NCBI GenBank assembly: GCA_027365475.1
Contig: DAHXNI010000007.1
Span: 1-64,000 of the forward strand
Direction of reading: 5' to 3'
Length of the DNA stretch: 64,000 nt
From: Pseudomonadota bacterium
GTDB taxonomy: Bacteria > Pseudomonadota > Gammaproteobacteria > JAKAQQ01
Of this stretch, positions 1 to 64,000 are shown one piece after another. Every line of letters begins with the position of its first letter. Position 1 is the first letter of the stretch. The notes under the pieces are model-generated. The model was not told the DNA's origin and made no database searches. It saw only the letters and a program-made list of their open reading frames with translations. The position numbers and the translations under genes are program-made.

Positions 1-94
1 CTTCGGGCCATGACTGCCGGTTTGAGGCCCATCCCAAGCGTGGTCTGGATCATCGTCCGCTCTTCAATATTCAACGTGTATAGCGTTTTCCCAT
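1..94 (-). pseudogene. IS30-like transposase start, frameshifted, cut by window edge
   Basis: Read on the minus strand from an ATG at 94, the sequence gives MGKRYTR and then a stop. One frame over it continues as LNIEERTMIQTTLGMGLKP. Together these resemble the helix-turn-helix start of IS30-family transposases (consensus roughly KRYTHLNIEER). A single-base deletion after the seventh codon would explain the break. The rest lies outside the window. The family call rests on about 30 residues only. Confidence 0.42.
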
Positions 95-99
95 GCAAC

Positions 100-225
100 A
101 GGATCTCCTACAAAATGTTGCACTTGGTTTTTGAGCGCGCCGACCGTAATCGTCAGTCTCTGTTCCGTCGCGAAGGTCTGCAACTCGCGCTTCCACAGAT
201 TCTCGGTTGATCGTAGAGGATCGCA
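100..225 (-). pseudogene. Relic of a DDE transposase C-terminal part (ISAzo13-like)
   Basis: The minus-strand reading NLWKRELQTFATEQRLTITV resembles the segment just before the conserved HFPPGTSKWNKIEH block of ISAzo13-type transposases; the copy at 28.6-29.3 kb has RLWKLALQELATQ at that place. Similarity stops abruptly after TITV, where the IS30-like material begins, so this looks like a fragment left when another element inserted. No intact frame. Assignment is tentative. Confidence 0.3.
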
Positions 226-429
226 TGGGGTTTCTCGCTGAGTGCGCCTGTTACAATAAGAGGACTCAAGTCGACTGCGGCGCACGGTTGACCGCGACCG
301 TGGATTCCCGCTTTCCGGCTGCTCGCTGGAGGCATCGTCGTTGTTGTCAGTGCATGCGTTTCAATCGGGATTCCCCGGCGACTGGCGTACCCGGCAATCG
401 GAGCCACGGGACGCAAGGGGCGCACACCT

Positions 430-3400
430 ATGACCCGCTTCCCGCCTCTCCTCTCGGATACGGAGATTCCCTACCCCGTGCACGTCTATTCCGAGGCGGA
501 TATCCGACGCTGGATCGGCAGTGCAAATCTTGCGAAGGGCTTCGGTTATCTTCCGGCCATCACGAAGTTGCGGATCTCCCCCACGGCCCTCCACGCCTTC
601 GTGCGCGGGCGGGCACCCCGTCCGTATCAGGTCGAAATTCTGTTCAAGGGCGACCGGATCGTGGATTTCTGCTCCTGCCCCCTGGGGGGCTACTGCAAAC
701 ATGTCGCCGCCGTCCTGATTGCAGCCTGTCAACGGCAAACCCAGCACGCTATCGGGTTCCCGGCAGCCCCTTTGCCCGACGCTGCAAAGCGGAGGCGGAG
801 CCCGGTGACCCACTGGTGGCTGGATCACCTGCGTGCGAGCGTCGCCCGGCAGGAAGACGAACAGGCGAAGACCACGCTCAAACCAAGCCCCGAAATGCTC
901 GTGTGGGAGCTCGGAGGAAATCTCGAACAGGGAGTCCAAATCTTCTGTTACAAGGGTCGCCGGGATCGCCTGGGACGACTGGCGGGCAGGAAGGCCATCC
1001 GCTGGAACAACTTCGAACGTGCCCTGCAAAAGCCGCCACGCTTTGTCAACGTGGACGATCAAACGGTTCTCATGATGCTCTGGCTGCAAAAGGGACGCCA
1101 CAACACAGGCGAGTTGCGACTGCAGGGCGCGGCGGCCGATGAGTCCCTGCGCCGGCTGCTCGCGACCGGGCGCTGCTATGCGGGAGAGGCGCACGGCGAC
1201 CCCTACGAGAGGACCTTTCCGGATGCTCCGTTGCACCTCGGAGCAACCCGATCGGGACACATCGTCTGGCAGACGAATCCGGATGGGTCGCAATGCCCGG
1301 AAATCCTGACCGATCCGCCGAGCCAGCGGATTCTGCCGCTTGCATCGCCCTGGTATGTGGATCGTGCAAGCGGAGAGGCGGGCCCCCTTGAGATCGACTG
1401 CCCGCCCTTCCTTCTGGCCCCACTCCTCGCGGCGCCACCCCTGTCTCGTGCGGATCAGGAACAGGTTTTAGCCATTGCCGGTCGATACGCCCCGCATTTG
1501 CGCCTGCCGGCCGTCGAGGCCACGGCCATCACGATCGAGGTCGCGCCCAGTCCAGTCCTGACCCTTCAAACCCGTGAGGTGCAGAGCTGGGCGGCGCATC
1601 GCGACTATCCCAGAGAGAGCAATGGGGGCGCCTACGATCTCGCGGAACTCGCCTTTCAGTACGGACCCGTGCGCGTCAAATGGGGCAAGACGGACGAGTT
1701 CGTGATCACCAAAGGTGGGAAGTTCTTCAGGGTTGAGCGACGACCCGCGGACGAGGAGGCGTTTGGGGAACGTCTGGCCACCACCGGCCTCGCCCGTCTG
1801 GCCTGCGAACACTTTGCGCCCCGGAGTGCGGTACCGGAGGGCGCGTTGGGGCTCGCCCGCCAATCCGAGTGGCCGGGCTGGATGCTCGAGCATCTCCCGC
1901 GTCTCAAATCAGAAGGGTGGACAGTGGAGTATCCCCAGGGTTTTCGGCACGAGATGTTGCCCATCGAGAGCTGGGATCTCGCGATCGAGGATGGAGGAGC
2001 GGAGGGTTTTGCGCTGGACATGGGGATTCTGGTGGAGGGCGAGCGTCTGGCTCTCGCGCCCCTCATCACGCCGCTTTTCGAGCAGGATGCCCGCTGGCTC
2101 AGCCCGGGCGGTCTCGAAACCATCGGCGAGGGCGAGATCTTTCCGCTTAGGCTGCCCGATGGCCGTCATGCCGGGCTCACCGCATCGCGCATCAAACCGA
2201 TCGTCAGGCTTTTGATCGATCTCTTCGACGCTCCGGGCGGATCCATGCGCCTGTCCCGGCTCGACGCCCCACGCCTCGCCGAGCTCGCGGATCTTCCGGG
2301 TTGGGACGTGAGTGGCGCGGAGCGGGCGCGAGCGGCGGCCGAACGACTGCTCGCGGTCACCCGCCTGCCTCCAGTCGACCCGCCGCCCGGACTGGCGCTC
2401 GCGTTACGCCCCTACCAGTGCGAGGGACTCTCCTGGCTGCAAAGCCTGCGCGCGGCCGGGCTCGGAGGCATCCTGGCCGATGACATGGGGCTCGGGAAAA
2501 CGGCGCAGACCCTGGCCCATCTGCTCGTCGAGAAACAGGCCGGACGCCTGGATCGCCCGGCGCTGATCGTCCTGCCCACTTCGCTCTTGTACAACTGGCG
2601 GCAGGAAGCGGCGCGCTTCACGCCCACGCTCAGACTCCTCACACTGCAGGGCCGGGGTCGCATGGAGCGCTTCGCAGACATTCCCGGACACGATGTGATC
2701 CTCACCACCTACCCCCTGCTCTGGCGGGATCACGAGGCGCTCGCAAAAATCCAGTATCACCTGCTCGTACTCGATGAGGCACAGTTTGTGAAGAACGCGC
2801 GCAGCCAGGCTGCTGAAATCATCCGCACACTCGATACCCGCCATCGGCTGTGCCTGACCGGCACACCGCTCGAGAACCACCTGGGCGAACTCTGGGCGCA
2901 GTTCGACTTCCTGACCCCGGGGTTTCTAGGGAGCGCAGAGGATTTCACCCGTCGCTGGCGCACCCCCATCGAAAAGCACGGCGATGGACTCCGCGCAGGG
3001 CTTCTGGCGCGCCGCCTCAAACCCCTGATACTCAGGCGGCGCAAGGAAATGGTCGCCCGGGAACTGCCGCCCAAGACCACGATGCTGCGCGAAGTGATGC
3101 TGGAAGGTGCGCAACGGGATCTCTACGAGGCGGTTCGGAGCGCCATGGACGAAAAGGTGCGCGCGGCGGTGGCGCGGCAGGGCTTCCGGCGCAGCCAGAT
3201 CGTCATTCTCGATGCCCTGCTGAAGCTCCGCCAGGTCTGCTGCGATCCCCGCCTGCTGCCTTCGGCTGCGGCCCGGCGGGTCCGAATCAGCGCCAAACTG
3301 GATCTGCTCATGGATCTTCTGCCGGGACTGGTCGAGGACGGGCGGCGGATTCTTTTGTTTTCGCAGTTCACGACCATGCTCGGGCTGATCGGTGAGACTC

Positions 3401-3846
3401 TGGACCATGCGCATCTTCCTTATCTTGTGCTGACCGGCGACACCCGCGATCGTGAAACGCCCATCCGGGACTTCCAGTCGGGGGCAGTCCCGATCTTTCT
3501 GATCAGTCTCAAGGCCGGAGGCGTGGGACTCAATCTCACCGCAGCGGATACCGTCATTCACTACGATCCCTGGTGGAATCCAGCCGTCGAGAATCAGGCC
3601 ACCGACCGGGCCCACCGGATTGGCCAAGACAAACCGGTCTTTGTCTACAAGCTCATCGTCTCGGGCAGCATCGAAGAGCGGATGCTGGCCTTGCAGGAGA
3701 AGAAAGCGGCTCTCGCGGCCAGCATCCTCGGCGCAAAAGGGATGGACCGCGCGGTGTTTTCCGAAAGCGATCTTGCAGCCTTGCTGGCTCCTCTGCCCCC
3801 GGTCAATGACCACGCGAATGGGAAACGGAGACACGGGAGTCCATAA
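430..3846 (+). CDS. SNF2-family DNA-dependent ATPase with N-terminal SWIM zinc finger
   Basis: 1138 aa. A SWIM zinc-binding motif CSCPLGGYCKH (Cys81, Cys83, Cys89, His91) lies near the N-terminus. The C-terminal third is a complete SNF2/Swi2 motor: motif I DDMGLGKT near residue 685, motif II DEAQ near 783, motif III LTGTPLEN, and the helicase C lobe with GGVGLNLTAAD and ENQATDRAHRIGQ. Such proteins translocate on duplex DNA and remodel bound proteins such as RNA polymerase; the SWIM domain probably binds DNA or protein. AAGGGG lies upstream of the ATG. The gene stands alone with no operon partner. Family is certain, cellular role unknown. Confidence 0.93.
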   Translation: MTRFPPLLSDTEIPYPVHVYSEADIRRWIGSANLAKGFGYLPAITKLRISPTALHAFVRGRAPRPYQVEILFKGDRIVDFCSCPLGGYCKHVAAVLIAACQRQTQHAIGFPAAPLPDAAKRRRSPVTHWWLDHLRASVARQEDEQAKTTLKPSPEMLVWELGGNLEQGVQIFCYKGRRDRLGRLAGRKAIRWNNFERALQKPPRFVNVDDQTVLMMLWLQKGRHNTGELRLQGAAADESLRRLLATGRCYAGEAHGDPYERTFPDAPLHLGATRSGHIVWQTNPDGSQCPEILTDPPSQRILPLASPWYVDRASGEAGPLEIDCPPFLLAPLLAAPPLSRADQEQVLAIAGRYAPHLRLPAVEATAITIEVAPSPVLTLQTREVQSWAAHRDYPRESNGGAYDLAELAFQYGPVRVKWGKTDEFVITKGGKFFRVERRPADEEAFGERLATTGLARLACEHFAPRSAVPEGALGLARQSEWPGWMLEHLPRLKSEGWTVEYPQGFRHEMLPIESWDLAIEDGGAEGFALDMGILVEGERLALAPLITPLFEQDARWLSPGGLETIGEGEIFPLRLPDGRHAGLTASRIKPIVRLLIDLFDAPGGSMRLSRLDAPRLAELADLPGWDVSGAERARAAAERLLAVTRLPPVDPPPGLALALRPYQCEGLSWLQSLRAAGLGGILADDMGLGKTAQTLAHLLVEKQAGRLDRPALIVLPTSLLYNWRQEAARFTPTLRLLTLQGRGRMERFADIPGHDVILTTYPLLWRDHEALAKIQYHLLVLDEAQFVKNARSQAAEIIRTLDTRHRLCLTGTPLENHLGELWAQFDFLTPGFLGSAEDFTRRWRTPIEKHGDGLRAGLLARRLKPLILRRRKEMVARELPPKTTMLREVMLEGAQRDLYEAVRSAMDEKVRAAVARQGFRRSQIVILDALLKLRQVCCDPRLLPSAAARRVRISAKLDLLMDLLPGLVEDGRRILLFSQFTTMLGLIGETLDHAHLPYLVLTGDTRDRETPIRDFQSGAVPIFLISLKAGGVGLNLTAADTVIHYDPWWNPAVENQATDRAHRIGQDKPVFVYKLIVSGSIEERMLALQEKKAALAASILGAKGMDRAVFSESDLAALLAPLPPVNDHANGKRRHGSP

Positions 3847-4220
3847 CACGCGACTCCAACCGAAGGCTGGATGGCGGGCATCACCGGATGTGAGAACGGG
3901 GAGGTGGTCAAAAAGATAGCATTGTATTCATACGAGGCAAGCACCGGTACCGTTGGCAGCGGACCGGTCTTCCAGTTCGACGCACGCGTCGTTCAGCCCG
4001 CCACCTTGGTTTGATGGATGGATGGCCGCGACCGGCAACTCGGCTCCACCCCTCGGGAAAACGAGCGCCACGGTCTTCCCTTGAGCCCTCCGAGGACTCT
4101 TCCCTCCACGAGTTGGAACCCGACTTGAAAGACCTTACGATAGGGGTTGAGAACTCGGTTTCCCCACGCGGTTCCGAAATGGCTTTCGGTGCCTCCCGTT
4201 CATCTCCTGGAGATTCCCCC
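3847..4220. other. Intergenic region between helicase and carboxypeptidase
   Basis: About 370 bases without a convincing gene. An open frame runs from 4011 into the downstream peptidase, but its first 70 codons have no protein-like pattern and precede a clear signal peptide, so I treat it as non-coding. It probably holds the peptidase promoter; I saw no strong -35/-10 pair. Confidence 0.5.
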
Positions 4221-5747
4221 ATGCCCAAACGCTATCGTGTCCTGGCCTTTGTCCTTCTCAGTCTCGCCCCAGTCATCGCCTTTGCTGCCCCGAAACCCCC
4301 GCCACCGCCCAAACCACCGATCCATGCCCGCAAATCGGTGAGCCACGGCACGGTCGTGGTCAACGGCCAGCGGATCCGCTATACCGCAACCGCGGGAACG
4401 ATCATTCTTAAAAACAAAAAAAATCAGCCCACGGCGAGCATGTTCTACGTCGCCTATACCAAGGATGGGGTGCACAATCCCTCCCGTCGTCCGGTCACGT
4501 TCGTCTATAACGGTGGCCCGGGTTCCTCGACCGTCTGGCTCCTCATGGGTGGTCTCGGCGCGGTCCGGGCGGTTACGACCAACGCGCATCCCACGCCTCC
4601 GCCTCCCTACCGGGTAATCGACAGCACGACGAGCCTTTTGCCCGTCACCGATCTCGTCTTCATCGACGCGGTCGGAACCGGCTACAGCCGGGTCGTGGGT
4701 GTTGGAAAAAACAAGGACTTCTGGGGCGTTGACGCGGATGTCCGCTCCTTTGGCCAGTTCATCCGGCGTTATATCAGCGAGAATGATCGCTGGAACTCCC
4801 CGAAATTTCTGCTCGGGGAAAGCTACGGCACCACCCGCTCGGCCAACCTGGTCGACTATCTCCAGAGTCAGGGCATCGCCTGTAACGGCGTGATCCTCCT
4901 GTCCTCAATCCTGAACTACGGGGATTCCTGGCCGGGTACCGACGTCCGCTACGTGACCTACCTGCCCTCCTACACCGCAGTCGCCTGGTACCATCACGCA
5001 CTCCCGGTCGAACCCAAGCATCTCGCGCCTCTCATCCAGAAGGTCGAGCACTTTGCCCGGACCGCGTACGCCTACGCGCTCTTCCAGGGCAGCCGTTTGA
5101 GTCCCGCGCGCATGAACGCCGTGCTCGCAAAACTGCACGACTACACGGGACTGAGCGTCCGCTTTCTCCGCTCCGTCCACCTCCGTGTCACCCCGAGCCG
5201 CTTCCGGGCCGAGCTTCTGCGTTCTGAGGGTCACGAACGGTTCGTGGGCCGTCTTGATGCCCGCTTCGAGGGCACGAACCGCGACGGCGCCGAAGAGTTC
5301 CCGGACTATGGCGCGCTCATGGCCGCCATCTCACCAGCCTATACGGCCGCCTTCAACGGCTATGTGCGTGAAAGGCTGCACTACGTGAGCCACCGCCCCT
5401 ACCGGATCATGAATGGCCAAGTGATCCAGAAGTGGAACTGGAATCATCCCTTCCCGGGCAGCGCCTACCCCTGGCCCCTGCCGGATGTGGCTCCCAATCT
5501 GGCCGATGCACTGCGCAAGAACCCCCATCTCTGGATCTTCTCGGGCAACGGCTACTTCGACCTCGCCACGCCCTTCTACAAAACGGAGTACGACTTTGCG
5601 CACATGAAGCTCACGGCCTCTCTCCTCAAGCACGTCTCGTTTCACTTCTACCATTCCGGCCACATGCTCTATGTCCATCCAGCGACGCTCGTCCATCTCG
5701 ACCGGAATCTCATGAGCTTTTACCACTTCGTTCTGGCCCATCGCTGA
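4221..5747 (+). CDS. Secreted serine carboxypeptidase-like protein (peptidase S10 family)
   Basis: 508 aa from ATG 4221, chosen because GGAG lies upstream and the product begins with a clean signal peptide (MPKRYRVLAFVLLSLAPV, cleavage after AFA). A Pro/Lys-rich linker follows. S10 hallmarks in order: oxyanion-hole motif NGGPGSS near residue 97, nucleophile motif GESYG with Ser near 201, catalytic Asp in GNGYFDLATP near 447, and His in YHSGHMLYVHP near 480. The complete triad suggests an active, exported exopeptidase releasing C-terminal amino acids. An amino-acid permease lies downstream after a terminator, a plausible peptide-scavenging pairing (inference). An in-frame ATG at 4011 would add 70 unlikely residues. 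Confidence 0.9.
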   Translation: MPKRYRVLAFVLLSLAPVIAFAAPKPPPPPKPPIHARKSVSHGTVVVNGQRIRYTATAGTIILKNKKNQPTASMFYVAYTKDGVHNPSRRPVTFVYNGGPGSSTVWLLMGGLGAVRAVTTNAHPTPPPPYRVIDSTTSLLPVTDLVFIDAVGTGYSRVVGVGKNKDFWGVDADVRSFGQFIRRYISENDRWNSPKFLLGESYGTTRSANLVDYLQSQGIACNGVILLSSILNYGDSWPGTDVRYVTYLPSYTAVAWYHHALPVEPKHLAPLIQKVEHFARTAYAYALFQGSRLSPARMNAVLAKLHDYTGLSVRFLRSVHLRVTPSRFRAELLRSEGHERFVGRLDARFEGTNRDGAEEFPDYGALMAAISPAYTAAFNGYVRERLHYVSHRPYRIMNGQVIQKWNWNHPFPGSAYPWPLPDVAPNLADALRKNPHLWIFSGNGYFDLATPFYKTEYDFAHMKLTASLLKHVSFHFYHSGHMLYVHPATLVHLDRNLMSFYHFVLAHR

Positions 5748-5776
5748 ACCGGGACCGCTTGAACCCGGGTTGCAAC

Positions 5777-5804
5777 ACGCGCTCCCGCACCGGCGGGAGC
5801 GCGT
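5777..5804 (+). terminator. Strong hairpin after the carboxypeptidase gene
   Basis: Perfect 12-bp inverted repeat (ACGCGCTCCCGC and its complement) around a 4-base loop, 30 bases after the peptidase stop. No T-run follows, so it may be an imperfect intrinsic terminator or mRNA-stabilising hairpin. Confidence 0.6.
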
Positions 5805-5882
5805 CTGCAAGGCAGGCCTCCTCCCATCCCTGCCCGGAGCCCGATCCGTTAAGATAGGCCGAAATCTCAGGATGCCTGGCCC

Positions 5883-7313
5883 ATGACCTCAGCCGAACCC
5901 TCGGCCGACCGCACGCTCGACCGGAACGCCGTCGGTTTCTGGCAACTCACCTATCAGTCGATCTCGCTGATCGCCCCGGCCGGTGCCATGGCCGCCACGC
6001 TGACCGGCGCTGCGGTGTACGCGCAGGGCGCCCTGCCGCTCGCCATGCTGGCCGGCGTGATCACTGCGGGATTCATGGTCAATACCACCGTCCAGTTCGC
6101 AAAAACCATCGCATCGGCCGGCGGCTTCTACGGCTATATCGCGCATGGACTCGGCAGCCGACTGGCCATCTTTGGTGCCATGCTGTTCCTGCTCTCGTAC
6201 TTCAATATCCTGACCAATGCGCTCGTTTTCCTGGGCGGGGTCTTCGTGCCGGGTGTGGCGGCCCACTTTTTGGGGATCCACCTGCCCGGCTGGTTCTGGT
6301 GGCCGGTCGCGCTTCTCTTCTACGGCCTGATCTTGGCACTCGCCCTCCGGGGCATCCGCCCCTCGCTCAAGTATGCGGTTGCGACCGGAACCCTTGAGAT
6401 CGTCGTGCTCCTCATCCTCTCGGTACTCCTCATCGTCTCGACCCCGCACCCGATGAGCGCTGCCGTCTTCAATCCGGAGTGGGCTGCAGGCGGCCTAAGC
6501 GGGTTCACGCATGGCGTACTGATCGCAATGTTCGCGGTCTCGGGATCCTCGGCTGCGGTCTCTCTCGGCGAAGAGACACACGCACCAGAGCGGCGCATAC
6601 GTGCGGCCGTGATCGCCGCCTTTCTGTTCTCCTCTTTTCTTTTCTTCCTCATGGCCTACGCGCTCACCGTAGCCTGGGGATACCGGCAGATGGGAAGCTT
6701 CGCCCAATCCCTCGTCCCGGGCGCGATCCTGGTCGAGCACACCCTCCATAGCCCGGCGCTCGCCTGGCTCCTCATCGCACTCATCATAAATTCCCTATTG
6801 GCTGGAAGTCTGGCGCCACTGTTGAGCAGTGCCCGCATGGTCTTCGCGCTGGCCCGCGACGGTGTGGTTTTCCCGCCCGCGCTCGGCCGGCTCGATCGAC
6901 GCAACAACCCGGCCCAGGCACTCATCTGGATCACGCTCGCGGGCGCCGCACTCTCGCTCGCCACAGGATTCTGGCTGGGCCCGTTCAAGGGATTCATCGT
7001 TCTGGTCACGACGAGCAGTGTGGCGCTTTTTCTGGGACACCTCCTCGCCAACTTTGCTCTCGGCCCCTATGCCCGCAAATGCGGGCGCACACACTGGTTC
7101 TTCCATTGGGTGGCACCAGGACTCGCGAGTCTCTTCATCGCGATCGCCATGGTCGTGACGTTCATCCCGCCGAGCTTCCCTTCCGATCTCGCCCCGCTTT
7201 TCATCTTCCTCTCCCTCGCAGCGGTTTGGTTCCGGCTGCGGCGAGTCCCAGCCCAGACACTCGCCCGGGCTGGGCTCCTCAACGTGATCGACGAGGGAGC
7301 GCCCCCGATCTGA
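5883..7313 (+). CDS. APC-superfamily amino acid permease
   Basis: 476 aa. About 12 hydrophobic segments run the full length, beginning after a short polar N-terminus. The first helix reads FWQLTYQSISLIAPAGAMAA, typical of APC transporters, and GGFYGYIAHGLG resembles the conserved loop after helix 2. It probably imports amino acids by proton symport across the inner membrane; the substrate cannot be read from sequence. It stands alone between a hairpin upstream and gene relics downstream. Confidence 0.88.
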   Translation: MTSAEPSADRTLDRNAVGFWQLTYQSISLIAPAGAMAATLTGAAVYAQGALPLAMLAGVITAGFMVNTTVQFAKTIASAGGFYGYIAHGLGSRLAIFGAMLFLLSYFNILTNALVFLGGVFVPGVAAHFLGIHLPGWFWWPVALLFYGLILALALRGIRPSLKYAVATGTLEIVVLLILSVLLIVSTPHPMSAAVFNPEWAAGGLSGFTHGVLIAMFAVSGSSAAVSLGEETHAPERRIRAAVIAAFLFSSFLFFLMAYALTVAWGYRQMGSFAQSLVPGAILVEHTLHSPALAWLLIALIINSLLAGSLAPLLSSARMVFALARDGVVFPPALGRLDRRNNPAQALIWITLAGAALSLATGFWLGPFKGFIVLVTTSSVALFLGHLLANFALGPYARKCGRTHWFFHWVAPGLASLFIAIAMVVTFIPPSFPSDLAPLFIFLSLAAVWFRLRRVPAQTLARAGLLNVIDEGAPPI

Positions 7314-7356
7314 AAACGCTCCCGGACGGGCTCAGCCGCCCGGTGAATCCCACCGT

Positions 7357-7600
7357 TTAAGGCAGCGGATGGACGATCGCGTCGAGATCATCCGGGGTTC
7401 CGGAGATCCGGATCAGATGGGGATAGCGGGAACCTCCATAGTCGGGTATCGCAACCGTGCGATAAACACCCCCATCCTCGACGATCAGCTGGAGCGGACG
7501 GTGACTCCGCTCGGCCGCAACGAGTGCGCGCGAGAGGACCTCTGGGGTGAAGCCCGCCGACACGGCCACACTCCGTGCAAAGGGCACCGACCCCATGGGG
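7357..7600 (-). pseudogene. C-terminal relic of a peptidase M61 (glycyl aminopeptidase) gene
   Basis: The last ~75 codons of a minus-strand frame read FTPEVLSRALVAAERSHRPL, then LIVEDGGVYRTVAIPDYGGS and RYPHLIRISGTPDDLD, before a TAA at 7357. This matches the conserved tail of M61 aminopeptidases, where a PDZ-like domain ends in a YHGG-RYPHL-R-GTPD pattern. Upstream the frame loses similarity and runs into the promoter region of the next plus-strand gene, so the catalytic domain is gone. It is a 5'-truncated remnant with no likely function. Confidence 0.6.
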
Positions 7601-7714
7601 TCTTGTCCTTCAACCCGCCCACTTTTCCATTTGGACCGGATTCGATGGCGTAGAATAGGGCCGTACCGCTTCGGGATCTGTCCGACACGGGCAGCCCATG
7701 AACCGGAGACCCAC

Positions 7715-8152
7715 TTGAAATGCCCCAATTGCAAATCAGATCTTGTACCCACCGTACGGCACAAGCTCCAGGTCATGAGCTGCCCGTCCTGTAAAGGGAT
7801 GTGGCTCGAGCACCAGGAGCTGGATGAACTGGAAGACGAGGTTTTCGACTTCGGCGAAGATGCGAAAGGAACCCTCGTGTTCAGTTCCACACCCACAACT
7901 GCGCAGTGCCCCGAATGCAATGCCCCACTCAAGAGATTCCGTTACCGCCTCTTTGATCTCGAAATGGATTTCTGCGAGAACCAGCACGGTTACTGGCTGG
8001 ATGCGGATGAGGACACGAGAGTGCTCGAGTTGATGAAAAAAGAGGAGGCCGACACCAAGAGAAAGGTGCGCGCGGAAGACCAGTGGGCGACAACCTTGAA
8101 ACGCATGCGCAAAGGCTCATTCCTGAGCAGGGTGCGGGATCTGTTTCACTAG
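7715..8152 (+). CDS. Small zinc-ribbon protein (TFIIB-type zinc finger domain)
   Basis: 145 aa. It starts at TTG 7715, chosen because GGAG sits 7 bases upstream and the family begins directly at the first Cys pair; the longer upstream frame overlaps the M61 relic and is not protein-like. Two zinc knuckles are visible: CPNCKSDL with CPSCKGMW, and CPECNAPL followed by FCENQHGYWLD. An acidic stretch (LDELEDEVFDFGED) separates them, and the C-terminus is basic. Members are mostly uncharacterised cytosolic proteins. Confidence 0.8.
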   Translation: MKCPNCKSDLVPTVRHKLQVMSCPSCKGMWLEHQELDELEDEVFDFGEDAKGTLVFSSTPTTAQCPECNAPLKRFRYRLFDLEMDFCENQHGYWLDADEDTRVLELMKKEEADTKRKVRAEDQWATTLKRMRKGSFLSRVRDLFH

Positions 8153-8309
8153 GGTCACAGAAAGGTTCGCCTGGTAACACCTGATGGCTCATGGTTCCCC
8201 GTTTCGCTTGAGGAAGCCCCGGCACCCGACTTCCGGATGTACCATGAAAACTGTCCCTGTGTGCGGCTTCAGGCCGCGTCGTGTGGGGCGCTCTGTCGGA
8301 AAAACCGAG

Positions 8310-9113
8310 ATGACCGGATCCATGCGCACCATCATTTCTTTCCGCGGACGATGGGCCGCGTGTGCGCTGGTCGTTTCGGGATTGTGCGTGATGGCTTTTG
8401 CAAAGGCAGAAGGATCCGCCCCCAAAGCGCTGATCCTCCCGCTCCAACCCTGCCATGGGCTTTCCGAAAGCTGCCTTCCCGTGTCAAAACCTGAGGGATG
8501 GGCCCGACGTCGGAGTGACCCGCAACACCCGGCGGCACCCCTCCCGATTCAGGCGCCCGTGCATCGGCCTGCCACGGCACCTTCCAAGCAACGCCTTCAT
8601 GTTCAGCATCTCAGGCCCAACACACTCGGACTCGGCGGACTTGTGACACCCGAGAGACTCCTCTCCGCCCTCGCTTACCGTACCCGCTCCGGTCGCGGTG
8701 GAGATCTTTGCCGTTCCAAAGACTCGGCCCATCTCTGTTCCCGGGTGGTCGTCCTTGTGGACGGCAAGCGTTGGCGCCCCGATGGGATCCTCGGTTACAC
8801 GAGAGCGGCCATCCCGGCCCGCTGGATCAGCCGGGTGGATGTCATGGAAAATGCCTCTGACGTGGCTTCCCAAACGGGGCATGACACAGGAGAGGGGGAT
8901 CCGGGTATCGTAGACGTGATCCTCCACCGGCTACGCATCAGCGGTGAAGCGAGCGTATCGGCGGGAGTACTCGAAGGTGGCGGATCCTATTCCGGATCCA
9001 ACGCCGAGGACTACAACATCCTTCTCGATGCCCGCGACCGGAACGGCGATTCCTTTCTCTTCGATTTCAACTATGAGCGCTACTACGGACCCTGGTGGTA
9101 TCCCCCTCCCTGA
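8310..9113 (+). pseudogene. Truncated TonB-dependent receptor (signal peptide and plug only)
   Basis: 267 codons from ATG 8310 (ATG 8322 is equally possible). A signal peptide (CALVVSGLCVMAFAKA) is followed by a plug-domain-like stretch: SRVVVLVDGKRWRP, then ARWISRVDVMENASD and GIVDVILHRLRISGEASVSA. These parallel RVLVLVNGHRW, VRRIEILDANGG and GVVNIITRK in the full-length receptor at 36.8 kb. The frame stops just after the first barrel strands (LFDFNYERYYGPWW). With no barrel it cannot form a channel, so I call it a 3'-truncated gene. Confidence 0.6.
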
Positions 9114-9259
9114 CTGCAATCGGCGAGCAGGGGCTTTCACGGATGAGAGACTCGGTGTTTCGGTGTCATCTTGAGGTGGGGCAAGACCGCAACGCTCCCG
9201 GTACACGGCAGGAAGGCCGTCCAGTGGATCGCAGGGACGCATCGCACATCGCCAATGCC

Positions 9260-9340
9260 TGGACGATGCCTGAGCTCGCAGACATCGAATTGGACCCACC
9301 CCGCATCACCAGCAAAGGGCGCGCAGAAGACTTTTCCTGA
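9260..9340 (+). pseudogene. Relic of a VapB/Phd-type antitoxin 3' end
   Basis: The reading MPELADIELDPPRITSKGRA then EDFS, ending at TGA 9338-9340, has the short acidic/Pro-Arg tail seen at the end of many PIN-toxin antitoxins. Its stop overlaps the start of a PIN-domain fragment in the TGATG arrangement usual for such pairs. The upstream DNA-binding part is absent. Low-information sequence; identity relies on context. Confidence 0.35.
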
Positions 9341-9516
9341 TGCTCGTTCTCGATACCAACGTTGTGCCTGAACTCCGCAAGATGTGGTCTGGGTCAGCTG
9401 ATCCCCGGGTTGCAAAATGGGCGGACCGCATCAAGGCGATTCGCTTCACAGTTCGTGGACCACGAGCCATAACAGGACCAGGACCACGAACTCCAGGAAG
9501 AACGATCCCAAGGTGA
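9340..9516 (+). pseudogene. VapC-like PIN-domain toxin, N-terminal fragment
   Basis: Begins MLVLDTNVVPELRKMWSG, the classic PIN start with the first catalytic Asp in LDTN, continuing DPRVAKWADRIKAIRF. Similarity ends there, exactly where the convergent membrane-protein gene (stop at 9446) begins; the remaining codons are the complement of that gene. The later acidic residues of the active site are missing, so the nuclease is dead. With the overlapping antitoxin tail it marks a decayed type II toxin-antitoxin locus. Confidence 0.6.
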
Positions 9517-9853
9517 CGAGTGCCACGGTGAGATAGCGCAGACGTTGCCCGTCCGGTCGCCGCTGCATCTGCTGCACGATCCAGAACATGACCGCGAAGT
9601 TGATGATCCAGAGAATGGGCTTGCCGACGAATGGCACATCCCGCATGAACCAGCCCAGAAGCAGGTCGACCAGGACGATCGTGGCGAAGCTCGCCAACAT
9701 GATCGTGAGCGCCTTTCCGAAGGAGGGCATGAACTTGAGGAAGATCCGGAACGATAGCATCAAAAAGAGTGAGCCGAACAGGAGCGAGAGGAAGATCAGC
9801 CCGATAATCACAGCGGGGCCCAGATTCCCCAAGGCAAACAGCTGATTGAACAT
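9446..9853 (-). CDS. Small four-helix inner-membrane protein, last gene of the exopolysaccharide-type cluster
   Basis: 135 aa, no family recognised. Four hydrophobic segments are visible: residues ~10-35 (AVIIGLIFLSLLFGSLFLML), 45-65 (ALTIMLASFATIVLVDLLLG), 75-92 and 105-130. A short basic loop (QQMQRRPDGQRLR) lies between helices 3 and 4. It lies 108 bp after the phosphatase-like gene on the same strand, so co-transcription is likely but coupling looser than among the upstream genes. A helper of the polysaccharide synthase or an unrelated membrane protein are both possible. Confidence 0.7.
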   Translation of the reverse strand: MFNQLFALGNLGPAVIIGLIFLSLLFGSLFLMLSFRIFLKFMPSFGKALTIMLASFATIVLVDLLLGWFMRDVPFVGKPILWIINFAVMFWIVQQMQRRPDGQRLRYLTVALVTLGSFFLEFVVLVLLWLVVHEL

Positions 9854-9961
9854 ACACTACCTCCGGAGTCTGTTGTGTTTTGAAGTTGGACGAAGTTCCG
9901 AGATGGCGCCCACACCCGGACAGGCGCCCTCGACCAGAGAGACGGGAGCCCTTAACCGGTT

Positions 9962-10519
9962 TCAGGGGTTGCCTTGGGGGACGGCTATCCCCTCCCGGTT
10001 TTTGCCGAACCATTTAATGAGCATGGAAGCGACATCGCCGACGCGGTGTTTGCCAAGATAACAATGAATGTACATCTTGACACGGGGATACTTCCGGATG
10101 AGCACCCGGATGTTATGCATCGCCCGGGCGTTCAACGCACTGCCGGGCGGCTGGGCGCTGTCCATCGGAAAGTTGTAAGCAGTCATGCCGAGCTCTTTTG
10201 TGAGGTGATCCTCTCGTTCGATGAGCGATTTTTCATAGATGAGGTGGGGATCTAGCAGTGAAACAACGATCCGAATCCCCCGATGGTGCAGGTTCTTGAG
10301 CAGACCCTCATCCGGGTAGGGGCCGACGATGATCTTTTGGCTCACGTGGTGCACATTCCCCTGCAGGTAGTGCAGAGGGAAAAGAAACGGTTCGAAGACC
10401 GCAAAGTTGGCGAGAAAAAGATACGCCGGAGTGGCCAGAATCACAGCTAGAAGCAGAAGACGCAGAAAGATCCCAAACAGCTTGCTGATCATGGCACCGA
10501 CTCGCAGGTGGAATCTCAT
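9962..10519 (-). CDS. Membrane-anchored dual-specificity/tyrosine phosphatase-like protein
   Basis: 185 aa. A basic N-terminus and one transmembrane helix (about residues 14-42, LLLLAVILATPAYLFLANFA) precede a phosphatase-fold domain. The signature loop HCYLGKHRVG fits the CX5R motif (Cys nucleophile, Arg phosphate binder), and the Asp in FPMDSAQPPG could be the general acid. The usual Ser/Thr after the Arg is Val here. By the positive-inside rule the domain would face the periplasm, unusual for this family. The start overlaps the synthase stop (ATGA), implying translational coupling. A role in tuning or finishing polymer synthesis is inference; activity may be lost. Confidence 0.78.
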   Translation of the reverse strand: MRFHLRVGAMISKLFGIFLRLLLLAVILATPAYLFLANFAVFEPFLFPLHYLQGNVHHVSQKIIVGPYPDEGLLKNLHHRGIRIVVSLLDPHLIYEKSLIEREDHLTKELGMTAYNFPMDSAQPPGSALNARAMHNIRVLIRKYPRVKMYIHCYLGKHRVGDVASMLIKWFGKNREGIAVPQGNP

Positions 10520-11934
10520 GGTGCACGACCCGGAATGGTCTTGCGGTCCGCGTGTCCCCAGTGCGTTTGGCTCACCTGAAAGGTCGCGATCAGCCGTTCA
10601 ACCGCGAGAACCTGACGGTATCCGAGATACTCGAGTGAACCCAGAATGGCGATGCGATAGGAATCAAACAGGCTTTCATACTTGTGAAGGACGAAATTGT
10701 CGAGGAGGACGGCTGCGGCATTGAGCCACATGCCCCACAGGATCGAGATGGTGAAGAACAGAAAGGCAAAGACCGGGTTCAGCATGTGAAAGATGAAAAA
10801 CAGCACAAATCCGAGATATCCGACGAACTCGATGAGGGGCCCGAACAGCTCGATGAACAGGAAAAAAGGCATACCGAGGGTTCCGACCCGGCCATATTTG
10901 GGATTGAACAGCATGGTCCGGTTGTGCCAGATGCTGTCCACCAAGGCCCGCTGCCACCGGTTGCGCTGGCGCAGCAAGGAAGGGAAATCACTCGGGACCT
11001 GTGTCCAGCAGACCGGCTCCGGGATGAAGTACACCTTGTACTTGATCTCCTGCTCCACGCAGTAGCGGTGGAGACGGAGGACGACATCCATGTCCTCTCC
11101 AACCGTCTTCCGGTACCCCCCGACGGCCAGGATCAGATCCTTCCGGAAAATACCAAATGCACCCGAAATGATCAAGAGGCTCTCATATTCGCCAAGCGTG
11201 ACTCGGCCGGCCATAAAGCCGCGGAGGTATTCCACAATCTGAATGTTGGTGAGGATACTGCGGGGGGAACGGATCTTCTTGACCCGGGAACCTTCGACCA
11301 CACATCCGTTCAAGACCCGGACCGATCCGCCAGCCGCGATCAGGTTCCGTTCGATGAGAAACTGGTGCCCCATGCGCAACAGTGCATCGGGATCCAAGAT
11401 CGAGTCGGCATCGATGGCGCAGAAGAGCGGATAACGGCTGTAGTTGAGGCCACAGTTCAGGGCGTCGGCCTTGCCACCGTTTTCCTTATCAATCACCCAG
11501 ATCTGCGGGAGGCGCTCCGAGACGTATACCGCGCGCACAGTTTCCGTCTCGATGGTCTTCCGTTCCGGCCGGTCGATCGGTACCAAGCCAAATGCATCCT
11601 TCAGGCACTTGAGCGTGTCGTCCGTCGATCCGTCATTGACAACCACGATTTCGTAACGGGGATAGTTGATCTGGGTGGCCGCCAGAATTGTCTCGACAAG
11701 GGTCACCTGTTCGTTGTATGCGGGGATGACGATCGTAATAGGCCGGAGATTGGCTGAGCATGTGAGGGCGAGCAGCCGGTCGAGGTCAGGTGCAGCTTCG
11801 CTTGACTCGCGCAGGTGGCGAAAGGCAAAGAACGTGATATAGGTATAGGTTCCATTGATGATCAGGAATGCCAGAAGGATCAGCACCTGGAAGCAGAGCA
11901 GGGTATTGCCGATCGACAGAAAGGTGATGATCAT
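10516..11934 (-). CDS. Processive family 2 glycosyltransferase (polysaccharide synthase)
   Basis: 472 aa inner-membrane enzyme. An N-terminal helix (FQVLILLAFLIINGTYTYIT) is followed by a GT-A domain: IVIPAYNEQVTL, VVVNDGSTDDTL, metal-binding FCAIDADSILD, acceptor-site VGEDMDVVLRLHR and QRNRWQRALVDS (QxxRW). Three or four C-terminal helices would form the export channel. This is the layout of hyaluronan/cellulose/PNAG-type synthases, which polymerise a nucleotide sugar and thread the chain across the membrane; the sugar cannot be inferred. It overlaps the HEAT gene and the phosphatase-like gene by 4 bases each. No PilZ domain is seen, so c-di-GMP control is not evident. Confidence 0.9.
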   Translation of the reverse strand: MIITFLSIGNTLLCFQVLILLAFLIINGTYTYITFFAFRHLRESSEAAPDLDRLLALTCSANLRPITIVIPAYNEQVTLVETILAATQINYPRYEIVVVNDGSTDDTLKCLKDAFGLVPIDRPERKTIETETVRAVYVSERLPQIWVIDKENGGKADALNCGLNYSRYPLFCAIDADSILDPDALLRMGHQFLIERNLIAAGGSVRVLNGCVVEGSRVKKIRSPRSILTNIQIVEYLRGFMAGRVTLGEYESLLIISGAFGIFRKDLILAVGGYRKTVGEDMDVVLRLHRYCVEQEIKYKVYFIPEPVCWTQVPSDFPSLLRQRNRWQRALVDSIWHNRTMLFNPKYGRVGTLGMPFFLFIELFGPLIEFVGYLGFVLFFIFHMLNPVFAFLFFTISILWGMWLNAAAVLLDNFVLHKYESLFDSYRIAILGSLEYLGYRQVLAVERLIATFQVSQTHWGHADRKTIPGRAP

Positions 11935-13028
11935 CTGGACTCCGCTGCAAGGGCGAACGCGGCCATATGACGGACCTCCGGTCGTGTATCCTCTTGCCGC
12001 TCCAGCAAAGCGCGATGCCCGTATGCACCCATGTTCATGAGGGTCTGGGCAGCTGCGTAGCGGACGTTGAAATCCGGCGAGGCGAGCTGTTCACTCACCT
12101 GTGACACGATGTCGGGACCACAGCTTTCTGCGGCGCGAATGGCTGCGATATTCAGCATGAGGTTGGCTGCTCCGATGTGCTCGCCAATCATCGAGTCACA
12201 AAGCTCCATGCTCTGGAGGCTCCGCAGGGTGGCTGCAGTGAGCCGCTCATGGCCCCGCAGACGAGCCATACGCACGAGCGTATCCTTGAAGCACACGAGT
12301 TGTTCCTGCCCGATAGCCAGGATCAGGGCCAAAAGATGCTGTTCATCGGCCCGGTTGTCCCTGAGGCAGTATTCCAGGGCCGCATTCAGCCGTTCGGGTG
12401 CGATACCCAGTCGCTGGAGAGACTGAATCGCAATTCGGAACATCCCTTCGTCGTAACCCGTCGACAGGTCCGGGCGGGATGACGTGAGATCGAACAGGGT
12501 TTTCACCTGGGACGGCTCAGAGACGAGGTGGGCGCCTGCATACAGGCAGATCCCGAAGATCTTCATGTTTTCTTCGGCATAAGCAAACTCGACCACTGGC
12601 GCAAACAGCTCGGGCAGTCTGAGATCTCCGCAGGCGGACACTGCCCGGTAGCGCTGGGCCCAGTCTTGTGCGTCGAGTGCTCTTAAGGCGATCGCCGGGG
12701 CGCCCGTTTTGCGAATCGCACCGAGCAGGACGGGGTCCGCGGTGCCGGTTGAGCCCAGCTTTTTCGTGAGCGCAGACCCGAGTGCCGAAACCTGTTCGAG
12801 ATCGTGCACCGTAGGCAAGGGCGACTCGTCACCGGCCAAAAGCAGGGTAAGTGCACGCTCATTGAGGTCGACTTGCTGCTGAAAGAGACGCGACCGTTTT
12901 AGGGTGTGGCGTTTGTGGAAACCGAGACTGATGAAAAGGGCCACGATCGACACGCCGAAAATCGCAATGACCATCCAGAGCAGAACAACCGTCAAATAGT
13001 GGGAAACGGCCATGTTGAGAGTGTGCAT
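11931..13028 (-). CDS. Membrane-anchored HEAT-repeat protein partnered with the GT2 synthase
   Basis: 365 aa. One N-terminal transmembrane segment (LTVVLLWMVIAIFGVSIVAL) is followed by a strongly basic stretch (HKRHTLKRSR), which predicts that the large C-terminal domain is cytosolic. That domain is all helical with HEAT-like pairs, for example LASPDFNVRYAAAQTLMNMG followed by RPEVRHMAAFALAAES. It starts directly after the TAG of the upstream gene, with its ribosome site (GGAGGTGG) inside that gene, and overlaps the synthase by ATGA. It is probably a scaffold or regulator of the synthase in the inner membrane (inference); no catalytic motif is visible. Confidence 0.8.
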   Translation of the reverse strand: MHTLNMAVSHYLTVVLLWMVIAIFGVSIVALFISLGFHKRHTLKRSRLFQQQVDLNERALTLLLAGDESPLPTVHDLEQVSALGSALTKKLGSTGTADPVLLGAIRKTGAPAIALRALDAQDWAQRYRAVSACGDLRLPELFAPVVEFAYAEENMKIFGICLYAGAHLVSEPSQVKTLFDLTSSRPDLSTGYDEGMFRIAIQSLQRLGIAPERLNAALEYCLRDNRADEQHLLALILAIGQEQLVCFKDTLVRMARLRGHERLTAATLRSLQSMELCDSMIGEHIGAANLMLNIAAIRAAESCGPDIVSQVSEQLASPDFNVRYAAAQTLMNMGAYGHRALLERQEDTRPEVRHMAAFALAAESR

Positions 13029-15287
13029 CTACCACCTCCGGGTGAGCGAAAGATAAAGTCCCCGGCGGTCGTAAAGGCCCGATCGGTAGTCGTCGAAAAC
13101 TGCCACGTTGAGTGAAATCCGGTGGGTGAGCTCAAACACTTCTCCAAGCCTCACCCCGTAGCTCGGCGTGCGCAGGATGGAATTCTGCACAATCAGCTGT
13201 TCTCCAGCCTCGCCGGCCGTGAGATAGAGGTAGGTCCTGTTGATCCCGCCATGAAACCACTCGGGTGCCACAAGGAAGCTGTAGGCATTGGTTTCCGGAA
13301 CATAGTAGAGGCCGGTCTCAAGATGCACATGGCGATCCGGATAGAATCCGACACCTCCGAAGATGATGTTGGCTACAGCGTTTGAAAATATGAGGTGTCG
13401 CACGCTCATATCCAGGGAAAACGCGCCCACACTCTTCGACAGGGCCATCCCAAGACTTTCATGTGCCAGGATGGTGTCATTCGGGCTGTATCCGACCGAA
13501 AACTCTCCCGAAGCACCGGCGCCGAAAGCGGTGTAGAAATCGACGCCGAAACTCTCGGCGGTCTGGCCGAAGCGGTGAATGCGCTGCGCGCTCGCCACGA
13601 AGGTCCCGTCCGCTGCCGGGAGGCCGGCCCGGATGCCGAACTGGTTGTCGGAGGGATAGGCGCCGGTTGAGTTCGCGATGCCGCCATCGAGGGAGACAAA
13701 GTGACGGTACAGCCGCGTGAGACTGACCCCAAGCGAACCGAAAACCAAAGCCTGCTCTGACGGGTTGAGCGCAGCCAGTTCGCCTCTGGCAGCTCTCGCA
13801 TGGCCTGCCTGCACTCGCGTGACGACGGATGCTACGGCGAGATCCCGGTCCTTGGGATAGCGGGCGGCCAGCTGGGCATCAATCCGTGCCGCCTGTCTGT
13901 TCTGGTGCAATTGGCCATATGCCCTTGCGAGCACGAGTCCGCTGTCATACGGATCGCGGCCACTCCGATAGAGCGGACGGACTGTCCGGATGGCGCGTCT
14001 GGGTTCGTGCGCAGCCAGCTCGGCACGCGCTTCGGCAAGCGTTGCCCGGGTACGGAGATTTTCCGCCGCCGCGCCGAGCGCACGATCCCTGGGATAACGG
14101 CGAGCCAGTACGGCATAGATCCGTTCGGCACGCGCAAAATGGTGGAGCGCCACCTCAGCACTTGCGAGCACGAGTCCGCTGTCATACGGGTCGCGGCCAC
14201 TTCGGTAAAGCGGACGGATCGTCCGGATGGCGCGTCTGGGTTCGTGCGCAGCCAGCTCCGCACGCGCTACTGCCCGTGTTTTCTGGATACTCAGGTTTTC
14301 CGCAGCCACCGCGAGCGCACGGTTTTTCGGATAACGTCCCACAAGCCCGTGATAAATCCGGGATGCGTGGTTGATCCGGTGTTCGCTGGCATAAGCCTCG
14401 GCCAAGATGAGTTTCGCATCATAGGGAGCAGAGCCGTTCGGATAGCGGGTCCGTATCCGGCGGATGGCCAGCGCGGGTTGATGGTCGATCAGCGCCGCAC
14501 GCGCAGCAGTCAGGATGGCTCTCGTGCGCAAACTGTCTGCCTCGCGACCCAACCTCGGATCCTTGGGGTAACGGCGGGCCAGTGCGGCATAGACCGCATC
14601 CGCCCGCCTGAGATGGTGCTCGGCCAGATCCGATTGGGCCAGAATCAGTCCGGCACGATAGAAGTTGGGTCCGTTTTGGTATGCAGGTGTGGCCCACCCG
14701 ATCGCCTGGGCGAAATGTCCGGCATGGAGTGCCGCTTGCGCCCGGTCGAGCACGGCGCGGTTTTTCAGCTCGCGAACCAGGGGGAGTAGCGTGGAATCAC
14801 CGGGGTATCGTGCCGCCAGTGCGGATCCCATCGCGATGGCCTGGTTCAGGTGATGCTCAAGAATGTCGGATCGCATCAAAATCACGCCGGCACGGTACGG
14901 ATCCGGTCCCTTTGGGTACCAGGGAGTCATGAGACGGATCGCACCAGCCGCATCGCCTTTCCGGAGGAAGCTCGCGGCGCGGGCGAACGTGAAGTCCTGG
15001 TTGCAGTGGGCGATGGCGCGTCGCACGGCAGCAGATTTGATGGGCGTTGCAATTTGCCGGATCAATTGTTGGGCTTGGACATACTCGCCGGTACGGCAGC
15101 GGGCCCCAAGGGCCAGAGCCACGATACCCGGATGTGCGGCATACTCCAGGCCGAGTGAGGTCGATGCCAAGCTACTCGTGACCGGATGGCGGATCACAAA
15201 TGTCTGGTACACGAAACCGATCGCCAGGGCACCGATGGCTATTGCAACCAGAAGCCCGACCGTCCACTTAATGGTTTTTGATTGCAT
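13029..15287 (-). CDS. TPR protein with YaiO-like outer-membrane beta-barrel (exopolysaccharide exporter candidate)
   Basis: 752 aa from ATG 15287, chosen for the AAGGAGG just upstream and the membrane segment that follows (WTVGLLVAIAIGALAIGFVY). Residues ~90-520 hold about five TPR-like modules of ~79 aa with the pattern YRSGRDPYDSGLVLA and ARRYPKD. The last ~230 residues alternate polar and hydrophobic residues like a barrel and end in LYLSLTRRW, an outer-membrane C-terminal signature, resembling YaiO. TPR plus barrel is the architecture of PgaA and BcsC, which guide polymer through the outer membrane. The start overlaps the lipoprotein gene by about 20 bases. Confidence 0.82.
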   Translation of the reverse strand: MQSKTIKWTVGLLVAIAIGALAIGFVYQTFVIRHPVTSSLASTSLGLEYAAHPGIVALALGARCRTGEYVQAQQLIRQIATPIKSAAVRRAIAHCNQDFTFARAASFLRKGDAAGAIRLMTPWYPKGPDPYRAGVILMRSDILEHHLNQAIAMGSALAARYPGDSTLLPLVRELKNRAVLDRAQAALHAGHFAQAIGWATPAYQNGPNFYRAGLILAQSDLAEHHLRRADAVYAALARRYPKDPRLGREADSLRTRAILTAARAALIDHQPALAIRRIRTRYPNGSAPYDAKLILAEAYASEHRINHASRIYHGLVGRYPKNRALAVAAENLSIQKTRAVARAELAAHEPRRAIRTIRPLYRSGRDPYDSGLVLASAEVALHHFARAERIYAVLARRYPRDRALGAAAENLRTRATLAEARAELAAHEPRRAIRTVRPLYRSGRDPYDSGLVLARAYGQLHQNRQAARIDAQLAARYPKDRDLAVASVVTRVQAGHARAARGELAALNPSEQALVFGSLGVSLTRLYRHFVSLDGGIANSTGAYPSDNQFGIRAGLPAADGTFVASAQRIHRFGQTAESFGVDFYTAFGAGASGEFSVGYSPNDTILAHESLGMALSKSVGAFSLDMSVRHLIFSNAVANIIFGGVGFYPDRHVHLETGLYYVPETNAYSFLVAPEWFHGGINRTYLYLTAGEAGEQLIVQNSILRTPSYGVRLGEVFELTHRISLNVAVFDDYRSGLYDRRGLYLSLTRRW
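13927..14312. repeat. Tandem DNA repeat, 237-bp period, inside the TPR gene
   Basis: Two adjacent copies about 150 bases long, starting near 13927 and 14164, are almost identical at DNA level; both encode the protein stretch AAHEPRRAIRT and PLYRSGRDPYDSGLVLA. The 237-base offset equals 79 codons, one TPR-type module. The identity suggests recent duplication or gene conversion. Confidence 0.8.
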
Positions 15288-16404
15288 GCGCTCCCTCCTT
15301 GAGACCGTCGATGATCCAGCCCCCAAAACTTCCGTATCCGGGACGTCGATCGATGAGACGGGCAACGGAGCCCATGTCCGGGTAGAACGAAAGGGCCGAC
15401 CCGTGCACCTCGTAATGCAGCGCAATGCGGCCGGAAGGCGGCTTTTCCCCCGCGAAGTAAAGGTGCCCGTGGTGATTCCGGATATCGCGTCTGAATTGCC
15501 GACGGGTCAGGAAATAGTGCAATTGATTTGGCATAGGGGCCATCTCGACACCCAGCTCGACCGATTTGCCCATCAGCTGACCTGCGCAGAGACCGTTGCG
15601 GGCGAGCGCCAGGATCTTCCGGTAGTGGGAACGGTAGGCCATGATCGTGATGCCATCCGCCTGACGCAGGACAACGGCAAGCAGGTTTCCTGGCCCCCAC
15701 CGGATCTGGTCGAACCAGAAGGGTACCACCACGCTCCAGGGCAAACTGCTCCCGATCCGGATCCTGAGTTTGCGGAGGAGCCGGACATAGCGCGCATAAA
15801 GCTCGCGACGGTGTTCGGCAAAGCCTTTGAGGACATAGGGTTCGATGTCGAACTGGAGACCGGAGAACCCGTGGCCGTGCAGGCGGTTGAAGGCTAGGAC
15901 TGCTCCAACGGCATGATCCACCCGGTGCCAATGATCGATATCCGAAGGGTCGCCCAGTGTCGCATATACCGTGATCCCCCGCGATTCGATCTCACGCAGC
16001 ATCGGGGCATCGGCAGAAAGATTCCCGGACACAGCGAGATATAGACGGTTCAGGTGCAAGCTACGGACCTGCTTCAATAGAACCGAAAGAGCACCATGCT
16101 GGTCGAGAAGCCGCTGGACGTGCCAGATCCAGGCGCCTCGCACCGTATGTGGGGGAGACTTGCGGGGCTCGCAGGCGGGACTGACAGGAATCGCCGGGGG
16201 AGAAGACGGCAAATGCTTGAAATAGGAGATCTGATCCGGTCGCATAGCTGTGTAAGTGACTTCGACATAGCGAGCCTGATCCAGAAGATGTCGGTCAACC
16301 GGTACCCGCGTGGGACGTACCGGCGCGCTTGCACAACCACCGAGAATCCCCAAGGCGACTAGCCATGCGGGTACAAGGATTTTTGTTAAATCTGGAAGCT
16401 GCAA
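15268..16404 (-). CDS. Lipoprotein with a glycosidase-like TIM-barrel domain
   Basis: 378 aa. A signal peptide ends in a lipobox (LGILGGCAS), so the mature protein is lipid-anchored facing the periplasm or outer membrane. The body reads as a TIM-barrel glycoside hydrolase of GH18 or PgaB-like type: HLNRLYLAVSGN, GFSGLQFDIEPY (D-x-E at a strand end, likely acid/base) and GITIMAYRSHY, which parallels the GH18 MxY strand. First gene of the exopolysaccharide-type cluster. By analogy with PgaB it may trim or bind the nascent polymer (inference). Exact family uncertain. Confidence 0.75.
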   Translation of the reverse strand: MQLPDLTKILVPAWLVALGILGGCASAPVRPTRVPVDRHLLDQARYVEVTYTAMRPDQISYFKHLPSSPPAIPVSPACEPRKSPPHTVRGAWIWHVQRLLDQHGALSVLLKQVRSLHLNRLYLAVSGNLSADAPMLREIESRGITVYATLGDPSDIDHWHRVDHAVGAVLAFNRLHGHGFSGLQFDIEPYVLKGFAEHRRELYARYVRLLRKLRIRIGSSLPWSVVVPFWFDQIRWGPGNLLAVVLRQADGITIMAYRSHYRKILALARNGLCAGQLMGKSVELGVEMAPMPNQLHYFLTRRQFRRDIRNHHGHLYFAGEKPPSGRIALHYEVHGSALSFYPDMGSVARLIDRRPGYGSFGGWIIDGLKEGAHAIKNH

Positions 16405-17100
16405 TGGATCGGCCCTGCGGTGTTGTAACGGTCACGTATTCTCGAAAGACTGGCGCAAGCGATCCAACAGCACGGACTGAGCAAACCACCTGGCCCGATG
16501 TCTCAATTTTGACCCGGGAATGGCTACTCTTCTGTTTCTCTACTTGGGCGGATGCGCATCCCCCAGAAAACACACACTCGTCATACCAAGCCAGCTCGGT
16601 TATCGCCTCTTTGTCCCCCCTGTGCACCCCGGGTGTTCGTCCTACGCATTTCGTCATTATAGCATTGATTCCCGATTATTCATTGGGTGACCGAGTTCTG
16701 TGCACAATCGATGACTCACTCTCCATTCGCGCACCAACAGACACGCGCAGGGTCTCAATGAACACGAACAGCCTGCTGATCATGAGATGGATATCCCGTG
16801 AGCGTCTCGTGCACAGCGGCCAAGCGAACCGATGCTGAAGGGTTTGCGCCCTTCCCGGGCAGACTGGGCGGCTTCAAAATCAAGGAAGCGGTCTTTCCAT
16901 GATTTAAATGGTAGTCCAGAGCTAATCTGGGCACAGGCCCTGAAACTTTTGTCTTCTGTTTGGCGGCTGATGGCTCCTATGCTGCAGGCGTGCGAATCCA
17001 CTGTCATTGTTGCCATTGTGCAGCGAAGATTTTTAAAGAACGCCGCTTGTGCGCACATACGAGTATACTTTTAGAGTGCGTCAACCAAAGGAGACCACCC
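16405..17100. other. Divergent intergenic region upstream of the exopolysaccharide-type cluster and the Spy-like gene
   Basis: Nearly 700 bases with no convincing gene; the short frames here have no recognisable protein pattern. It should contain the promoters of both divergent units. A TATACT -10-like box at 17064-17069 lies about 30 bases before the Spy-like start, without a good -35. Its length leaves room for regulators or an unrecognised small RNA. Confidence 0.45.
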
Positions 17101-17628
17101 GTGCCAAAACAGATGATAGCGGCTCTGGCAACGATCGCGTTACTGAGCGTGAGCGCCCTTCCATCTCAAGCCGCGATGATGCGTCCCAGCAACCGGATGA
17201 TGAAAACGCATATGTATTTCATGCGCCATTCACTCGGCTTTGCGACCATTTTCTTCCGGTACCACCCGGGCCCGCACTGGGACCTGATGCATGCCACCGC
17301 TTTGCATCTCACGGCTGCACAGATCCGGAAGGAAAAGAGGCTGACCGTGGGCATGATGCGTGACACCCAGCGGGGTATCGTATCCTTGAAAGCGGCTTAC
17401 CAGCGGTACCGGCAAGATGCCATGCAAGCCGACCCCGCGATTGGAAGGCTGATCCATGACGTCAAGGCGGTTGGACGTGCTCAGGCCTACCTCGGTTATG
17501 AAATGATTCCCTATCATTTGAAGGGGTATGCGATTCTCAGCCCCTCTCAAAAAATCCGCTATCGGAAGCTCGCGCGCATCAACTGGATGCACATGATGCG
17601 GATGATGCACAACATGGGCATGCACTGA
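17101..17628 (+). CDS. Periplasmic Spy/CpxP-like protein, Met/His rich
   Basis: 175 aa from GTG 17101, with AAAGGAG 6-10 bases upstream. A signal peptide (IAALATIALLSVSALPSQAA) gives a small, helical, very Met-, His- and Arg-rich mature protein ending MHMMRMMHNMGMH. LHLTAAQIRKEKRL and YAILSPSQKIRYRKLA resemble the two LTxxQ motifs of Spy/CpxP stress chaperones. Such proteins hold unfolded periplasmic proteins or bind metals such as copper; the Met/His tail would suit metal binding (inference). Single-gene unit with its own terminator. Confidence 0.75.
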   Translation: MPKQMIAALATIALLSVSALPSQAAMMRPSNRMMKTHMYFMRHSLGFATIFFRYHPGPHWDLMHATALHLTAAQIRKEKRLTVGMMRDTQRGIVSLKAAYQRYRQDAMQADPAIGRLIHDVKAVGRAQAYLGYEMIPYHLKGYAILSPSQKIRYRKLARINWMHMMRMMHNMGMH

Positions 17629-17634
17629 TCGATT

Positions 17635-17656
17635 GCCCGTGCCGAAAGGCACGGGC
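17635..17656 (+). terminator. Intrinsic terminator of the Spy-like gene
   Basis: Perfect 9-bp stem (GCCCGTGCC / GGCACGGGC) with a stable GAAA tetraloop, starting 6 bases after the stop and followed by a pyrimidine-rich stretch. Confidence 0.85.
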
Positions 17657-17811
17657 TTCCGCTCTTTCTTCAGGCTCATCCGACAGACGATGTCGCGGTT
17701 TAAGAGCCTCCCGAACCCTCTCAGCGTCCAGTCGCTACCCGGCGACCGCTTTCCATGCACGCGTTTTCGTCCGCGAAGAGAATCTCCCGAGAGGGGATGG
17801 ATGGGAAACAT

Positions 17812-19338
17812 CTAGATCGTTCGTTTCCTTCGTCCCGTCGAAGCCGGGTTTCGCTTGAGCGTTCCCTGCAGAAAACCAGCGAGTCGCACCAACGCTTCCG
17901 TATCGCGCTGGCAATACTCGCGCAAGGCTCGCTCGAGTTGCATCTTTCTCTTTTTTGAAATTCCGGGAGCAATCGCCTCCCGGTAAGCGTCCTGTGCACC
18001 GCCCCCGTTCTGCACTTCGCCGAGATTGGCATAGTCGAGATCCGGGGCCAGGGTGGGAAGCACAGCCTTGATCGACCAGGAACCTCGCATGTCGGGATGG
18101 CAGTAGGATTTGCGCGTGAGGGGATAAAGATCGACAAAACGGGATGCCAGCTGGCGAAGCGCAGGGGCCAGATCGTTGAAGCGGATCCCGAGCGCCTTGA
18201 GGATCACGCCTTCAAAGGCCTGGTTGTAGACGAAGACCGGACCCTTCTTTTCGAGCGTCTTAAGCAATGCTTCGGCGAACGCCCGTGCCGGATCGCTGCC
18301 CGACAAGTCGAGAAACTCGGCATGCTCCAGAGCACCCGTCCGTCGTTCGATGTGGCACGACCATTGGAAGGGCAACTGTTCGTACGGACGGGTGCCCGTC
18401 CAGACCGGAGCCGCAAACTGGATGGTTTCGAAGTCGATATAGAAACGCGGATAGTCCTGTGCGGTGAGTCGCTTCGCAGCCTCGGGAAGAAGCTCCGCCT
18501 TTCCATTCGCCGTCACGCGTCGGACCCGCTCCTGCTCGGCATGCTTCAGGACACCCTCCGGAATGTCGCGGATATCCTGATACCCCTGTCGGTGCAACTC
18601 TTTGAGCAAGGGCTCCTGGATGCGAGGTAGCCCCTCGAGTGGGTATCCGGAGGAGGGTGGATAACAGTGATCCAGAAACGGACAGGGATATGGATCTTTG
18701 CAGTGATGGGTCCGAGGGGGCTTTTTGCCAGCGAGGGTTCTGCGGGCATCCCGGATCCACTGGGGAACTGCTTCCCGGATGAGCGACGCCATCTCGGCTG
18801 TCACATCTTGCTGGACGAAAAGGCTATGGACCGTTTGGCCCCGTTTCACCAGATGATAGCAGCCGCCACCGGGGTAGACAAAGTCTTTGTTAATGCATAG
18901 CACCGTCATGCGCCGGAGCGGTACACCACTGGCTTGCAGGACATGGGCCTGAATCGTAACATCGGATAGATAGTGTTCCTTGATTGAGGTCGAGGATTTG
19001 ACTTCGACGAGATTCCAGCCGCCGACCCCAGGAACGAGGAGGTCGGCTCGAACCCGTATGCCATCGTGCTGGAAGGCGGCTTCGAAGATTGGTGTTTTGG
19101 ATCTCCGGGCCATGAGATGGGCGGTTTCCTGAAGCGCGCTTGCGAGATTTCCATCGGTGCCAACCAGAATGCCGCGAGGATAAAAGGTTCGGGCGATTTC
19201 GCCTACCTCCCGCCCAATATCCAGCGCCGAACGTATTTCAGCCTGCTCGGCCAGTTGCGGTTGATGGATTTCGAGCCAAAGCCGTCTCGGACACTGGATA
19301 AAGGACATCAGTCTCGATTTGGAAAGATCACGTTTCAC
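17812..19338 (-). CDS. DUF2779 protein: Cas4/RecB-like nuclease plus DEDD-type exonuclease-like domain
   Basis: 508 aa. GTG 19338 is preferred over GTG 19347 because GAGG lies 8 bases before it. The N-terminal half resembles Cas4/RecB PD-(D/E)XK nucleases: LSKSRLMSFIQCPRRLWLE, RVRADLLVPG, NLVEVKSSTSIKEHY, and later Cys in CKDPYPCPFLDHCYPPS that could hold an iron-sulphur cluster with the early Cys. The C-terminal half has RNase-H-like exonuclease features (YIDFETIQF, FVYNQAFEGV, YCQRDTEALV). The family is uncharacterised and probably processes nucleic acid. It follows the broken AAA ATPase and WYL regulator genes on the same strand. Confidence 0.82.
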   Translation of the reverse strand: MKRDLSKSRLMSFIQCPRRLWLEIHQPQLAEQAEIRSALDIGREVGEIARTFYPRGILVGTDGNLASALQETAHLMARRSKTPIFEAAFQHDGIRVRADLLVPGVGGWNLVEVKSSTSIKEHYLSDVTIQAHVLQASGVPLRRMTVLCINKDFVYPGGGCYHLVKRGQTVHSLFVQQDVTAEMASLIREAVPQWIRDARRTLAGKKPPRTHHCKDPYPCPFLDHCYPPSSGYPLEGLPRIQEPLLKELHRQGYQDIRDIPEGVLKHAEQERVRRVTANGKAELLPEAAKRLTAQDYPRFYIDFETIQFAAPVWTGTRPYEQLPFQWSCHIERRTGALEHAEFLDLSGSDPARAFAEALLKTLEKKGPVFVYNQAFEGVILKALGIRFNDLAPALRQLASRFVDLYPLTRKSYCHPDMRGSWSIKAVLPTLAPDLDYANLGEVQNGGGAQDAYREAIAPGISKKRKMQLERALREYCQRDTEALVRLAGFLQGTLKRNPASTGRRKRTI

Positions 19339-19598
19339 GCTGTGCACCTCATATCAACTGCGATCGGATGGCATCCCGTGCCGCAATACGCTTGCGCATA
19401 TCCGCATCCATGACAGGCAGATATTGCGCACTCCAGTGGAAAGGGCCAAGAAACCCAATCAAGTGGAGGTACCCATCGGCTCGGGTCGCTCTTTTGCAGC
19501 GATCACGTGGGGCTCACCCGATTCAGAATACAAAGAATGGAGCCATCTCATGGCTCACCTCAAAGCGTGCCGTGATTTCTCGTCGAAAATGCGGAACA

Positions 19599-21561
19599 TC
19601 AGTTGAGCGCCGGATTGAGCTGTGCCAGGAACCCGATCGGGCGTCCTCCGCGGCCCCGGGTTTTGAGTGCGAGATCTGACGCGAGCATTGCAACGAGGGC
19701 TTCGACCGTAAAAGCGTCACTGGACAGAGACATCCCCCGCACGGCTGCCGCAAAATCGCCGGGCGTGAGCCCAGGCAAATCCCTGAGCCGGGATTGTACC
19801 GAATCCGGCAGCGGGTCAGGCAATTCAATGTCCCGTTCTGCGAGAACGGCGCGGAAAAGCGCACATGACTGGGCGTGCGTGAGTGGCGCAAATTTCAGCT
19901 TCACATCAAAGCGGCGGAAGATGGCTTCGTCGAGTCCGTCGACGAGATTGGTCGTCGCCACGAATATTCCACCGAAGGATTCCATCTGGGTCAGCATTTC
20001 GTTCACGAGACTGACCTCCCAACTTTGTCGCGCCCACCCGCGTGCATACAGGAACGAATCGCATTCGTCGAGCAGGAGCCAAGCTCCCTGAGTTGCGGCC
20101 TGGGCGAACATGGATGCGATCTTTTGCTCGGTCTCGCCGACATAGGGACCGATAAGATCGGAAGCGCGACAGGCCAGCAGCGGTTGTCCCGCACGATCTG
20201 CGAAATGGCGCACCAGAGCGGTCTTGCCGGTGCCGGGCTGAGCCGCGACGGATCAGGTTGGTCTCAAGCGCTGAGAGATCGGCGGAAACATTGAGAAAAC
20301 CGAGCTCGTAGGGCGTCACAGATGCACTTGCAGCCGCCAAGGGTGGACGGCCGAGTGCCCGTAAGTGACCATTCAGCACAGATTCAAGAATTTGCGCGCG
20401 CTCATCCGCTCCGGCGGCTGCAGCCAGTGTTGCGCTCCTTGCCGCCTGGGCGACGAGCCCGGGTGTCAACTGTTCGTGGGTGGCGATTCGCTCACGGACA
20501 GGATGTTCAGCAAGTCCGAGAGGAGCCAGATGAGTTCCGGCGATCCGGTTACGCACCCCAGGCGGGGGCTGTGGGATCTCGAGAATATGACTGAAGCGGC
20601 GCAGGAGTGCCGGATCAATCTGGTCAACCCGGTTCGTGATCCAGATGGTCGGTGCTGGAGCGCCTTCGATGAGATCGATCGAAAACCCTTTGCCCATCCC
20701 GACCGAAGGACCGTCCCATGAAAACTCATCCTCCTTCTCGCAAAAGTAGTCCTCGACCTCGTCAAAAAGGATCACCGCCGGCTTTCCCAGGGCACCGATC
20801 CGCCCCACGAAACAGAGGGCCTTGATCCGTTCCGACTGGCTGAGTGCACCTTCCGGATTGCTGGCCGCGACCTCGAGCAGGCGCGCCCCCAGAGCGGAGA
20901 CGAGTGCACGTGCGAGCGCGGTTTTGCCGGTACCCGGTGGGCCGTACAAGAGCAGATTGACGCCCCGCGCAGGATGATCCAGCGTGCCCCGAATGAGACT
21001 GTACACGACCGCAAGCGCCCCGCCCAAGTACCGGAAATCGTCGAGAGACCGGGCCGGTTCGGTCTGTGGCTTGAGATAGGCCAAAAGGAGCGCGTCGGCT
21101 GCAGGTTCGGGATCGAGGAGCCGGGCGCCGAGTCCGGGCAGGATCTCGAACCAGTCTTCCGCATCGTATCCCGCACATTCCACCTGTTCCATGGTGACGA
21201 GCCCAGCCTGGGCCAGTGTCCGGCTACGGGAAAGCGCCCGGGTCACATCTTCCGCGGCCACGTTGAGACAGGAGGCGATGGCGGCCAGGACATGCTCGCG
21301 GTTACTCATGCCTCCGAGATAGTTGAAACCGGGCTCGAACGGTCCGCGCATTTTGAGTGCAACGGCGAACAGGACAAGGTTCTGTTCAAGGTCGGAGAGC
21401 GCGAGTTCACGACCGAGCGTGACCAGATTGGGAAGCTTCGTGTGAAGATTTTGTGGCAGCGGCTTGTTCGTGCGCCGGATGTAGGCAGAAATCCTGTCGC
21501 GGGGCATCTGCATGAGTTTCCGGGGATCCAGTCCCAGAAAACGGCAGACTTGGTAACTATT
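19599..21561 (-). pseudogene. Twin-AAA ATPase, frameshifted and cut at its 5' side by an IS
   Basis: Two AAA modules read in two frames. The first, in a frame starting at ATG 21513, has Walker A YGPPGTGKTAL, Walker B VILFDEVEDYF and sensor TIWITNRVDQIDPALLRRF. The second has Walker A QPGTGKTALVRH, Walker B WLLLDECDSFL and FVATTNLVDGLDEAIFRRF and ends at 19599. The frame changes at about 20245-20260, where the usual strand before Walker A is missing, pointing to a small deletion not divisible by three. Open coding continues 5' of the ATG (SYQVCRFLGLDPRKLMQMPR) right up to the IS66-type end, so the gene once began further upstream. Confidence 0.75.
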
Positions 21562-21577
21562 CGGTAAACCCGTAGCC
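21560..21577 (+). repeat. Left terminal inverted repeat of the IS66-type element
   Basis: 18 bases, perfectly complementary to 24264-24281. It contains GTAA, the characteristic end of IS66 elements. Confidence 0.85.
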
Positions 21578-21634
21578 TCCCACGTTTAACAAAGACACTG
21601 GACACGAAGAACCGTGTGGGTTACAGTCACCCTC

Positions 21635-23377
21635 ATGGATGCCGAACCTTACGCGACCGTAACGCGACCAGAGATCCCCGATGCGAGGCTCACGCCATTC
21701 GCGCAGGTGTCGGTGACACTGACCCAACAAGAGTATATCCAACTCGTGTGGGACGCCCGGTACTGGAAGACGGCGCATCGACGGGTACTGGCCCGCCTAG
21801 AGCAACTGACCGTCGATCACCAGCGGGCCAGGGCCCAAGCGGCCCTGCGCGAGACGGCATTACAGGGCGAGCTAGAGACCGCGCAGGCGAAGATTCGTGA
21901 TCTGCAAAAGCGGCTGTTTGGTCGTAAATCCGAGCATTCCGCGCAGGGCCCTAAGGGGCTCACGCGGGATATCCCATCATCCCGATCGCGCGGTCAACAA
22001 CCGGGCACACCCGGTCACGGGCGTACCCTACAAGCCCATCTACCCGCGCACGAGGAAACGGTCGCAATCGACTCGTCACAGTGTCCGTCATGCGGGTTGG
22101 GCTACGCGGACTTCCCGGGCACCGAAGACAGTGAGGTGCTAGAGATTGAGGTCCAGGCCTATCGGCGTGTCATCCACAGGCGGCGCTATCGCAAGGTCTG
22201 CTCCTGCCCAGGCGTGCCCGGCCTCATCACCGCACTACCCCCGCCACGATTGATCCCGCGGGGCAAATACGGTATTTCGGTTTGGGTGCACCTGCTACTC
22301 TCCAAGTTTTTGTACGGCCAACCCACCCATCGCGTGTTGCAGGACTTGGCCAATTCGGGGTTGACCCTGTCGGAAGGCACCGTCGCCGGGGGGCTCAAGG
22401 CCCTGGCACCTTTATTTGCGCCTGTCGAAGAGGCGCTGGTGGTCCATCTGCGCAGCGAATCCCACTGGCATGCCGATGAGACCCGCTGGATGGTGTTTGT
22501 CGACATCGAAGGCAAGGTCGGACATCGCTGGTACTTGTGGGTGTTTCAGTCCCCATCGGTTATTCACTACGTACTGGATCCCACGCGATCAGCTGATGTC
22601 CCCATCGCCGAATTGGCCGAGGCACAGGGTGGGATCGTGAGTTGTGATCGTTACTCGGCCTACAAGAAGTTCGTCCGGCTGCATACGACATTCGTGCTCG
22701 CTTTTTGTTGGGCCCATCAACGCCGGGATTTTCTGGAACTGGCCAACCGCTACCCCGACCTGTCGCCGTGGGCGATGACGTGGGTGGATGCCATAGCCGA
22801 TCTGTACCATCAGAATGGGCTGCGCCTTCAGGCGGACCCTGACAGCGTCGAGTACGCCGCGCACCACGCCCGATTACAACAGGCCGTGCATGACCTGGCC
22901 ACCCGGCGCGATGAGGCACTGGCCGACCCCCGGCTCGCCTTTCCTGCGGCCCAGGTCCTGCACAGCATGCAGAATCACTGGTCGGGCTTGACGGTGTTTG
23001 TCGAACACCCGTGGGTGCCCATGGACCATAATGTCGCCGAACGCAGCGTGCGTATTTCTGTGGTCGGACGCAAGAACTTTACCGGCTCGGGCTCCGCGTG
23101 GTCGGGGCAACTGGCGGCTACCATGTACAGCCTCCTGATGACCGTCAAGCTCTGGGGGATCAACCCGCGCATGTGGTTGAGCGCCTACTTGCAGGCCTGC
23201 GCCGACAATGGCAACCAGCCCCCATCGAACCTCGGCGCGTTTCTTCCCTGGACCATGGAGCCCGCCCGACTGGCCACCTTGCGGGCGGGCCCCGCAGGTC
23301 CGCGCCCAGACGCCGCCTCTGGCGCGCACACGCAGCAGACAACACATACCCCCACCGAAGGATTCAACACCTCATGA
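21635..23377 (+). CDS. tnpC: IS66-family transposase (TnpC)
   Basis: 580 aa from ATG 21635 (GTG 21614 is an in-frame alternative). IS66 layout: N-terminal coiled coil (LETAQAKIRDLQKRLFGRKS), HTH/zinc region (CPSCGLGYADF), and catalytic DDE core with HWHADETRWMVF, IVSCDRYSAYKKF and the glutamate in PMDHNVAERSVR. The C-terminus shows the usual SLLMTVKLWGINPRMWLSAY. It catalyses movement of the element. Its stop overlaps the start of the DruA-like gene by ATGA, so the two are translationally coupled. Frame intact. Confidence 0.92.
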   Translation: MDAEPYATVTRPEIPDARLTPFAQVSVTLTQQEYIQLVWDARYWKTAHRRVLARLEQLTVDHQRARAQAALRETALQGELETAQAKIRDLQKRLFGRKSEHSAQGPKGLTRDIPSSRSRGQQPGTPGHGRTLQAHLPAHEETVAIDSSQCPSCGLGYADFPGTEDSEVLEIEVQAYRRVIHRRRYRKVCSCPGVPGLITALPPPRLIPRGKYGISVWVHLLLSKFLYGQPTHRVLQDLANSGLTLSEGTVAGGLKALAPLFAPVEEALVVHLRSESHWHADETRWMVFVDIEGKVGHRWYLWVFQSPSVIHYVLDPTRSADVPIAELAEAQGGIVSCDRYSAYKKFVRLHTTFVLAFCWAHQRRDFLELANRYPDLSPWAMTWVDAIADLYHQNGLRLQADPDSVEYAAHHARLQQAVHDLATRRDEALADPRLAFPAAQVLHSMQNHWSGLTVFVEHPWVPMDHNVAERSVRISVVGRKNFTGSGSAWSGQLAATMYSLLMTVKLWGINPRMWLSAYLQACADNGNQPPSNLGAFLPWTMEPARLATLRAGPAGPRPDAASGAHTQQTTHTPTEGFNTS

Positions 23378-24258
23378 GCCTTTACTGCGGACGCCTCTTC
23401 AGCCCCGACGATATCGAGACGATTCGGCGCCTGATAGCCGAAGACCCATCTCTTTTGCGCACCCCGCTCTCGCGCCAACTCTGCGCGCTGTGGCAGTGGA
23501 CCCAACCCAATGGCGAGCTCAAAGACATGACCTGCCGCGTGGCGCTCTTGCGCCTGCAGGCCGATGGACTCATCACCTTGCCGCCCTCACGGGCCCTTAA
23601 CGGCCGAAAGCGTGCGCACTTCCCACCCACGGGGGCCACCGATGTCGAGCCCTTACTCGCTCAGCCCGTTCACGAGTTGGAGGCCTTGACGCTGCGCCCG
23701 GTCACCGCCCCGCGCCCGGCCACCGCCGCCAGCCTTGGGGTCTCCCGTCTGTGGAATGAGTACATGGCCCGCTACCATTATCTGGGCTACACGCCGCTCT
23801 CGGGCAGCCAGATGCGTTACAACGTCTTTGCGGGCGAGCGGTTAGTCGCGCTCTTGAGTTTTGGCGCCAGCGCCTGGAAGCTGGCCGGGCGTGATCGCTT
23901 CATCGGGTGGCAAGAGCCCGAGCGTCAGAAGAACTTGCCGCTCGTTGTCAACAACGCCCGTTTCTTGATCCTGCCCTGGATCCAGTCGAAGGGCCTGGCC
24001 TCCAAGATCCTATCACTGGCGGCCCGGCAACTGCCCAACGATTGGCAGAGCCGCTATGGTTACCGCCCGGTGCTGTTGGAGACCTTCGTCGAATCCGAGC
24101 GTCACCGCGGCACCTGCTACAAGGCGGCTAACTGGATTCCTGTGGGAAAAACTGCCGGCCGGGGCAAGAAGTGTCCCACCCACAAACAGATCATCCCCAT
24201 CAAAGATATCTGGCTGTATCCGCTGCGTCGGGACTTCGCTCGCGTGCTGTGCCGATAG
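23374..24258 (+). CDS. DUF4338 (DruA-like) protein carried by the IS66-type element
   Basis: 294 aa. The central signature RLWNEYMARYHYLGYTPLSG, then MRYNVFAGERLVALLSFGAS, WQEPERQKNLPLVVNNARFL and LETFVESERHRGTCYKAANW match DUF4338, the family of the Druantia defence protein DruA. A shorter N-terminal helical region precedes it. The gene starts inside the transposase stop and ends 6 bases before the IS end, so it belongs to the element. In this setting it more likely helps transposition or element stability than phage defence, since no druB-E helicase-type partners are near; function is unproven. Confidence 0.82.
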   Translation: MSLYCGRLFSPDDIETIRRLIAEDPSLLRTPLSRQLCALWQWTQPNGELKDMTCRVALLRLQADGLITLPPSRALNGRKRAHFPPTGATDVEPLLAQPVHELEALTLRPVTAPRPATAASLGVSRLWNEYMARYHYLGYTPLSGSQMRYNVFAGERLVALLSFGASAWKLAGRDRFIGWQEPERQKNLPLVVNNARFLILPWIQSKGLASKILSLAARQLPNDWQSRYGYRPVLLETFVESERHRGTCYKAANWIPVGKTAGRGKKCPTHKQIIPIKDIWLYPLRRDFARVLCR

Positions 24259-24263
24259 GGAAC

Positions 24264-24281
24264 GGCTACGGGTTTACCGAA
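24264..24281 (-). repeat. Right terminal inverted repeat of the IS66-type element
   Basis: Perfect complement of 21560-21577. It begins 6 bases after the DUF4338 gene stop. Confidence 0.85.
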
Positions 24282-24524
24282 CGTGTACCAGACTTGTACG
24301 CAGTTCCGTTCTTCGAACCAGTGGTCATGGTCCATTTCGTTGTCTTCATCATCATCGTCCTCATCCGTGAGCAGTTCGCTGACGAGGCGCTTCCACCTGT
24401 TGTTGAGATAAAGACCCCGAAGCAGCCACATTCGGGTGATCGCCTGCATCACAAGATGTGGCGATTGCCCGCATACAGTCGGTGGAACCCGTTTGGTTTG
24501 GCGACGGCGTTGGATTGATTGCAT
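24282..24524 (-). pseudogene. Possible N-terminal fragment of the disrupted AAA ATPase gene
   Basis: From ATG 24524 the minus strand reads MQSIQRRRQTK, then LVMQAITRMWLLRGLYLNNR and WKRLVSELLTDEDDDDEDNE, and runs into the IS end without a stop. It has the same strand and lies directly upstream of the ATPase remnant across the IS, and the ATPase open frame also runs up to the IS. It is therefore probably the detached start of that gene. I recognise no domain. The absent target duplication means a rearrangement cannot be excluded. Confidence 0.45.
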
Positions 24525-24682
24525 AGGGGAGGCTCCCGTGTTCGAGGGCCCGGAGGGGGACCGGGCAGTGCTTGAAGTGGATCTCAGGATAGCACCCACA
24601 TGCGACCAGCTGGGTCGCATTGAAAACGCGTCCCTCCCCACGGCGACACAGAGGATTTCTGTGCAGTGGATGGGTTTTCAGG

Positions 24683-25708
24683 TCAGCGGGACGGACCCTT
24701 GGGAGCGGGTTGATCGTAATGCGTTTGGGCTTGTGCGAGCGTCCGGGCGATCCACTGCCGAAGTGCTTTGGGTTTCAGAATCTCAATCGCCTCTCCCTGC
24801 GACAGCATCCAGGTGCGGAGTCCGATCCCATCGGGGACTTTCACTTCGAAGCGGACCCGGTCGCCCTCTGCGGATTCACGCTGATTGAGAGCGAGCGGCG
24901 CCTCCCGGACATAGACCGCCATCTCCCGGGCCATGAGAAAGACGAGCGTGATGGCCCGATCGGAGAATGGAATCGTGAAGGCGCCGCTCCGGATATGACT
25001 GTCGAGGTCGAAGCCGGGTAGCGTGCGTGCCAGCCCAGTCTCCACGGATGCAGTCGTCATGCGGTGCAGCGCGTAGTGGCGGATGTCTTCATAGTCCCAA
25101 GCGAGCGCGACGAGATAGTAAAGTCCCTGTACGCTCACCAAACCCAGCGGATGGAGGGTCTGTTCCATCGCCTCGGAGCGGGTTGCTCCCCGATAGCGGA
25201 TCTTGAGCTCGCGCCTTTGGAAGAGTGCCTCGCAGACTGCCTGCATGACCGATTCAGGGACGGATGGAGGTCGACCCGGACGCCTTGAGGCAAGTGTTCG
25301 CACAAGTTGGGGCCAACGTGCAAACGGACGCGCGGGATCCTGAGCCAAAATTCCGCGGGCTTCGACAAAATAGGGCCGGAGATGCCGTTCCACCGCAGGC
25401 GGCAGTTGGCCTGCCTGCTGTTCCAGCATGAAAAAGGCCACCGCCTGGGCATCGCTCAGACGAGGTTGACTGTCCGGATGTCCCCCTCCGCTCCAGTACC
25501 ACCCGTATGGCTTGCTGCGCCGGTCTGCCCGGATGGGGAAAAGCTCCTGCAGCGCCTCGACATCGCGCTGGACCGTGCGGGGGGTGAGCCCCACATGTCC
25601 TGCATCGATCAAGATCCGGTGGAGCTCGGTCGTCGTCATACGGCGTGGCGCAACCGGAATTGCGCGCACGATACGCCACTGCCGGTCGATCGTATCCCCG
25701 CGTGTCAC
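24683..25708 (-). CDS. WYL-domain transcriptional regulator
   Basis: 341 aa. An N-terminal winged-helix (DRQWRIVRAIPVAPRRMTTT then LTPRTVQRDVEALQELFPI) is followed by a middle helical part and a WYL domain (KIRYRGATRSEAMEQTLHPL, then GLYYLVALAWDYEDIRHYAL, where the WYL core reads LYYLVA). A C-terminal extension domain follows. WYL proteins bind DNA and sense nucleic-acid or nucleotide ligands, often controlling phage-defence or DNA-damage loci. It lies upstream of, and on the same strand as, the AAA ATPase and DUF2779 nuclease genes, so it may have regulated them (inference). Confidence 0.85.
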   Translation of the reverse strand: MTRGDTIDRQWRIVRAIPVAPRRMTTTELHRILIDAGHVGLTPRTVQRDVEALQELFPIRADRRSKPYGWYWSGGGHPDSQPRLSDAQAVAFFMLEQQAGQLPPAVERHLRPYFVEARGILAQDPARPFARWPQLVRTLASRRPGRPPSVPESVMQAVCEALFQRRELKIRYRGATRSEAMEQTLHPLGLVSVQGLYYLVALAWDYEDIRHYALHRMTTASVETGLARTLPGFDLDSHIRSGAFTIPFSDRAITLVFLMAREMAVYVREAPLALNQRESAEGDRVRFEVKVPDGIGLRTWMLSQGEAIEILKPKALRQWIARTLAQAQTHYDQPAPKGPSR

Positions 25709-25947
25709 GACTCCGTCACCGGGTTTTCACTTGCAGCAAGGGGAGTCTCCCGGTCTGGTTCCGGATACCGACAGTATAATGCGTCACGTCAGGGTACCAG
25801 GATCGTTCGCCGCAGAGCGTTCCTTGGATCTGGTTGCACAGAGCGAATTGAAGAAAACGCCTCAAGCTGATGGAACGGTACGCTGGCTATTTCTGGACGA
25901 AGATACGCGCTGCAGCCGCGAGCGAGCAGATCATCTGCAACTCTCGT

Positions 25948-26730
25948 CTAATCCGCTTTTGCAGCTTTCTCCATGATCTGCAGGATCGGCTTGATGATGT
26001 CGATGGGCATGGGGAAGATCACAGTGGAATTATTTTCCGTGGCGATCTCGGACAAGGTCTGCAGATAGCGCAATTGCATACCACCCGCGGCGGAAGCAAG
26101 GATGGTGGCGGCATTGACCAAGGTTTGTGAAGCTTGGAATTCCGCATCCGCGTGGATCACCTTGGAGCGGCGGTCGCGCTCCGCGATAGCCTGTTTGGCG
26201 ATCGCTCGGATCATCTCTTCCGTGAGCTCGATATTGCGGATCTCAACGACGCTGACCTTGATGCCCCAAGCATCGGTCTGGGCGTCAAGAATGGCCTGAA
26301 TGGCAGCGTTGATCTTGGGGCGCTCGGAAAGCATTTCGTCGAGGTCGTGCTTGCCCAAGACCGCGCGCAGCGTGGTTTGGGCGAGCTTGCTGGTGGCTTC
26401 GAAGAAATCCGCCACCTGAATGAAAGCTTTTTCCGGATCGACGATACGGAAGTAGATGACCGCGTCGACTTTGACAGAGACATTGTCGCGCGAGATGACG
26501 TCCTGAGGAGGAACCTCGTGCACGATGGTGCGCAAGTCGAGGCGCATCATCCGCTGGATGATGGGCACCACGATGATCAGACCCGGTCCCTTGACTTTCT
26601 GAAAACGTCCAAGCCGGAAAACCACAGCGCGTTGATACTCGAAGACGATTTTCAGCGACATGATCAAAAATAACAGCACGAACACAGACAGTGCGACATA
26701 GATCTCGTAGAAGTTCAGTGAGCTGGCCAT
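25948..26730 (-). CDS. Slipin/stomatin-like SPFH-domain membrane protein
   Basis: 260 aa. An N-terminal hydrophobic hairpin/anchor (FYEIYVALSVFVLLFLIMSL) precedes the SPFH domain: EYQRAVVFRLGRFQKVKGPG, VPPQDVISRDNVSVKVDAVI and RAVLGKHDLDEMLSERPKIN. The C-terminal coiled coil (RAIAKQAIAERDRRSKVIHA) promotes oligomerisation. Bacterial slipins organise membrane microdomains; many pair with an NfeD protein, but none is adjacent here. Length is normal for the family. Single gene. Confidence 0.92.
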   Translation of the reverse strand: MASSLNFYEIYVALSVFVLLFLIMSLKIVFEYQRAVVFRLGRFQKVKGPGLIIVVPIIQRMMRLDLRTIVHEVPPQDVISRDNVSVKVDAVIYFRIVDPEKAFIQVADFFEATSKLAQTTLRAVLGKHDLDEMLSERPKINAAIQAILDAQTDAWGIKVSVVEIRNIELTEEMIRAIAKQAIAERDRRSKVIHADAEFQASQTLVNAATILASAAGGMQLRYLQTLSEIATENNSTVIFPMPIDIIKPILQIMEKAAKAD

Positions 26731-27041
26731 CGAAGTTCTCCGTCAGGTTACAGACGACGTGCTCAGGAGTCTGCGCGGGTAGCCACTGCTCGCTAAACAC
26801 GAATGATCGCATCCGAGCTGGCGCGGTCACGACGTCTGGCTTACAGGAATCGTAGCGAGCGCGTGCAAGGCGTCAGTGCGACTCTTGTCCCTGTATTTTG
26901 TGCGTAGCGCATCGCGGACATCTGTGCGGTGGCCCACGGTGATTCCGGAATCGGAGACGAAACTATCTTGCCAGCCATACACACAGAGCGAGCCATTCAG
27001 ATCCTCAAGCCGCGCGTAGCAATAGGGGCCGATCATAGCGA
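26731..27041. other. Region between slipin and RHS fragment; possible short minus-strand frame
   Basis: A minus-strand open frame ending at 26827 (reads MIGPYCYARLEDLNGSLCVY from about 27033, ~68 codons) overlaps the end of the RHS frame one frame over. It could be a frameshifted continuation of the RHS tip, a decayed immunity gene, or chance. No other signal seen. Confidence 0.3.
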
Positions 27042-27989
27042 TCAGTCCGGGCCTGAAATCCCGATATTCGGAAGATGCCGCGTATCGATTGCCCGACGTA
27101 CGCAGGGAGTGCTGCAATACACTGCAGCAGGCAGCGTCTCCGCCGTATAGTTGCCGGTACAGGGCGTCCACAGGCTCGCGAATCCGCCCATGACCTCGTC
27201 GATGACCGTCTGGTACCAGGTGTTCGTCGGGTTGATCGAAGCCCGCGCCCAGAACGCTGCGGCGGCACTGCCGTAAGACTCCCCGGCCGGAATCCACGCC
27301 CCGGTGAACGGCACCCAGAGCAGGCCCGACGGATCCATACCGTCGACCGGGTCATCCCCGACATAGGCATAGAGATTGCTCTGCCCGCCGGCAAAGAGGA
27401 TCGGATCCGGTTCGATCCATCGCCCCGTCGCCGGATCGTAATCCCGCACCCCGAAACGCTCGAGTCCCGTCTCCGGATCATAGAGCCCCCCCGCATATCC
27501 GAACGGCTGAAAGCCCGGATCCGTATCCTCCGTCACCCGGCCCCAGGGACTGTAGCTGAGCGCCTGCATAACCGCCCCCGTCTCCGCATCCACCACGAGC
27601 CGCACACTCCCCTCTGCATCCGCTATGATCCGGTACTCCGCACCGCCCGCCGTCACCATCTCCTCCGGCACGTTCCCGTGCACCCCCCACACAAACGTCT
27701 CCTCGAGCGCCCCCGACCCGTTCAATAACCCCACCAGCCGCCCGCCCGACCACAAATACCCCGCCACGAGCTTCCCGTCGACCGTCTTCCCAACCCGCCG
27801 CCCCAGCCCGTCATAGAGATACCCGATCTCCGTACCCGTGGGTAAACCCACCCCGACGAGCTCACCCAATCCATTGTACCGATACACCGTCCGCGCACCG
27901 GACGCCGTCTCCTCCCCAATGAGATCCCCCTCCGCATCGTAGGTGAACCGCCTTCTGCAAGAGGGAAGGAGCCGTGGGGACTCCTCCAT
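27042..27989 (-). CDS. Orphan RHS-repeat core tip with variable C-terminal domain
   Basis: 315 aa. Begins abruptly inside an RHS/YD-repeat region (FTYDAEGDLIGEE, YRYNGLGELVGVG, YLYDGLGRRVGKT). It contains the RHS core end: YSPWGRVTE, YDPETGLERFGVRDYDPATG, RWIEPDP and NLYAYVGDDPVDGMDPSGL. A divergent ~90-residue tail follows, as in polymorphic toxins. A whole RHS protein is over 1000 aa, so this is only the exchangeable tip. The ATG at 27989 may not be a genuine start. It lies 3 bases after, and in the same frame as, the upstream membrane-protein gene. Tail function unrecognised. Confidence 0.7.
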   Translation of the reverse strand: MEESPRLLPSCRRRFTYDAEGDLIGEETASGARTVYRYNGLGELVGVGLPTGTEIGYLYDGLGRRVGKTVDGKLVAGYLWSGGRLVGLLNGSGALEETFVWGVHGNVPEEMVTAGGAEYRIIADAEGSVRLVVDAETGAVMQALSYSPWGRVTEDTDPGFQPFGYAGGLYDPETGLERFGVRDYDPATGRWIEPDPILFAGGQSNLYAYVGDDPVDGMDPSGLLWVPFTGAWIPAGESYGSAAAAFWARASINPTNTWYQTVIDEVMGGFASLWTPCTGNYTAETLPAAVYCSTPCVRRAIDTRHLPNIGISGPD

Positions 27990-27992
27990 TGC

Positions 27993-28595
27993 TCAGCCGT
28001 CCGTCGGCCCTTCCGATCCGGATCGCGACTGGCCCTCATAACTCGCAAACCAGGTGTCCCAGCCCCAGGCGGTATACAACCCACCCACGAGAAGGAGTGA
28101 CCCAATAAAACACCCAACCACGCTCGCAGCCATGTGCGATCTCGAAAAACTCCAGCTGAGCGCATCCCACTGAACCGCCACCACCACCAGCATCACCGCG
28201 ACGAGAATAATCATTGTCTTCAGCGCCCACCGGAGCAGGAAACGATGTGCCGCCGGCGAACGATAAATCTCGACCAGCCGCCTCGCATCGGGATCCCTGT
28301 GCTCCAGACCGACCATGCTGGCGGGAACATGCATTTTCGCCGCGCCCTTCCGGTACGGATTCCGCGGATAGATGATGAAAAGGAGCGCACTCAACCAGGG
28401 ACCCAAGAGCGGCCCCACCAAATAGTAGAACCCATTCGGGTGATTAAAATGAAATCCGGTGGTCACCCAAAAAACTGAAAGTACCAACCCGAACGGAGGG
28501 GCAAACCACTTCATAGTTCCGTACGCAGACTGATCCCAGACTGGCGTGACCCGCCTCAGATGCGGAGGGAAGGGATTCCGGTCCTTCTTAGGCAT
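27993..28595 (-). CDS. Membrane protein next to the RHS tip, possible immunity protein
   Basis: 200 aa, no family recognised. About four hydrophobic segments: WFAPPFGLVLSVFWVTTGFH, YYLVGPLLGPWLSALLFIIY, LLRWALKTMIILVAVMLVVV and AASVVGCFIGSLLLVGGLYT. Placement just before an orphan RHS core tip is what is expected of the immunity gene of a preceding RHS effector, now lost or displaced by the adjacent IS (inference). The ATG and first codons lie inside the terminal inverted repeat of the IS, so the natural start may be elsewhere. Confidence 0.6.
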   Translation of the reverse strand: MPKKDRNPFPPHLRRVTPVWDQSAYGTMKWFAPPFGLVLSVFWVTTGFHFNHPNGFYYLVGPLLGPWLSALLFIIYPRNPYRKGAAKMHVPASMVGLEHRDPDARRLVEIYRSPAAHRFLLRWALKTMIILVAVMLVVVAVQWDALSWSFSRSHMAASVVGCFIGSLLLVGGLYTAWGWDTWFASYEGQSRSGSEGPTDG

Positions 28596-28613
28596 CGCGT
28601 CATAATAAGTTGA
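28587..28613 (+). repeat. Left inverted repeat of the ISAzo13-like element
   Basis: 27 bases matching the complement of 33402-33428 with one mismatch. It contains the annotated ATG of the neighbouring membrane-protein gene. Confidence 0.85.
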
Positions 28614-29268
28614 TTAAGTTCTCTTCCGTGCAGGCAATAACGCGTAGCTCCAGTCGCCGTGGAATTTCGCTGGTTTCAACCTCAATGCGGCGAGTTCTTC
28701 ATCGCTGACTTTGATGCCGGTGGGGTAGCGGCCCGCGTCCAGCTCGGCACGGATTTTCAATCCCGCCTTGGTGCGGGTGTGGGCAATCAATTGGATAATC
28801 ACCTCGTGGCTGACTAATGGCCGGCCACGCCAGTTCTGGGTAATGTGGCAGAACATGCGATGCTCGATCTTGTTCCACTTGCTGGTGCCCGGCGGAAAAT
28901 GGCATACGTGGATCGGCATCTCGAGTTGTGTCGCCAACTCCTGCAGGGCCAGTTTCCAGAGACGGCATCGACTTCCATTGCTGCCACCCCCGTCGGCGGT
29001 GATCAACAATTCGCGGGCATTGCGATAGCGCTTGGCTCCCATCTTCTTCCACCAGCGGCGTATGGCCTCGGTGGCAAAGCGCGCGGTATCGTGATCGATG
29101 CCCACGCTCACCCAGCCCTTATCCTCGCTCAAGTCATAGACCCCATACGGGATCGCTTTGCCCAAGTCCTGATCGAGAAAATCGTGTACCTGCACCTCTT
29201 CGGGCTCCCCTTGGGGCCGCCATTCGCGCCCACCGTTCTTGAATTCCCCAATCAGCTCCTTCTTCTTG
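28614..29268 (-). pseudogene. ISAzo13-like transposase, C-terminal half
   Basis: Reads KKKELIGEFKNGGREWRPQG, VHDFLDQDLGKAIPYGVYDL, LLITADGGGSNGSRCRLWK and HVCHFPPGTSKWNKIEHRMF, then RLKPAKFHGDWSYALLP. These are the catalytic Asp and Glu blocks of the Rhodopirellula-type/ISAzo13 DDE family. It joins in frame to the N-terminal half at VISVDT-KKKEL if the RIT element is removed, so this copy was intact until the RIT insertion. Alone it lacks the DNA-binding part and the first catalytic Asp. Confidence 0.85.
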
Positions 29269-29271
29269 GTA

Positions 29272-29291
29272 TTATCGCAACGTTGCGATAA
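29272..29291. repeat. 20-bp perfect palindrome at the left RIT junction
   Basis: TTATCGCAACGTTGCGATAA equals its own complement. It sits between the interrupted transposase codons and the left terminal repeat, and has no counterpart at the right end. Confidence 0.85.
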
Positions 29292-29295
29292 CACG

Positions 29296-29329
29296 AATTA
29301 GGCACGGGTCGGTATTATGCACGGTTTCG
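29296..29329 (+). repeat. Left 34-bp inverted repeat of the RIT element
   Basis: Begins AATTAGGCACGGGTCGG and ends GGTTTCG. Identical over 34 bases to the complement of 32758-32791. Confidence 0.92.
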
Positions 29330-29473
29330 ATTTGGGCCTATTGCCCACCGTTCGGATCGATGTGGCTTTTTCGGCCAAAATGGGCCCTGACGATCTCCGG
29401 TCCGTAAGACTTTACTTGCCATAATCCTTGGTGCTTTCCTGAATGACCCCGTGTCATTACCAGGAGAGCCGCC

Positions 29474-30721
29474 ATGGCAAATGTTACTACCCCTCAAGCA
29501 CTCGACGTTGCTGACCCTGCCCTTAGTGCCCATCTCGAAGTCTGTCTTCACGAACTGATTGAGCATGGGTATTCCCCCCTGACCGTTGGATACTATCGCC
29601 GCAGCCTCGCCCATTTTGTGCATTGGTTGAGCCAAGAGAAGATCGCCGGCAGCGAGATCGGCGAGGCCTTAGTGCAACGCTTTCTCACGTCCCATCTGCC
29701 GGCATGCGATTGTATCGGGCGGTGCCAACGTGATGAGAGAACCCTCCGCGCGGCGCTCAATCATCTCCTTCGCTCCCTGCGTGCCCATGGACAGATCGCT
29801 GTGAATCGTACGGGCACGGAGGCGGTGGAAGAAGAAATCCAACGTTACGATTGTTATCTCGACAAGACTTGTGGTCTCGCTTTCAAGACCCGTCAGGTGC
29901 GAACGTGTTTGATCCGCGCGTTTTTGTCGGAGCGCACTGCGCGAGGCGTTGCGGGTCTCGCCCTGGGTGCGCCCCGGGAGATTCGTGAGTATGTGATGCG
30001 CGCCACGCAGGGATGGACGCGGGGTTCAGCTGCAGTGCTGTGTGGAGCGTTGCGCAGTTACCTGCGCTTTCGCGCCTTTCAAGGCGAATCGAGCGAGGCG
30101 CTCTTGGCTGCGGTGCCCACCGTCGTCCAGTGGCCGGGGGAATCGTTACCACGCACCCTTACGGACGAAGAGATCGCGCGTTTCCTCAGCGCGTTTGATG
30201 ACCAAAGCCTGGTGGGTCGCCGCAATTACGCCATCGCCCGCTGTCTGGTGGATCTGGGGCTGCGCGCCGGGGAGGTCGCGGCCTTGATGCTTGAGGATAT
30301 CGATTGGCGCGCGGGCACTTTGCAATGTAAGCACACCAAGGGCGGCCGCGCAGACGTGCTCCCCTTGCCGGTCGCCACCGGAGAGGCGATCGTGGCATAC
30401 CTTCAGCAGCGCCCGGCCGTCTGCGCACAGCGTGTGCTCTTTGTGCGCCAACAGGCGCCCTTCGATCAACCGCTCACGGTAGAGATAGTGGGCTATGCGA
30501 TGAGCCGAGCCTATGTGCGCTCGGGTATCGCCAAACCGTGGGGCGGCACCCATTGTCTGCGCCATAGTCTCGCGTGTCGTCTGGTGAATGCCGGAACGCC
30601 GCTTAAAGCCATCGCTGATGTGCTGCGTCATCGCAGCCTCAATACCACGATGATCTATGCCAAGGTCGATGTGGTCCAACTCTCGCACGTCGCCATGCCC
30701 TGGCCGGGGAGGGTGTCATGA
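29474..30721 (+). CDS. Tyrosine recombinase 1 of the RIT element
   Basis: 415 aa, the longest of the trio, with an N-terminal SAM-like DNA-binding region and a C-terminal catalytic domain. Catalytic residues: Arg in LVDLGLRAGEVAAL, Lys in CKHTKGGRADVLPL, HxxR in GTHCLRHSLACR, His in VLRHRSLNTTMIY and the nucleophilic Tyr in that same stretch. GGAGAG lies 8 bases before the ATG. Its stop overlaps the next start by ATGA. It should cleave and rejoin the element ends together with the other two. Confidence 0.9.
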   Translation: MANVTTPQALDVADPALSAHLEVCLHELIEHGYSPLTVGYYRRSLAHFVHWLSQEKIAGSEIGEALVQRFLTSHLPACDCIGRCQRDERTLRAALNHLLRSLRAHGQIAVNRTGTEAVEEEIQRYDCYLDKTCGLAFKTRQVRTCLIRAFLSERTARGVAGLALGAPREIREYVMRATQGWTRGSAAVLCGALRSYLRFRAFQGESSEALLAAVPTVVQWPGESLPRTLTDEEIARFLSAFDDQSLVGRRNYAIARCLVDLGLRAGEVAALMLEDIDWRAGTLQCKHTKGGRADVLPLPVATGEAIVAYLQQRPAVCAQRVLFVRQQAPFDQPLTVEIVGYAMSRAYVRSGIAKPWGGTHCLRHSLACRLVNAGTPLKAIADVLRHRSLNTTMIYAKVDVVQLSHVAMPWPGRVS

Positions 30722-31662
30722 ACTCACGCCTTACGCTCACCGCCGAGGTGGAGGCGTATCTCAACGACCGCCGTCATCTCGGGTTTTCCTTAAACCGCGA
30801 GGGCTTACAACTCCTCGCGTTTGCGCGTTTTGCCGATGCCCAAGGCGTCGAAGGGCATCTCACCGAAGCCCTTGCCATCGCCTGGGCGCAACACGGACAG
30901 CCCAAGCGCTTGACGTGTGCCCGGCGACTCGACATCGTGCGCCGCTTTGCCCAATACCGTTTGCCGTTCGATGCGCGCACGGAGATCCCCGCCACCGGTC
31001 TCTTCGGACCCTCGACCCGTCGTTTGACTCCGCATGTCTACGACGCCCGGGAAATCGAGGCCTTGGTGGTGGCCGCTGCGGCGTTGCCCTGCGCCAAGGG
31101 ACTGCGCGGGGCCACCTACGCCACATTCTTTGGGCTGCTCGCGGCGGCGGGGTTGCGCCTCTCGGAGGCGTTGTGGCTTCAGCGCACCGAGGTCGACTTG
31201 ACGGGTGGTCTGCTGACGCTCACGCATACCAAGTTTCACCGCACGCGCTTGGTGCCGTTGCATGCCAGTACCACCGAGGCCCTCACGCAGTATGCGCTCC
31301 TGCGTGACCGACTGATCCCGGTGCCGCTTGAGAACCGATTCTTTCTTTCCGCGCGCGGCGTGGGACTTGATGCGCGCACCGTCGAATACACGTTTGACCG
31401 CTTGCGCCGCCAACTCGGTTGGCGGCCACGCGGACAACACCCCGCCCCGCGCCTTCAGGATCTAAGGCACTCATTTATCTGTCATCGACTGCTCGCGTGG
31501 TACCGGCAAGGCGTGGACATCAACCACGCAATCCTGGCGCTCGCCACATACGTCGGCCATGCCGAGGTGACGGAGACTTATTGGTATATCACCGGCATCC
31601 CCGAACTGCTGGCGATCGCGGCGCAACGCTTTGAGCAGTTCGCGCCCAGGAGGCCGCAATGA
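30718..31662 (+). CDS. Tyrosine recombinase 2 of the RIT element
   Basis: 314 aa. Catalytic set: Arg in AAAGLRLSEALWL, Lys in LTHTKFHRTRLVPL, HxxR region RLQDLRHSFICHRL, His in YVGHAEVTETYWYI with Tyr in the same segment. The N-terminal part is shorter than in the first protein. It overlaps both neighbours by 4 bases (ATGA), so the three subunits are probably made in fixed proportion. Confidence 0.9.
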   Translation: MNSRLTLTAEVEAYLNDRRHLGFSLNREGLQLLAFARFADAQGVEGHLTEALAIAWAQHGQPKRLTCARRLDIVRRFAQYRLPFDARTEIPATGLFGPSTRRLTPHVYDAREIEALVVAAAALPCAKGLRGATYATFFGLLAAAGLRLSEALWLQRTEVDLTGGLLTLTHTKFHRTRLVPLHASTTEALTQYALLRDRLIPVPLENRFFLSARGVGLDARTVEYTFDRLRRQLGWRPRGQHPAPRLQDLRHSFICHRLLAWYRQGVDINHAILALATYVGHAEVTETYWYITGIPELLAIAAQRFEQFAPRRPQ

Positions 31663-32663
31663 ACGCACCCGACGTGATCCCATTGGCGCCGCTCGTGCAG
31701 CGCTTCTTCACCGAGCGGCTGATGGCGCAACGCAACGCCAGCCCCCGAACGGTGGGCGCCTACCGCGATGCCTTCCGCTTGTTGTTGCAATGGTTCGAGG
31801 AGACACACCACAAACTACCCGAAGAACTCGCCCTCACCGATCTGGAAGCGCACCGGGTCGCTGCGTTCCTCGATTATCTCGAAACCGAACGTCACAACAC
31901 GATCCGTTCGCGCAATGCCCGTTTTGCCGCACTGCGCTCTTTTCTGCACTTTGCTGTGCGTCAGGAACCCGCCGCCATGGGCACAATCCAGGGCGTACTG
32001 GCCCTACCGATGAAGCGCTTTGAGCGTCCCCTGCTCGGCTATCTCACGCGTGAGGAGATCGAGGCGTTGCTCGAGGCGCCCGATGGAGATACCTGGTGTG
32101 GTCAGCGCGACCGCGTGATGTTCGCCACTCTCTACAATACCGGCGCGCGCGTCTCGGAGCTGATCAATCTGACCGTGGGGGACGTGGTCCTTGAGGGCAG
32201 TCCCTGCGTGCATTTGCACGGCAAGGGTCGCAAGCAGCGTAGCGTGCCCCTCTGGCGCGCGAGCGCTCACCTTCTGCAACAGTGGTTACGGGATTATCCG
32301 CGCGAAAGGCATCAACGGCTCTTTCCCAATCGCACAGGGGGTCCGATGACGCGCACGGGGGTGACGAATCGACTGCAACTCGCTGTCCTTACAGCCTCAC
32401 AGCGTTGTCCGACGTTGGCAAAACGGCGCATATCGCCCCACACGGTGAGGCACGCGACCGCCATGCATCTGCTCCAAGCGGGTGTTGACATCACGGTCAT
32501 TGCGTTGTGGCTCGGCCATGAAAGCACAACCACCACGCACATGTATGTGGAAGCCGATCTGGCGATGAAAGAGCAGGCGCTTAATGCCTTGCAGGCGCCT
32601 TCGGTCAAATCGCACCGCTTTAGGCCCACCAAAGGTATTCTTGCCTTCCTTGAGGGGCTGTGA
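31659..32663 (+). CDS. Tyrosine recombinase 3 of the RIT element
   Basis: 334 aa, the most XerC/D-like of the three. N-terminal core-binding domain (RTVGAYRDAFRLLLQWFEET, SRNARFAALRSFLHF); catalytic residues Arg in NTGARVSELINL, Lys in HGKGRKQRSVPLW, HTVRHATAMHLL, and His and Tyr in WLGHESTTTTHMYVEAD. It ends about 95 bases before the right terminal repeat. Confidence 0.9.
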   Translation: MNAPDVIPLAPLVQRFFTERLMAQRNASPRTVGAYRDAFRLLLQWFEETHHKLPEELALTDLEAHRVAAFLDYLETERHNTIRSRNARFAALRSFLHFAVRQEPAAMGTIQGVLALPMKRFERPLLGYLTREEIEALLEAPDGDTWCGQRDRVMFATLYNTGARVSELINLTVGDVVLEGSPCVHLHGKGRKQRSVPLWRASAHLLQQWLRDYPRERHQRLFPNRTGGPMTRTGVTNRLQLAVLTASQRCPTLAKRRISPHTVRHATAMHLLQAGVDITVIALWLGHESTTTTHMYVEADLAMKEQALNALQAPSVKSHRFRPTKGILAFLEGL

Positions 32664-32757
32664 TTAGGCACGGTTGACCGGCGAAAGCGGTGCGGAGCGG
32701 GGGCGCCAAATGCCTATCCACAAGGCCTTTGACGCTTCCCTCTTCGTCAACGAGAGA

Positions 32758-32791
32758 CGAAACCGTGCATAATACCGACCCGTGCCTAATT
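32758..32791 (-). repeat. Right 34-bp inverted repeat of the RIT element
   Basis: Perfect complement of 29296-29329. A partial copy (TTAGGCACGG) also sits internally at 32664-32673, just after the third recombinase, perhaps a secondary recombinase site. Confidence 0.92.
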
Positions 32792-33370
32792 GGTATCCAC
32801 CGAGATCACCGGCTGCCCCCGGGCCTGAAATCGCTGGACCATCGCATTGATGTGCTCAAACTGCGCGTTGCGATCGGGATGCGAGGCCCCTTCCTTGGTC
32901 TTGCGATTGCTCTGCAAACGATAGCCGTCGGCGCTCAACAACCGTCCCACGGTGCGCGGGCTTACCGGATGCCCTTGCCGGGTTAACGCCTCGGCCAGAT
33001 TACCCGTGCTCTTGCAGGTCCAGCGCAGTGCCGACATCGGATCTCCGCGCGTCATCGGCTCGACCAGGCGCATCAAGGTCTCGACCAACCGCGGATCGGC
33101 TTCGCTGCAGCGCTTGCGTCCCCCGCCCTCCAGGCGGAGCCGCGGGCTCAGGGGTGCGTCCGGGTTCTCTTCGCGCGCCACCAACTCGCCCAGCCCTTTG
33201 CGAATCGTGTTCGCCGACATGCCGGTCGCCACACGGACCGCCTGTAATCCGCCCCATCCGTAAGCCTGCGCTTCCGAGGCCGCCCACTGCCGGCGCATGC
33301 GCTCGTCCATCAACTCCGACAGCGCATGGTACTTCGCCGCAATCTGCCGTACGATCGCCTGATTCCGCAT
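32786..33370 (-). pseudogene. ISAzo13-like transposase, N-terminal half
   Basis: 194 codons from ATG 33370: helical DNA-binding part (IAAKYHALSELMDERMRRQW, GLQAVRVATGMSANTIRKGL), RRKRC-type linker and start of the catalytic core (QARGQPVISVDT), then a stop supplied by the RIT end (AAT TAG). The Asp in ISVDT is the first catalytic residue. Together with the C-terminal half this gives about 410 residues, normal for the family. Confidence 0.85.
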
Positions 33371-33401
33371 GCACCCACTAAAACACAGCCCATAAATATA
33401 G

Positions 33402-33428
33402 TCAACTTATTCTGACGCGATGCCTAAG
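33402..33428 (-). repeat. Right inverted repeat of the ISAzo13-like element
   Basis: 27 bases matching the complement of 28587-28613 with one mismatch (G for T). Confidence 0.85.
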
Positions 33429-33574
33429 CCCCCAGTTGCAGGCTTGGGGAGTAATAACTGTCTTTACGTTTTTTCTAGCTCTGGCACAGCGCAGAAAATC
33501 GGCGCATCGGGGATGCTCCGGATTTTGCCCTCTGCATGTTTGGAGCGATAACGACAGGGACGATGTGAGATAAA

Positions 33575-33651
33575 TGGCGCGCCCGACAGGATTCGAACCT
33601 GTGGCCTCAGCCTTCGGAGGGCTGCGCTCTATCCAACTGAGCTACGGGCGC
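33575..33651 (-). tRNA. tRNA-Arg(CCG)
   Basis: 77 nt on the minus strand. Acceptor stem GCGCCCG/CGGGCGC, D-arm with GAGC pairing, anticodon stem CAGCC/GGCTG around loop CTCCGAA (anticodon CCG, reads CGG), T-arm CAGG-TTCGAAT-CCTG and an encoded CCA end. All arms fold without mismatches. It lies about 150 bases from the nested IS/RIT element; no duplicated 3' end that would mark a tRNA-integrated island was found. Confidence 0.95.
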
Positions 33652-33969
33652 AAGACTGATGGTAAAGGATAACATTTTCAACGACGAACGGAACGGATGG
33701 ATACGGATACCATGGGTCTTTCGGTCTCCCGCACGATCCGCCGGGTGATGCTTCGAGTTGCCTAGGAGCAGCGTGTCCCTTTCGAGGCCAAGGTGCACAC
33801 CATGGAAGACATGGACACGTCAGCCCAGGGCCCAGTTCAAGCAGGGTCAGCGCTTCACAAAATAGAAGATCAGAAAAACAGCGATCCGACCCAGAGATTG
33901 ACCGCTTCTTCGCCCGTATGTCATGATCCTGCGGACTGGCTCGCCACAAACTCTACCAGCGGAGGCCTC
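33652..33969. other. Region between tRNA-Arg and membrane-protein gene
   Basis: About 320 bases. An open frame continuous with the downstream gene starts at 33793, but its first 59 codons are polar and low in pattern and a better start with GGAGG exists at 33970. I see nothing else. Confidence 0.5.
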
Positions 33970-34386
33970 ATGGAAACGCCTACGCCAAACTTCAGGCCGA
34001 CTCATCGGGGCGGGCGCCTCGCGTTCGGATTGGTCGTGATTGTGATCGGACTGCTTTTTCTGCTGCACAATATTGGCATCCGGTTCCCCTTTGTTTTCTA
34101 CCGCAACTGGTGGGCGCTGTTCATCGTTTGCGCAGCCATCTGGCCTTTGTCCGATGCGCTCCGATACTATCGGCTAACGAGTCGAATCGATGGGAGAGTA
34201 ATCCACTCGCTGCTCAGCGCTTCGGTTATCCTGCTGATCGCCGCCTTTTTCCTGTTCGATCTCTCCTGGCGGCTTTGGTGGCCCCTTTTTATAATGTATG
34301 GCGGCCTGTGGATCATGATCGGAAACAGAAGAGGATACGCACGTCACACTTGCCATTCAGACCGGACGGAGTCTCAGGAATCCTAG
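33970..34386 (+). CDS. Small membrane protein with LiaI/LiaF-type transmembrane domain
   Basis: 138 aa from ATG 33970, chosen for GGAGG directly upstream. Four hydrophobic segments in two pairs: FGLVVIVIGLLFLLHNIGIR with NWWALFIVCAAIWPLSDAL, then LLSASVILLIAAFFLFDLSW with LWWPLFIMYGGLWIMIG. The G-x-x-LL-x-N-x-G first helix and the LWWPLF helix are typical of the widespread LiaF N-terminal-like/DUF5668 domain. Such proteins often take part in envelope-stress sensing; no partner lies nearby. Confidence 0.7.
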   Translation: METPTPNFRPTHRGGRLAFGLVVIVIGLLFLLHNIGIRFPFVFYRNWWALFIVCAAIWPLSDALRYYRLTSRIDGRVIHSLLSASVILLIAAFFLFDLSWRLWWPLFIMYGGLWIMIGNRRGYARHTCHSDRTESQES

Positions 34387-34437
34387 CCGGGGACAGTTGC
34401 GGCTGAGCGGCTATGCATCCAGCGGTACAAAGTCGTG

Positions 34438-34533
34438 AACAGTATTGTCCCACACGGGTTTCTGGCAGACCGACGTCGACCAGATGCGCTACGTTGCGGA
34501 TCGCGAGTTCAAGCCGGCGTGGTATTTCAACTG
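34438..34533 (+). pseudogene. Possible short C-terminal gene fragment
   Basis: Reads TGFWQTDVDQMRYVADREFK then PAWYFN and a TGA at 34531. The amino-acid pattern looks protein-like, but the frame is closed by stops about 30 codons upstream and I cannot name the family. Could be chance. Confidence 0.2.
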
Positions 34534-34640
34534 ACGAGGTTCTCTGCCCACCATAGCCACCCCAAGCTATGGATGCGCTAGGTGCAGCCTCCAAAACTAC
34601 GCTGTGTCGTTGCTCGAAAAATCGCGAGGGTGGCGCTGTC

Positions 34641-35120
34641 TCAGTTGAGCGGCTGCACCCGAACGATGCCCTGCGGAGAATAGAGCACCTGGACCGCCTC
34701 GCCACTCACCCAGCTCGTGTGGCCCGCCTGCTGGACGACGGCGATGAGTCGGCCGCTCTTGAGCCGCACCGTAAGTTGCACCCCTGGCACAGCTCCGGTG
34801 GATTGCCCGACGGCGTGACCCGCAATCGCTCCGAGTACCGCCCCCCCAAGGGCAGTCAGGATCGTACCGCGACCCCCGCCCAGTGCACTACCTGCCACCC
34901 CGCCCGCAATCCCGCCCACGACCGTACCAACCTGGCCGTTGCTGTATTGCCCCGAGGCATGACCCCCGCGCAGGCTCACAAGCCGGTATGCGACCAGTGT
35001 GCCGAGCCGTACCCGCTGGACGCCACGCGCCTCACTCCGATAATAAGAACTGCCCCCAAGATTCGAGGCACAGCCAGCCAAAAAAGCCAGAATCGGAAGT
35101 AGAAACAATACCTTTCTCAT
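34641..35120 (-). CDS. Outer-membrane lipoprotein with glycine-zipper region (SlyB-like)
   Basis: 159 aa from ATG 35120; GAGG lies 8 bases upstream, which favours it over the longer frame starting at 35165. Lipobox ILAFLAGCAS. A glycine-zipper hydrophobic region (VGGIAGGVAGSALGGGRGTI, ALGGAVLGAIAGHAVGQ) matches the SlyB/PcP/OsmB-type helical hairpin, followed by a small C-terminal domain (VQLTVRLKSGRLIAVVQQAG). Proteins of this type sit in the outer membrane and are induced by envelope stress. Stands alone. Confidence 0.8.
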   Translation of the reverse strand: MRKVLFLLPILAFLAGCASNLGGSSYYRSEARGVQRVRLGTLVAYRLVSLRGGHASGQYSNGQVGTVVGGIAGGVAGSALGGGRGTILTALGGAVLGAIAGHAVGQSTGAVPGVQLTVRLKSGRLIAVVQQAGHTSWVSGEAVQVLYSPQGIVRVQPLN

Positions 35121-35317
35121 ATTCCATACCTCAACGCAAGGATGCCATACAGCGGGCGTGATCATAGCATAATGCAGATCTCAAAACGTCAGTACTCGCA
35201 AAGGGTTGACACGCCGGAGGCGTCCCTGTGGAGGGCGAAACCCCTCCGTGCCTGTCACATGACTGACATGTTTCGTACATATATTTGTCCGATCTTTGAC
35301 ACGAGACGGGGACAAGC

Positions 35318-36664
35318 ATGCCAGCACAAACCAATCAGCCGGGAACGTATTGCCACCCTTGCTGGAGATGGGTTCTGATGCTCACACTCGCGGGGGGTTG
35401 CCTCTGGCCTCAGGCCGGCCGCGCCCACACCCAGAATCCCGCACCCCTCGTACTGCCCGGATTAGGAACGCTTACCGGCGAGATCCGGGACTACAATTTC
35501 TCCCGCTGGTACGAAAGCCCCGCCGCGCCAGCCGATCAGCACGCCAACGCTCTCGGTGGGCTGTTCAATTTCCGCTCGGTCCGCTTCGCAGGCGGTTTCC
35601 GGGCGGGGTTGAGTTTCTACGACGCCACCGACATTTTCGGGTTAAACAATTCAGAAGAGGGTTATCGCTTCCTCGACACCACGCTCTACGGCACCCAATC
35701 CATCCAAAGTCTGGGCCAAGCGTTCCTTTCCTACCAGTCAGGAGACCTGTTTGTGAAGGGTGGAGCAGAGATGCTCAAGACTCCCTGGATGGGCGCCTCC
35801 GACAGCCGCATGGTTCCTGCCACCTATGAGGCGATTCTCTCTAGCTGGCAGATCCGTCCGGGATGGTCTGTCGAGGCCATCCGGGAGTTTCGCTGGAAAA
35901 GCCGCACCTCCTCCCGTTTCTCGGCAACCACGCTCTACAACACCAACGGATTCGCGGGAATCTACGGGGGCCAACCGGATCTTCAGGTGGGCAATCAGAC
36001 CAATCCCGGCACCCTCGCGCTCGGGACGAACCTCGATCGCGCGCGCATGCATGGCAACCTCTGGTATTACCACTTCTACGGGCTGGCACAAATGGTCTAT
36101 GGCAGCGATGCGATCCGATTCCCGACTGCACGCGGCCTCTTTCTTTCGGTTGCGCTTCAAGCGCTCTACGAATGGAGTCCCGCCAGCAATCTTTTGCACG
36201 TGCCGGTTTCGAGCACGGCCTATGGGGCCTCGCTCGGTTGGGGTTCGGCCCAAAACCGTCTGGTCCTCTCCTATAACCAGATCCCCGTGCGGACTTCGGC
36301 GTTTCGCCTGGGCGACGTGATCTCTCCCTATAGCGCGGGATATGCGACGGACCCCCTTTTCACCACTTCCATGATCGCGGGACTGGTCGAGAAAGCTTCC
36401 GGACGGGCCGCCAAACTGGGGTGGGAGTACTTCATGGGATCCGAGTTCCGTCTCATTCTGAGCGAGGCCCAGTATTGGACCGCCCCGACTTTCCCCAATA
36501 CCCATGAGACGGATATCGACTTGACCTGGTTCGTTCCGGGACGGCTCCGGGGACTTTCGCTCCGCAACCGTTTGGGCGTGCTTCAGGGAATGAATGGACA
36601 GAATGGATCACCCCACCTCGGGACTTTCGTTTACGACCGGGTCATGATCACTTATCGCTTCTAA
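35318..36664 (+). CDS. OprD-family outer-membrane porin
   Basis: 448 aa. A signal peptide (VLMLTLAGGCLWPQAGRA) is followed by an amphipathic-strand protein whose final residues VMITYRF form the outer-membrane insertion signature (terminal Phe). Typical OprD features: early GEIRDYNFSRWYESPAA, QAFLSYQSGDLFVKGGAEML, RMVPATYEAILSSW and repeated aromatic girdle residues. OprD proteins admit amino acids, peptides or aromatic acids. A TonB-dependent receptor gene follows on the same strand about 180 bases on; joint transcription is possible. Confidence 0.82.
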   Translation: MPAQTNQPGTYCHPCWRWVLMLTLAGGCLWPQAGRAHTQNPAPLVLPGLGTLTGEIRDYNFSRWYESPAAPADQHANALGGLFNFRSVRFAGGFRAGLSFYDATDIFGLNNSEEGYRFLDTTLYGTQSIQSLGQAFLSYQSGDLFVKGGAEMLKTPWMGASDSRMVPATYEAILSSWQIRPGWSVEAIREFRWKSRTSSRFSATTLYNTNGFAGIYGGQPDLQVGNQTNPGTLALGTNLDRARMHGNLWYYHFYGLAQMVYGSDAIRFPTARGLFLSVALQALYEWSPASNLLHVPVSSTAYGASLGWGSAQNRLVLSYNQIPVRTSAFRLGDVISPYSAGYATDPLFTTSMIAGLVEKASGRAAKLGWEYFMGSEFRLILSEAQYWTAPTFPNTHETDIDLTWFVPGRLRGLSLRNRLGVLQGMNGQNGSPHLGTFVYDRVMITYRF

Positions 36665-36841
36665 TGTCGACCACCCAGAGCAGCGGCCCTGGGTGGAACT
36701 ATCCCACGCGTGGCAGGGTCATAATCTCCACCCAAAGCCCTCGAAAACCTCGGGCCGAAGTGCTGATGCTTTCGGTGCCCTCTACCCACATACCCGCGTT
36801 GTGAGATCCGAACCCCGACTGCTGCGCGTTCAGGATTCAAT

Positions 36842-39787
36842 ATGCCGCCATCTCCCGCCAGGTCTGCCGATCGCCACAGCCGCCGGATGCCTGCCTGGGT
36901 CATGGGATCTGTCATCGGAATTGGGGTTGGTCTCGGTATCCCGTCGGCTTTGGCACACGTACCGGCCAAGAACCCACTCCGCTCCCCAAAATCAACCCCG
37001 GTCCGTCTCGCCAAAATCCGCGTGAGCGGGTCGAGCTTGGTCACAACGAGTGCACAAACGCCCACTCCAGTCTACGTGATCAAGGGCTCGGCGCTTAAAA
37101 GCGAGGGTTATGTCACGATCGGCGAGGTCATCTCGCGGCTTTCTTTCGACGGGTCAGCAGCGAGTTCGACCTCGGCTTTCACCAACCAGTTCACGAACGG
37201 TGGCGAGGCGAATGTGAGCCTCCACAGTCTCGGCCATAATCGTGTACTGGTGCTCGTGAACGGCCACCGCTGGGTGAGCGGCCTCAAGGGAGACGTCGAT
37301 CTCAACAGCATTCCACTCGCGCTGGTCCGGCGTATCGAAATACTCGACGCGAACGGTGGCGCCCGCTACGGATCTGGCGCAATCGCGGGTGTGGTCAACA
37401 TCATCACCCGCAAAAACTACAACCACTCGACCCTTTCCCTCCAAAGCGGGATCTATCAGGGGGATGGCACCTTTGACGGGGCCACCCAGGGCGTTTCGTT
37501 TACGACGGGCCTCACGACACGGCATGCGGGGCTACTTTTCGGTTTCACCTATTTCAACCAGGCCGGCATCCCCGCCGGGGATCGCACGATCTCGAGTGAG
37601 CCGATCGCAGGCACGGGGGTCACCCGGGGCAGCACGGCAACCCCAGAGGGTACGTTCGAGTTCACACCCTTGAGCGGCCCGCTTATCGCATCCCCACTCT
37701 GCCCACCCAGCCAGGGGAAACCACTTTGCGATCTCACCCACCTCCCGGGAACGAACGGGACGAGCCTGTCCGATTTCGCACCCTTCTCGAACGCCGAACG
37801 GTTCAATCCGGCGCCGTTCAATGAAATCCTCATGCCCCAGGAACGGACGAGCTTTTACATCCACGGCTACCGTCGGCTGGATTCCAACCTCGAAGCGACG
37901 TTCACCGCCTTTTATAACCGCCGCAATTCTTCACAGGCCGCATCCCCTCCGCTCCTCATCCTCGGCAAGGATGGCCTGCCGGTGAATATTGCAGCCAACC
38001 AGGCCTACAACCCGTTCGGTACCGCGCTCAATGCAACCGGACCCAATGCCAATCTCATCTCGCTCGGGCGTGCCATGGTCGAGGACGGACCGCTCATTCT
38101 GGCTGAACAGGTCAACATGCTCCGTCTGTCGGCTGGCCTGCGCGGCCGCATCGGATCCGCGCACGATTCCTGGCTCTGGTCCGCATACACGAGCTACAGC
38201 CAGAACGATGTGACGGATACCAACGCTGGCCGCTTCAATCTCGCCCATCTTCAAAACGCACTCGGCTCGCCGGCCACCTGTGCACAGACGATCGGATGTG
38301 TTCCGCTCAACCTCTTCGGTGGTCCAGGCACCATCTCCTCAGCCATGCTCCGCTATATCGCCTTCACCGAGCTCAACACCATCGACAATACGCAGCGCGT
38401 CTTCGGCGTCAATCTGTCCTCCCCGGGGCTGTGGAATGACGGCGCAGGCGTGATCCGCCTGGAGGCTGGCTACCAATACCGCGATCATCAGGGCATTTCG
38501 AACCCCAACCCGGTCGCGCAAGCGGGCGAGGACAGCGCAAGCCCGGGGATTCCCGTTCTCCCGACGGTGGGAAGCTATGCCACAAACTCGGTGTTTGCTT
38601 CAGCGAACCTGCCTCTCCTCCGTAATGAACCCGGGTTCCGCAATCTGATACTGGATGTGACCCAGCGCTATTCGCGCTACAACACGTTCGGCTCGATTCC
38701 GCTCACAGAGGTCGCTCTCCATGACGAGATCAACCGCGCCTGGACCCTGCGCGCAGTCTGGGGCCAGAGTTTCCGCACCCCTGACCTCCATGAGACGAAT
38801 GCGGCTCTCGTGGAAGAGCCGATCGCGGTCTCCGATCCCTGCAGCAACTATGAACACTCCGGGGTACCCACTGCGGTTAAGACAGCCTGTGCACAAGCTG
38901 GTGTCCCGACTTCCTACATCCAGCCCAATGCCCTGGTCAATGAACTGACCGGCGGCAACGCCAGCCTGGCCCCGGAAACCGCGATCAACCGCACGCTCGG
39001 TTTCGTCTGGACACCGCCAGGCCTTCCGCTCGATGTCGAAGCCGATTATTACCGGATCACGATCGACAATGCGATCGGTGCACCCGGCGCCCAGGAAATC
39101 CTGAACGGATGCTATGCATCGGGTGATCCCCTCGATTGCAACCGGATCACGCGTGCACCTGACGGCACGCTCGGACTCGTCGACAATACCGATGCTAATC
39201 TCGGCGAGATCATGACGGATGGGGTGGACGCTCTCGCGCAATATCACTGGCCCTCCCTTCCGATCGGGAGCTTCTCCGCAAGTCTCATGGTGAGCTGGGT
39301 TCACAACTACCTTTTGACCTCTCCCGCCTTTCCGGAGGGAACCACCACCACGAACCTCGTAGGTGTCGAACGGGGAGGCACGTCGTTCCCGCTCGGAGTC
39401 CCCCGCCTCAAAGCGACCTATGTACTGTCCTGGCAATGGAGGCCCTGGCTCGCGAGCCTCGATTTCCGCTACATCAGCCCGCTCACGGAGTCCTGCAGTG
39501 ATTTCCTGAACGGTACCCCGGAGAGTCTCACCAACCTTGGACTCTGTTCCGATCCCAACGATCGGAATAACGCCCTTTCCCAAAACGTGCTCGGCAGCAC
39601 GGTCTATACCGATCTCCAGGTGGGTTACACGCTGGCCCGCTATGACACGGTGGTTCGTATCGGGGTGCGCAATCTCCTTGATCGCAGTCCGCCGATCTCC
39701 ACTCAGCAGGTGATCGACAGTTACGATTCTTCCATTTACGACATCCCGGGCCGGTTCATCTATCTCAACGTGACGAGTCAGTTCTAG
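36842..39787 (+). CDS. TonB-dependent outer-membrane receptor
   Basis: 981 aa. Signal peptide within MPAWVMGSVIGIGVGLGIPS (ATG 36887 is an alternative start). A plug domain (RVLVLVNGHRWVSGLKGDVD, ALVRRIEILDANGGARYGSG, AIAGVVNIITRKNYNHS) leads into a 22-strand-type barrel ending YLNVTSQF. TonB-box candidate: VRLAKIRVSG soon after the signal peptide. The VLVNGHRW and NVNI/VVNIITRK plug variety belongs to the large receptor group of gammaproteobacteria that import peptides, carbohydrates or siderophores; ligand unknown. The frame is intact, unlike the relic at 8.3-9.1 kb. Confidence 0.92.
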   Translation: MPPSPARSADRHSRRMPAWVMGSVIGIGVGLGIPSALAHVPAKNPLRSPKSTPVRLAKIRVSGSSLVTTSAQTPTPVYVIKGSALKSEGYVTIGEVISRLSFDGSAASSTSAFTNQFTNGGEANVSLHSLGHNRVLVLVNGHRWVSGLKGDVDLNSIPLALVRRIEILDANGGARYGSGAIAGVVNIITRKNYNHSTLSLQSGIYQGDGTFDGATQGVSFTTGLTTRHAGLLFGFTYFNQAGIPAGDRTISSEPIAGTGVTRGSTATPEGTFEFTPLSGPLIASPLCPPSQGKPLCDLTHLPGTNGTSLSDFAPFSNAERFNPAPFNEILMPQERTSFYIHGYRRLDSNLEATFTAFYNRRNSSQAASPPLLILGKDGLPVNIAANQAYNPFGTALNATGPNANLISLGRAMVEDGPLILAEQVNMLRLSAGLRGRIGSAHDSWLWSAYTSYSQNDVTDTNAGRFNLAHLQNALGSPATCAQTIGCVPLNLFGGPGTISSAMLRYIAFTELNTIDNTQRVFGVNLSSPGLWNDGAGVIRLEAGYQYRDHQGISNPNPVAQAGEDSASPGIPVLPTVGSYATNSVFASANLPLLRNEPGFRNLILDVTQRYSRYNTFGSIPLTEVALHDEINRAWTLRAVWGQSFRTPDLHETNAALVEEPIAVSDPCSNYEHSGVPTAVKTACAQAGVPTSYIQPNALVNELTGGNASLAPETAINRTLGFVWTPPGLPLDVEADYYRITIDNAIGAPGAQEILNGCYASGDPLDCNRITRAPDGTLGLVDNTDANLGEIMTDGVDALAQYHWPSLPIGSFSASLMVSWVHNYLLTSPAFPEGTTTTNLVGVERGGTSFPLGVPRLKATYVLSWQWRPWLASLDFRYISPLTESCSDFLNGTPESLTNLGLCSDPNDRNNALSQNVLGSTVYTDLQVGYTLARYDTVVRIGVRNLLDRSPPISTQQVIDSYDSSIYDIPGRFIYLNVTSQF

Positions 39788-39840
39788 TCCCGCACCGCTC
39801 GCGCAGAGATCCCCCGCCCGGATCGTGAGAGAATGGAAAC

Positions 39841-40542
39841 ATGCGCGATCCTGATCGGACCGTCGACCCTTCGTCACCGATGTCAGCCAGCGCCTTTGAC
39901 TCGCTCCTCGAGTCCATCCGCTCGTGCAGGCAGTGTGAGGGACTCATACCGGAGCCGCGCCCCATCCTCCGGGCGCACCCCGAAGCGCGCCTCCTCATCG
40001 TAGGGCAGGCCCCGGGCCAGGCCGTGCACCGGACCGGGATCCCCTGGAATGATCCAAGCGGGAAAGCCCTGCGCGAGTGGATGGGAATCGAACGGGCGCA
40101 CTTTTACGACCCGACCCGTGTGGCCATCCTGCCGGCTGGCTTCTGCTATCCCGGCCGTTCGGAACACGGGGATCTTCCGCCCCGCCCGGAGTGCGCCCGG
40201 CTCTGGAAAACGCCCCTCCTGAAAAGCCTGCCTGCCATCCGTCTCACGCTGCTCCTCGGCCGCTATGCGCATCTTCTGTACCTGCCGGAAACCCGTTCCC
40301 AGCGTCTCACCGATACGGTCCGGGAGGCGGCCCGCTGGCTCCCCGACTATCTCCCGCTCCCACATCCCTCGCCGCGCAACCGACTCTGGCTGAAGCGTCA
40401 TCTCTGGTTCACAGAGGACATCTTGCCCCTCCTGCGGATCCGGTTACGCGCGCTCTGGGAGGAAGGCGCCAGGAAATGCAGCCCAAGCGCCATCTCACAG
40501 GAAACCCCCCTCTTCATGCCCACTGGAGATCCTCACCCATGA
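39841..40542 (+). CDS. Uracil-DNA glycosylase-like protein
   Basis: 233 aa (ATG 39880 is an alternative start). Motifs of the UDG superfamily: VGQAPGQAVHRTGIPWNDPS (motif 1 loop with GQAPG) and LPLPHPSPRNRLW (motif 2, HPSPRN). SCRQC near the start is a lone Cys pair; a full four-Cys cluster as in family 4 is not obvious. It would remove uracil or damaged bases from DNA. Its stop overlaps the PhzF gene start (ATGA). Confidence 0.82.
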   Translation: MRDPDRTVDPSSPMSASAFDSLLESIRSCRQCEGLIPEPRPILRAHPEARLLIVGQAPGQAVHRTGIPWNDPSGKALREWMGIERAHFYDPTRVAILPAGFCYPGRSEHGDLPPRPECARLWKTPLLKSLPAIRLTLLLGRYAHLLYLPETRSQRLTDTVREAARWLPDYLPLPHPSPRNRLWLKRHLWFTEDILPLLRIRLRALWEEGARKCSPSAISQETPLFMPTGDPHP

Positions 40543-41342
40543 TCCCGCTCTACCACGTGGATGCATTCACGACCGAGCTCTTCCACGGCAATCCGGCAGC
40601 CGTCTGTCTTCTGGATGAGTGGCTCCCCGATGCGACACTCGCATCCATTGCCCGCGAAAACCAGTGCCCGGAAACCGCCTTCGTCCTGAACCGCGAAGAT
40701 CCTCTGCCGCTGCGCTGGTTCTCGCCCAAAACCGAGGTCCCGCTTTGTGGTCACGCAACCCTCGCCACCGGTTTCACCCTGCTCATGCTTGAGCCCACCC
40801 GCACCCGGGTGGATTTCACGACAGCGAGCGGCGCGCTCTCGGTCGAGCGGGCGGGTCGACACTATGCGCTCGATCTGCCCGCCCTGCCACTTGGCACCCC
40901 GATGCACGAGACGATTGCTCGTCCCCTCTGCGAGGCGCTTCGTCTCGACGCCCTGGGTCTTTTCTATGAAAACCCCCGGCACCGCGTCTGTGTGCTCGCA
41001 AACGAGGATGCCGTACTGGGGATCAGTCCCGATTTTACAAAGCTCACGGCCGAAGACACGCGCGACGTCATCGTGACGGCCCCTGGCCGTACGCACGACT
41101 TCGTCTCGCGCTACTTTGCCCCGGCATTTGGCATTCCCGAGGATCCCGTCACCGGATCTGCACATGGTCTCCTCATCCCCTATTGGTCAAGGCGGCTCGG
41201 CCGTCCGCGACTCCGGGCCCGCCAGTGTTCCGAACGCGGCGGAGAACTCACGGGCGAAGTCCGCGGGGATCGTGTCTGGCTCGAGGCGGACTGCAGGCTT
41301 TACCTCCGTGGCGAACTCATGCTCGGCTCGGAAGCTCCCTGA
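40539..41342 (+). CDS. PhzF-family isomerase-like protein
   Basis: 267 aa. Family motifs in order: FHGNPAAVCLL near residue 15, QCPETAFVLN with the catalytic-type Glu near 45, PLCGHATLATGFTLL near 70 and FGIPEDPVTGSAHGLLIPYW near 205. PhzF folds are diaminopimelate-epimerase-like; most members are isomerases or oxidoreductase-like enzymes of unknown substrate. Translationally coupled to the glycosylase gene upstream, though no functional link is known. Confidence 0.9.
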   Translation: MIPLYHVDAFTTELFHGNPAAVCLLDEWLPDATLASIARENQCPETAFVLNREDPLPLRWFSPKTEVPLCGHATLATGFTLLMLEPTRTRVDFTTASGALSVERAGRHYALDLPALPLGTPMHETIARPLCEALRLDALGLFYENPRHRVCVLANEDAVLGISPDFTKLTAEDTRDVIVTAPGRTHDFVSRYFAPAFGIPEDPVTGSAHGLLIPYWSRRLGRPRLRARQCSERGGELTGEVRGDRVWLEADCRLYLRGELMLGSEAP

Positions 41343-41444
41343 AACTGAACCCCTGCTCCGCAATGGACAAGAAATGCAGTGGCCCACCTGCGGGCGTCGG
41401 CATGATCCATCGTCGCCATAGACACGCGCGCGGCGCGTCACTGT

Positions 41445-42707
41445 TTAGATGTTGGGTTTTGCTGCTGCCACAGGCGTGATAGGCTTTGCTTGCAGCGCGA
41501 GCTGAAGGTCTTTATGCTCGAATGCCGCCGCAAATCGATCGATTTCCTTGCGTCCAATCCCGACATGCTGGGCTTCGTCTCGCCATTTGCTTGTGACCTT
41601 GCCGACTTCCATCGCAATGTCCTTGGCTGTCTTCTGATCTATTCCAAACTGGGCAGCAACTTTGAATGCCAATTCTAGGGATGCAGTGTTATCTGCCTCG
41701 TCGATGGCAAGCTCAAGATTTCGTGGACGTATATCTGGGGGCTCAGGGTTCACGTCGAATACTGGTGACAATAGCCACGCTTCAGGGCCACGGAGAAACC
41801 CGTGGTTGCGTAAGTGGTCGTCGGTATTCGAAATAAGGATATTGAACACCAAACGGCGCCAAAGCCGAGCGAGATCTCCAACATCTCCGACTTGGCGGAT
41901 CGTGTAAACCATCTCCAGATAACTGTGGTCCTCGTTGTCTCTGGCATCAAGAAGCGTCATTGCGGATGCAAACAAACGCCGTTTGTTGCCTTCGCGGTCG
42001 AATCTCTTCGTTATCAGCACCGGTTGATCGAGCACCTTAACGATCCTATGGCCCCCAGGGACCTGGATTCCAGCCTTCTCAGCTAGCCGTAGCGCAACTG
42101 CCTCCCAGCTTTCCACACTCCTGTCATCGTCTGGATGCGGGAACTTTGCCATGTACAACTGACCCTTATCGCTGATCACTGCTTTGGGGCGGGCACCACC
42201 CATGGATGCACCAGGAGCCAGCAGAAGCTTCATATCGTCGTCAGTATCCAGTTCCTGGATTACCTTACGAGTTGCTGTCAGTAAGCGCGCAAGTTCAACC
42301 CCCAGCGGAAGGGGACCTGATTCTGCAAGGAAGGGGCCACCTGGTTCCCGAGCGATACGGATTGCACCCAGGCGCAGCGCATCGCTCACCATCAACAAGC
42401 GGTCGGAGTCCGTGAGCGTGCGCGCCGTCCGTTTCTCGCGTTGAGCGGCGTGAGTCTCCTCGCGCCTCAGCACCAATCGGCCCCAGCGGTCCGGACACGT
42501 ATCGGCGAGGATGCCCGGCAATACCGAGTCTTTGGAGGTGTGAAACTCGCCGGGAGCAAGAGGCAATGACGGACCCAGGGGGAATCCGTCCTTCAGCCAG
42601 GCAGGGTCGTAGATGAAGGTCGCGCCGGCACTCGGGCCGTGCAAATGTATGCGCCCCACAGGCCGCGGTGCCCCCATATCCACATAGATGTAGAGTGTTT
42701 CATCCAT
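41445..42707 (-). CDS. hipA: HipA-family serine/threonine kinase toxin
   Basis: 420 aa from ATG 42707, which overlaps the antitoxin stop by 8 bases. HipA couple-type N-terminal domain (LYIYVDMGAPRPVGRIHLHG, PGILADTCPDRWGRLVLRRE) and kinase domain: GGARPKAVISDKGQLYMAKF with the ATP-binding Lys, FDREGNKRRLFASAMTLLDA, NILISNTDDHLRNHGFLRG (catalytic NTDDHLRNHG) and SPVFDVNPEPP (metal-binding DVN). HipA kinases phosphorylate targets such as glutamyl-tRNA synthetase and cause dormancy when free of antitoxin. All key residues are present. Confidence 0.92.
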   Translation of the reverse strand: MDETLYIYVDMGAPRPVGRIHLHGPSAGATFIYDPAWLKDGFPLGPSLPLAPGEFHTSKDSVLPGILADTCPDRWGRLVLRREETHAAQREKRTARTLTDSDRLLMVSDALRLGAIRIAREPGGPFLAESGPLPLGVELARLLTATRKVIQELDTDDDMKLLLAPGASMGGARPKAVISDKGQLYMAKFPHPDDDRSVESWEAVALRLAEKAGIQVPGGHRIVKVLDQPVLITKRFDREGNKRRLFASAMTLLDARDNEDHSYLEMVYTIRQVGDVGDLARLWRRLVFNILISNTDDHLRNHGFLRGPEAWLLSPVFDVNPEPPDIRPRNLELAIDEADNTASLELAFKVAAQFGIDQKTAKDIAMEVGKVTSKWRDEAQHVGIGRKEIDRFAAAFEHKDLQLALQAKPITPVAAAKPNI

Positions 42708-43023
42708 CGCGCGGCTCTCGAACGCGCTTGGGGAGGCGCGCCGTTTCAGCGGACTGGCCGATAACGTCGTGACGTGCGTCGGCCAAATCTGCGAGACGAT
42801 CAACCATTCCCAGCAAGAACAGCATCGTCACATAAATACCGACGCCGACAGACGGATCGCCTGCCTCCGCGCGGATTAGGGTGGGCTTGCTGACGAAAGC
42901 GCGCTGCGCCATCGTTTCGGTACGGATCCGGCGACGCTTACGGGCATCCCGGATGTCGGATCCCAGTTTGCGAAGGGCCCGGCGAGCCGGCAGGGGTAGT
43001 GTGGAAATAGCTTTAGTCTTCAT
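42700..43023 (-). CDS. hipB: HipB-like helix-turn-helix antitoxin
   Basis: 107 aa from ATG 43023. Xre-type HTH: LRKLGSDIRDARKRRRIRTE then MAQRAFVSKPTLIRAEAGD, the usual helix 2-3 pair, followed by VGIYVTMLFLLGMVDRLADL. Precedes and overlaps hipA. It should bind HipA and repress the operon. An AT-rich island with a perfect palindrome lies just upstream. Confidence 0.85.
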   Translation of the reverse strand: MKTKAISTLPLPARRALRKLGSDIRDARKRRRIRTETMAQRAFVSKPTLIRAEAGDPSVGVGIYVTMLFLLGMVDRLADLADARHDVIGQSAETARLPKRVREPRDG

Positions 43024-43057
43024 AAAGTAATATTTATAAAACTCTAACAATACTTAT

Positions 43058-43073
43058 GGTAATATATATTACC
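43058..43073. promoter_or_regulatory. Probable HipB operator palindrome
   Basis: Perfect 16-bp palindrome GGTAATATATATTACC, 35 bases upstream of the antitoxin start, within a sharply AT-rich stretch (43023-43085) in otherwise GC-rich DNA. Position and symmetry fit an autoregulatory operator over the promoter. Confidence 0.65.
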
Positions 43074-43081
43074 TTAAATAA

Positions 43082-43450
43082 CTGTTAGACGCAATACACT
43101 GCGAATTCGGCGACCCAATCGACTGGGAACTCGGTTACCCGGCCCCAAATGGCGCCAACTGGACTGAGCGGCATGAGATGCGTGTGAATGGCAAGATTGA
43201 GGACATGACCTACCGGGACCTCGAGGCGGTGGCAGAACGCGAAGGCCTCAAGAAATGGAAAGACATTGTGGCGGGTGTGGCACAGGCGGTCGGGAATTGG
43301 AAGACTTTTGCGACACGCGGCCAGATCCCAGTTCTTGGGTCAAAAGGATTGCCGGAGATCACAAGCTCAACGTGTCCGCGCCTGGCGTTGGCCCGTGAGA
43401 TGTGCAAAGCGTTGCATTCCAAATGCTTACTCGCCCGGTTGGAATCGTGA
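43082..43450 (+). pseudogene. HipA C-terminal relic
   Basis: Reads GYPAPNGANWTERHEMRVNG, then EDMTYRDLEAVAEREGLKKW and KDIVAGVAQAVGNWKTFATR, ending at TGA 43448. This matches the end of HipA kinases (the YDLTxSPGPNGEH-MxVNGK stretch and the final helical part with DLL-LAE-GIKK). The kinase core is missing, so it is the tail of a second, different hipA, placed divergently upstream of the intact hipBA. The apparent start at ATG 43178 is internal. The last ~30 codons after TFATR no longer fit. Confidence 0.6.
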
Positions 43451-43699
43451 ACATTGCCGTCGCTGAGAGCACGGAGAGCGGGAGGGACGATTCACTCAGA
43501 CGCCCGCACGCATCCATGCCAGAGTGGTCTACACGTCACTCCCTCGTGCCGCGTTACGAGGCGTGCTCTCCCGGGCTTCTTCTTTGCGTGAAGCCAGACG
43601 ATTTCCCGCGCGTGATGCGAGAAAGCGCGAGCGCAGGCTCAGCAGCCGGGCGATGCGCAAGGGGAACCCCCACCCGATACCGCACTACGGACGCAAGGC

Positions 43700-45046
43700 T
43701 CAGGCCTGCCGGTTGCGGTGGGTCTTCCGCCAGATGAAGTAGACCGGGATGCCCAAAAGCGTAAGACCGAGGCTCAGGACGACATCCCCGGGTTTCTGCC
43801 AAGTGGCTCCCACGAGAACCAGAAATGAGGCCAAAAGAAAGACGGCTGGCACCACGGGATAACCCCAGGCCCGATAGGGACGGGGCGCATCGGGACGCTT
43901 GTGTCTCAGCCAGAAAAGTCCCGCGACCGCCAGCATGAGAAAGGGCCAGATCCCAAGGACATAGGCGGAGGCGAGATCGGCAAAGTCCCTCAGGCTCACG
44001 AATATCATCGCGAGCACCGCATCCATGATGATCGCCACCCAGGGCGTATGGAAACGCGGATGCGCCCGTCCGACCTGCCGGAAGAACAGGCCATCTTCGG
44101 CCATGGCGTAGAACACGCGGGGATCAGACATGACGCTGCCGTTCAACGACCCCAAAACCGAGATCATGACGAGCAGTGCCACGACAACGCTGGCGGCGGA
44201 TCCCCCGATCGAGCCGAGTGCCGCCACCGCCACCGAGGGATGGCTGGCTACGCCCGAGAGGGTGAGGACACGCAGATAACCGCCATTGATCACGAGATAG
44301 AGCAGAAGAACGAGGAGCGTGCCCGTGATCAGGGAGAGGGGCAGGTTGCGTTCGGGTTTGCGTACCTCTCCGGAGAGCGCCGTGAGATTCTCCCAGCCGT
44401 CATAGGCCCAGAGCACTGCGAGGAGCGCAAGAATGAAGCCACCAGATGCGACCTTTGCCGGGTTGAGCGCCACGGCGGCCGGTTGCGCCACAGGATGGAT
44501 CCAGAACCAGAGTGCGAGCCCCAGGATGAAGAGTGTCACGAGCTTGATCGTGCCAAAGAAGTTCTGGACGAAGGCGCCCATGCCGACCGAGCGGATCTGG
44601 ACCCCGGCCACGATCCCGATGAGAACCACCGATGCCACATGACGCGCCAGGGGATCGAGGGGCACGAAGGTCGCGAGATATTCGGAAAAGATGAGCGATT
44701 GAGCAGCCCAGGAGATGGGGTCGGTCAAAAGCCACATCCATCCGAACAGAAAGGCCATGGGCCTGCCAAATGCTTCACGGATATAAACGTAGAGGCCACC
44801 CGCCCGCGGGAACATGGCAGCCAGTTCAGCCACCGAAAGCGCTCCGCAGAGCGCGATGACACCCCCGATCACCCAGATGAGATAGAAATCCGAGGTTGAT
44901 CGGACATCGGCTGCAACGAGTGCCGGAACCCGGTAGAGGCCCGTACCGATCACAATTCCCAAAACCACCATGATCCCGGTGAAAGCCCCAAGACGACGCG
45001 CGAGTCCTGGTTCTGGCGGGGGCTCGACTGGATTGAGTAGGGTCAC
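43700..45046 (-). CDS. APC-superfamily amino acid permease
   Basis: 448 aa from GTG 45046, which lies 1 base after the upstream methyltransferase stop; the longer frame would run inside that gene. Twelve or so helices; signature GIMVVLGIVIGTGLYRVPAL in helix 1 and AAMFPRAGGLYVYIREAFGR after helix 2 match the LAT/amino-acid transporter branch of the APC family, as do the later AYDGWENLTALSGEVRKPER loop residues. Substrate unknown. Tight coupling to a PRMT-like gene is unusual. Confidence 0.9.
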   Translation of the reverse strand: MTLLNPVEPPPEPGLARRLGAFTGIMVVLGIVIGTGLYRVPALVAADVRSTSDFYLIWVIGGVIALCGALSVAELAAMFPRAGGLYVYIREAFGRPMAFLFGWMWLLTDPISWAAQSLIFSEYLATFVPLDPLARHVASVVLIGIVAGVQIRSVGMGAFVQNFFGTIKLVTLFILGLALWFWIHPVAQPAAVALNPAKVASGGFILALLAVLWAYDGWENLTALSGEVRKPERNLPLSLITGTLLVLLLYLVINGGYLRVLTLSGVASHPSVAVAALGSIGGSAASVVVALLVMISVLGSLNGSVMSDPRVFYAMAEDGLFFRQVGRAHPRFHTPWVAIIMDAVLAMIFVSLRDFADLASAYVLGIWPFLMLAVAGLFWLRHKRPDAPRPYRAWGYPVVPAVFLLASFLVLVGATWQKPGDVVLSLGLTLLGIPVYFIWRKTHRNRQA

Positions 45047-45047
45047 T

Positions 45048-46025
45048 TCAGTCCACCACAGGATCTTTTTCGAGATCCCCGGCCCGGATCGAAAGATGTT
45101 CACTCCCTGCGGGAGTCGAGACCTGCCAGCGAAAATCCACTCCCCGGCCATCCTTAAAACGGCTTTTGATCACAAGCTGGATCCAATCCCCGGCGCGGAC
45201 GGCCACGGGGTTCAGGACCGGTGCATAAATCTGCTCCCAGTGGGTGGGTGGTGCATCCGGAGCGGTGGACAACCGGATCCCCGGGACGAGCTCGGCCTCC
45301 CACCAGATGGCGAAGCCGTATAGCGTAAACCCCCGCTCGATCATCCACTCGAGATGCCCTTCGCGGCGCGTCCGGAAACGCATCGCGAAATCCACCCGAT
45401 CCCAGGCGCCTGCTTCCGGAGTGCACGCGAAATCAGGTTCTGAGAAGGTGCGCACATAAAGATTCTGCCGGCTGAGGGAGACCAGTCGGGAGAAATCGAG
45501 ACGGAGTGCCCCCGTGCTCCAGGGGTCGAGTTCCGCCCAGTAACGACCCGAACTGACCGGCCGGGCATACAGGGTGAGTTGACGCGGGATCCGGATCCCG
45601 CCGGGGGCGAGAAACCTGCGCGCGTCCCACAAAATCTCCCCGATGCCCTCCTCAAGGGCCAAGTTGCCGAGCGTTTCGGAAACGACGAGGTCATGCGGCC
45701 CGGGATCGATGATCGAGCGGGAGTCTTCGGGATAAACCTGAATGCGGTTAAGACCGTTGCGGCGGGCGATTTGCACGGAAACCTTCGCGAGGGAAGGCAC
45801 ACGCTCGTAAAGCGAAACGCTCTGAGCGCCGAGTCCATGTGCCATGAACCCGATCCAGCCCGTACCGGAACCGAGATCGCCGACCCGGGTCACCCCTGGC
45901 ACGATCACCTGTTCGATCGCGCGGCGAAACGCCTCGCACCGGATCGAATCGGCAACCAGTCTGCGGTGGTAATCGATGAGCACAGGGGATACTCCAGCCC
46001 GGATACGGGCGACAACCCAGGGCAC
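45048..46025 (-). CDS. PRMT-like class I SAM-dependent methyltransferase
   Basis: 325 aa from GTG 46025. SAM-binding motif I VGDLGSGTGWIGFMAHGLGA, motif II acidic residue in SVSLYERVPS, post-I HDLVVSETLGNLALEEGI which resembles the double-E loop of protein arginine methyltransferases, and a C-terminal beta-rich region (HWEQIYAPVLNPVAVRAGDW) like the PRMT barrel. It may methylate a protein side chain or small molecule; bacterial targets are unknown. Coupled to the permease gene downstream. Confidence 0.75.
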   Translation of the reverse strand: MPWVVARIRAGVSPVLIDYHRRLVADSIRCEAFRRAIEQVIVPGVTRVGDLGSGTGWIGFMAHGLGAQSVSLYERVPSLAKVSVQIARRNGLNRIQVYPEDSRSIIDPGPHDLVVSETLGNLALEEGIGEILWDARRFLAPGGIRIPRQLTLYARPVSSGRYWAELDPWSTGALRLDFSRLVSLSRQNLYVRTFSEPDFACTPEAGAWDRVDFAMRFRTRREGHLEWMIERGFTLYGFAIWWEAELVPGIRLSTAPDAPPTHWEQIYAPVLNPVAVRAGDWIQLVIKSRFKDGRGVDFRWQVSTPAGSEHLSIRAGDLEKDPVVD

Positions 46026-46062
46026 TTGACAAGTTCCGGGTGTTCATTATGATCAAAGTGAG

Positions 46063-46641
46063 GTGGGAGTGCATACCATAAAGTACGCTTTGCGCAAAAC
46101 CGCTTCCCGTCTGCTCTGGGTCACAGGATTCGTGTTGCTTGCAGGATGCGCCACAACCCCGGATCGCCTGTTGTCCAAAACCTCCCCTTCGCAACCCCTC
46201 CGACCCCTCTGGATTTTTCAGATCACCCTCCCGGGTGTGCTGCGCAGTCCCCGAAGCCGGCTTGTGGTCCCGATGGATGTAACGTTCATCAACACGGGCC
46301 ATCGGGTGATCCAGCACGTGCGCTTCATCTTCGCTGCTTATAACAGTCTCGGCCTGCCACTGGTCCAGCAATCAAGCGGTCGGCAGCTGGCTCTGGCACT
46401 TACGGCACCGGGACCCTTTGCGCCTGGCTTCGCCTACGAGATTTCTACTCAGCCACATGGATTCCCGAGCATGGGGACTTCCTGTGTCGAACTCAAAGCG
46501 CTCACCATCGCGCCGAGCGGCGGCCCGGCGTTCCGGGTGGCCGGAAGCAAAGCAATCACGCCTTATCTCGCCCCCACGCTCCGCGGAGCCTGCCGGGACC
46601 TCGGGCCTGCGATTTATCTCCTACCACAGAGCGGCCACTGA
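46063..46641 (+). CDS. Predicted lipoprotein of unknown function
   Basis: 192 aa from GTG 46063 (GTG 46069 also possible). Signal peptide with lipobox VLLAGCATT. The mature part has a beta-rich stretch resembling DUF1425/YcfL-type lipoproteins: PMDVTFINTGHRVIQHVRFI, FAAYNSLGLPLVQQSSGRQL, and a conserved-looking Cys pair further on (TSCVEL, RGACRDLG). Divergent from the methyltransferase gene. Convergent with the OmpH-like gene. Confidence 0.65.
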   Translation: MGVHTIKYALRKTASRLLWVTGFVLLAGCATTPDRLLSKTSPSQPLRPLWIFQITLPGVLRSPRSRLVVPMDVTFINTGHRVIQHVRFIFAAYNSLGLPLVQQSSGRQLALALTAPGPFAPGFAYEISTQPHGFPSMGTSCVELKALTIAPSGGPAFRVAGSKAITPYLAPTLRGACRDLGPAIYLLPQSGH

Positions 46642-46695
46642 GACCCCCCCGCATGACCGCCCCGCCCGGGGCCTTCTGAGCTTGGGCGTGCCGGA

Positions 46696-47226
46696 TTACG
46701 GGCCTTTCTTGGAAGCGTTCAGCGCCTTGAGGATCACCGCGGTGAGGTTATCCGTACGCGTCGCATAGATCGTGCCCGCACCGGCGTCGAAGATGATGGC
46801 GAATTCGTGCGCCTTCGCGTAACTCCGTACCAAGGCGAGGAGTTTCTGTTGAATCGGATTGAGAAGCGCGCTCTGCTTGGCCGTGATCCGTCCGTGCGTT
46901 TTGAGATAGGTAGCACGCAGTGCGAGTTCGCCGCGCTGGTATGCGGCAATATCCTTTTTCTGTTGAGCCTTGGTCTCATGTGGCAGGTTCTTCTGAAGAA
47001 GCGTCCGTTCCACGGCGAGCCGCTGCTGCGCACGTTTGAATGTCGCAACTTGCGCCTTCACATAGGTCTTGAGCTCAAGGGCAGCTGCCTTCCCCGCAGT
47101 GGAGTGGGTCAGCACGTAGCGCAGATGGACGACGCCAATTCGTTCGGGCTGCGCGGAGGCCACTCCTGTGAGGCAGGGCAGCAATCCGCAAAGGGTCACA
47201 GTCAGCGGGAAGAAAAACTTGCGCAT
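46696..47226 (-). CDS. OmpH/Skp-like periplasmic chaperone
   Basis: 176 aa from ATG 47226, chosen for the signal peptide FPLTVTLCGLLPCLTGVASA. IGVVHLRYVLTHSTAGKAAA matches the start of OmpH/Skp proteins (IAVVD...V...S..GK), followed by a long helical coiled coil rich in Gln, Lys and Glu and a C-terminal strand (FAIIFDAGAGTIYATRT). Skp trimers carry unfolded outer-membrane proteins across the periplasm. It is not next to bamA or lpxD here, so it may be a paralogue. Confidence 0.82.
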   Translation of the reverse strand: MRKFFFPLTVTLCGLLPCLTGVASAQPERIGVVHLRYVLTHSTAGKAAALELKTYVKAQVATFKRAQQRLAVERTLLQKNLPHETKAQQKKDIAAYQRGELALRATYLKTHGRITAKQSALLNPIQQKLLALVRSYAKAHEFAIIFDAGAGTIYATRTDNLTAVILKALNASKKGP

Positions 47227-47426
47227 GGGTTGGGCACTCCGCGTTATGGATTCGTGATGTACGACTCGGGGCGTGGGTTGCAGCTGCACCAGAAAACATC
47301 AATGGAGCAGTCAGGCTTCCTCCCCTCCCACTAGTTTAACGTAGCGGCTAGCCCTTGTCTTTCTCGGCCTCTTTCGCCAGAAGACCAGCTAGAATGGGAT
47401 CCTTCGGGCACAAGCCGGGTTTTTCC

Positions 47427-48200
47427 ATGTCCATCACTCTGGCGAGCTGGAACGTCAACTCGGTCCGGGCACGGATGCCGCAGATCGAGACCTGGCTCAC
47501 GAGCCGCCCGAACGATATTCTGGCGCTCCAGGAAACCAAAGTGACCGACCCGCTTTTCCCCGCAGAGGATTTCCGCGCACAGGGTTTCACCAGCGTCTTT
47601 CGAGGCCAGCCAGCCTACAATGGCGTGGCCATCCTGAGCCGGAAGCCGATCGGTCCGGTCGAAGACGAACTCGACCCGGCCTTTCCGGACCGTCGCTTCC
47701 TATTGGCTTCGACTGCGTTCGGCTTCCATCTCGTGAACCTCTATGCGCCGAATGGCGAATCGCTCGAATCCGAAAAGTTTCGTTACAAATGCGCCTGGTA
47801 TGCGGCGCTCATTGAGCGCATCCGTGGGCTTCTCCGGATCCATCCGAGCCTCGCCCTGGTCGGAGATTTCAACTTGGCTCCAGCCGATTGCGATGTTTAC
47901 GATCCCGAGGCCTTCCGGGGATCGGTGCTCACCGACGCGCGCATCCGCTGCTTCCTCGCAGAGTTCGAAGCACTCGGACTGGTCGACGCCTTCCGTTACC
48001 AACATCCGGATGCAACGGCCTATTCTTGGTGGGATTACAGAAAGGGTTCCGCGCGACGGGGCGAAGGATTGCGCATTGATCTTATCCTCCTGTCTCAGGC
48101 GCTGTTACCGAGACTTCGTCACTCCGGTATTGCAGAGGAGATCCGTTCGCTTCCGCGTCCCTCGGATCATGCCCCGGTCTGGGTCGAGCTCGATTCATGA
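47427..48200 (+). CDS. xthA: Exodeoxyribonuclease III (ExoIII/XthA family)
   Basis: 257 aa from ATG 47427, where the conserved ITLASWNVNSVRAR begins; the longer frame adds no conserved sequence. Catalytic blocks: LALQETKVTD (metal-binding Glu), VNLYAPNGES, ALVGDFNLAPADCDVYDP (GDFN), RIDLILLSQ and LPRPSDHAPVWVEL (SDH, catalytic His). It cuts DNA at abasic sites and trims 3' ends during base-excision repair. First of five overlapping genes ending in ubiB. Confidence 0.93.
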   Translation: MSITLASWNVNSVRARMPQIETWLTSRPNDILALQETKVTDPLFPAEDFRAQGFTSVFRGQPAYNGVAILSRKPIGPVEDELDPAFPDRRFLLASTAFGFHLVNLYAPNGESLESEKFRYKCAWYAALIERIRGLLRIHPSLALVGDFNLAPADCDVYDPEAFRGSVLTDARIRCFLAEFEALGLVDAFRYQHPDATAYSWWDYRKGSARRGEGLRIDLILLSQALLPRLRHSGIAEEIRSLPRPSDHAPVWVELDS

Positions 48201-48574
48201 ATCCCCACCTCGAAACAGTCCGGCTGCGTGCGGATCGCCTCACGCTCCATCTCAAGTTTTCCGACGGCGTGTCGTTTGACCTGCCGAGTCTCTATCTCCG
48301 GATCTTCAGTCCCTCAGCCGAAACCGGAGCTGCATTGGGCCGCGATCCGGCGCTGCTTCTCGTTCCCGACCATCCCGTCCGGATCGAGCGCATCGAGCCG
48401 GTTGGGCACTATGCCTTGCGCCTCGTTTTCGATGACGGACACGCGAGTGGACTCTACACCTATGAGTTCCTCCGCGATCTGGGTGAGACCCGGGCCGAAC
48501 GCTGGACTCGCTACGAGCGCCGGGTGGCTTTGGCCCAAAGGAGCCCGGGAGCGGACGGAGAGGGGCCCCCATGA
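48197..48574 (+). CDS. DUF971 (GBBH-like N-terminal domain) protein
   Basis: 125 aa. FSDGVSFDLPSLYLRIFSPS, VRIERIEPVGHYALRLVFDD and GHASGLYTYEFLRDLGE match the small DUF971 domain also found at the start of gamma-butyrobetaine hydroxylase. It overlaps xthA and ubiE by ATGA on both sides. The gene is commonly found near ubiE in proteobacteria; its role is unknown, though linkage to ubiquinone or iron-sulphur metabolism has been suggested by such context. Confidence 0.88.
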   Translation: MNPHLETVRLRADRLTLHLKFSDGVSFDLPSLYLRIFSPSAETGAALGRDPALLLVPDHPVRIERIEPVGHYALRLVFDDGHASGLYTYEFLRDLGETRAERWTRYERRVALAQRSPGADGEGPP

Positions 48575-49332
48575 TTCGACCGGACACTGACTCACTCACA
48601 GATTTCGGATTCGAAAAGGTAGCCTTCGAAGAGAAGACGCGCCGGGTGCGCGCCGTTTTCGATTCTGTTGCCGATCGTTACGACCTCATGAACGATCTCA
48701 TGTCGATTGGACTCCATCGTTTCTGGAAAGGGTTTTTGGGTACCCTCGCTCGTCCGGCGCGTGCACATCCTTGCGTGCTCGATCTCGCATCGGGCACTGG
48801 CGATCTCCTCAGCGTGCTGGACCGTGCGATCCCGGAGCCCGCCTGCCGGGTCGCATCCGACATCAACTATGAGATGCTCCGGAGGGGGCGCGACAAGCTC
48901 TCTCACGGAAGCCGATTCACCGATGTCTTCTGGATCGAGGCGGATGCGGAGAAGCTGCCGTTTGCGGATCGCACCTTCGATCTCGTGACCATGGCCTTTG
49001 GGCTGAGAAACGTCACCCACAAGGATGCCGCACTCGCGGAGATCCGGCGCGTGCTCCGCCCGGGTGGGATGGTGCTCATCCTCGAGTTCTCCCATCCGCG
49101 GAGTGTCTCCGTCCAAAAACTCTACGACCGGTATTCGTTCGGGGTCCTGCCCCGTCTCGGCCGCTGGGTCGCACAGGATGAGGCGAGCTACCGCTATCTG
49201 GCCGAATCGATCCGGCGGCATCCGGATCAGATCACCCTCAAGCGGATGATGGAGGAGGCCGGGCTTGCCCGCGTCGACTACTTTAACCTGAGCCTCGGCA
49301 TCGTCGCTTTGCACCGGGGTTACCGGTTGTGA
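48571..49332 (+). CDS. ubiE: Ubiquinone/menaquinone biosynthesis C-methyltransferase
   Basis: 253 aa. Starts near TDFGFEKVAFEEKTRRVRAV, followed by FDSVADRYDLMNDLMSIGLH, SAM motif VLDLASGTGDLLSV and the family signature MAFGLRNVTHKDAALAEIRR, then GGMVLILEFSHP. It adds the C-methyl group to the benzoquinone ring (demethoxy-ubiquinol to 5-methyl form) and, where present, to demethylmenaquinol. Overlaps ubiJ by GTGA. Confidence 0.96.
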   Translation: MIRPDTDSLTDFGFEKVAFEEKTRRVRAVFDSVADRYDLMNDLMSIGLHRFWKGFLGTLARPARAHPCVLDLASGTGDLLSVLDRAIPEPACRVASDINYEMLRRGRDKLSHGSRFTDVFWIEADAEKLPFADRTFDLVTMAFGLRNVTHKDAALAEIRRVLRPGGMVLILEFSHPRSVSVQKLYDRYSFGVLPRLGRWVAQDEASYRYLAESIRRHPDQITLKRMMEEAGLARVDYFNLSLGIVALHRGYRL

Positions 49333-49922
49333 ATCCAGGACCGGCCGCACGCGCCTGGCTCGAACGGGAGCTCGGTCGAATCGTGGACCGGGCCTTCCCG
49401 GATCCGGAAGTGCGGGCCACACTCGCGGGACGGCATCTCGCCATCCATCTCCTCAACCCGAAGCTCGACTGCTACTTGTCCTTGGGGCATCTTGGGGTCT
49501 CCTTCGAGGCGCCACCCAGTTCTCCACCCGATCTTTCGCTCACGGGATCGATCGCGGATTTCCGCGCGCTCGCCCGGGGGGAGAGTCCGCCCGGCCTCAG
49601 GATGGCGGGTGATCTCGGATGGATCCGGACCGTGGGGACGCTCGCAAAATCCCTTCCGCGCGAGCGACCGGCCCGGATCGCTCTGCTTTTAGGCGATGCG
49701 CTCGCAGGTTTGATCAACCCGGGCATCGATCGGGCAGGGGTGTTCACGCACGAGATCACCGTGCTTCTCGGTCCCTGGGCCGCTCGGGTACTGGCCACAG
49801 CCGGATGCGGTGTCGACCGGCACGAGGATCTTCGTCTCAAAGAAGCGATTGAGACGCTCGCATCTCTGATCAAGGATCTCGAAACCCGTCTTTCTGTCAT
49901 GAACGATACGGAATCGGCATGA
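49329..49922 (+). CDS. ubiJ: Ubiquinone biosynthesis accessory factor UbiJ
   Basis: 197 aa from GTG 49329. An SCP2-like lipid-binding domain (LDCYLSLGHLGVSFEAPPSS, LSLTGSIADFRALARGES) is followed by a C-terminal helical region (LRLKEAIETLASLIKDLETR). UbiJ, with UbiK, helps assemble the soluble Ubi complex and binds lipid intermediates. Its place between ubiE and ubiB is the standard gammaproteobacterial order. Confidence 0.9.
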   Translation: MNPGPAARAWLERELGRIVDRAFPDPEVRATLAGRHLAIHLLNPKLDCYLSLGHLGVSFEAPPSSPPDLSLTGSIADFRALARGESPPGLRMAGDLGWIRTVGTLAKSLPRERPARIALLLGDALAGLINPGIDRAGVFTHEITVLLGPWAARVLATAGCGVDRHEDLRLKEAIETLASLIKDLETRLSVMNDTESA

Positions 49923-51535
49923 GAATCGGGCACGGATTCCGTCTGGCCTGGATCCAGTGGATCCTCATCAAGCACGGACTCGACGATCTCCTTTTCGAGT
50001 GGACCCCGCTGCGCCACATCCGTCCGGCGAGACGCCTCCTGCCTTGGCACTGGTGGTTGCGCAAGACTCCGCTTGCGATCCGGCTGCGTCTCGCGCTTGA
50101 GGATCTCGGTCCGCTCTACGTGAAGTTCGGGCAGGTATTGTCCACGAGGCGAGATCTTCTGCCACATGACTTCATCGATGAACTCACCAAACTCCAGGAT
50201 CGTGTGCCGCCATTCCCCACCCTACTCGCCCAAAGCGCGATCGAGACCGCGCTCAAAGCGCCTCTCGCTGCGCATTTTGCGCATTTCGACGAGACTCCAC
50301 TCGCCTCGGCCTCGATCGCCCAGGTTCACGCAGCAACCCTACATGACGGCAGGGAGGTCATCGTCAAGATCATCCGCCCGGACATCGACCGGCTCATCGC
50401 GCGCGATCTCGCACTTCTCGACCAGCTCGCAGCCTGGGTTGAACGCTACTGGGCGCCCGGTGCACGGCTGCACCCGCGCGCGATCGTCGAAAAGTTCGCA
50501 CAGACACTGCGGACGGAACTCAATCTGCTCGAAGAGGCCGGGCACGCGAGCCGGCTCAAACGGAACTTCAAGGACAGCGCGATTTTGGGCGTGCCGGAGA
50601 TCGTTTGGGAACTCACCCGCGAGCGGGTCATGGTTCAGGAACGCATCTACGGCATCCCGATCCACGACTTTGCCACCTTGCGAGCCCACGGCGTCGATTT
50701 GAAGACGCTGGCCAAGCGCGGCGTATCGATTTTTTTCACACAGGTCTTCCGCGACAACTTTTTCCACGCCGACATGCATCCGGGCAATCTCTTTGTCGAT
50801 GCAACGGATCCGCACAATCCCCGCTACCTGGCCGTCGATTTTGGCATCATGGGCACCCTCACCGAAGAGGACCGGCACTATCTCGCAGCCAACTTTCTGG
50901 CCTTTTTCAATCGTGACTATGGACAGGTGGCCCGACTCCATCTCGCCTCCGGCTGGGTCCCGCCCGACACCCCCATGGACGAACTCGAGGCCGCGATCCA
51001 GAGTGTGTGTGAACCCATTTTCAACCGGCCTCTCAAGGAAATTTCCCTTGGACAGCTTTTGATCCGCCTCTTTCAGACTGCCCGACGCTTCGAAGTGGAA
51101 CTCAGGGCGGAACTGGTTCTTTTGCAAAAGACCCTGATCGCAGTGGAGGGTCTCGGCCGCCAGCTGGATCCGGATCTCGATCTCTGGAAAACCGCGAAAC
51201 CCCTTCTCGAGGAGTGGATGAAGAAGGAAGTCAGCCCGCTTTCCATCCTCAAAAAGGGTGTCGAGAACTGGCCAGCCATCGCCTGGTCGCTCCAAAGCTG
51301 GATCGATCGGGCTCCCGCTCGCCTGAACCGCCCCGACCAGGCGTGGTCACCCGCCCCACGCGTTCCGTCCGCAACCCCTTCCCGAGGAGCTGGCGCTATC
51401 CGGCTCGGGATCGCGGCGCTCACACTCGCAGCCGGATTTTCGTGGGTGCGACTCGGCTTCACCCCAACCATCGTGGGCCCGCTCCTCCTCGCGCTCGGTG
51501 GTGTGCTTTTGGCCGTTCTCTGGTGGCTTGCCTGA
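49919..51535 (+). CDS. ubiB: UbiB protein kinase-like ATPase of ubiquinone biosynthesis
   Basis: 538 aa. KxGQ motif LGPLYVKFGQVLSTRRDLLP, A-rich loop ASIAQVHAATLHDGREVIVK, catalytic DNFFHADMHPGNLFV and VDFGIMG metal-binding loop, all typical of the ABC1/ADCK/UbiB atypical kinases. Two C-terminal transmembrane helices (AIRLGIAALTLAAGFSW and VGPLLLALGGVLLAVLWWLA). UbiB uses ATP to help extract or present membrane-embedded quinone intermediates. Last gene of the operon, convergent with the MidA-like gene. Confidence 0.96.
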   Translation: MRIGHGFRLAWIQWILIKHGLDDLLFEWTPLRHIRPARRLLPWHWWLRKTPLAIRLRLALEDLGPLYVKFGQVLSTRRDLLPHDFIDELTKLQDRVPPFPTLLAQSAIETALKAPLAAHFAHFDETPLASASIAQVHAATLHDGREVIVKIIRPDIDRLIARDLALLDQLAAWVERYWAPGARLHPRAIVEKFAQTLRTELNLLEEAGHASRLKRNFKDSAILGVPEIVWELTRERVMVQERIYGIPIHDFATLRAHGVDLKTLAKRGVSIFFTQVFRDNFFHADMHPGNLFVDATDPHNPRYLAVDFGIMGTLTEEDRHYLAANFLAFFNRDYGQVARLHLASGWVPPDTPMDELEAAIQSVCEPIFNRPLKEISLGQLLIRLFQTARRFEVELRAELVLLQKTLIAVEGLGRQLDPDLDLWKTAKPLLEEWMKKEVSPLSILKKGVENWPAIAWSLQSWIDRAPARLNRPDQAWSPAPRVPSATPSRGAGAIRLGIAALTLAAGFSWVRLGFTPTIVGPLLLALGGVLLAVLWWLA

Positions 51536-51544
51536 GCAATCCCG

Positions 51545-52732
51545 TCACAGCCGGTCACTCTGGTCGCAGGAAGCAAATGCCGCAACGTCAGGAACCTTCC
51601 CTTTCGCGAGCATCATGACTTTGAAGAGTTCGCCAGCCTCATGGGGTTCGGTGAGCCTGCATACTTCACGCACCCAACGGGCGTGATCGGCCGATCCCAC
51701 CGCGTCCGGACCGCCTGAATCCTCCGATCCGACCAGCCCGGCAGCCAGAAGAAACGGCGCCAGCGACGCATAGCCCGCGAGCTCAAATCCGCTAACCGCC
51801 GCGGCTTCCGCGAGCGAGGTGAAATCCACCATGGCCGTCAGATCCTCAACCCCTGGAGCATGGAGTGGATCGTCGTGGACAAGCTGATGGAAATAGCACT
51901 GGAGTGTGCCCATCCCGCGATCCGGGTGATAGTAGTGGCGCCTGCTGTAACCGTAATCGACGACGAAGGCGCAGCCGTTCGTGCACCCTGACAGGATGGT
52001 TTCGAGTTGGGCGGCGAGCGCGGGATTGCACTCGGTACGGTAGCCGGTTGGGAGCTGACCCAGAGCCTCTTCGATCGGACCAAGCGCAGCCCCGACCGGC
52101 GCACGGAGCACCAGAGGCTCGAAGACGATCTGCCCCGCGCGATGCCCCACTCCCCATTCGAACCATCCTGACCTGCCCTTTTCGACCAGCGCAACCGGGA
52201 AGGCGTCGACAATTTCATTCATGACAAGGATGCCCGCCCACCGGGCAGGCGAGATCGTGCACCACTCGAAGCGAGTGCGCCCCGCCCCCGGGAAAGTGTT
52301 CAGAAAGGATTGCTGCAGGGGCCAAAGCCCTTGGTTTGGTTCGACCAGAACGCAGCACTCAAGCGGTGTGCCGGCGCGGTCGAGCGCGCCGGCGAGCTGA
52401 CCTGCAAGCTGACCGGTCCCGGGGCCGATTTCGACGAGTGTCCGGTCGAGCCCCGCTGCATAGAGCGGGGCGAAAACCCGCGCGAGGGTCGCCGCAAAAA
52501 GCGGTGTGGTCTCGGGAAGCGTCACAAAATCGCCCGCACGCCCGATCGGGCTTCTGCCCTGCCGGTAATAGCCGAGAGACGGATCGTAGAGCGTGCACTC
52601 CATATAGCGGTCGAAATAAAGGGGACCGTCCGCTCCCTGGAGCAGAGCGATCTTCTGGATCATCGCGCGCACACGGCCCTCCTCCCAAGCCGACAGAGCG
52701 GGCAGGACCCGGGTCCGGAACCCGAGACTCAA
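51545..52732 (-). CDS. MidA/NDUFAF7-like SAM-dependent methyltransferase
   Basis: 395 aa from TTG 52732 (GTG 52675 or ATG 52663 are possible). Conserved blocks: YFDRYMECTLYDPSLGYYRQ, GDFVTLPETTPLFAATLARV (T-PE/SP-P-F), LVEIGPGTGQLAGQLAGAL, VMNEIVDAFPV and VVDYGYSRRHYYHPDRGMGT. The human homologue methylates an arginine in a complex I subunit; bacterial targets are not established. Its 5' end faces the FolM-like gene, and both folate-type genes follow. Confidence 0.9.
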   Translation of the reverse strand: MSLGFRTRVLPALSAWEEGRVRAMIQKIALLQGADGPLYFDRYMECTLYDPSLGYYRQGRSPIGRAGDFVTLPETTPLFAATLARVFAPLYAAGLDRTLVEIGPGTGQLAGQLAGALDRAGTPLECCVLVEPNQGLWPLQQSFLNTFPGAGRTRFEWCTISPARWAGILVMNEIVDAFPVALVEKGRSGWFEWGVGHRAGQIVFEPLVLRAPVGAALGPIEEALGQLPTGYRTECNPALAAQLETILSGCTNGCAFVVDYGYSRRHYYHPDRGMGTLQCYFHQLVHDDPLHAPGVEDLTAMVDFTSLAEAAAVSGFELAGYASLAPFLLAAGLVGSEDSGGPDAVGSADHARWVREVCRLTEPHEAGELFKVMMLAKGKVPDVAAFASCDQSDRL

Positions 52733-52785
52733 GGAACCCTCAAAGGCCGGCTCACCCGGACGATCCGTGATTACCCATTTCCGCT

Positions 52786-53589
52786 ATGCTAGCAGAGCCC
52801 CATTGCTCGCCCGCGCGGATGCCCATGCCCAGCGCACCACCCCCAACCCGAGACCACGACGGCGCGGTCGCGCTCGTCACCGGCGCGGCGCGGCGCCTCG
52901 GCGCTGCCACCGCATCCCTGCTCCACGGAGCAGGGATGCGCGTTGCCGTCCATTACCACCGATCCGAGACGGAAGCGCTCGCGCTGGTCGCCTCCCTCAA
53001 CCGTCTGCGGCCTGATTCGGCGCGCGCGATCCATGCGGACCTCACGGCAAGCGAAGGGATCCGTCCGCTGGTCGAAACCGTCCACGCCTTCTGGAATCGG
53101 CTCGATATCCTCGTGAACAATGCCTCGTCGTTTTACCCGACTCCGCTTGAGACCGTCTCGGATGCGTCATTCGATGATCTCGTGGGAACCAATCTCAAAG
53201 CGCCACTTTTTCTGATCCAGGCGGCCGCCCCCTACCTCCGGGTGCACGGCGGTTCGATCGTGAACCTGGTCGATATCCATGCAAAACGCCCGCTGCGGGG
53301 CTATCTCGTATACGGATCAGCCAAAGCCGGACTCGAAATGCTGACCCGCGCGCTTGCCCGCGAACTCGCACCCGATATCCGCGTGAACGGCATTGCCCCA
53401 GGATCGATCCTCTGGCAGGAGTCGGATCTGTCTGAAGACCTTAAGCGACAGATTCTCAAACGCACCCCGCTCGGCCGACTCGGCACCCCGGACGACATCG
53501 CGCGGGCAGTCCTGTTTTTGGTCCGGGACGCGCCCTACGTCACGGGCGCGATCCTGCCGGTCGACGGCGGCCGAAGTGTCGGCTGGTAG
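52786..53589 (+). CDS. Short-chain dehydrogenase, pteridine-reductase type (FolM-like)
   Basis: 267 aa; ATG 52819 or 52825 may be the true start since the first residues are not conserved. NAD(P)-binding motif VALVTGAARRLGAATASLLH, where the TGAARRLG form (Arg rather than the usual third Gly) marks pteridine reductases; RSETEALA after strand 2 suits NADPH; NNASSFYPTPLETVSD; catalytic YLVYGSAKAGLEML (Tyr, Lys). The family reduces dihydromonapterin or dihydrofolate. It lies next to folB, in keeping with a pterin role. Confidence 0.87.
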   Translation: MLAEPHCSPARMPMPSAPPPTRDHDGAVALVTGAARRLGAATASLLHGAGMRVAVHYHRSETEALALVASLNRLRPDSARAIHADLTASEGIRPLVETVHAFWNRLDILVNNASSFYPTPLETVSDASFDDLVGTNLKAPLFLIQAAAPYLRVHGGSIVNLVDIHAKRPLRGYLVYGSAKAGLEMLTRALARELAPDIRVNGIAPGSILWQESDLSEDLKRQILKRTPLGRLGTPDDIARAVLFLVRDAPYVTGAILPVDGGRSVGW

Positions 53590-53610
53590 CCCCAAGAAAC
53601 CATCTCAAAC

Positions 53611-53982
53611 TCAACGCGACGCGCGGATACGCTCGATGATCACGCCGACATCCGACACGCCCCGCACGGCGCCAGGCTTGGCCACGGCAATCCGGACTGA
53701 TGTGGCACCATAATCGTCCAGAATGAGACGTGCCACTGCTTCGGCAAGCGTTTCGACTAGGGCAAAACGTCTGTCCTTTACGAGCGCCTGAATCGTCTCT
53801 GTCACCGTTTTGTAGTCGATCGTATCCTCTAGACGTCCGCTCGCAGCCGAAGGTGCCAGATCAACCGCCATCTCGACATCGAGTACGAGTCTCTGGCGGA
53901 GTGGTTGCTCGTAGGCATGAACGCCGATTGCGGCATTCAGAGTGAGCCCGCGGATGAAAATACGATCCGTGGGATTGGTCAC
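53611..53982 (-). CDS. folB: Dihydroneopterin aldolase
   Basis: 123 aa from GTG 53982, which overlaps the tsaD stop (GTGA). IFIRGLTLNAAIGVHAYEQP, LRQRLVLDVEMAVDL, DTIDYKTVTETIQALVKDRR, ALVETLAEAVARLILDDYG with the conserved Glu, and VRIAVAKPGAVRGVSDVGVI are the FolB signature. It catalyses the aldol cleavage of dihydroneopterin in folate synthesis. Confidence 0.93.
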   Translation of the reverse strand: MTNPTDRIFIRGLTLNAAIGVHAYEQPLRQRLVLDVEMAVDLAPSAASGRLEDTIDYKTVTETIQALVKDRRFALVETLAEAVARLILDDYGATSVRIAVAKPGAVRGVSDVGVIIERIRASR

Positions 53983-55004
53983 GCTCGGGATCCGGGCGGA
54001 GTCAGGGACTCGAGTGGCCAACGTGTCCTGACCGGAACGAAGGCACCGGGACGCTCTCCCGCTTTGAGCCTGAGCCAGGCGACATGCGCGATCATGGCGG
54101 CGTTGTCGGTGCAGAACTCGGGAGACGGAAAGACGACCCGGATGGCAGATGCCGCTGCCCGTACGGTCAGCGCTTCCCGGAGCCGTTCGTTGGCGCTCAC
54201 CCCACCGCATACCACAAGGCCCGAGTATCCGGCTTGAGCGAGCGCGCGAAAACTCTTTTCGACCAGGACATCGACTACGGATGTTTCGAACGCAGCGGCG
54301 AGATCCGCCCGGTCCACCGAGGTCGGCACGGGCAAGGCCCGAAGGGTATAGAGCAGCGCCGTCTTGAGGCCGCTGAAACTCATCTCGCACCCGCTTTGAT
54401 CAAGCATGGGGCGCGGGAGTTCGAAGCGTCCCGGGTGCCCCTCTCGCGCGAGCCGGGCCAGTGCCGCCCCACCGGGATAGGACAATCCGAGCAGAAGCGC
54501 CGCCTTGTCGAACGCCTCCCCCGCCGCATCGTCCCGTGTGGCGCCGAGCAGCTGATAACGACCGAGAGCCCGCACGGCAACGAGCTCCGTATGCCCACCC
54601 GAGACGACCAGCGCGACGAAGGGTGGATCCAGCCCTCCGGTGCCGAGACCACTCGAGAAAATGTGTGCCTCGAGATGGTGCACCCCGATAAACGGAATCC
54701 CGCGCGCAAAGGCCACGCTTTGCCCGAGCGCGTGGGCGACGTGGAGGGCGCCGGGCAATCCGGGGCCGACCGTGGCCGCTACCGCGGTGAGATCCCGAAG
54801 CCCCTTCCCGGTATCACACAAAAGCTTTTCGATGAGGGGCAAAAGATCGCGCGCGTGATCGCGCGAGGCCAACTCGGGCACCACGCCTCCGAAGCGCGTG
54901 TGACGGTCCGCCTGGCTTTGAATCCGATGGCCGACCAGCCCCTCCCCGTCATAGAGGGCCGCGGCAGTCTCGTCACAGGAGGTTTCGAGCGCGAGGAGGG
55001 TCAC
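53979..55004 (-). CDS. tsaD: tRNA N6-adenosine threonylcarbamoyltransferase
   Basis: 341 aa from GTG 55004, placed so that the protein begins MTLLALETSCDETAAALYDG like its homologues; an ATG at 55046 would add 14 residues and run through the rpsU promoter. Iron-binding VHHLEAHIFSSG, VVSGGHTELV, GEAFDKAALLLGLSYPGG and the final CTDNAAMIAHVAW are complete. TsaD transfers the threonylcarbamoyl group to A37 of ANN-decoding tRNAs with TsaB, TsaC and TsaE. Overlaps folB and is divergent from rpsU. Confidence 0.95.
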   Translation of the reverse strand: MTLLALETSCDETAAALYDGEGLVGHRIQSQADRHTRFGGVVPELASRDHARDLLPLIEKLLCDTGKGLRDLTAVAATVGPGLPGALHVAHALGQSVAFARGIPFIGVHHLEAHIFSSGLGTGGLDPPFVALVVSGGHTELVAVRALGRYQLLGATRDDAAGEAFDKAALLLGLSYPGGAALARLAREGHPGRFELPRPMLDQSGCEMSFSGLKTALLYTLRALPVPTSVDRADLAAAFETSVVDVLVEKSFRALAQAGYSGLVVCGGVSANERLREALTVRAAASAIRVVFPSPEFCTDNAAMIAHVAWLRLKAGERPGAFVPVRTRWPLESLTPPGSRA

Positions 55005-55012
55005 CGTCGAAA

Positions 55013-55041
55013 TTGGCAGTTGCGCGACATTCTGGTAAAAT
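55013..55041 (+). promoter_or_regulatory. Sigma70-type promoter for rpsU-yqeY-dnaG-rpoD
   Basis: -35 TTGGCA (55013-55018), exactly 17-bp spacer, -10 TAAAAT (55036-55041), giving a start site about 40 bases before rpsU. Close to consensus, as expected for the macromolecular synthesis operon. Confidence 0.8.
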
Positions 55042-55086
55042 ACCACGTTTTCCCCAGCTCACAGGTCAGGAGTCCCCGTTTCACCC

Positions 55087-55302
55087 ATGCCAACGATCCG
55101 CATTAAAGAAAACGAACATTTCGACGCCGCCTTGAGGCGTTTCAAGCGGGCCTGCGAGAAAGCGGGGATTCTGTCCGAACTGCGCCGGCGTGAGTTTTAC
55201 GAGAAACCGACCCAGGAGCGCAAACGCCGCCGTGCGGCCGCGGTCAAGCGCCACATCAAAAAGAGTGCCCGGGACGTTTCACGGGTCGTACGCTCCTTCT
55301 GA
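55087..55302 (+). CDS. rpsU: 30S ribosomal protein S21
   Basis: 71 aa, full length. [40 protein letters not shown] and a very basic tail ([14 protein letters not shown]) are diagnostic. S21 helps base-pairing of the 16S 3' end with mRNA at initiation. Lead gene of the operon that couples translation, replication priming and transcription. Confidence 0.97.
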
Positions 55303-55316
55303 ACGCCTCTTCCCGC

Positions 55317-55763
55317 ATGTCGATTCAGGAACGTTTGGGCGAAGACATCAAAAGCGCCATGAAAGCCCGTGACGAAACCCGTCTCGGAACCCTTCGTTAT
55401 GCGATGGCCGCGATTCGTCAGCGTGAAATCGACACCCGGCGCGCATTGGATGAAGCTGAAGTGATTGCTATCCTGGACAAACTCATCCGTCAGCATCGCG
55501 AATCCGCTGCGGCCTTTGCGGCAGGCAACCGGCTTGAGCTCGTCAAAGCGGCCGAGGCTGAAATCGCCCTCGTTTCGAGCTATCTCCCGCCGCGCCTGTC
55601 GGATACGGAACGCGACCGGATCATCGAGCAGGCAATCGGCGATCTGGGAGCCCAAAGCCTCAAAGACATGGGACGCGTGATGAACCGCCTCAAGGATGAA
55701 CTCGCCGGCCGGGCCGATCTGTCCAAGGTGAGCCAAGAGGTCCGCTCCCGACTCGGCGGCTAA
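55317..55763 (+). CDS. yqeY: GatB/YqeY-domain protein
   Basis: 148 aa. MSIQERLGEDIKSAMKARDE, LGTLRYAMAAIRQREIDTRR, LIRQHRESAAAF, SYLPPRLSDTE and the GRVMNRLKDELAGRADLSKV tail match YqeY, related to the tRNA-binding tail of GatB. Function uncertain, possibly tRNA-related. Conserved position between rpsU and dnaG, 14 bases after rpsU. Confidence 0.93.
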   Translation: MSIQERLGEDIKSAMKARDETRLGTLRYAMAAIRQREIDTRRALDEAEVIAILDKLIRQHRESAAAFAAGNRLELVKAAEAEIALVSSYLPPRLSDTERDRIIEQAIGDLGAQSLKDMGRVMNRLKDELAGRADLSKVSQEVRSRLGG

Positions 55764-55785
55764 GCGGGACGGGGCGAGCCCGGGA

Positions 55786-57555
55786 ATGGCTGGCGAGCGA
55801 GTTCCACAGGCCTTCATCGACGAGGTTCTGGCCCGGACCGATCTCGTCGCCCTGATCGGTACCCGGGTCGACCTCAAAAAAAGCGGACGCGACTTCACCG
55901 GTCGCTGCCCTTTCCACGAGGAACGCACCCCTTCCTTCACGGTAAGCCCAACCAAGCAGTTCTATCACTGCTTCGGATGCGGCGCGCATGGTAGCGCCGT
56001 TGGGTTTCTCATGGCCTTCGACCGGGTGAGTTTCCCCGAAGCCCTCGAATCATTGGCCCACGAGGTCGGACTCGAACTGCCTGACCGGACAAGAGCGGCT
56101 CCCGACCCTGAGCGCATCCAGGCACTCGCCCTCAGCGAGGCGGCGGCGGCCTTTTTCGGAAAAGCGCTCGCAAAATCCACGCCAGCAGGAAACTACCTTG
56201 CTGAGCGCGGGGTGGGGCGGGAGATCGCAGAGCGTTTCCGCCTGGGATACGCGCCTGGCGGGCAGACGCTCGTCCAGACACTCGGCACGGATGCCGGGTG
56301 CCTCGCGCGTCTTGCAAAAATCGGCCTCAGCGTAAACCGCAGGGACCGGTTCCGGAACCGGATCATGTTCCCGATCCGCAATGTTCGCGGTGAGATTCTC
56401 GGTTTCGGTGGCCGTGCCATCCAGCCCGGCGACCAGCCCAAATACTTGAACTCGCCCGAGACCCCCTTTTTCCACAAAGGCTCCGAGCTCTACGGGCTTT
56501 ATGAAGCGCGGGCTGGTGGAGAACGTCTCGAACGCCTGATCGTGGTCGAAGGTTATCTCGACGTCATCGCGCTCGCCCAGGCCGGTGTGACCGAGACGGT
56601 CGCGACGCTCGGAACGGCCCTCACTGCTGAACAGGTCCAAAAACTGGTCGGGGCGAGCCCCGAGGTCGTGTTTTGTTTCGACGGCGACCCCGCCGGACGG
56701 CGGGCGTCCTTTCGCGCGCTTGAGACTGCGCTGCCCTTCGCCCGGGACGGGCGCAACTTCCGGTTTCTCGGTCTGCCGGATGGCGAAGATCCGGACAGTT
56801 TCGTGCGCCGTGAAGGAGCACAGGCGTTTCACGCACGGCTCGCACGCAGCCGGAGCCTTTCAGAAGCCATCTTTTTTGCACTGGAGAAACGCTTTGAGCC
56901 CAAAAGCATTGAAGGCCGGGCTGCGCTCGCACGTGAGGCACAAAGACTGACCGGACTCGTGCGGGATCCGCTCTTCCGAGAACTCCTGGTGCAGGGCATT
57001 ACCGAGCGCTTTCACCTGCCCGGCCGGGTGATCGCCACACCGGATCCCGTCCGGACCCCCTCCCGAAGCAACGCACGCAGCCCCTCAGGGACGCCTCGCA
57101 TCGAACGTGGCCGAGGCGGGCTTGTCCACCAGCTGCTCGCCCACCTGCTTCACCAGCCACGCCTCATCCGTTTCCTGCCCCCAGCATCCGAACTCCAGAC
57201 GTTCCCGATGCCCGGCCTGGAACATGTGGGCAACATCCAGGCTGCCTGGGCTGAACGCGGTGATTTCACGACCGGGCGTCTGCTCGAATATTTCCGGGAA
57301 ACACCGACGGGCGAGGCGCTCGCGGTGCTCGCAGCCCAGGCCACCCCGCTCGACGAGGAGGCGAGCCAGGAGGAGGTTCTGGCCCTGATCGACCAGATCC
57401 GGGCCCAAAATACCACTGCTGTGCGGCTCGAGACTCTCCTCGCGCGCTCCCGTGAGCGCGACCTCACAACTGATGAAAAGAAGGAAATTCAAGCACTTGA
57501 ACTGGTCTCCAAGCGTTCGCGCAAGCACCCAGGGGCGGGCACCCCAAATGGATGA
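55786..57555 (+). CDS. dnaG: DNA primase
   Basis: 589 aa. Zinc-binding domain with CPFHEERTPSFTVSP and FYHCFGCGAHGSAVGF (CHC2). TOPRIM core: LIVVEGYLDVIALAQAG (catalytic Glu) and VVFCFDGDPAGRRASFRALE (DxD). RNA-polymerase domain GFGGRAIQPGDQPKYLNSPE. The C-terminal helical part (from residue ~450) binds DnaB helicase. Makes RNA primers for replication. ATG 55786 gives the conserved IDEVLARTDLVALIGTRVDL start. Confidence 0.97.
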   Translation: MAGERVPQAFIDEVLARTDLVALIGTRVDLKKSGRDFTGRCPFHEERTPSFTVSPTKQFYHCFGCGAHGSAVGFLMAFDRVSFPEALESLAHEVGLELPDRTRAAPDPERIQALALSEAAAAFFGKALAKSTPAGNYLAERGVGREIAERFRLGYAPGGQTLVQTLGTDAGCLARLAKIGLSVNRRDRFRNRIMFPIRNVRGEILGFGGRAIQPGDQPKYLNSPETPFFHKGSELYGLYEARAGGERLERLIVVEGYLDVIALAQAGVTETVATLGTALTAEQVQKLVGASPEVVFCFDGDPAGRRASFRALETALPFARDGRNFRFLGLPDGEDPDSFVRREGAQAFHARLARSRSLSEAIFFALEKRFEPKSIEGRAALAREAQRLTGLVRDPLFRELLVQGITERFHLPGRVIATPDPVRTPSRSNARSPSGTPRIERGRGGLVHQLLAHLLHQPRLIRFLPPASELQTFPMPGLEHVGNIQAAWAERGDFTTGRLLEYFRETPTGEALAVLAAQATPLDEEASQEEVLALIDQIRAQNTTAVRLETLLARSRERDLTTDEKKEIQALELVSKRSRKHPGAGTPNG

Positions 57556-57575
57556 GTGAATCTTCCAAAGAGCGT

Positions 57576-57581
57576 TATAAT
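57576..57581 (+). promoter_or_regulatory. Possible internal -10 box before rpoD
   Basis: Perfect TATAAT in the 70-base gap between dnaG and rpoD. The hexamer 17 bases upstream (TGAGTG) is a poor -35. May give separate rpoD transcription, as known in other bacteria. Confidence 0.35.
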
Positions 57582-57625
57582 TACAGGTTCCGCCCCACGT
57601 TTACCAAACCCAGAGGTTACCCCTC

Positions 57626-59488
57626 ATGAGTGATGACCGTAACACCCAGCTTCGCCAGCTCATCGCCAAAGGGAAGGAACAGGGTTACCTGACCTACAGC
57701 GAGGTCAACGATTTTCTGCCCAGGGATATCGTCGATCCGGAGCAGCTCGACGAGATCATTTCCGTCATCAACGACATGGGTATCGCGGTGCACGACACGG
57801 TGCCGGATGCGGCGCTCGAACTTCTGCTATTGGCCGATCACCAGGTCAACGAAGACGACGAGGCGATGGAGGAGGCCGCAGCCGCCTTGGCTTCAGTCGA
57901 CTCGGCACTCGGCCGGACGACCGACCCGGTTCGGATGTACATGCGCGAAATGGGACAGGTCGATCTCCTCACGCGCGAAGGGGAAATCGGAATTGCCAAG
58001 CGGATTGAGGAGGGGTTGAACCAGAAATACGCGGCACTTGCGACCTTCCCGGGTGTCATCGGACGCTTCTTGGCCGAGTATGAGCTTGTAACAACCGGCC
58101 AGATCAAGCTGGCAGAACTGATCCAGGGTTTCCGGGATCCGGAAAGCGGCGCCCCGCTTTCAGACGACAATGCTCAACCCATTCCCATCATTGAACTCGG
58201 TAGCGAACCCGCCCCCGAAGAAGAAGATGAACTGGAACCGGTCGTCGAGGAGGAGGATCTGCCCATGGTCGGGCCGAACCCCGAACTGGCCTCCGAGATG
58301 ATCCACAAGCTCGAACGTGCCTATTCAAAAGCCTACCGCGCGCTCGCCGAAAGCAAACGGGATGTCCGGACATTCAAAACACTCCACCAGGCCGCCATCG
58401 CCCTGCAACGCTTCCGACTGACCCCACGGACCATGGAGACCCTGACCCAGACCCTGCGTCAGACCATCGAAAGCATCCGGAAGATTGAGCGCGAGATCAT
58501 GCATCTTTGCGTCGAACGCGTAGGCATGCCCAAAAAAGATTTCATCAAGAGCTTCCCGCAGCGTGAGACCGCAACCACCTGGATCGACGCGCACATACGT
58601 GCGAAACGCAAATGGTCCTCAGCGCTCCGTGAAATCAAACCCGATGTGCTGGGTCTCCAGGAACGCCTGATCGCGATTGAAACGCTTCATCATCTCAAGA
58701 TCGCCGAGATCAAGGAAATCTACCGCCAGATGATGATTGGGGAAACCAAGGCTCGTCGGGCAAAGAAGGAGATGGTCGAGGCCAATCTGCGTCTTGTGAT
58801 CTCGATCGCGAAGAAGTACACGAACCGGGGGCTCCAGTTTCTTGATCTCATTCAGGAAGGGAACATCGGCCTCATGAAAGCGGTCGACAAATTCGAATAC
58901 CGCCGGGGCTACAAGTTTTCGACCTATGCGACCTGGTGGATCCGCCAGGCCATCACCCGCTCCATCGCCGATCAGGCGCGTACGATCCGCATTCCGGTTC
59001 ATATGATCGAGACCATCAACAAACTCAACCGGATTTCGCGCCAGCTACTCCAGGAGAAGGGCCGCGAGCCCACGCCGGACGAGCTGGCCAAACGGATGGA
59101 CATGCCCGAGGATAAGGTCCGCAAGGTCATGCGGATCGCCAAGGAGCCGATCTCCATGGAGACTCCGGTGAGTGACGACGAGGATTCGCACCTCGGGGAT
59201 TTCATCGAGGATGTGAACATGCCGGCACCGATCGAGCAGGCTACCTCCGAAAGTCTGCGCCATACCACGCATTCGGTCCTGTCGACCCTGACACCCCGTG
59301 AAGCCAAAGTGCTGCGCATGCGGTTCGGGATCGACATGAATACCGACCATACGCTTGAGGAAGTCGGCAAACAGTTCGACGTGACCCGTGAACGGATCCG
59401 CCAGATCGAAGCCAAGGCGCTCCGGAAGCTTCGCCATCCGTCCCGTGCCACCCGGCTCAAGAGCTTTATCGACGAATCTTCATCCTGA
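57626..59488 (+). CDS. rpoD: RNA polymerase primary sigma factor (sigma70)
   Basis: 620 aa. Region 1.1 start ([20 protein letters not shown]), region 1.2 ([20 protein letters not shown]), the non-conserved insert of ~230 residues typical of gammaproteobacterial RpoD, region 2 ([40 protein letters not shown]), region 3 ([20 protein letters not shown]) and region 4.2 ([20 protein letters not shown]). Directs transcription of housekeeping genes. Last gene of the rpsU operon. Confidence 0.98.
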
Positions 59489-59602
59489 GTACGGTTCCGG
59501 ATTGCAGGGATCAGTCATCTGCCCAGACCCGGATCGGGTTTACGTGAATCTTGTTGGCGTGCCGGGTCTCCTCGGACCGGAGCTTGGTTCTGCACCGAGC
59601 GC

Positions 59603-59749
59603 ATGAGTCTCAAAAGATCCGCTCTGAAAGCCGTGCAGCCGCCTTCATCCTCCGGGGGCGGAGGAGCTCTGGACCCGGGGAGCCTGCTGGGGTTGTTGCT
59701 CGTCCTCCTGTGGGGACGTCGGCGGTCTCTGAGACCTCGCATGGGTTAG
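59603..59749 (+). CDS. 48-residue frame with a GlyGly-CTERM-like tail
   Basis: The frame starts at ATG 59603 and reads MSLKRSALKAVQPP then SSSGGGGALDPGSLLGLLLV, a short hydrophobic run LLGLLLVLLW and the basic cluster GRRRSLRPR. This Ser/Gly-rich linker, hydrophobic helix and Arg cluster is the form of GlyGly-CTERM sorting tails (recognised by rhombosortase) at the ends of large secreted proteins. As a stand-alone frame it is either the remnant of such a protein or a tiny membrane peptide. The open frame extends back in frame to the rpoD stop. Confidence 0.45.
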   Translation: MSLKRSALKAVQPPSSSGGGGALDPGSLLGLLLVLLWGRRRSLRPRMG

Positions 59750-60401
59750 AAAACGAGCCGTTCCGCGCAGGGGATGTCGGATGGATCGGCAGAGACTCCC
59801 ATTATGTCGGTTCGACGGGGTTTGCGGGACGGGTGGTCCGTCTCGCCCCTTCGGATCCTCAGTACACGCGGGGTGCGCAGCGGGGCTTCCCCGCAGGAGC
59901 CGACAGTCGTCTCCTGGAGCCGCGCGTGTCCGGGACCGTCACGGCCAAGTGGTTTCCCAACCGGGGGTTGCCCCAAACAGGGCGCTCCATCCCAAGGTGG
60001 GATCAACCGCGGCAGGCACCAAACGGGCCATCAAGCTCCAGGGGCTTTGTCCGGAAGCTTTCAACCTCGTTTTGCACAGAGCCAGTACTTTTTTAAATCG
60101 CCACCTGTATCCCTGGGCGGATCGGCCATGATCAAAGACGAGGATTGCGCGACCGATTCGAGATTGTGCTGGCGGAGGCTCCGGACCGTGTGAGCCGCAA
60201 CCAGACCGACGTGGTGACACTGCTCAAGTACCTGCGCTTTGCCGGTTTTTGATCGTCATCTTGAGCGAGAGCAAGATCACCCAGTTCCTTTTCGACCTCA
60301 CAGGCACGAGAAATGCGCTATTCCTGAAGGGCCTAGCCGCGAAGACGCATAGCGACACCCGAACAATGAAGGCAGCGCCGCCACCAGGGTGCCCACCCGA
60401 G
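59750..60401. other. Intergenic region between CTERM-like frame and ArsR gene
   Basis: About 650 bases with short overlapping frames lacking recognisable motifs. No tRNA, repeats or clear terminator found. Probably decayed sequence. Confidence 0.45.
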
Positions 60402-60430
60402 TTGACAATATTTAGATAAATATCTAAACT
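60402..60430 (+). promoter_or_regulatory. Promoter with overlapping ArsR-type operator
   Basis: -35 TTGACA (60402-60407), 17-bp spacer, -10 TAAACT (60425-60430). An inverted repeat TTTAGATA-AA-TATCTAAA (60411-60428) covers the spacer and -10, so the downstream repressor can block polymerase directly. The expected start site is about 60437, only 2 bases before the ATG. Confidence 0.78.
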
Positions 60431-60438
60431 TAGATGCC

Positions 60439-60717
60439 ATGAAACAGCAGGATATCTTTCGCGCACTATCCGATCCGAGCCGTCGGCGCATCCTCAAGGC
60501 GCTGCAGAAGGGATCAATGACCGCTGGCGAGATCGGCACGCTTTTTAAGTTCACGGGCGCCTCGCTCTCCCATCACTTCTCCATCTTGAAATCTGCCGAT
60601 CTCGTCCGCACCGAGCGACGTGGACAGCACATCATCTACTCCCTGAACAGCACTGTCTTCGAGGACGCCTCGCGCATCGTGCTGGATCTTTTTTCCGTGA
60701 GGAGACCCAAACCATGA
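60439..60717 (+). CDS. ArsR/SdpR-family transcriptional repressor
   Basis: 92 aa winged-helix protein: IFRALSDPSRRRILKALQKG, then GEIGTLFKFTGASLSHHFSI (recognition helix SLSHHFSILK) and wing RRGQHIIYSLN. No metal-binding Cys/His motif, so it is the SdpR type rather than a metal sensor. No ribosome-binding site before the ATG, which with the promoter position suggests a leaderless mRNA. Overlaps the SdpI-like gene by ATGA. In Bacillus, SdpI immunity protein sequesters SdpR at the membrane; a similar circuit is plausible. Confidence 0.9.
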   Translation: MKQQDIFRALSDPSRRRILKALQKGSMTAGEIGTLFKFTGASLSHHFSILKSADLVRTERRGQHIIYSLNSTVFEDASRIVLDLFSVRRPKP

Positions 60718-61382
60718 CTTTCAAACGCGCCACCCTATTGGGATTCGTACTCGTCGTGATCGCTTTCGCCTTCGCGCTCTGGCTCTATCCCTCGCTCCCG
60801 AACGCCGTTCCGATCCACTGGGGTCCGACTGGCCGTGTGAATGGCTATGCGCCCAAACCTTGGGGAGCATTCATCGGTCCCCTCACCCTCCTCGGGATCT
60901 GGATCGTCTTCTGGATCCTGCCACGTATCTCGCCCCGGGGCTATCGCCTGGAACCCTTCCAGGCCGTCTATGGCACGATCGAGCTTGCCCTGCTCGGACT
61001 GTTGCTGATTCTTGCCGTGGCAAGCCTTCTGGCCGCGGATGGACGCGCAGTCGATATCGCCCTCGTGGCACCGCTCACCGTGGGAATCCTGTTCGTAATT
61101 CTCGGTAACTACATGGGCAAGATGACCAAAAACTTCTTCGTGGGAATCCGTACACCCTGGACTCTCGCGAGCGATGAAGTCTGGACCCGCACCCACCATC
61201 TCGGCGGATGGCTTTTCGTACTTGCAGGACTCGCCCTGATCATCGAGGCGCTCTTAGGCGCAATCGCGCCCGGGATCATTCTCTTGACCGCTCTGATTCC
61301 GGCCCTCGTGCCGGTTGTCTACTCGTATGTTCTCTACAAGCGGATCGAGGGCTTCGGGCCCGGAACCCCGGGTTCGCCATGA
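60714..61382 (+). CDS. SdpI/DUF1648-family membrane protein
   Basis: 222 aa, about six transmembrane helices. The N-terminal DUF1648 signature is present (LWLYPSLPNAVPIHWGPTGR, with IHWGxxGxxNGYAPK), and GNYMGKMTKNFFVGIRTPWT then VWTRTHHLGGWLFVLAGLAL match the SdpI core (GN-M-K-K-NFF-GIRTPWTL-S-EVW-KTH). SdpI confers immunity to a toxic peptide in Bacillus and also acts as signal transducer to SdpR. No SdpC-like toxin gene is nearby, so the role may be general toxin resistance. Confidence 0.9.
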   Translation: MTFKRATLLGFVLVVIAFAFALWLYPSLPNAVPIHWGPTGRVNGYAPKPWGAFIGPLTLLGIWIVFWILPRISPRGYRLEPFQAVYGTIELALLGLLLILAVASLLAADGRAVDIALVAPLTVGILFVILGNYMGKMTKNFFVGIRTPWTLASDEVWTRTHHLGGWLFVLAGLALIIEALLGAIAPGIILLTALIPALVPVVYSYVLYKRIEGFGPGTPGSP

Positions 61383-61599
61383 GCGCGTAGCCGCCAGGCA
61401 TCACGGATCACTCCCTGATGAGCGCGCCGGGTCGCGCTTCCTTTGCACGCCCCCCACACGTTTATTCGGGTTTCGCCGATCACTTCCGGGGCCTTCATCT
61501 GTCCGGGCGATCCCGAGCAGCGCATAATGGGAATCGGCTTGCCCCTCATGAGAAGCGCTCGGCGAACGGGTAAGCTTGAGCGGATGGAGGGAAACCCTC

Positions 61600-61833
61600 A
61601 TGTCAACCGAATTCCAGAACCCGGGTCGCGATACTTGCCAAGTCAATTCCACCATCGCGTCGGCATGGCCGTTCGGATACCCGGATTCTGCAAAAAATAC
61701 AGCTGACGAGACGGATAAATACCGGATCGATGCCGGAGGCGGCTGCTCGTTTCGAATCCATGATTCACCATCCGGACAGTTGGGAGCGGCCCTTACGCTG
61801 ACTCTCCTGACATCAATGCGGCTTGCACCGTGA
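61600..61833 (+). CDS. Short frame overlapping the cysteine-synthase-like gene
   Basis: 77 codons from ATG 61600, with GGAGGG 8 bases upstream, and a TGA overlapping the next gene's GTG (GTGA). Composition is mixed, with no recognised domain. The good ribosome site and exact overlap suggest it may be translated and coupled to the downstream gene; its polar, non-conserved look argues the other way. Confidence 0.35.
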   Translation: MSTEFQNPGRDTCQVNSTIASAWPFGYPDSAKNTADETDKYRIDAGGGCSFRIHDSPSGQLGAALTLTLLTSMRLAP

Positions 61834-62780
61834 CCCGGCGCTACCCCACGCTTTCACCGGATATTCTTGATGCGATCGGCGACACCCCGCTCGTCCAAGT
61901 CGATGGCATCTTTGCCAAACTCGAATTCCTGAACCCGTCGGGCTCCATCAAGGCGCGCATCGCCCGCTACATGATCGAGAAAGCCGAGCAGGAGGGTCTT
62001 CTGCACCCCGGCGACACTATCGTCGAAGCGACAAGCGGCAATACGGGTAACGCCCTCGCCCTGGTTGCAGCCGTCAAGGGCTATCGCATGCTGGTCGTGA
62101 TGCCCGAAGGGCTTTCCAGCGAACGGGTTGCCATCTCGCGCGCGTACGGCGCAGAGGTGTTGTTTGCAGGCCGGTTTCACGTGAACGACGCTCTGGACAA
62201 GGCCCGTGAACTCGGCCGGCAACGGGGCTACTTCTGCCCCCACCAGTTCGAGTCGGAATGGAACGTGGAGGAAAACCGGCTGCTCCTCGGTCCCGAGATT
62301 TTGGCGCAGCTGCCGCCTGGCCGGCTACCGGATGCCCTGGTGATGGGGGTAGGGACTGGAGGCACGCTCATCGGCGTGGGCCAGGCATTTCGTGCGGCCA
62401 ATCCACGCGCGCGCCTCTTCGCACTCGAACCCTCCGAATCCTGCACACTGCTTTGCGGAGAGATCGCCGAGCACGCGATCGAAGGCATTTCAGACGGCTT
62501 CATACCCGGCATCTTCGCCCGTCATGCGGATCTCGTGGATCGGATTCTCGCGGTATCAAGTGCGGAGTCGATTGCAGCCATGCGTGAGCTCGCAAGGCAC
62601 CACGGTCTTTTTTGTGGTCCAAGCTCGGGCGCTCACCTCGTCGCCGCCCGGCGGATTCGTACCCTGCACCCGGAGTTGCAGACGGTCGTGACCCTTTTCT
62701 GCGACGAAGGCGAAAAGTATCTCCATGAACACTTCATGTCGGCAGATGCGCCTCCGCTCGACACTTCGCATTTCACCTGA
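61830..62780 (+). CDS. Cysteine synthase family PLP enzyme (CysK/CysM-like)
   Basis: 316 aa from GTG 61830. Lys for pyridoxal phosphate in LEFLNPSGSIKARIARYMIE, phosphate/substrate loop VEATSGNTGNALALVAA, GVGTGGTLIGVGQAFRAANP glycine loop and GLFCGPSSGAHLVAARRI near the end. It condenses O-acetylserine (or a similar activated serine) with sulphide or another nucleophile; the fine specificity is not readable. Followed by a DUF488 gene. Confidence 0.9.
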   Translation: MTRRYPTLSPDILDAIGDTPLVQVDGIFAKLEFLNPSGSIKARIARYMIEKAEQEGLLHPGDTIVEATSGNTGNALALVAAVKGYRMLVVMPEGLSSERVAISRAYGAEVLFAGRFHVNDALDKARELGRQRGYFCPHQFESEWNVEENRLLLGPEILAQLPPGRLPDALVMGVGTGGTLIGVGQAFRAANPRARLFALEPSESCTLLCGEIAEHAIEGISDGFIPGIFARHADLVDRILAVSSAESIAAMRELARHHGLFCGPSSGAHLVAARRIRTLHPELQTVVTLFCDEGEKYLHEHFMSADAPPLDTSHFT

Positions 62781-62872
62781 TCGGGGTCGCCCGAGGTGCC
62801 ACCTGAAACGAGCGACACCGGGGCGGCCACCTCTGAAGCCCTCCCCGGCCATACACTTAAGAAAACGCGATC

Positions 62873-63232
62873 ATGACGCTCAAAATCAAACGGATCTATC
62901 ATCCCGCTGAAAAACCGGACGGCTACCGGGTGCTCGTGGATCGGATCTGGCCCCGCGGGCTTACCAAAGAACAGGCTTCATTGGATCAGTGGGTTCGCGA
63001 TGTGGCGCCGAGTACAGCGCTCAGAAAATGGTTCGGTCACGACCCCGGGAAATGGATCGAATTCCGGAGCCGCTATGAAAATGAACTTCACGCCAATCCC
63101 AAAGCTGTGCAATCTCTCCTCGAAATCCTGAAGTCGCACGCCACGGTGACTCTCCTCTTCGGCGCCACGGACGAAGATCACAATCAGGCGGTCGTGCTCG
63201 CAGCTTACCTCAAGCGACATTTCGCCCGCTGA
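62873..63232 (+). CDS. DUF488-family protein
   Basis: 119 aa. IKRIYHPAEKPDGYRVLVDR then IWPRGLTKEQASLDQWVRDV, APSTALRKWFGHDPGKW, F-x-x-RY-x-EL and VTLLFGATDEDHNQAVVLAA are the conserved features of the short DUF488 (YeaO-like) proteins. Function unknown; the conserved Arg/Trp/Lys set suggests a small-molecule or nucleic-acid binding role. Confidence 0.9.
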   Translation: MTLKIKRIYHPAEKPDGYRVLVDRIWPRGLTKEQASLDQWVRDVAPSTALRKWFGHDPGKWIEFRSRYENELHANPKAVQSLLEILKSHATVTLLFGATDEDHNQAVVLAAYLKRHFAR

Positions 63233-63287
63233 TTTCCGACCCCACCCACCGGATACGGAGGCCACGCATACCCCATCCCTCCCATCT

Positions 63288-63572
63288 AGCGCCCTCATCC
63301 ACGCACTTCGCAAAGCGCTCGCACCCAAGATGCTCGAAGCCGTTCAGGCCTTCTGTCGGACGCCTTCACCGATCAAGGTTGAACGAAGTGACGAAGCCGC
63401 TCATTGCTTTGGGCGTGGCTCACACCACCCCGTGCCCCTATTGCATCCGGAGCCATACCCGTGCCGGTGCCACGCCGGAGGAGATCTTCGTGCAACCGAA
63501 ATGCATGCCAGGGGTGCCTATGCCCACTCGGCGCTGGCCCTGGCATGGATACAATCGAACGGGAAACGGATG
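63288..63572 (+). pseudogene. Carboxymuconolactone decarboxylase/AhpD-like gene with frameshifts
   Basis: Three pieces in two frames reconstruct one protein: LRKALAPKMLEAVQAFCR, then LNEVTKPLIALGVAHTTPCP with YCIRSHTRAGATPEEIFVQ, then HARGAYAHSALALAWIQS. The CPYC-x7-H-like AhpD/CMD core (TTPCPYCIRSHTRAGAT) and the YAHSALAL tail are clear, but two frameshifts separate them. The original product would have been a small thiol peroxidase-reducing or decarboxylase protein. Confidence 0.65.
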
Positions 63573-63591
63573 ACGCGAGCAACCCTCGGGC

Positions 63592-64000
63592 TTAAAGCGA
63601 ATAGTAGAGCTCGAACTCAATCGGGTGCGTGCACATCCGGACCCGGTTGAGTTCCTCCTGCTTGACCCCGAGATAGGCTCCGATCAGATCTTCACTGAAA
63701 ACACCGCCCGCGAGAAGGAACGCATGGTCCGTCTCGAGCGCGTGGAGTGCCTCCTCGAGCGAGTAGGCCACCTGCGGGATCTTGCGATCCTCTTCCGGAG
63801 GCAGTTCGTAAAGATCGCGATCCTGTGGCTCGCCGGGATGGCGCCGGTTTTGGATGCCGTCGATCCCCGCCATGAGCAGGCCCGCAAAGGCGAGGTAGGG
63901 ATTTGCCGTGCTATCCGGGAACCGGATCTCGACCCGCCGACCCTTGGGATTCTGGGTGAAGGGGATCCGGATCGCGGCCGAGCGGTTGCGCGCCGAGTAG
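63592..64000 (-). CDS. glnA: Glutamine synthetase type I, C-terminal part (runs off the window)
   Basis: The minus-strand frame is open from the window edge to the TAA at 63592. [36 protein letters not shown] and DLYELPPEE, then [10 protein letters not shown] at the end, match the C-terminus of GlnA; the Tyr in DLYELPPEE is the adenylylation site of the regulated GSI-beta enzyme. Makes glutamine from glutamate and ammonia. The start and most of the protein lie beyond 64000; an ATG at 63873 is internal. Confidence 0.95.

Follow-up and report, generated by a model that had tools for sequence, protein, structure and literature searches.

GT2 synthases of the QxxRW type polymerize at the inner membrane and translocate the chain. 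Synthase-dependent exopolysaccharide systems are defined by an inner-membrane synthase, a c-di-GMP regulatory domain or co-polymerase, a periplasmic modifying enzyme, and a TPR domain coupled to an outer-membrane pore, and a survey lists five polymers of this kind (PMC7112194). Among Escherichia coli systems, PgaABCD (NC_000913.3, 1086106-1092289) shares with the locus described here a GT2 synthase, a TPR and outer-membrane barrel protein, and (putatively) a periplasmic glycan-active enzyme in one operon, and BcsABCZ with BcsG shares a synthase, a TPR/barrel exporter, and (again putatively) a periplasmic hydrolase. Besides, NfrA/NfrB with YbcH has in common with it a GT2 and an outer-membrane export protein, and the YaiO/YaiP/YaiS locus a YaiO barrel with a GT2 nearby.

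We analyzed a window of 64,000 nucleotides (contig DAHXNI010000007.1, assembly GCA_027365475.1) from a Pseudomonadota bacterium (Gammaproteobacteria; JAKAQQ01), in which six genes lie on the minus strand from 16404 to 9446. The original prediction of five touching genes with a sixth 108 bp further on agreed with the positions of all six open reading frames, which are as follows in their order along the minus strand.

15268..16404, minus strand: glycosidase-like lipoprotein (378 aa; TTG start, lipobox LGGC, DIEPY motif)
13029..15287, minus strand: TPR protein with a C-terminal YaiO-family outer-membrane beta-barrel (752 aa from the ATG at 15287; TIGR04390, Pfam YaiO)
11931..13028, minus strand: HEAT-repeat protein with one N-terminal TM helix (365 aa; Pfam HEAT_2)
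10516..11934, minus strand: processive GT2 polysaccharide synthase, putative in activity (472 aa; Pfam GT2; NDG, DAD, GED, and QRNRW motifs)
9962..10519, minus strand: membrane-anchored CX5R phosphatase-like protein (185 aa; HCYLGKHR; fold search)
9446..9853, minus strand: small membrane protein with four hydrophobic segments (135 aa; no known family)

The TPR/YaiO gene likely starts at the ATG at 15287, overlapping the lipoprotein gene by 20 bp, and the TTG at 15425 that opens its longest reading frame is a less likely start; it ends at 13029, one base ahead of the first base of the HEAT gene. The HEAT (13028-11931) and GT2 (11934-10516) genes share a 4-bp ATGA overlap, as do the GT2 and phosphatase-like (10519-9962) genes; the start of the small membrane gene is at 9853. 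Within the TPR-encoding portion of the barrel gene (13921-14597), a direct-repeat search revealed three 203-nt direct repeats spaced at 237 bp (identity to the reference, 81% and 61%), which were undetected by Tandem Repeats Finder. The same window also carries an IS66-family transposase (21614-23377) and a phage-type integrase (29474-30721).

The identities proposed earlier for the six products were borne out, with YaiO, HEAT, and GT2 above Pfam/NCBIfam cut-offs and the phosphatase recognized by fold search. The GT2 (Pfam GT2, E = 1e-21) combines the processive motifs with TM helices on either side of the catalytic domain, as in an inner-membrane polysaccharide synthase, and its 472 residues contain only GT2 domains. 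In accordance with its predicted processivity, PgaC_IcaA was its best-scoring curated model; a lipid glycosyltransferase was rejected on the motifs and on the clade described below. We infer that the GT2 produces a polymer. The second protein couples TPR repeats to a YaiO barrel at residues 533 to 752 (TIGR04390, E = 6.1e-21, 75 bits against a cut-off of 32; Pfam YaiO, E = 4e-13, 50 bits), a TPR domain joined to an outer-membrane pore, and judging from these matches it is a putative export channel. The HEAT protein (Pfam HEAT_2, E = 5e-9, 36.8 bits against a cut-off of 27.7) has a TM helix at residues 15 to 33 followed by a net charge of +5. Since most HEAT members share this N-terminal arrangement of a TM helix and positive charge, the solenoid should be cytosolic and might there gate the synthase or act as its scaffold.

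We estimate a probability of about 0.7 that the cluster is a synthase-dependent exopolysaccharide machine in which a membrane-anchored cytosolic HEAT partner replaces the c-di-GMP co-polymerase. In such a machine, the GT2 would build the polymer from a nucleotide sugar at the inner membrane and extrude it through a channel of its own, and the HEAT protein, with one TM anchor and a cytosolic solenoid, would contact it and serve as an obligate partner or as a regulator in the place held by c-di-GMP co-polymerases (PgaD, BcsB/PilZ, and Alg44). The accessory proteins have putative roles: passage of the chain through the periplasm and the outer membrane for the TPR/YaiO protein, trimming of the chain for the lipoprotein glycosidase, and, for the phosphatase, possibly either activity toward phospho-substituents or regulation.

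The parallel drawn earlier with the PgaABCD and BcsABCZ machines holds, as a synthase, a TPR/barrel protein, and a hydrolase-like lipoprotein are present, and so does the predicted absence of a co-polymerase/PilZ part. A Pfam scan of the GT2 and the other five proteins detected neither PilZ nor another regulatory domain, and no c-di-GMP-binding domain or co-polymerase among the six, although a non-canonical site is possible; the one PilZ match in the genome is located on a different contig. Compared with PgaABCD, the window has a HEAT protein for PgaD, a YaiO-type barrel for PgaA, no deacetylase, and a GT2 outside the PgaC branch. Compared with Bcs, it has neither a BcsA with PilZ nor a BcsB match (Pfam), and its GT2 scored 44 bits against the CelA cut-off of 699, although related loci add a BcsG-like sulfatase-family transferase. 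Filing the cluster as Pga or Bcs was thus rejected on curated scores, domains, and gene content. NfrAB and YaiO/YaiP were also rejected as its identity because their gene content differs: NfrB has 745 aa, against 472 aa for the window GT2, and is annotated as c-di-GMP activated, with no HEAT gene at nfrAB, and the YaiO/YaiP/YaiS locus has no HEAT protein, a putative deacetylase (YaiS), and a GT2 (YaiP) far from the HEAT-linked clade. By analogy, the cluster appears to work like a synthase-dependent system that is neither Pga, Bcs, nor Nfr.

The lipoprotein had no Pfam match and matched one solved homologue, PDB 10yv, a "putative GH97" (E = 1.5e-12). Its low-confidence model (pLDDT 51) has eight strands, mostly alternating strand and helix as in a (beta/alpha)8 barrel, with DIEPY at the end of the fourth strand. 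The exported lipoprotein is a putative periplasmic or outer-membrane-anchored glycan hydrolase and would be the likely periplasmic polysaccharide-modifying enzyme of the system. Its five top fold matches were all E. coli PgaB, with TM-scores of just 0.25 to 0.29 for this low-confidence model, and a profile comparison with PgaB (hhalign) gave nothing significant, so that kinship with PgaB is a lead only. These matches nevertheless bear on an alternative that we regard as improbable, namely, that the cluster is a diverged PNAG (Pga) operon whose GT2 makes poly-beta-1,6-GlcNAc, with the lipoprotein as a hydrolase-only PgaB, TPR/YaiO for PgaA, and HEAT for PgaD. Besides the PgaB fold matches, it can draw on PgaC_IcaA as the top curated GT2 model and on GlmS beside one haloarchaeal copy. 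However, the GT2 reached 129 bits against a PgaC equivalog cut-off of 422, the PgaA model (PGA_TPR_OMP) gave the barrel 12 bits against a cut-off of 366, no deacetylase family matched any of the six proteins (Pfam), and other sugar genes accompany the Legionella copy.

Phylogenetic analysis also argues against a Pga operon. HEAT-linked GT2s formed one clade distinct from PgaC, with support of 96/96 in a first tree, which placed an unreliable NfrB row inside the clade, and of 84/97 in a second tree, from which NfrB, YaiP, and the genome's other GT2s were dropped as too divergent or too short; PgaC lay outside the clade in the second tree.

The HEAT-bearing machine that we favor is best supported by the linkage of its two central genes. 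In 43 of 43 loci examined, a count inflated by near copies and representing fewer independent lineages, a HEAT gene lies directly beside the GT2, often with a 4-bp overlap, and one pair (L050) is convergent. These loci, including 15 from other genomes of the class, 10 from a phylum sample, and 12 from named plasmids, span several phyla and haloarchaea; among the hosts are Deinococcus, Paenibacillus, Planococcus, Mesorhizobium, Erythrobacter, Devosia, Legionella, Emticicia, Bacteroides, and three haloarchaea. A first HEAT model of ten sequences missed L088, which was detected by a broader model itself built from most of the counted loci; in 10 of the 12 plasmids, the HEAT name is the record's own PGAP annotation, independent of the profile models. 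The window shows the same association, with a GT2 inside the clade and an adjacent HEAT gene. Not every genome has the pair: among 369 sampled from the class, a GT2 of the clade type (E <= 1e-40) occurred in 17.

It might be argued that the HEAT gene is a mere frequent neighbor with an unrelated role and that the synthase works without it, and the HEAT sequences are indeed very divergent (mean identity, 18%). We consider this very unlikely in view of the linkage across several phyla and of the annotations around GT2s outside the clade (Prevotella and Acidithiobacillus plasmids; E. coli PgaC, BcsA, NfrB, and YaiP), none of which has a HEAT neighbor. Furthermore, distances among the HEAT proteins are correlated with those among the GT2s (r = 0.80; 0 of 2,000 permutations), a figure that still includes shared host descent.

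Within the window's family, the HEAT, small membrane, and glycosidase-like genes each occur in exactly the same four of nine genomes. The three relatives besides the window keep the HEAT-GT2-phosphatase-small membrane order, and this, together with the shared distribution, implies that the cluster is more than chance. In these relatives, the assembly is interrupted within the barrel or HEAT gene, probably because of the 237-bp TPR repeats. The glycosidase-like gene is on a separate contig, and in two of the three it sits at the extreme end of that contig; unbroken six-gene contiguity was seen only in the window. Beyond the family, two metagenome-assembled genomes with GT2s 53 to 54% identical to that of the window have a HEAT-GT2 pair facing a divergent operon of a YaiO barrel, a sulfatase/LTA-synthase-type transferase, and a glycosidase. 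A YaiO barrel accompanies the pair in most Gram-negative loci (above the cut-off in the window, L039, L043, L044, L048, L054, and L085). Thus, the homologues do co-occur, and the rare co-occurrence that would have refuted the original proposal was not seen. The six-gene set is nevertheless not the conserved unit: sequence comparison indicates a conserved core of HEAT and GT2, usually with a YaiO barrel and often with a receiver-domain protein, and the six-gene set is a lineage-specific version of this wider system.

The phosphatase-like protein fell below Pfam cut-offs by sequence, and its AlphaFold model (mean pLDDT 74) matched DUF442, plant PFA-DSP, and SIW14 phosphatases in Foldseek, with E values down to 2e-6. 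It is predicted to be N-in with its domain in the periplasm. The P-loop (HCYLGKHR) is invariant in four relatives, and the likely general-acid Asp is Asn in two, so phosphatase activity is not assured. Besides the window's family, L054 also has the gene; the small membrane protein occurs only in the four family genomes holding the cluster. The two are lineage-specific additions and not co-polymerase replacements, which leaves standing one half of the proposal that a cytosolic HEAT protein and a phosphatase take the co-polymerase's place: the HEAT protein beside the synthase. Short open reading frames past the GT2 in L016 (11380-11676) and L017 (11380-11634) resemble only the N-terminal TM segment of the phosphatase, an apparent remnant.

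The DIEPY glycosidase, the sulfatase/LTA-synthase-type transferase, and the phosphatase are recurring optional modules. The glycosidase was counted in 8 of the 43 loci (the window and seven others, including Bacillota and Alphaproteobacteria), and in the class sample all four strong matches (E < 1e-40) were in genomes with the GT2 pair and nine weaker ones in genomes without it. The glycosidase profile also matched proteins of approximately 670 to 710 aa in genomes without the pair (L104 to L109), PgaB-like in length and with no PgaB or deacetylase match; the one in L109 carries an outer membrane efflux (OEP) domain, which hints at another glycan export setting. A long open reading frame at L102 resembles HlyD and is perhaps not the one that the profile matched.

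Genes of the LTA-synthase/sulfatase type occur in five of the 43 loci, one weakly matching phosphoglycerol transferase I. Together with the phosphatase, they could be taken to indicate that the product is no exported matrix polymer and is instead a short glycan or glycolipid of the periplasm or surface, decorated with phosphoglycerol or phosphoethanolamine in the manner of osmoregulated periplasmic glucans or teichoic-type polymers. This seems to us quite unlikely: a TPR and outer-membrane barrel protein is present in most Gram-negative loci, the GT2 has processive-synthase motifs, the window has no gene of this type, and such transferases, as E. coli BcsG, also decorate exported cellulose (PMC8461298). 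In an exopolysaccharide machine, a BcsG-like transferase would join the set in related loci, as would a stand-alone receiver.

A receiver-domain match was found within a few kilobases of the pair in 26 of the 43 loci, with no stand-alone receiver gene at the window locus. Among the short receivers (<160 aa), the phospho-acceptor motif is intact in most, with Pfam applied to one of them. For two loci, L039 and L058, the receiver counted as nearest lies on the opposite strand, and L039 also has one on the same strand. The haloarchaeal loci keep receiver-HEAT-GT2 and have no barrel, and haloarchaea lack an outer membrane. This reduction suggests that these three form the core of regulation and that the barrel serves export in Gram-negative bacteria. 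Signaling by c-di-GMP is not known to be general in archaea, which fits control by another route. We tentatively propose, at somewhat less than even odds, a further synthase-dependent class in bacteria and haloarchaea, in which the HEAT solenoid replaces c-di-GMP control and, in the majority of lineages, is switched by a phosphorylated stand-alone receiver, with trimming and phospho-decoration modules added by lineage.

As anticipated, no named system with the same six-gene set was found in the open-license PMC literature, nor was a paper describing a HEAT and YaiO set; the text of PMC7112194 contains neither HEAT nor YaiO, and the 2021 review PMC8461298 does not contain HEAT. The Sinorhizobium meliloti APS operon was considered as it is described in PMC7902896, and passages in PMC12419801, PMC3826837, and PMC3174227 were unrelated to the HEAT-GT2 set. 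If the set makes another polymer, many genomes annotated with just "HEAT repeat protein" and "glycosyltransferase" carry an unrecognized matrix system, and the haloarchaeal trio of receiver, HEAT protein, and synthase would be a very small model for synthase control, perhaps without c-di-GMP.

The polymer may differ by lineage, as the sugar-nucleotide genes near the pair differ. In Halosolutus, GlmS and a sugar-phosphate nucleotidyltransferase follow the pair, and in Legionella a nucleotide-sugar dehydrogenase and epimerases flank it, which points to GlcNAc in the haloarchaeon and to an oxidized or epimerized sugar in Legionella. In Planococcus (L041, 1807-4663), the pair follows genes for a polyphosphate polymerase domain protein, a DUF4956 protein, and a CotH kinase.
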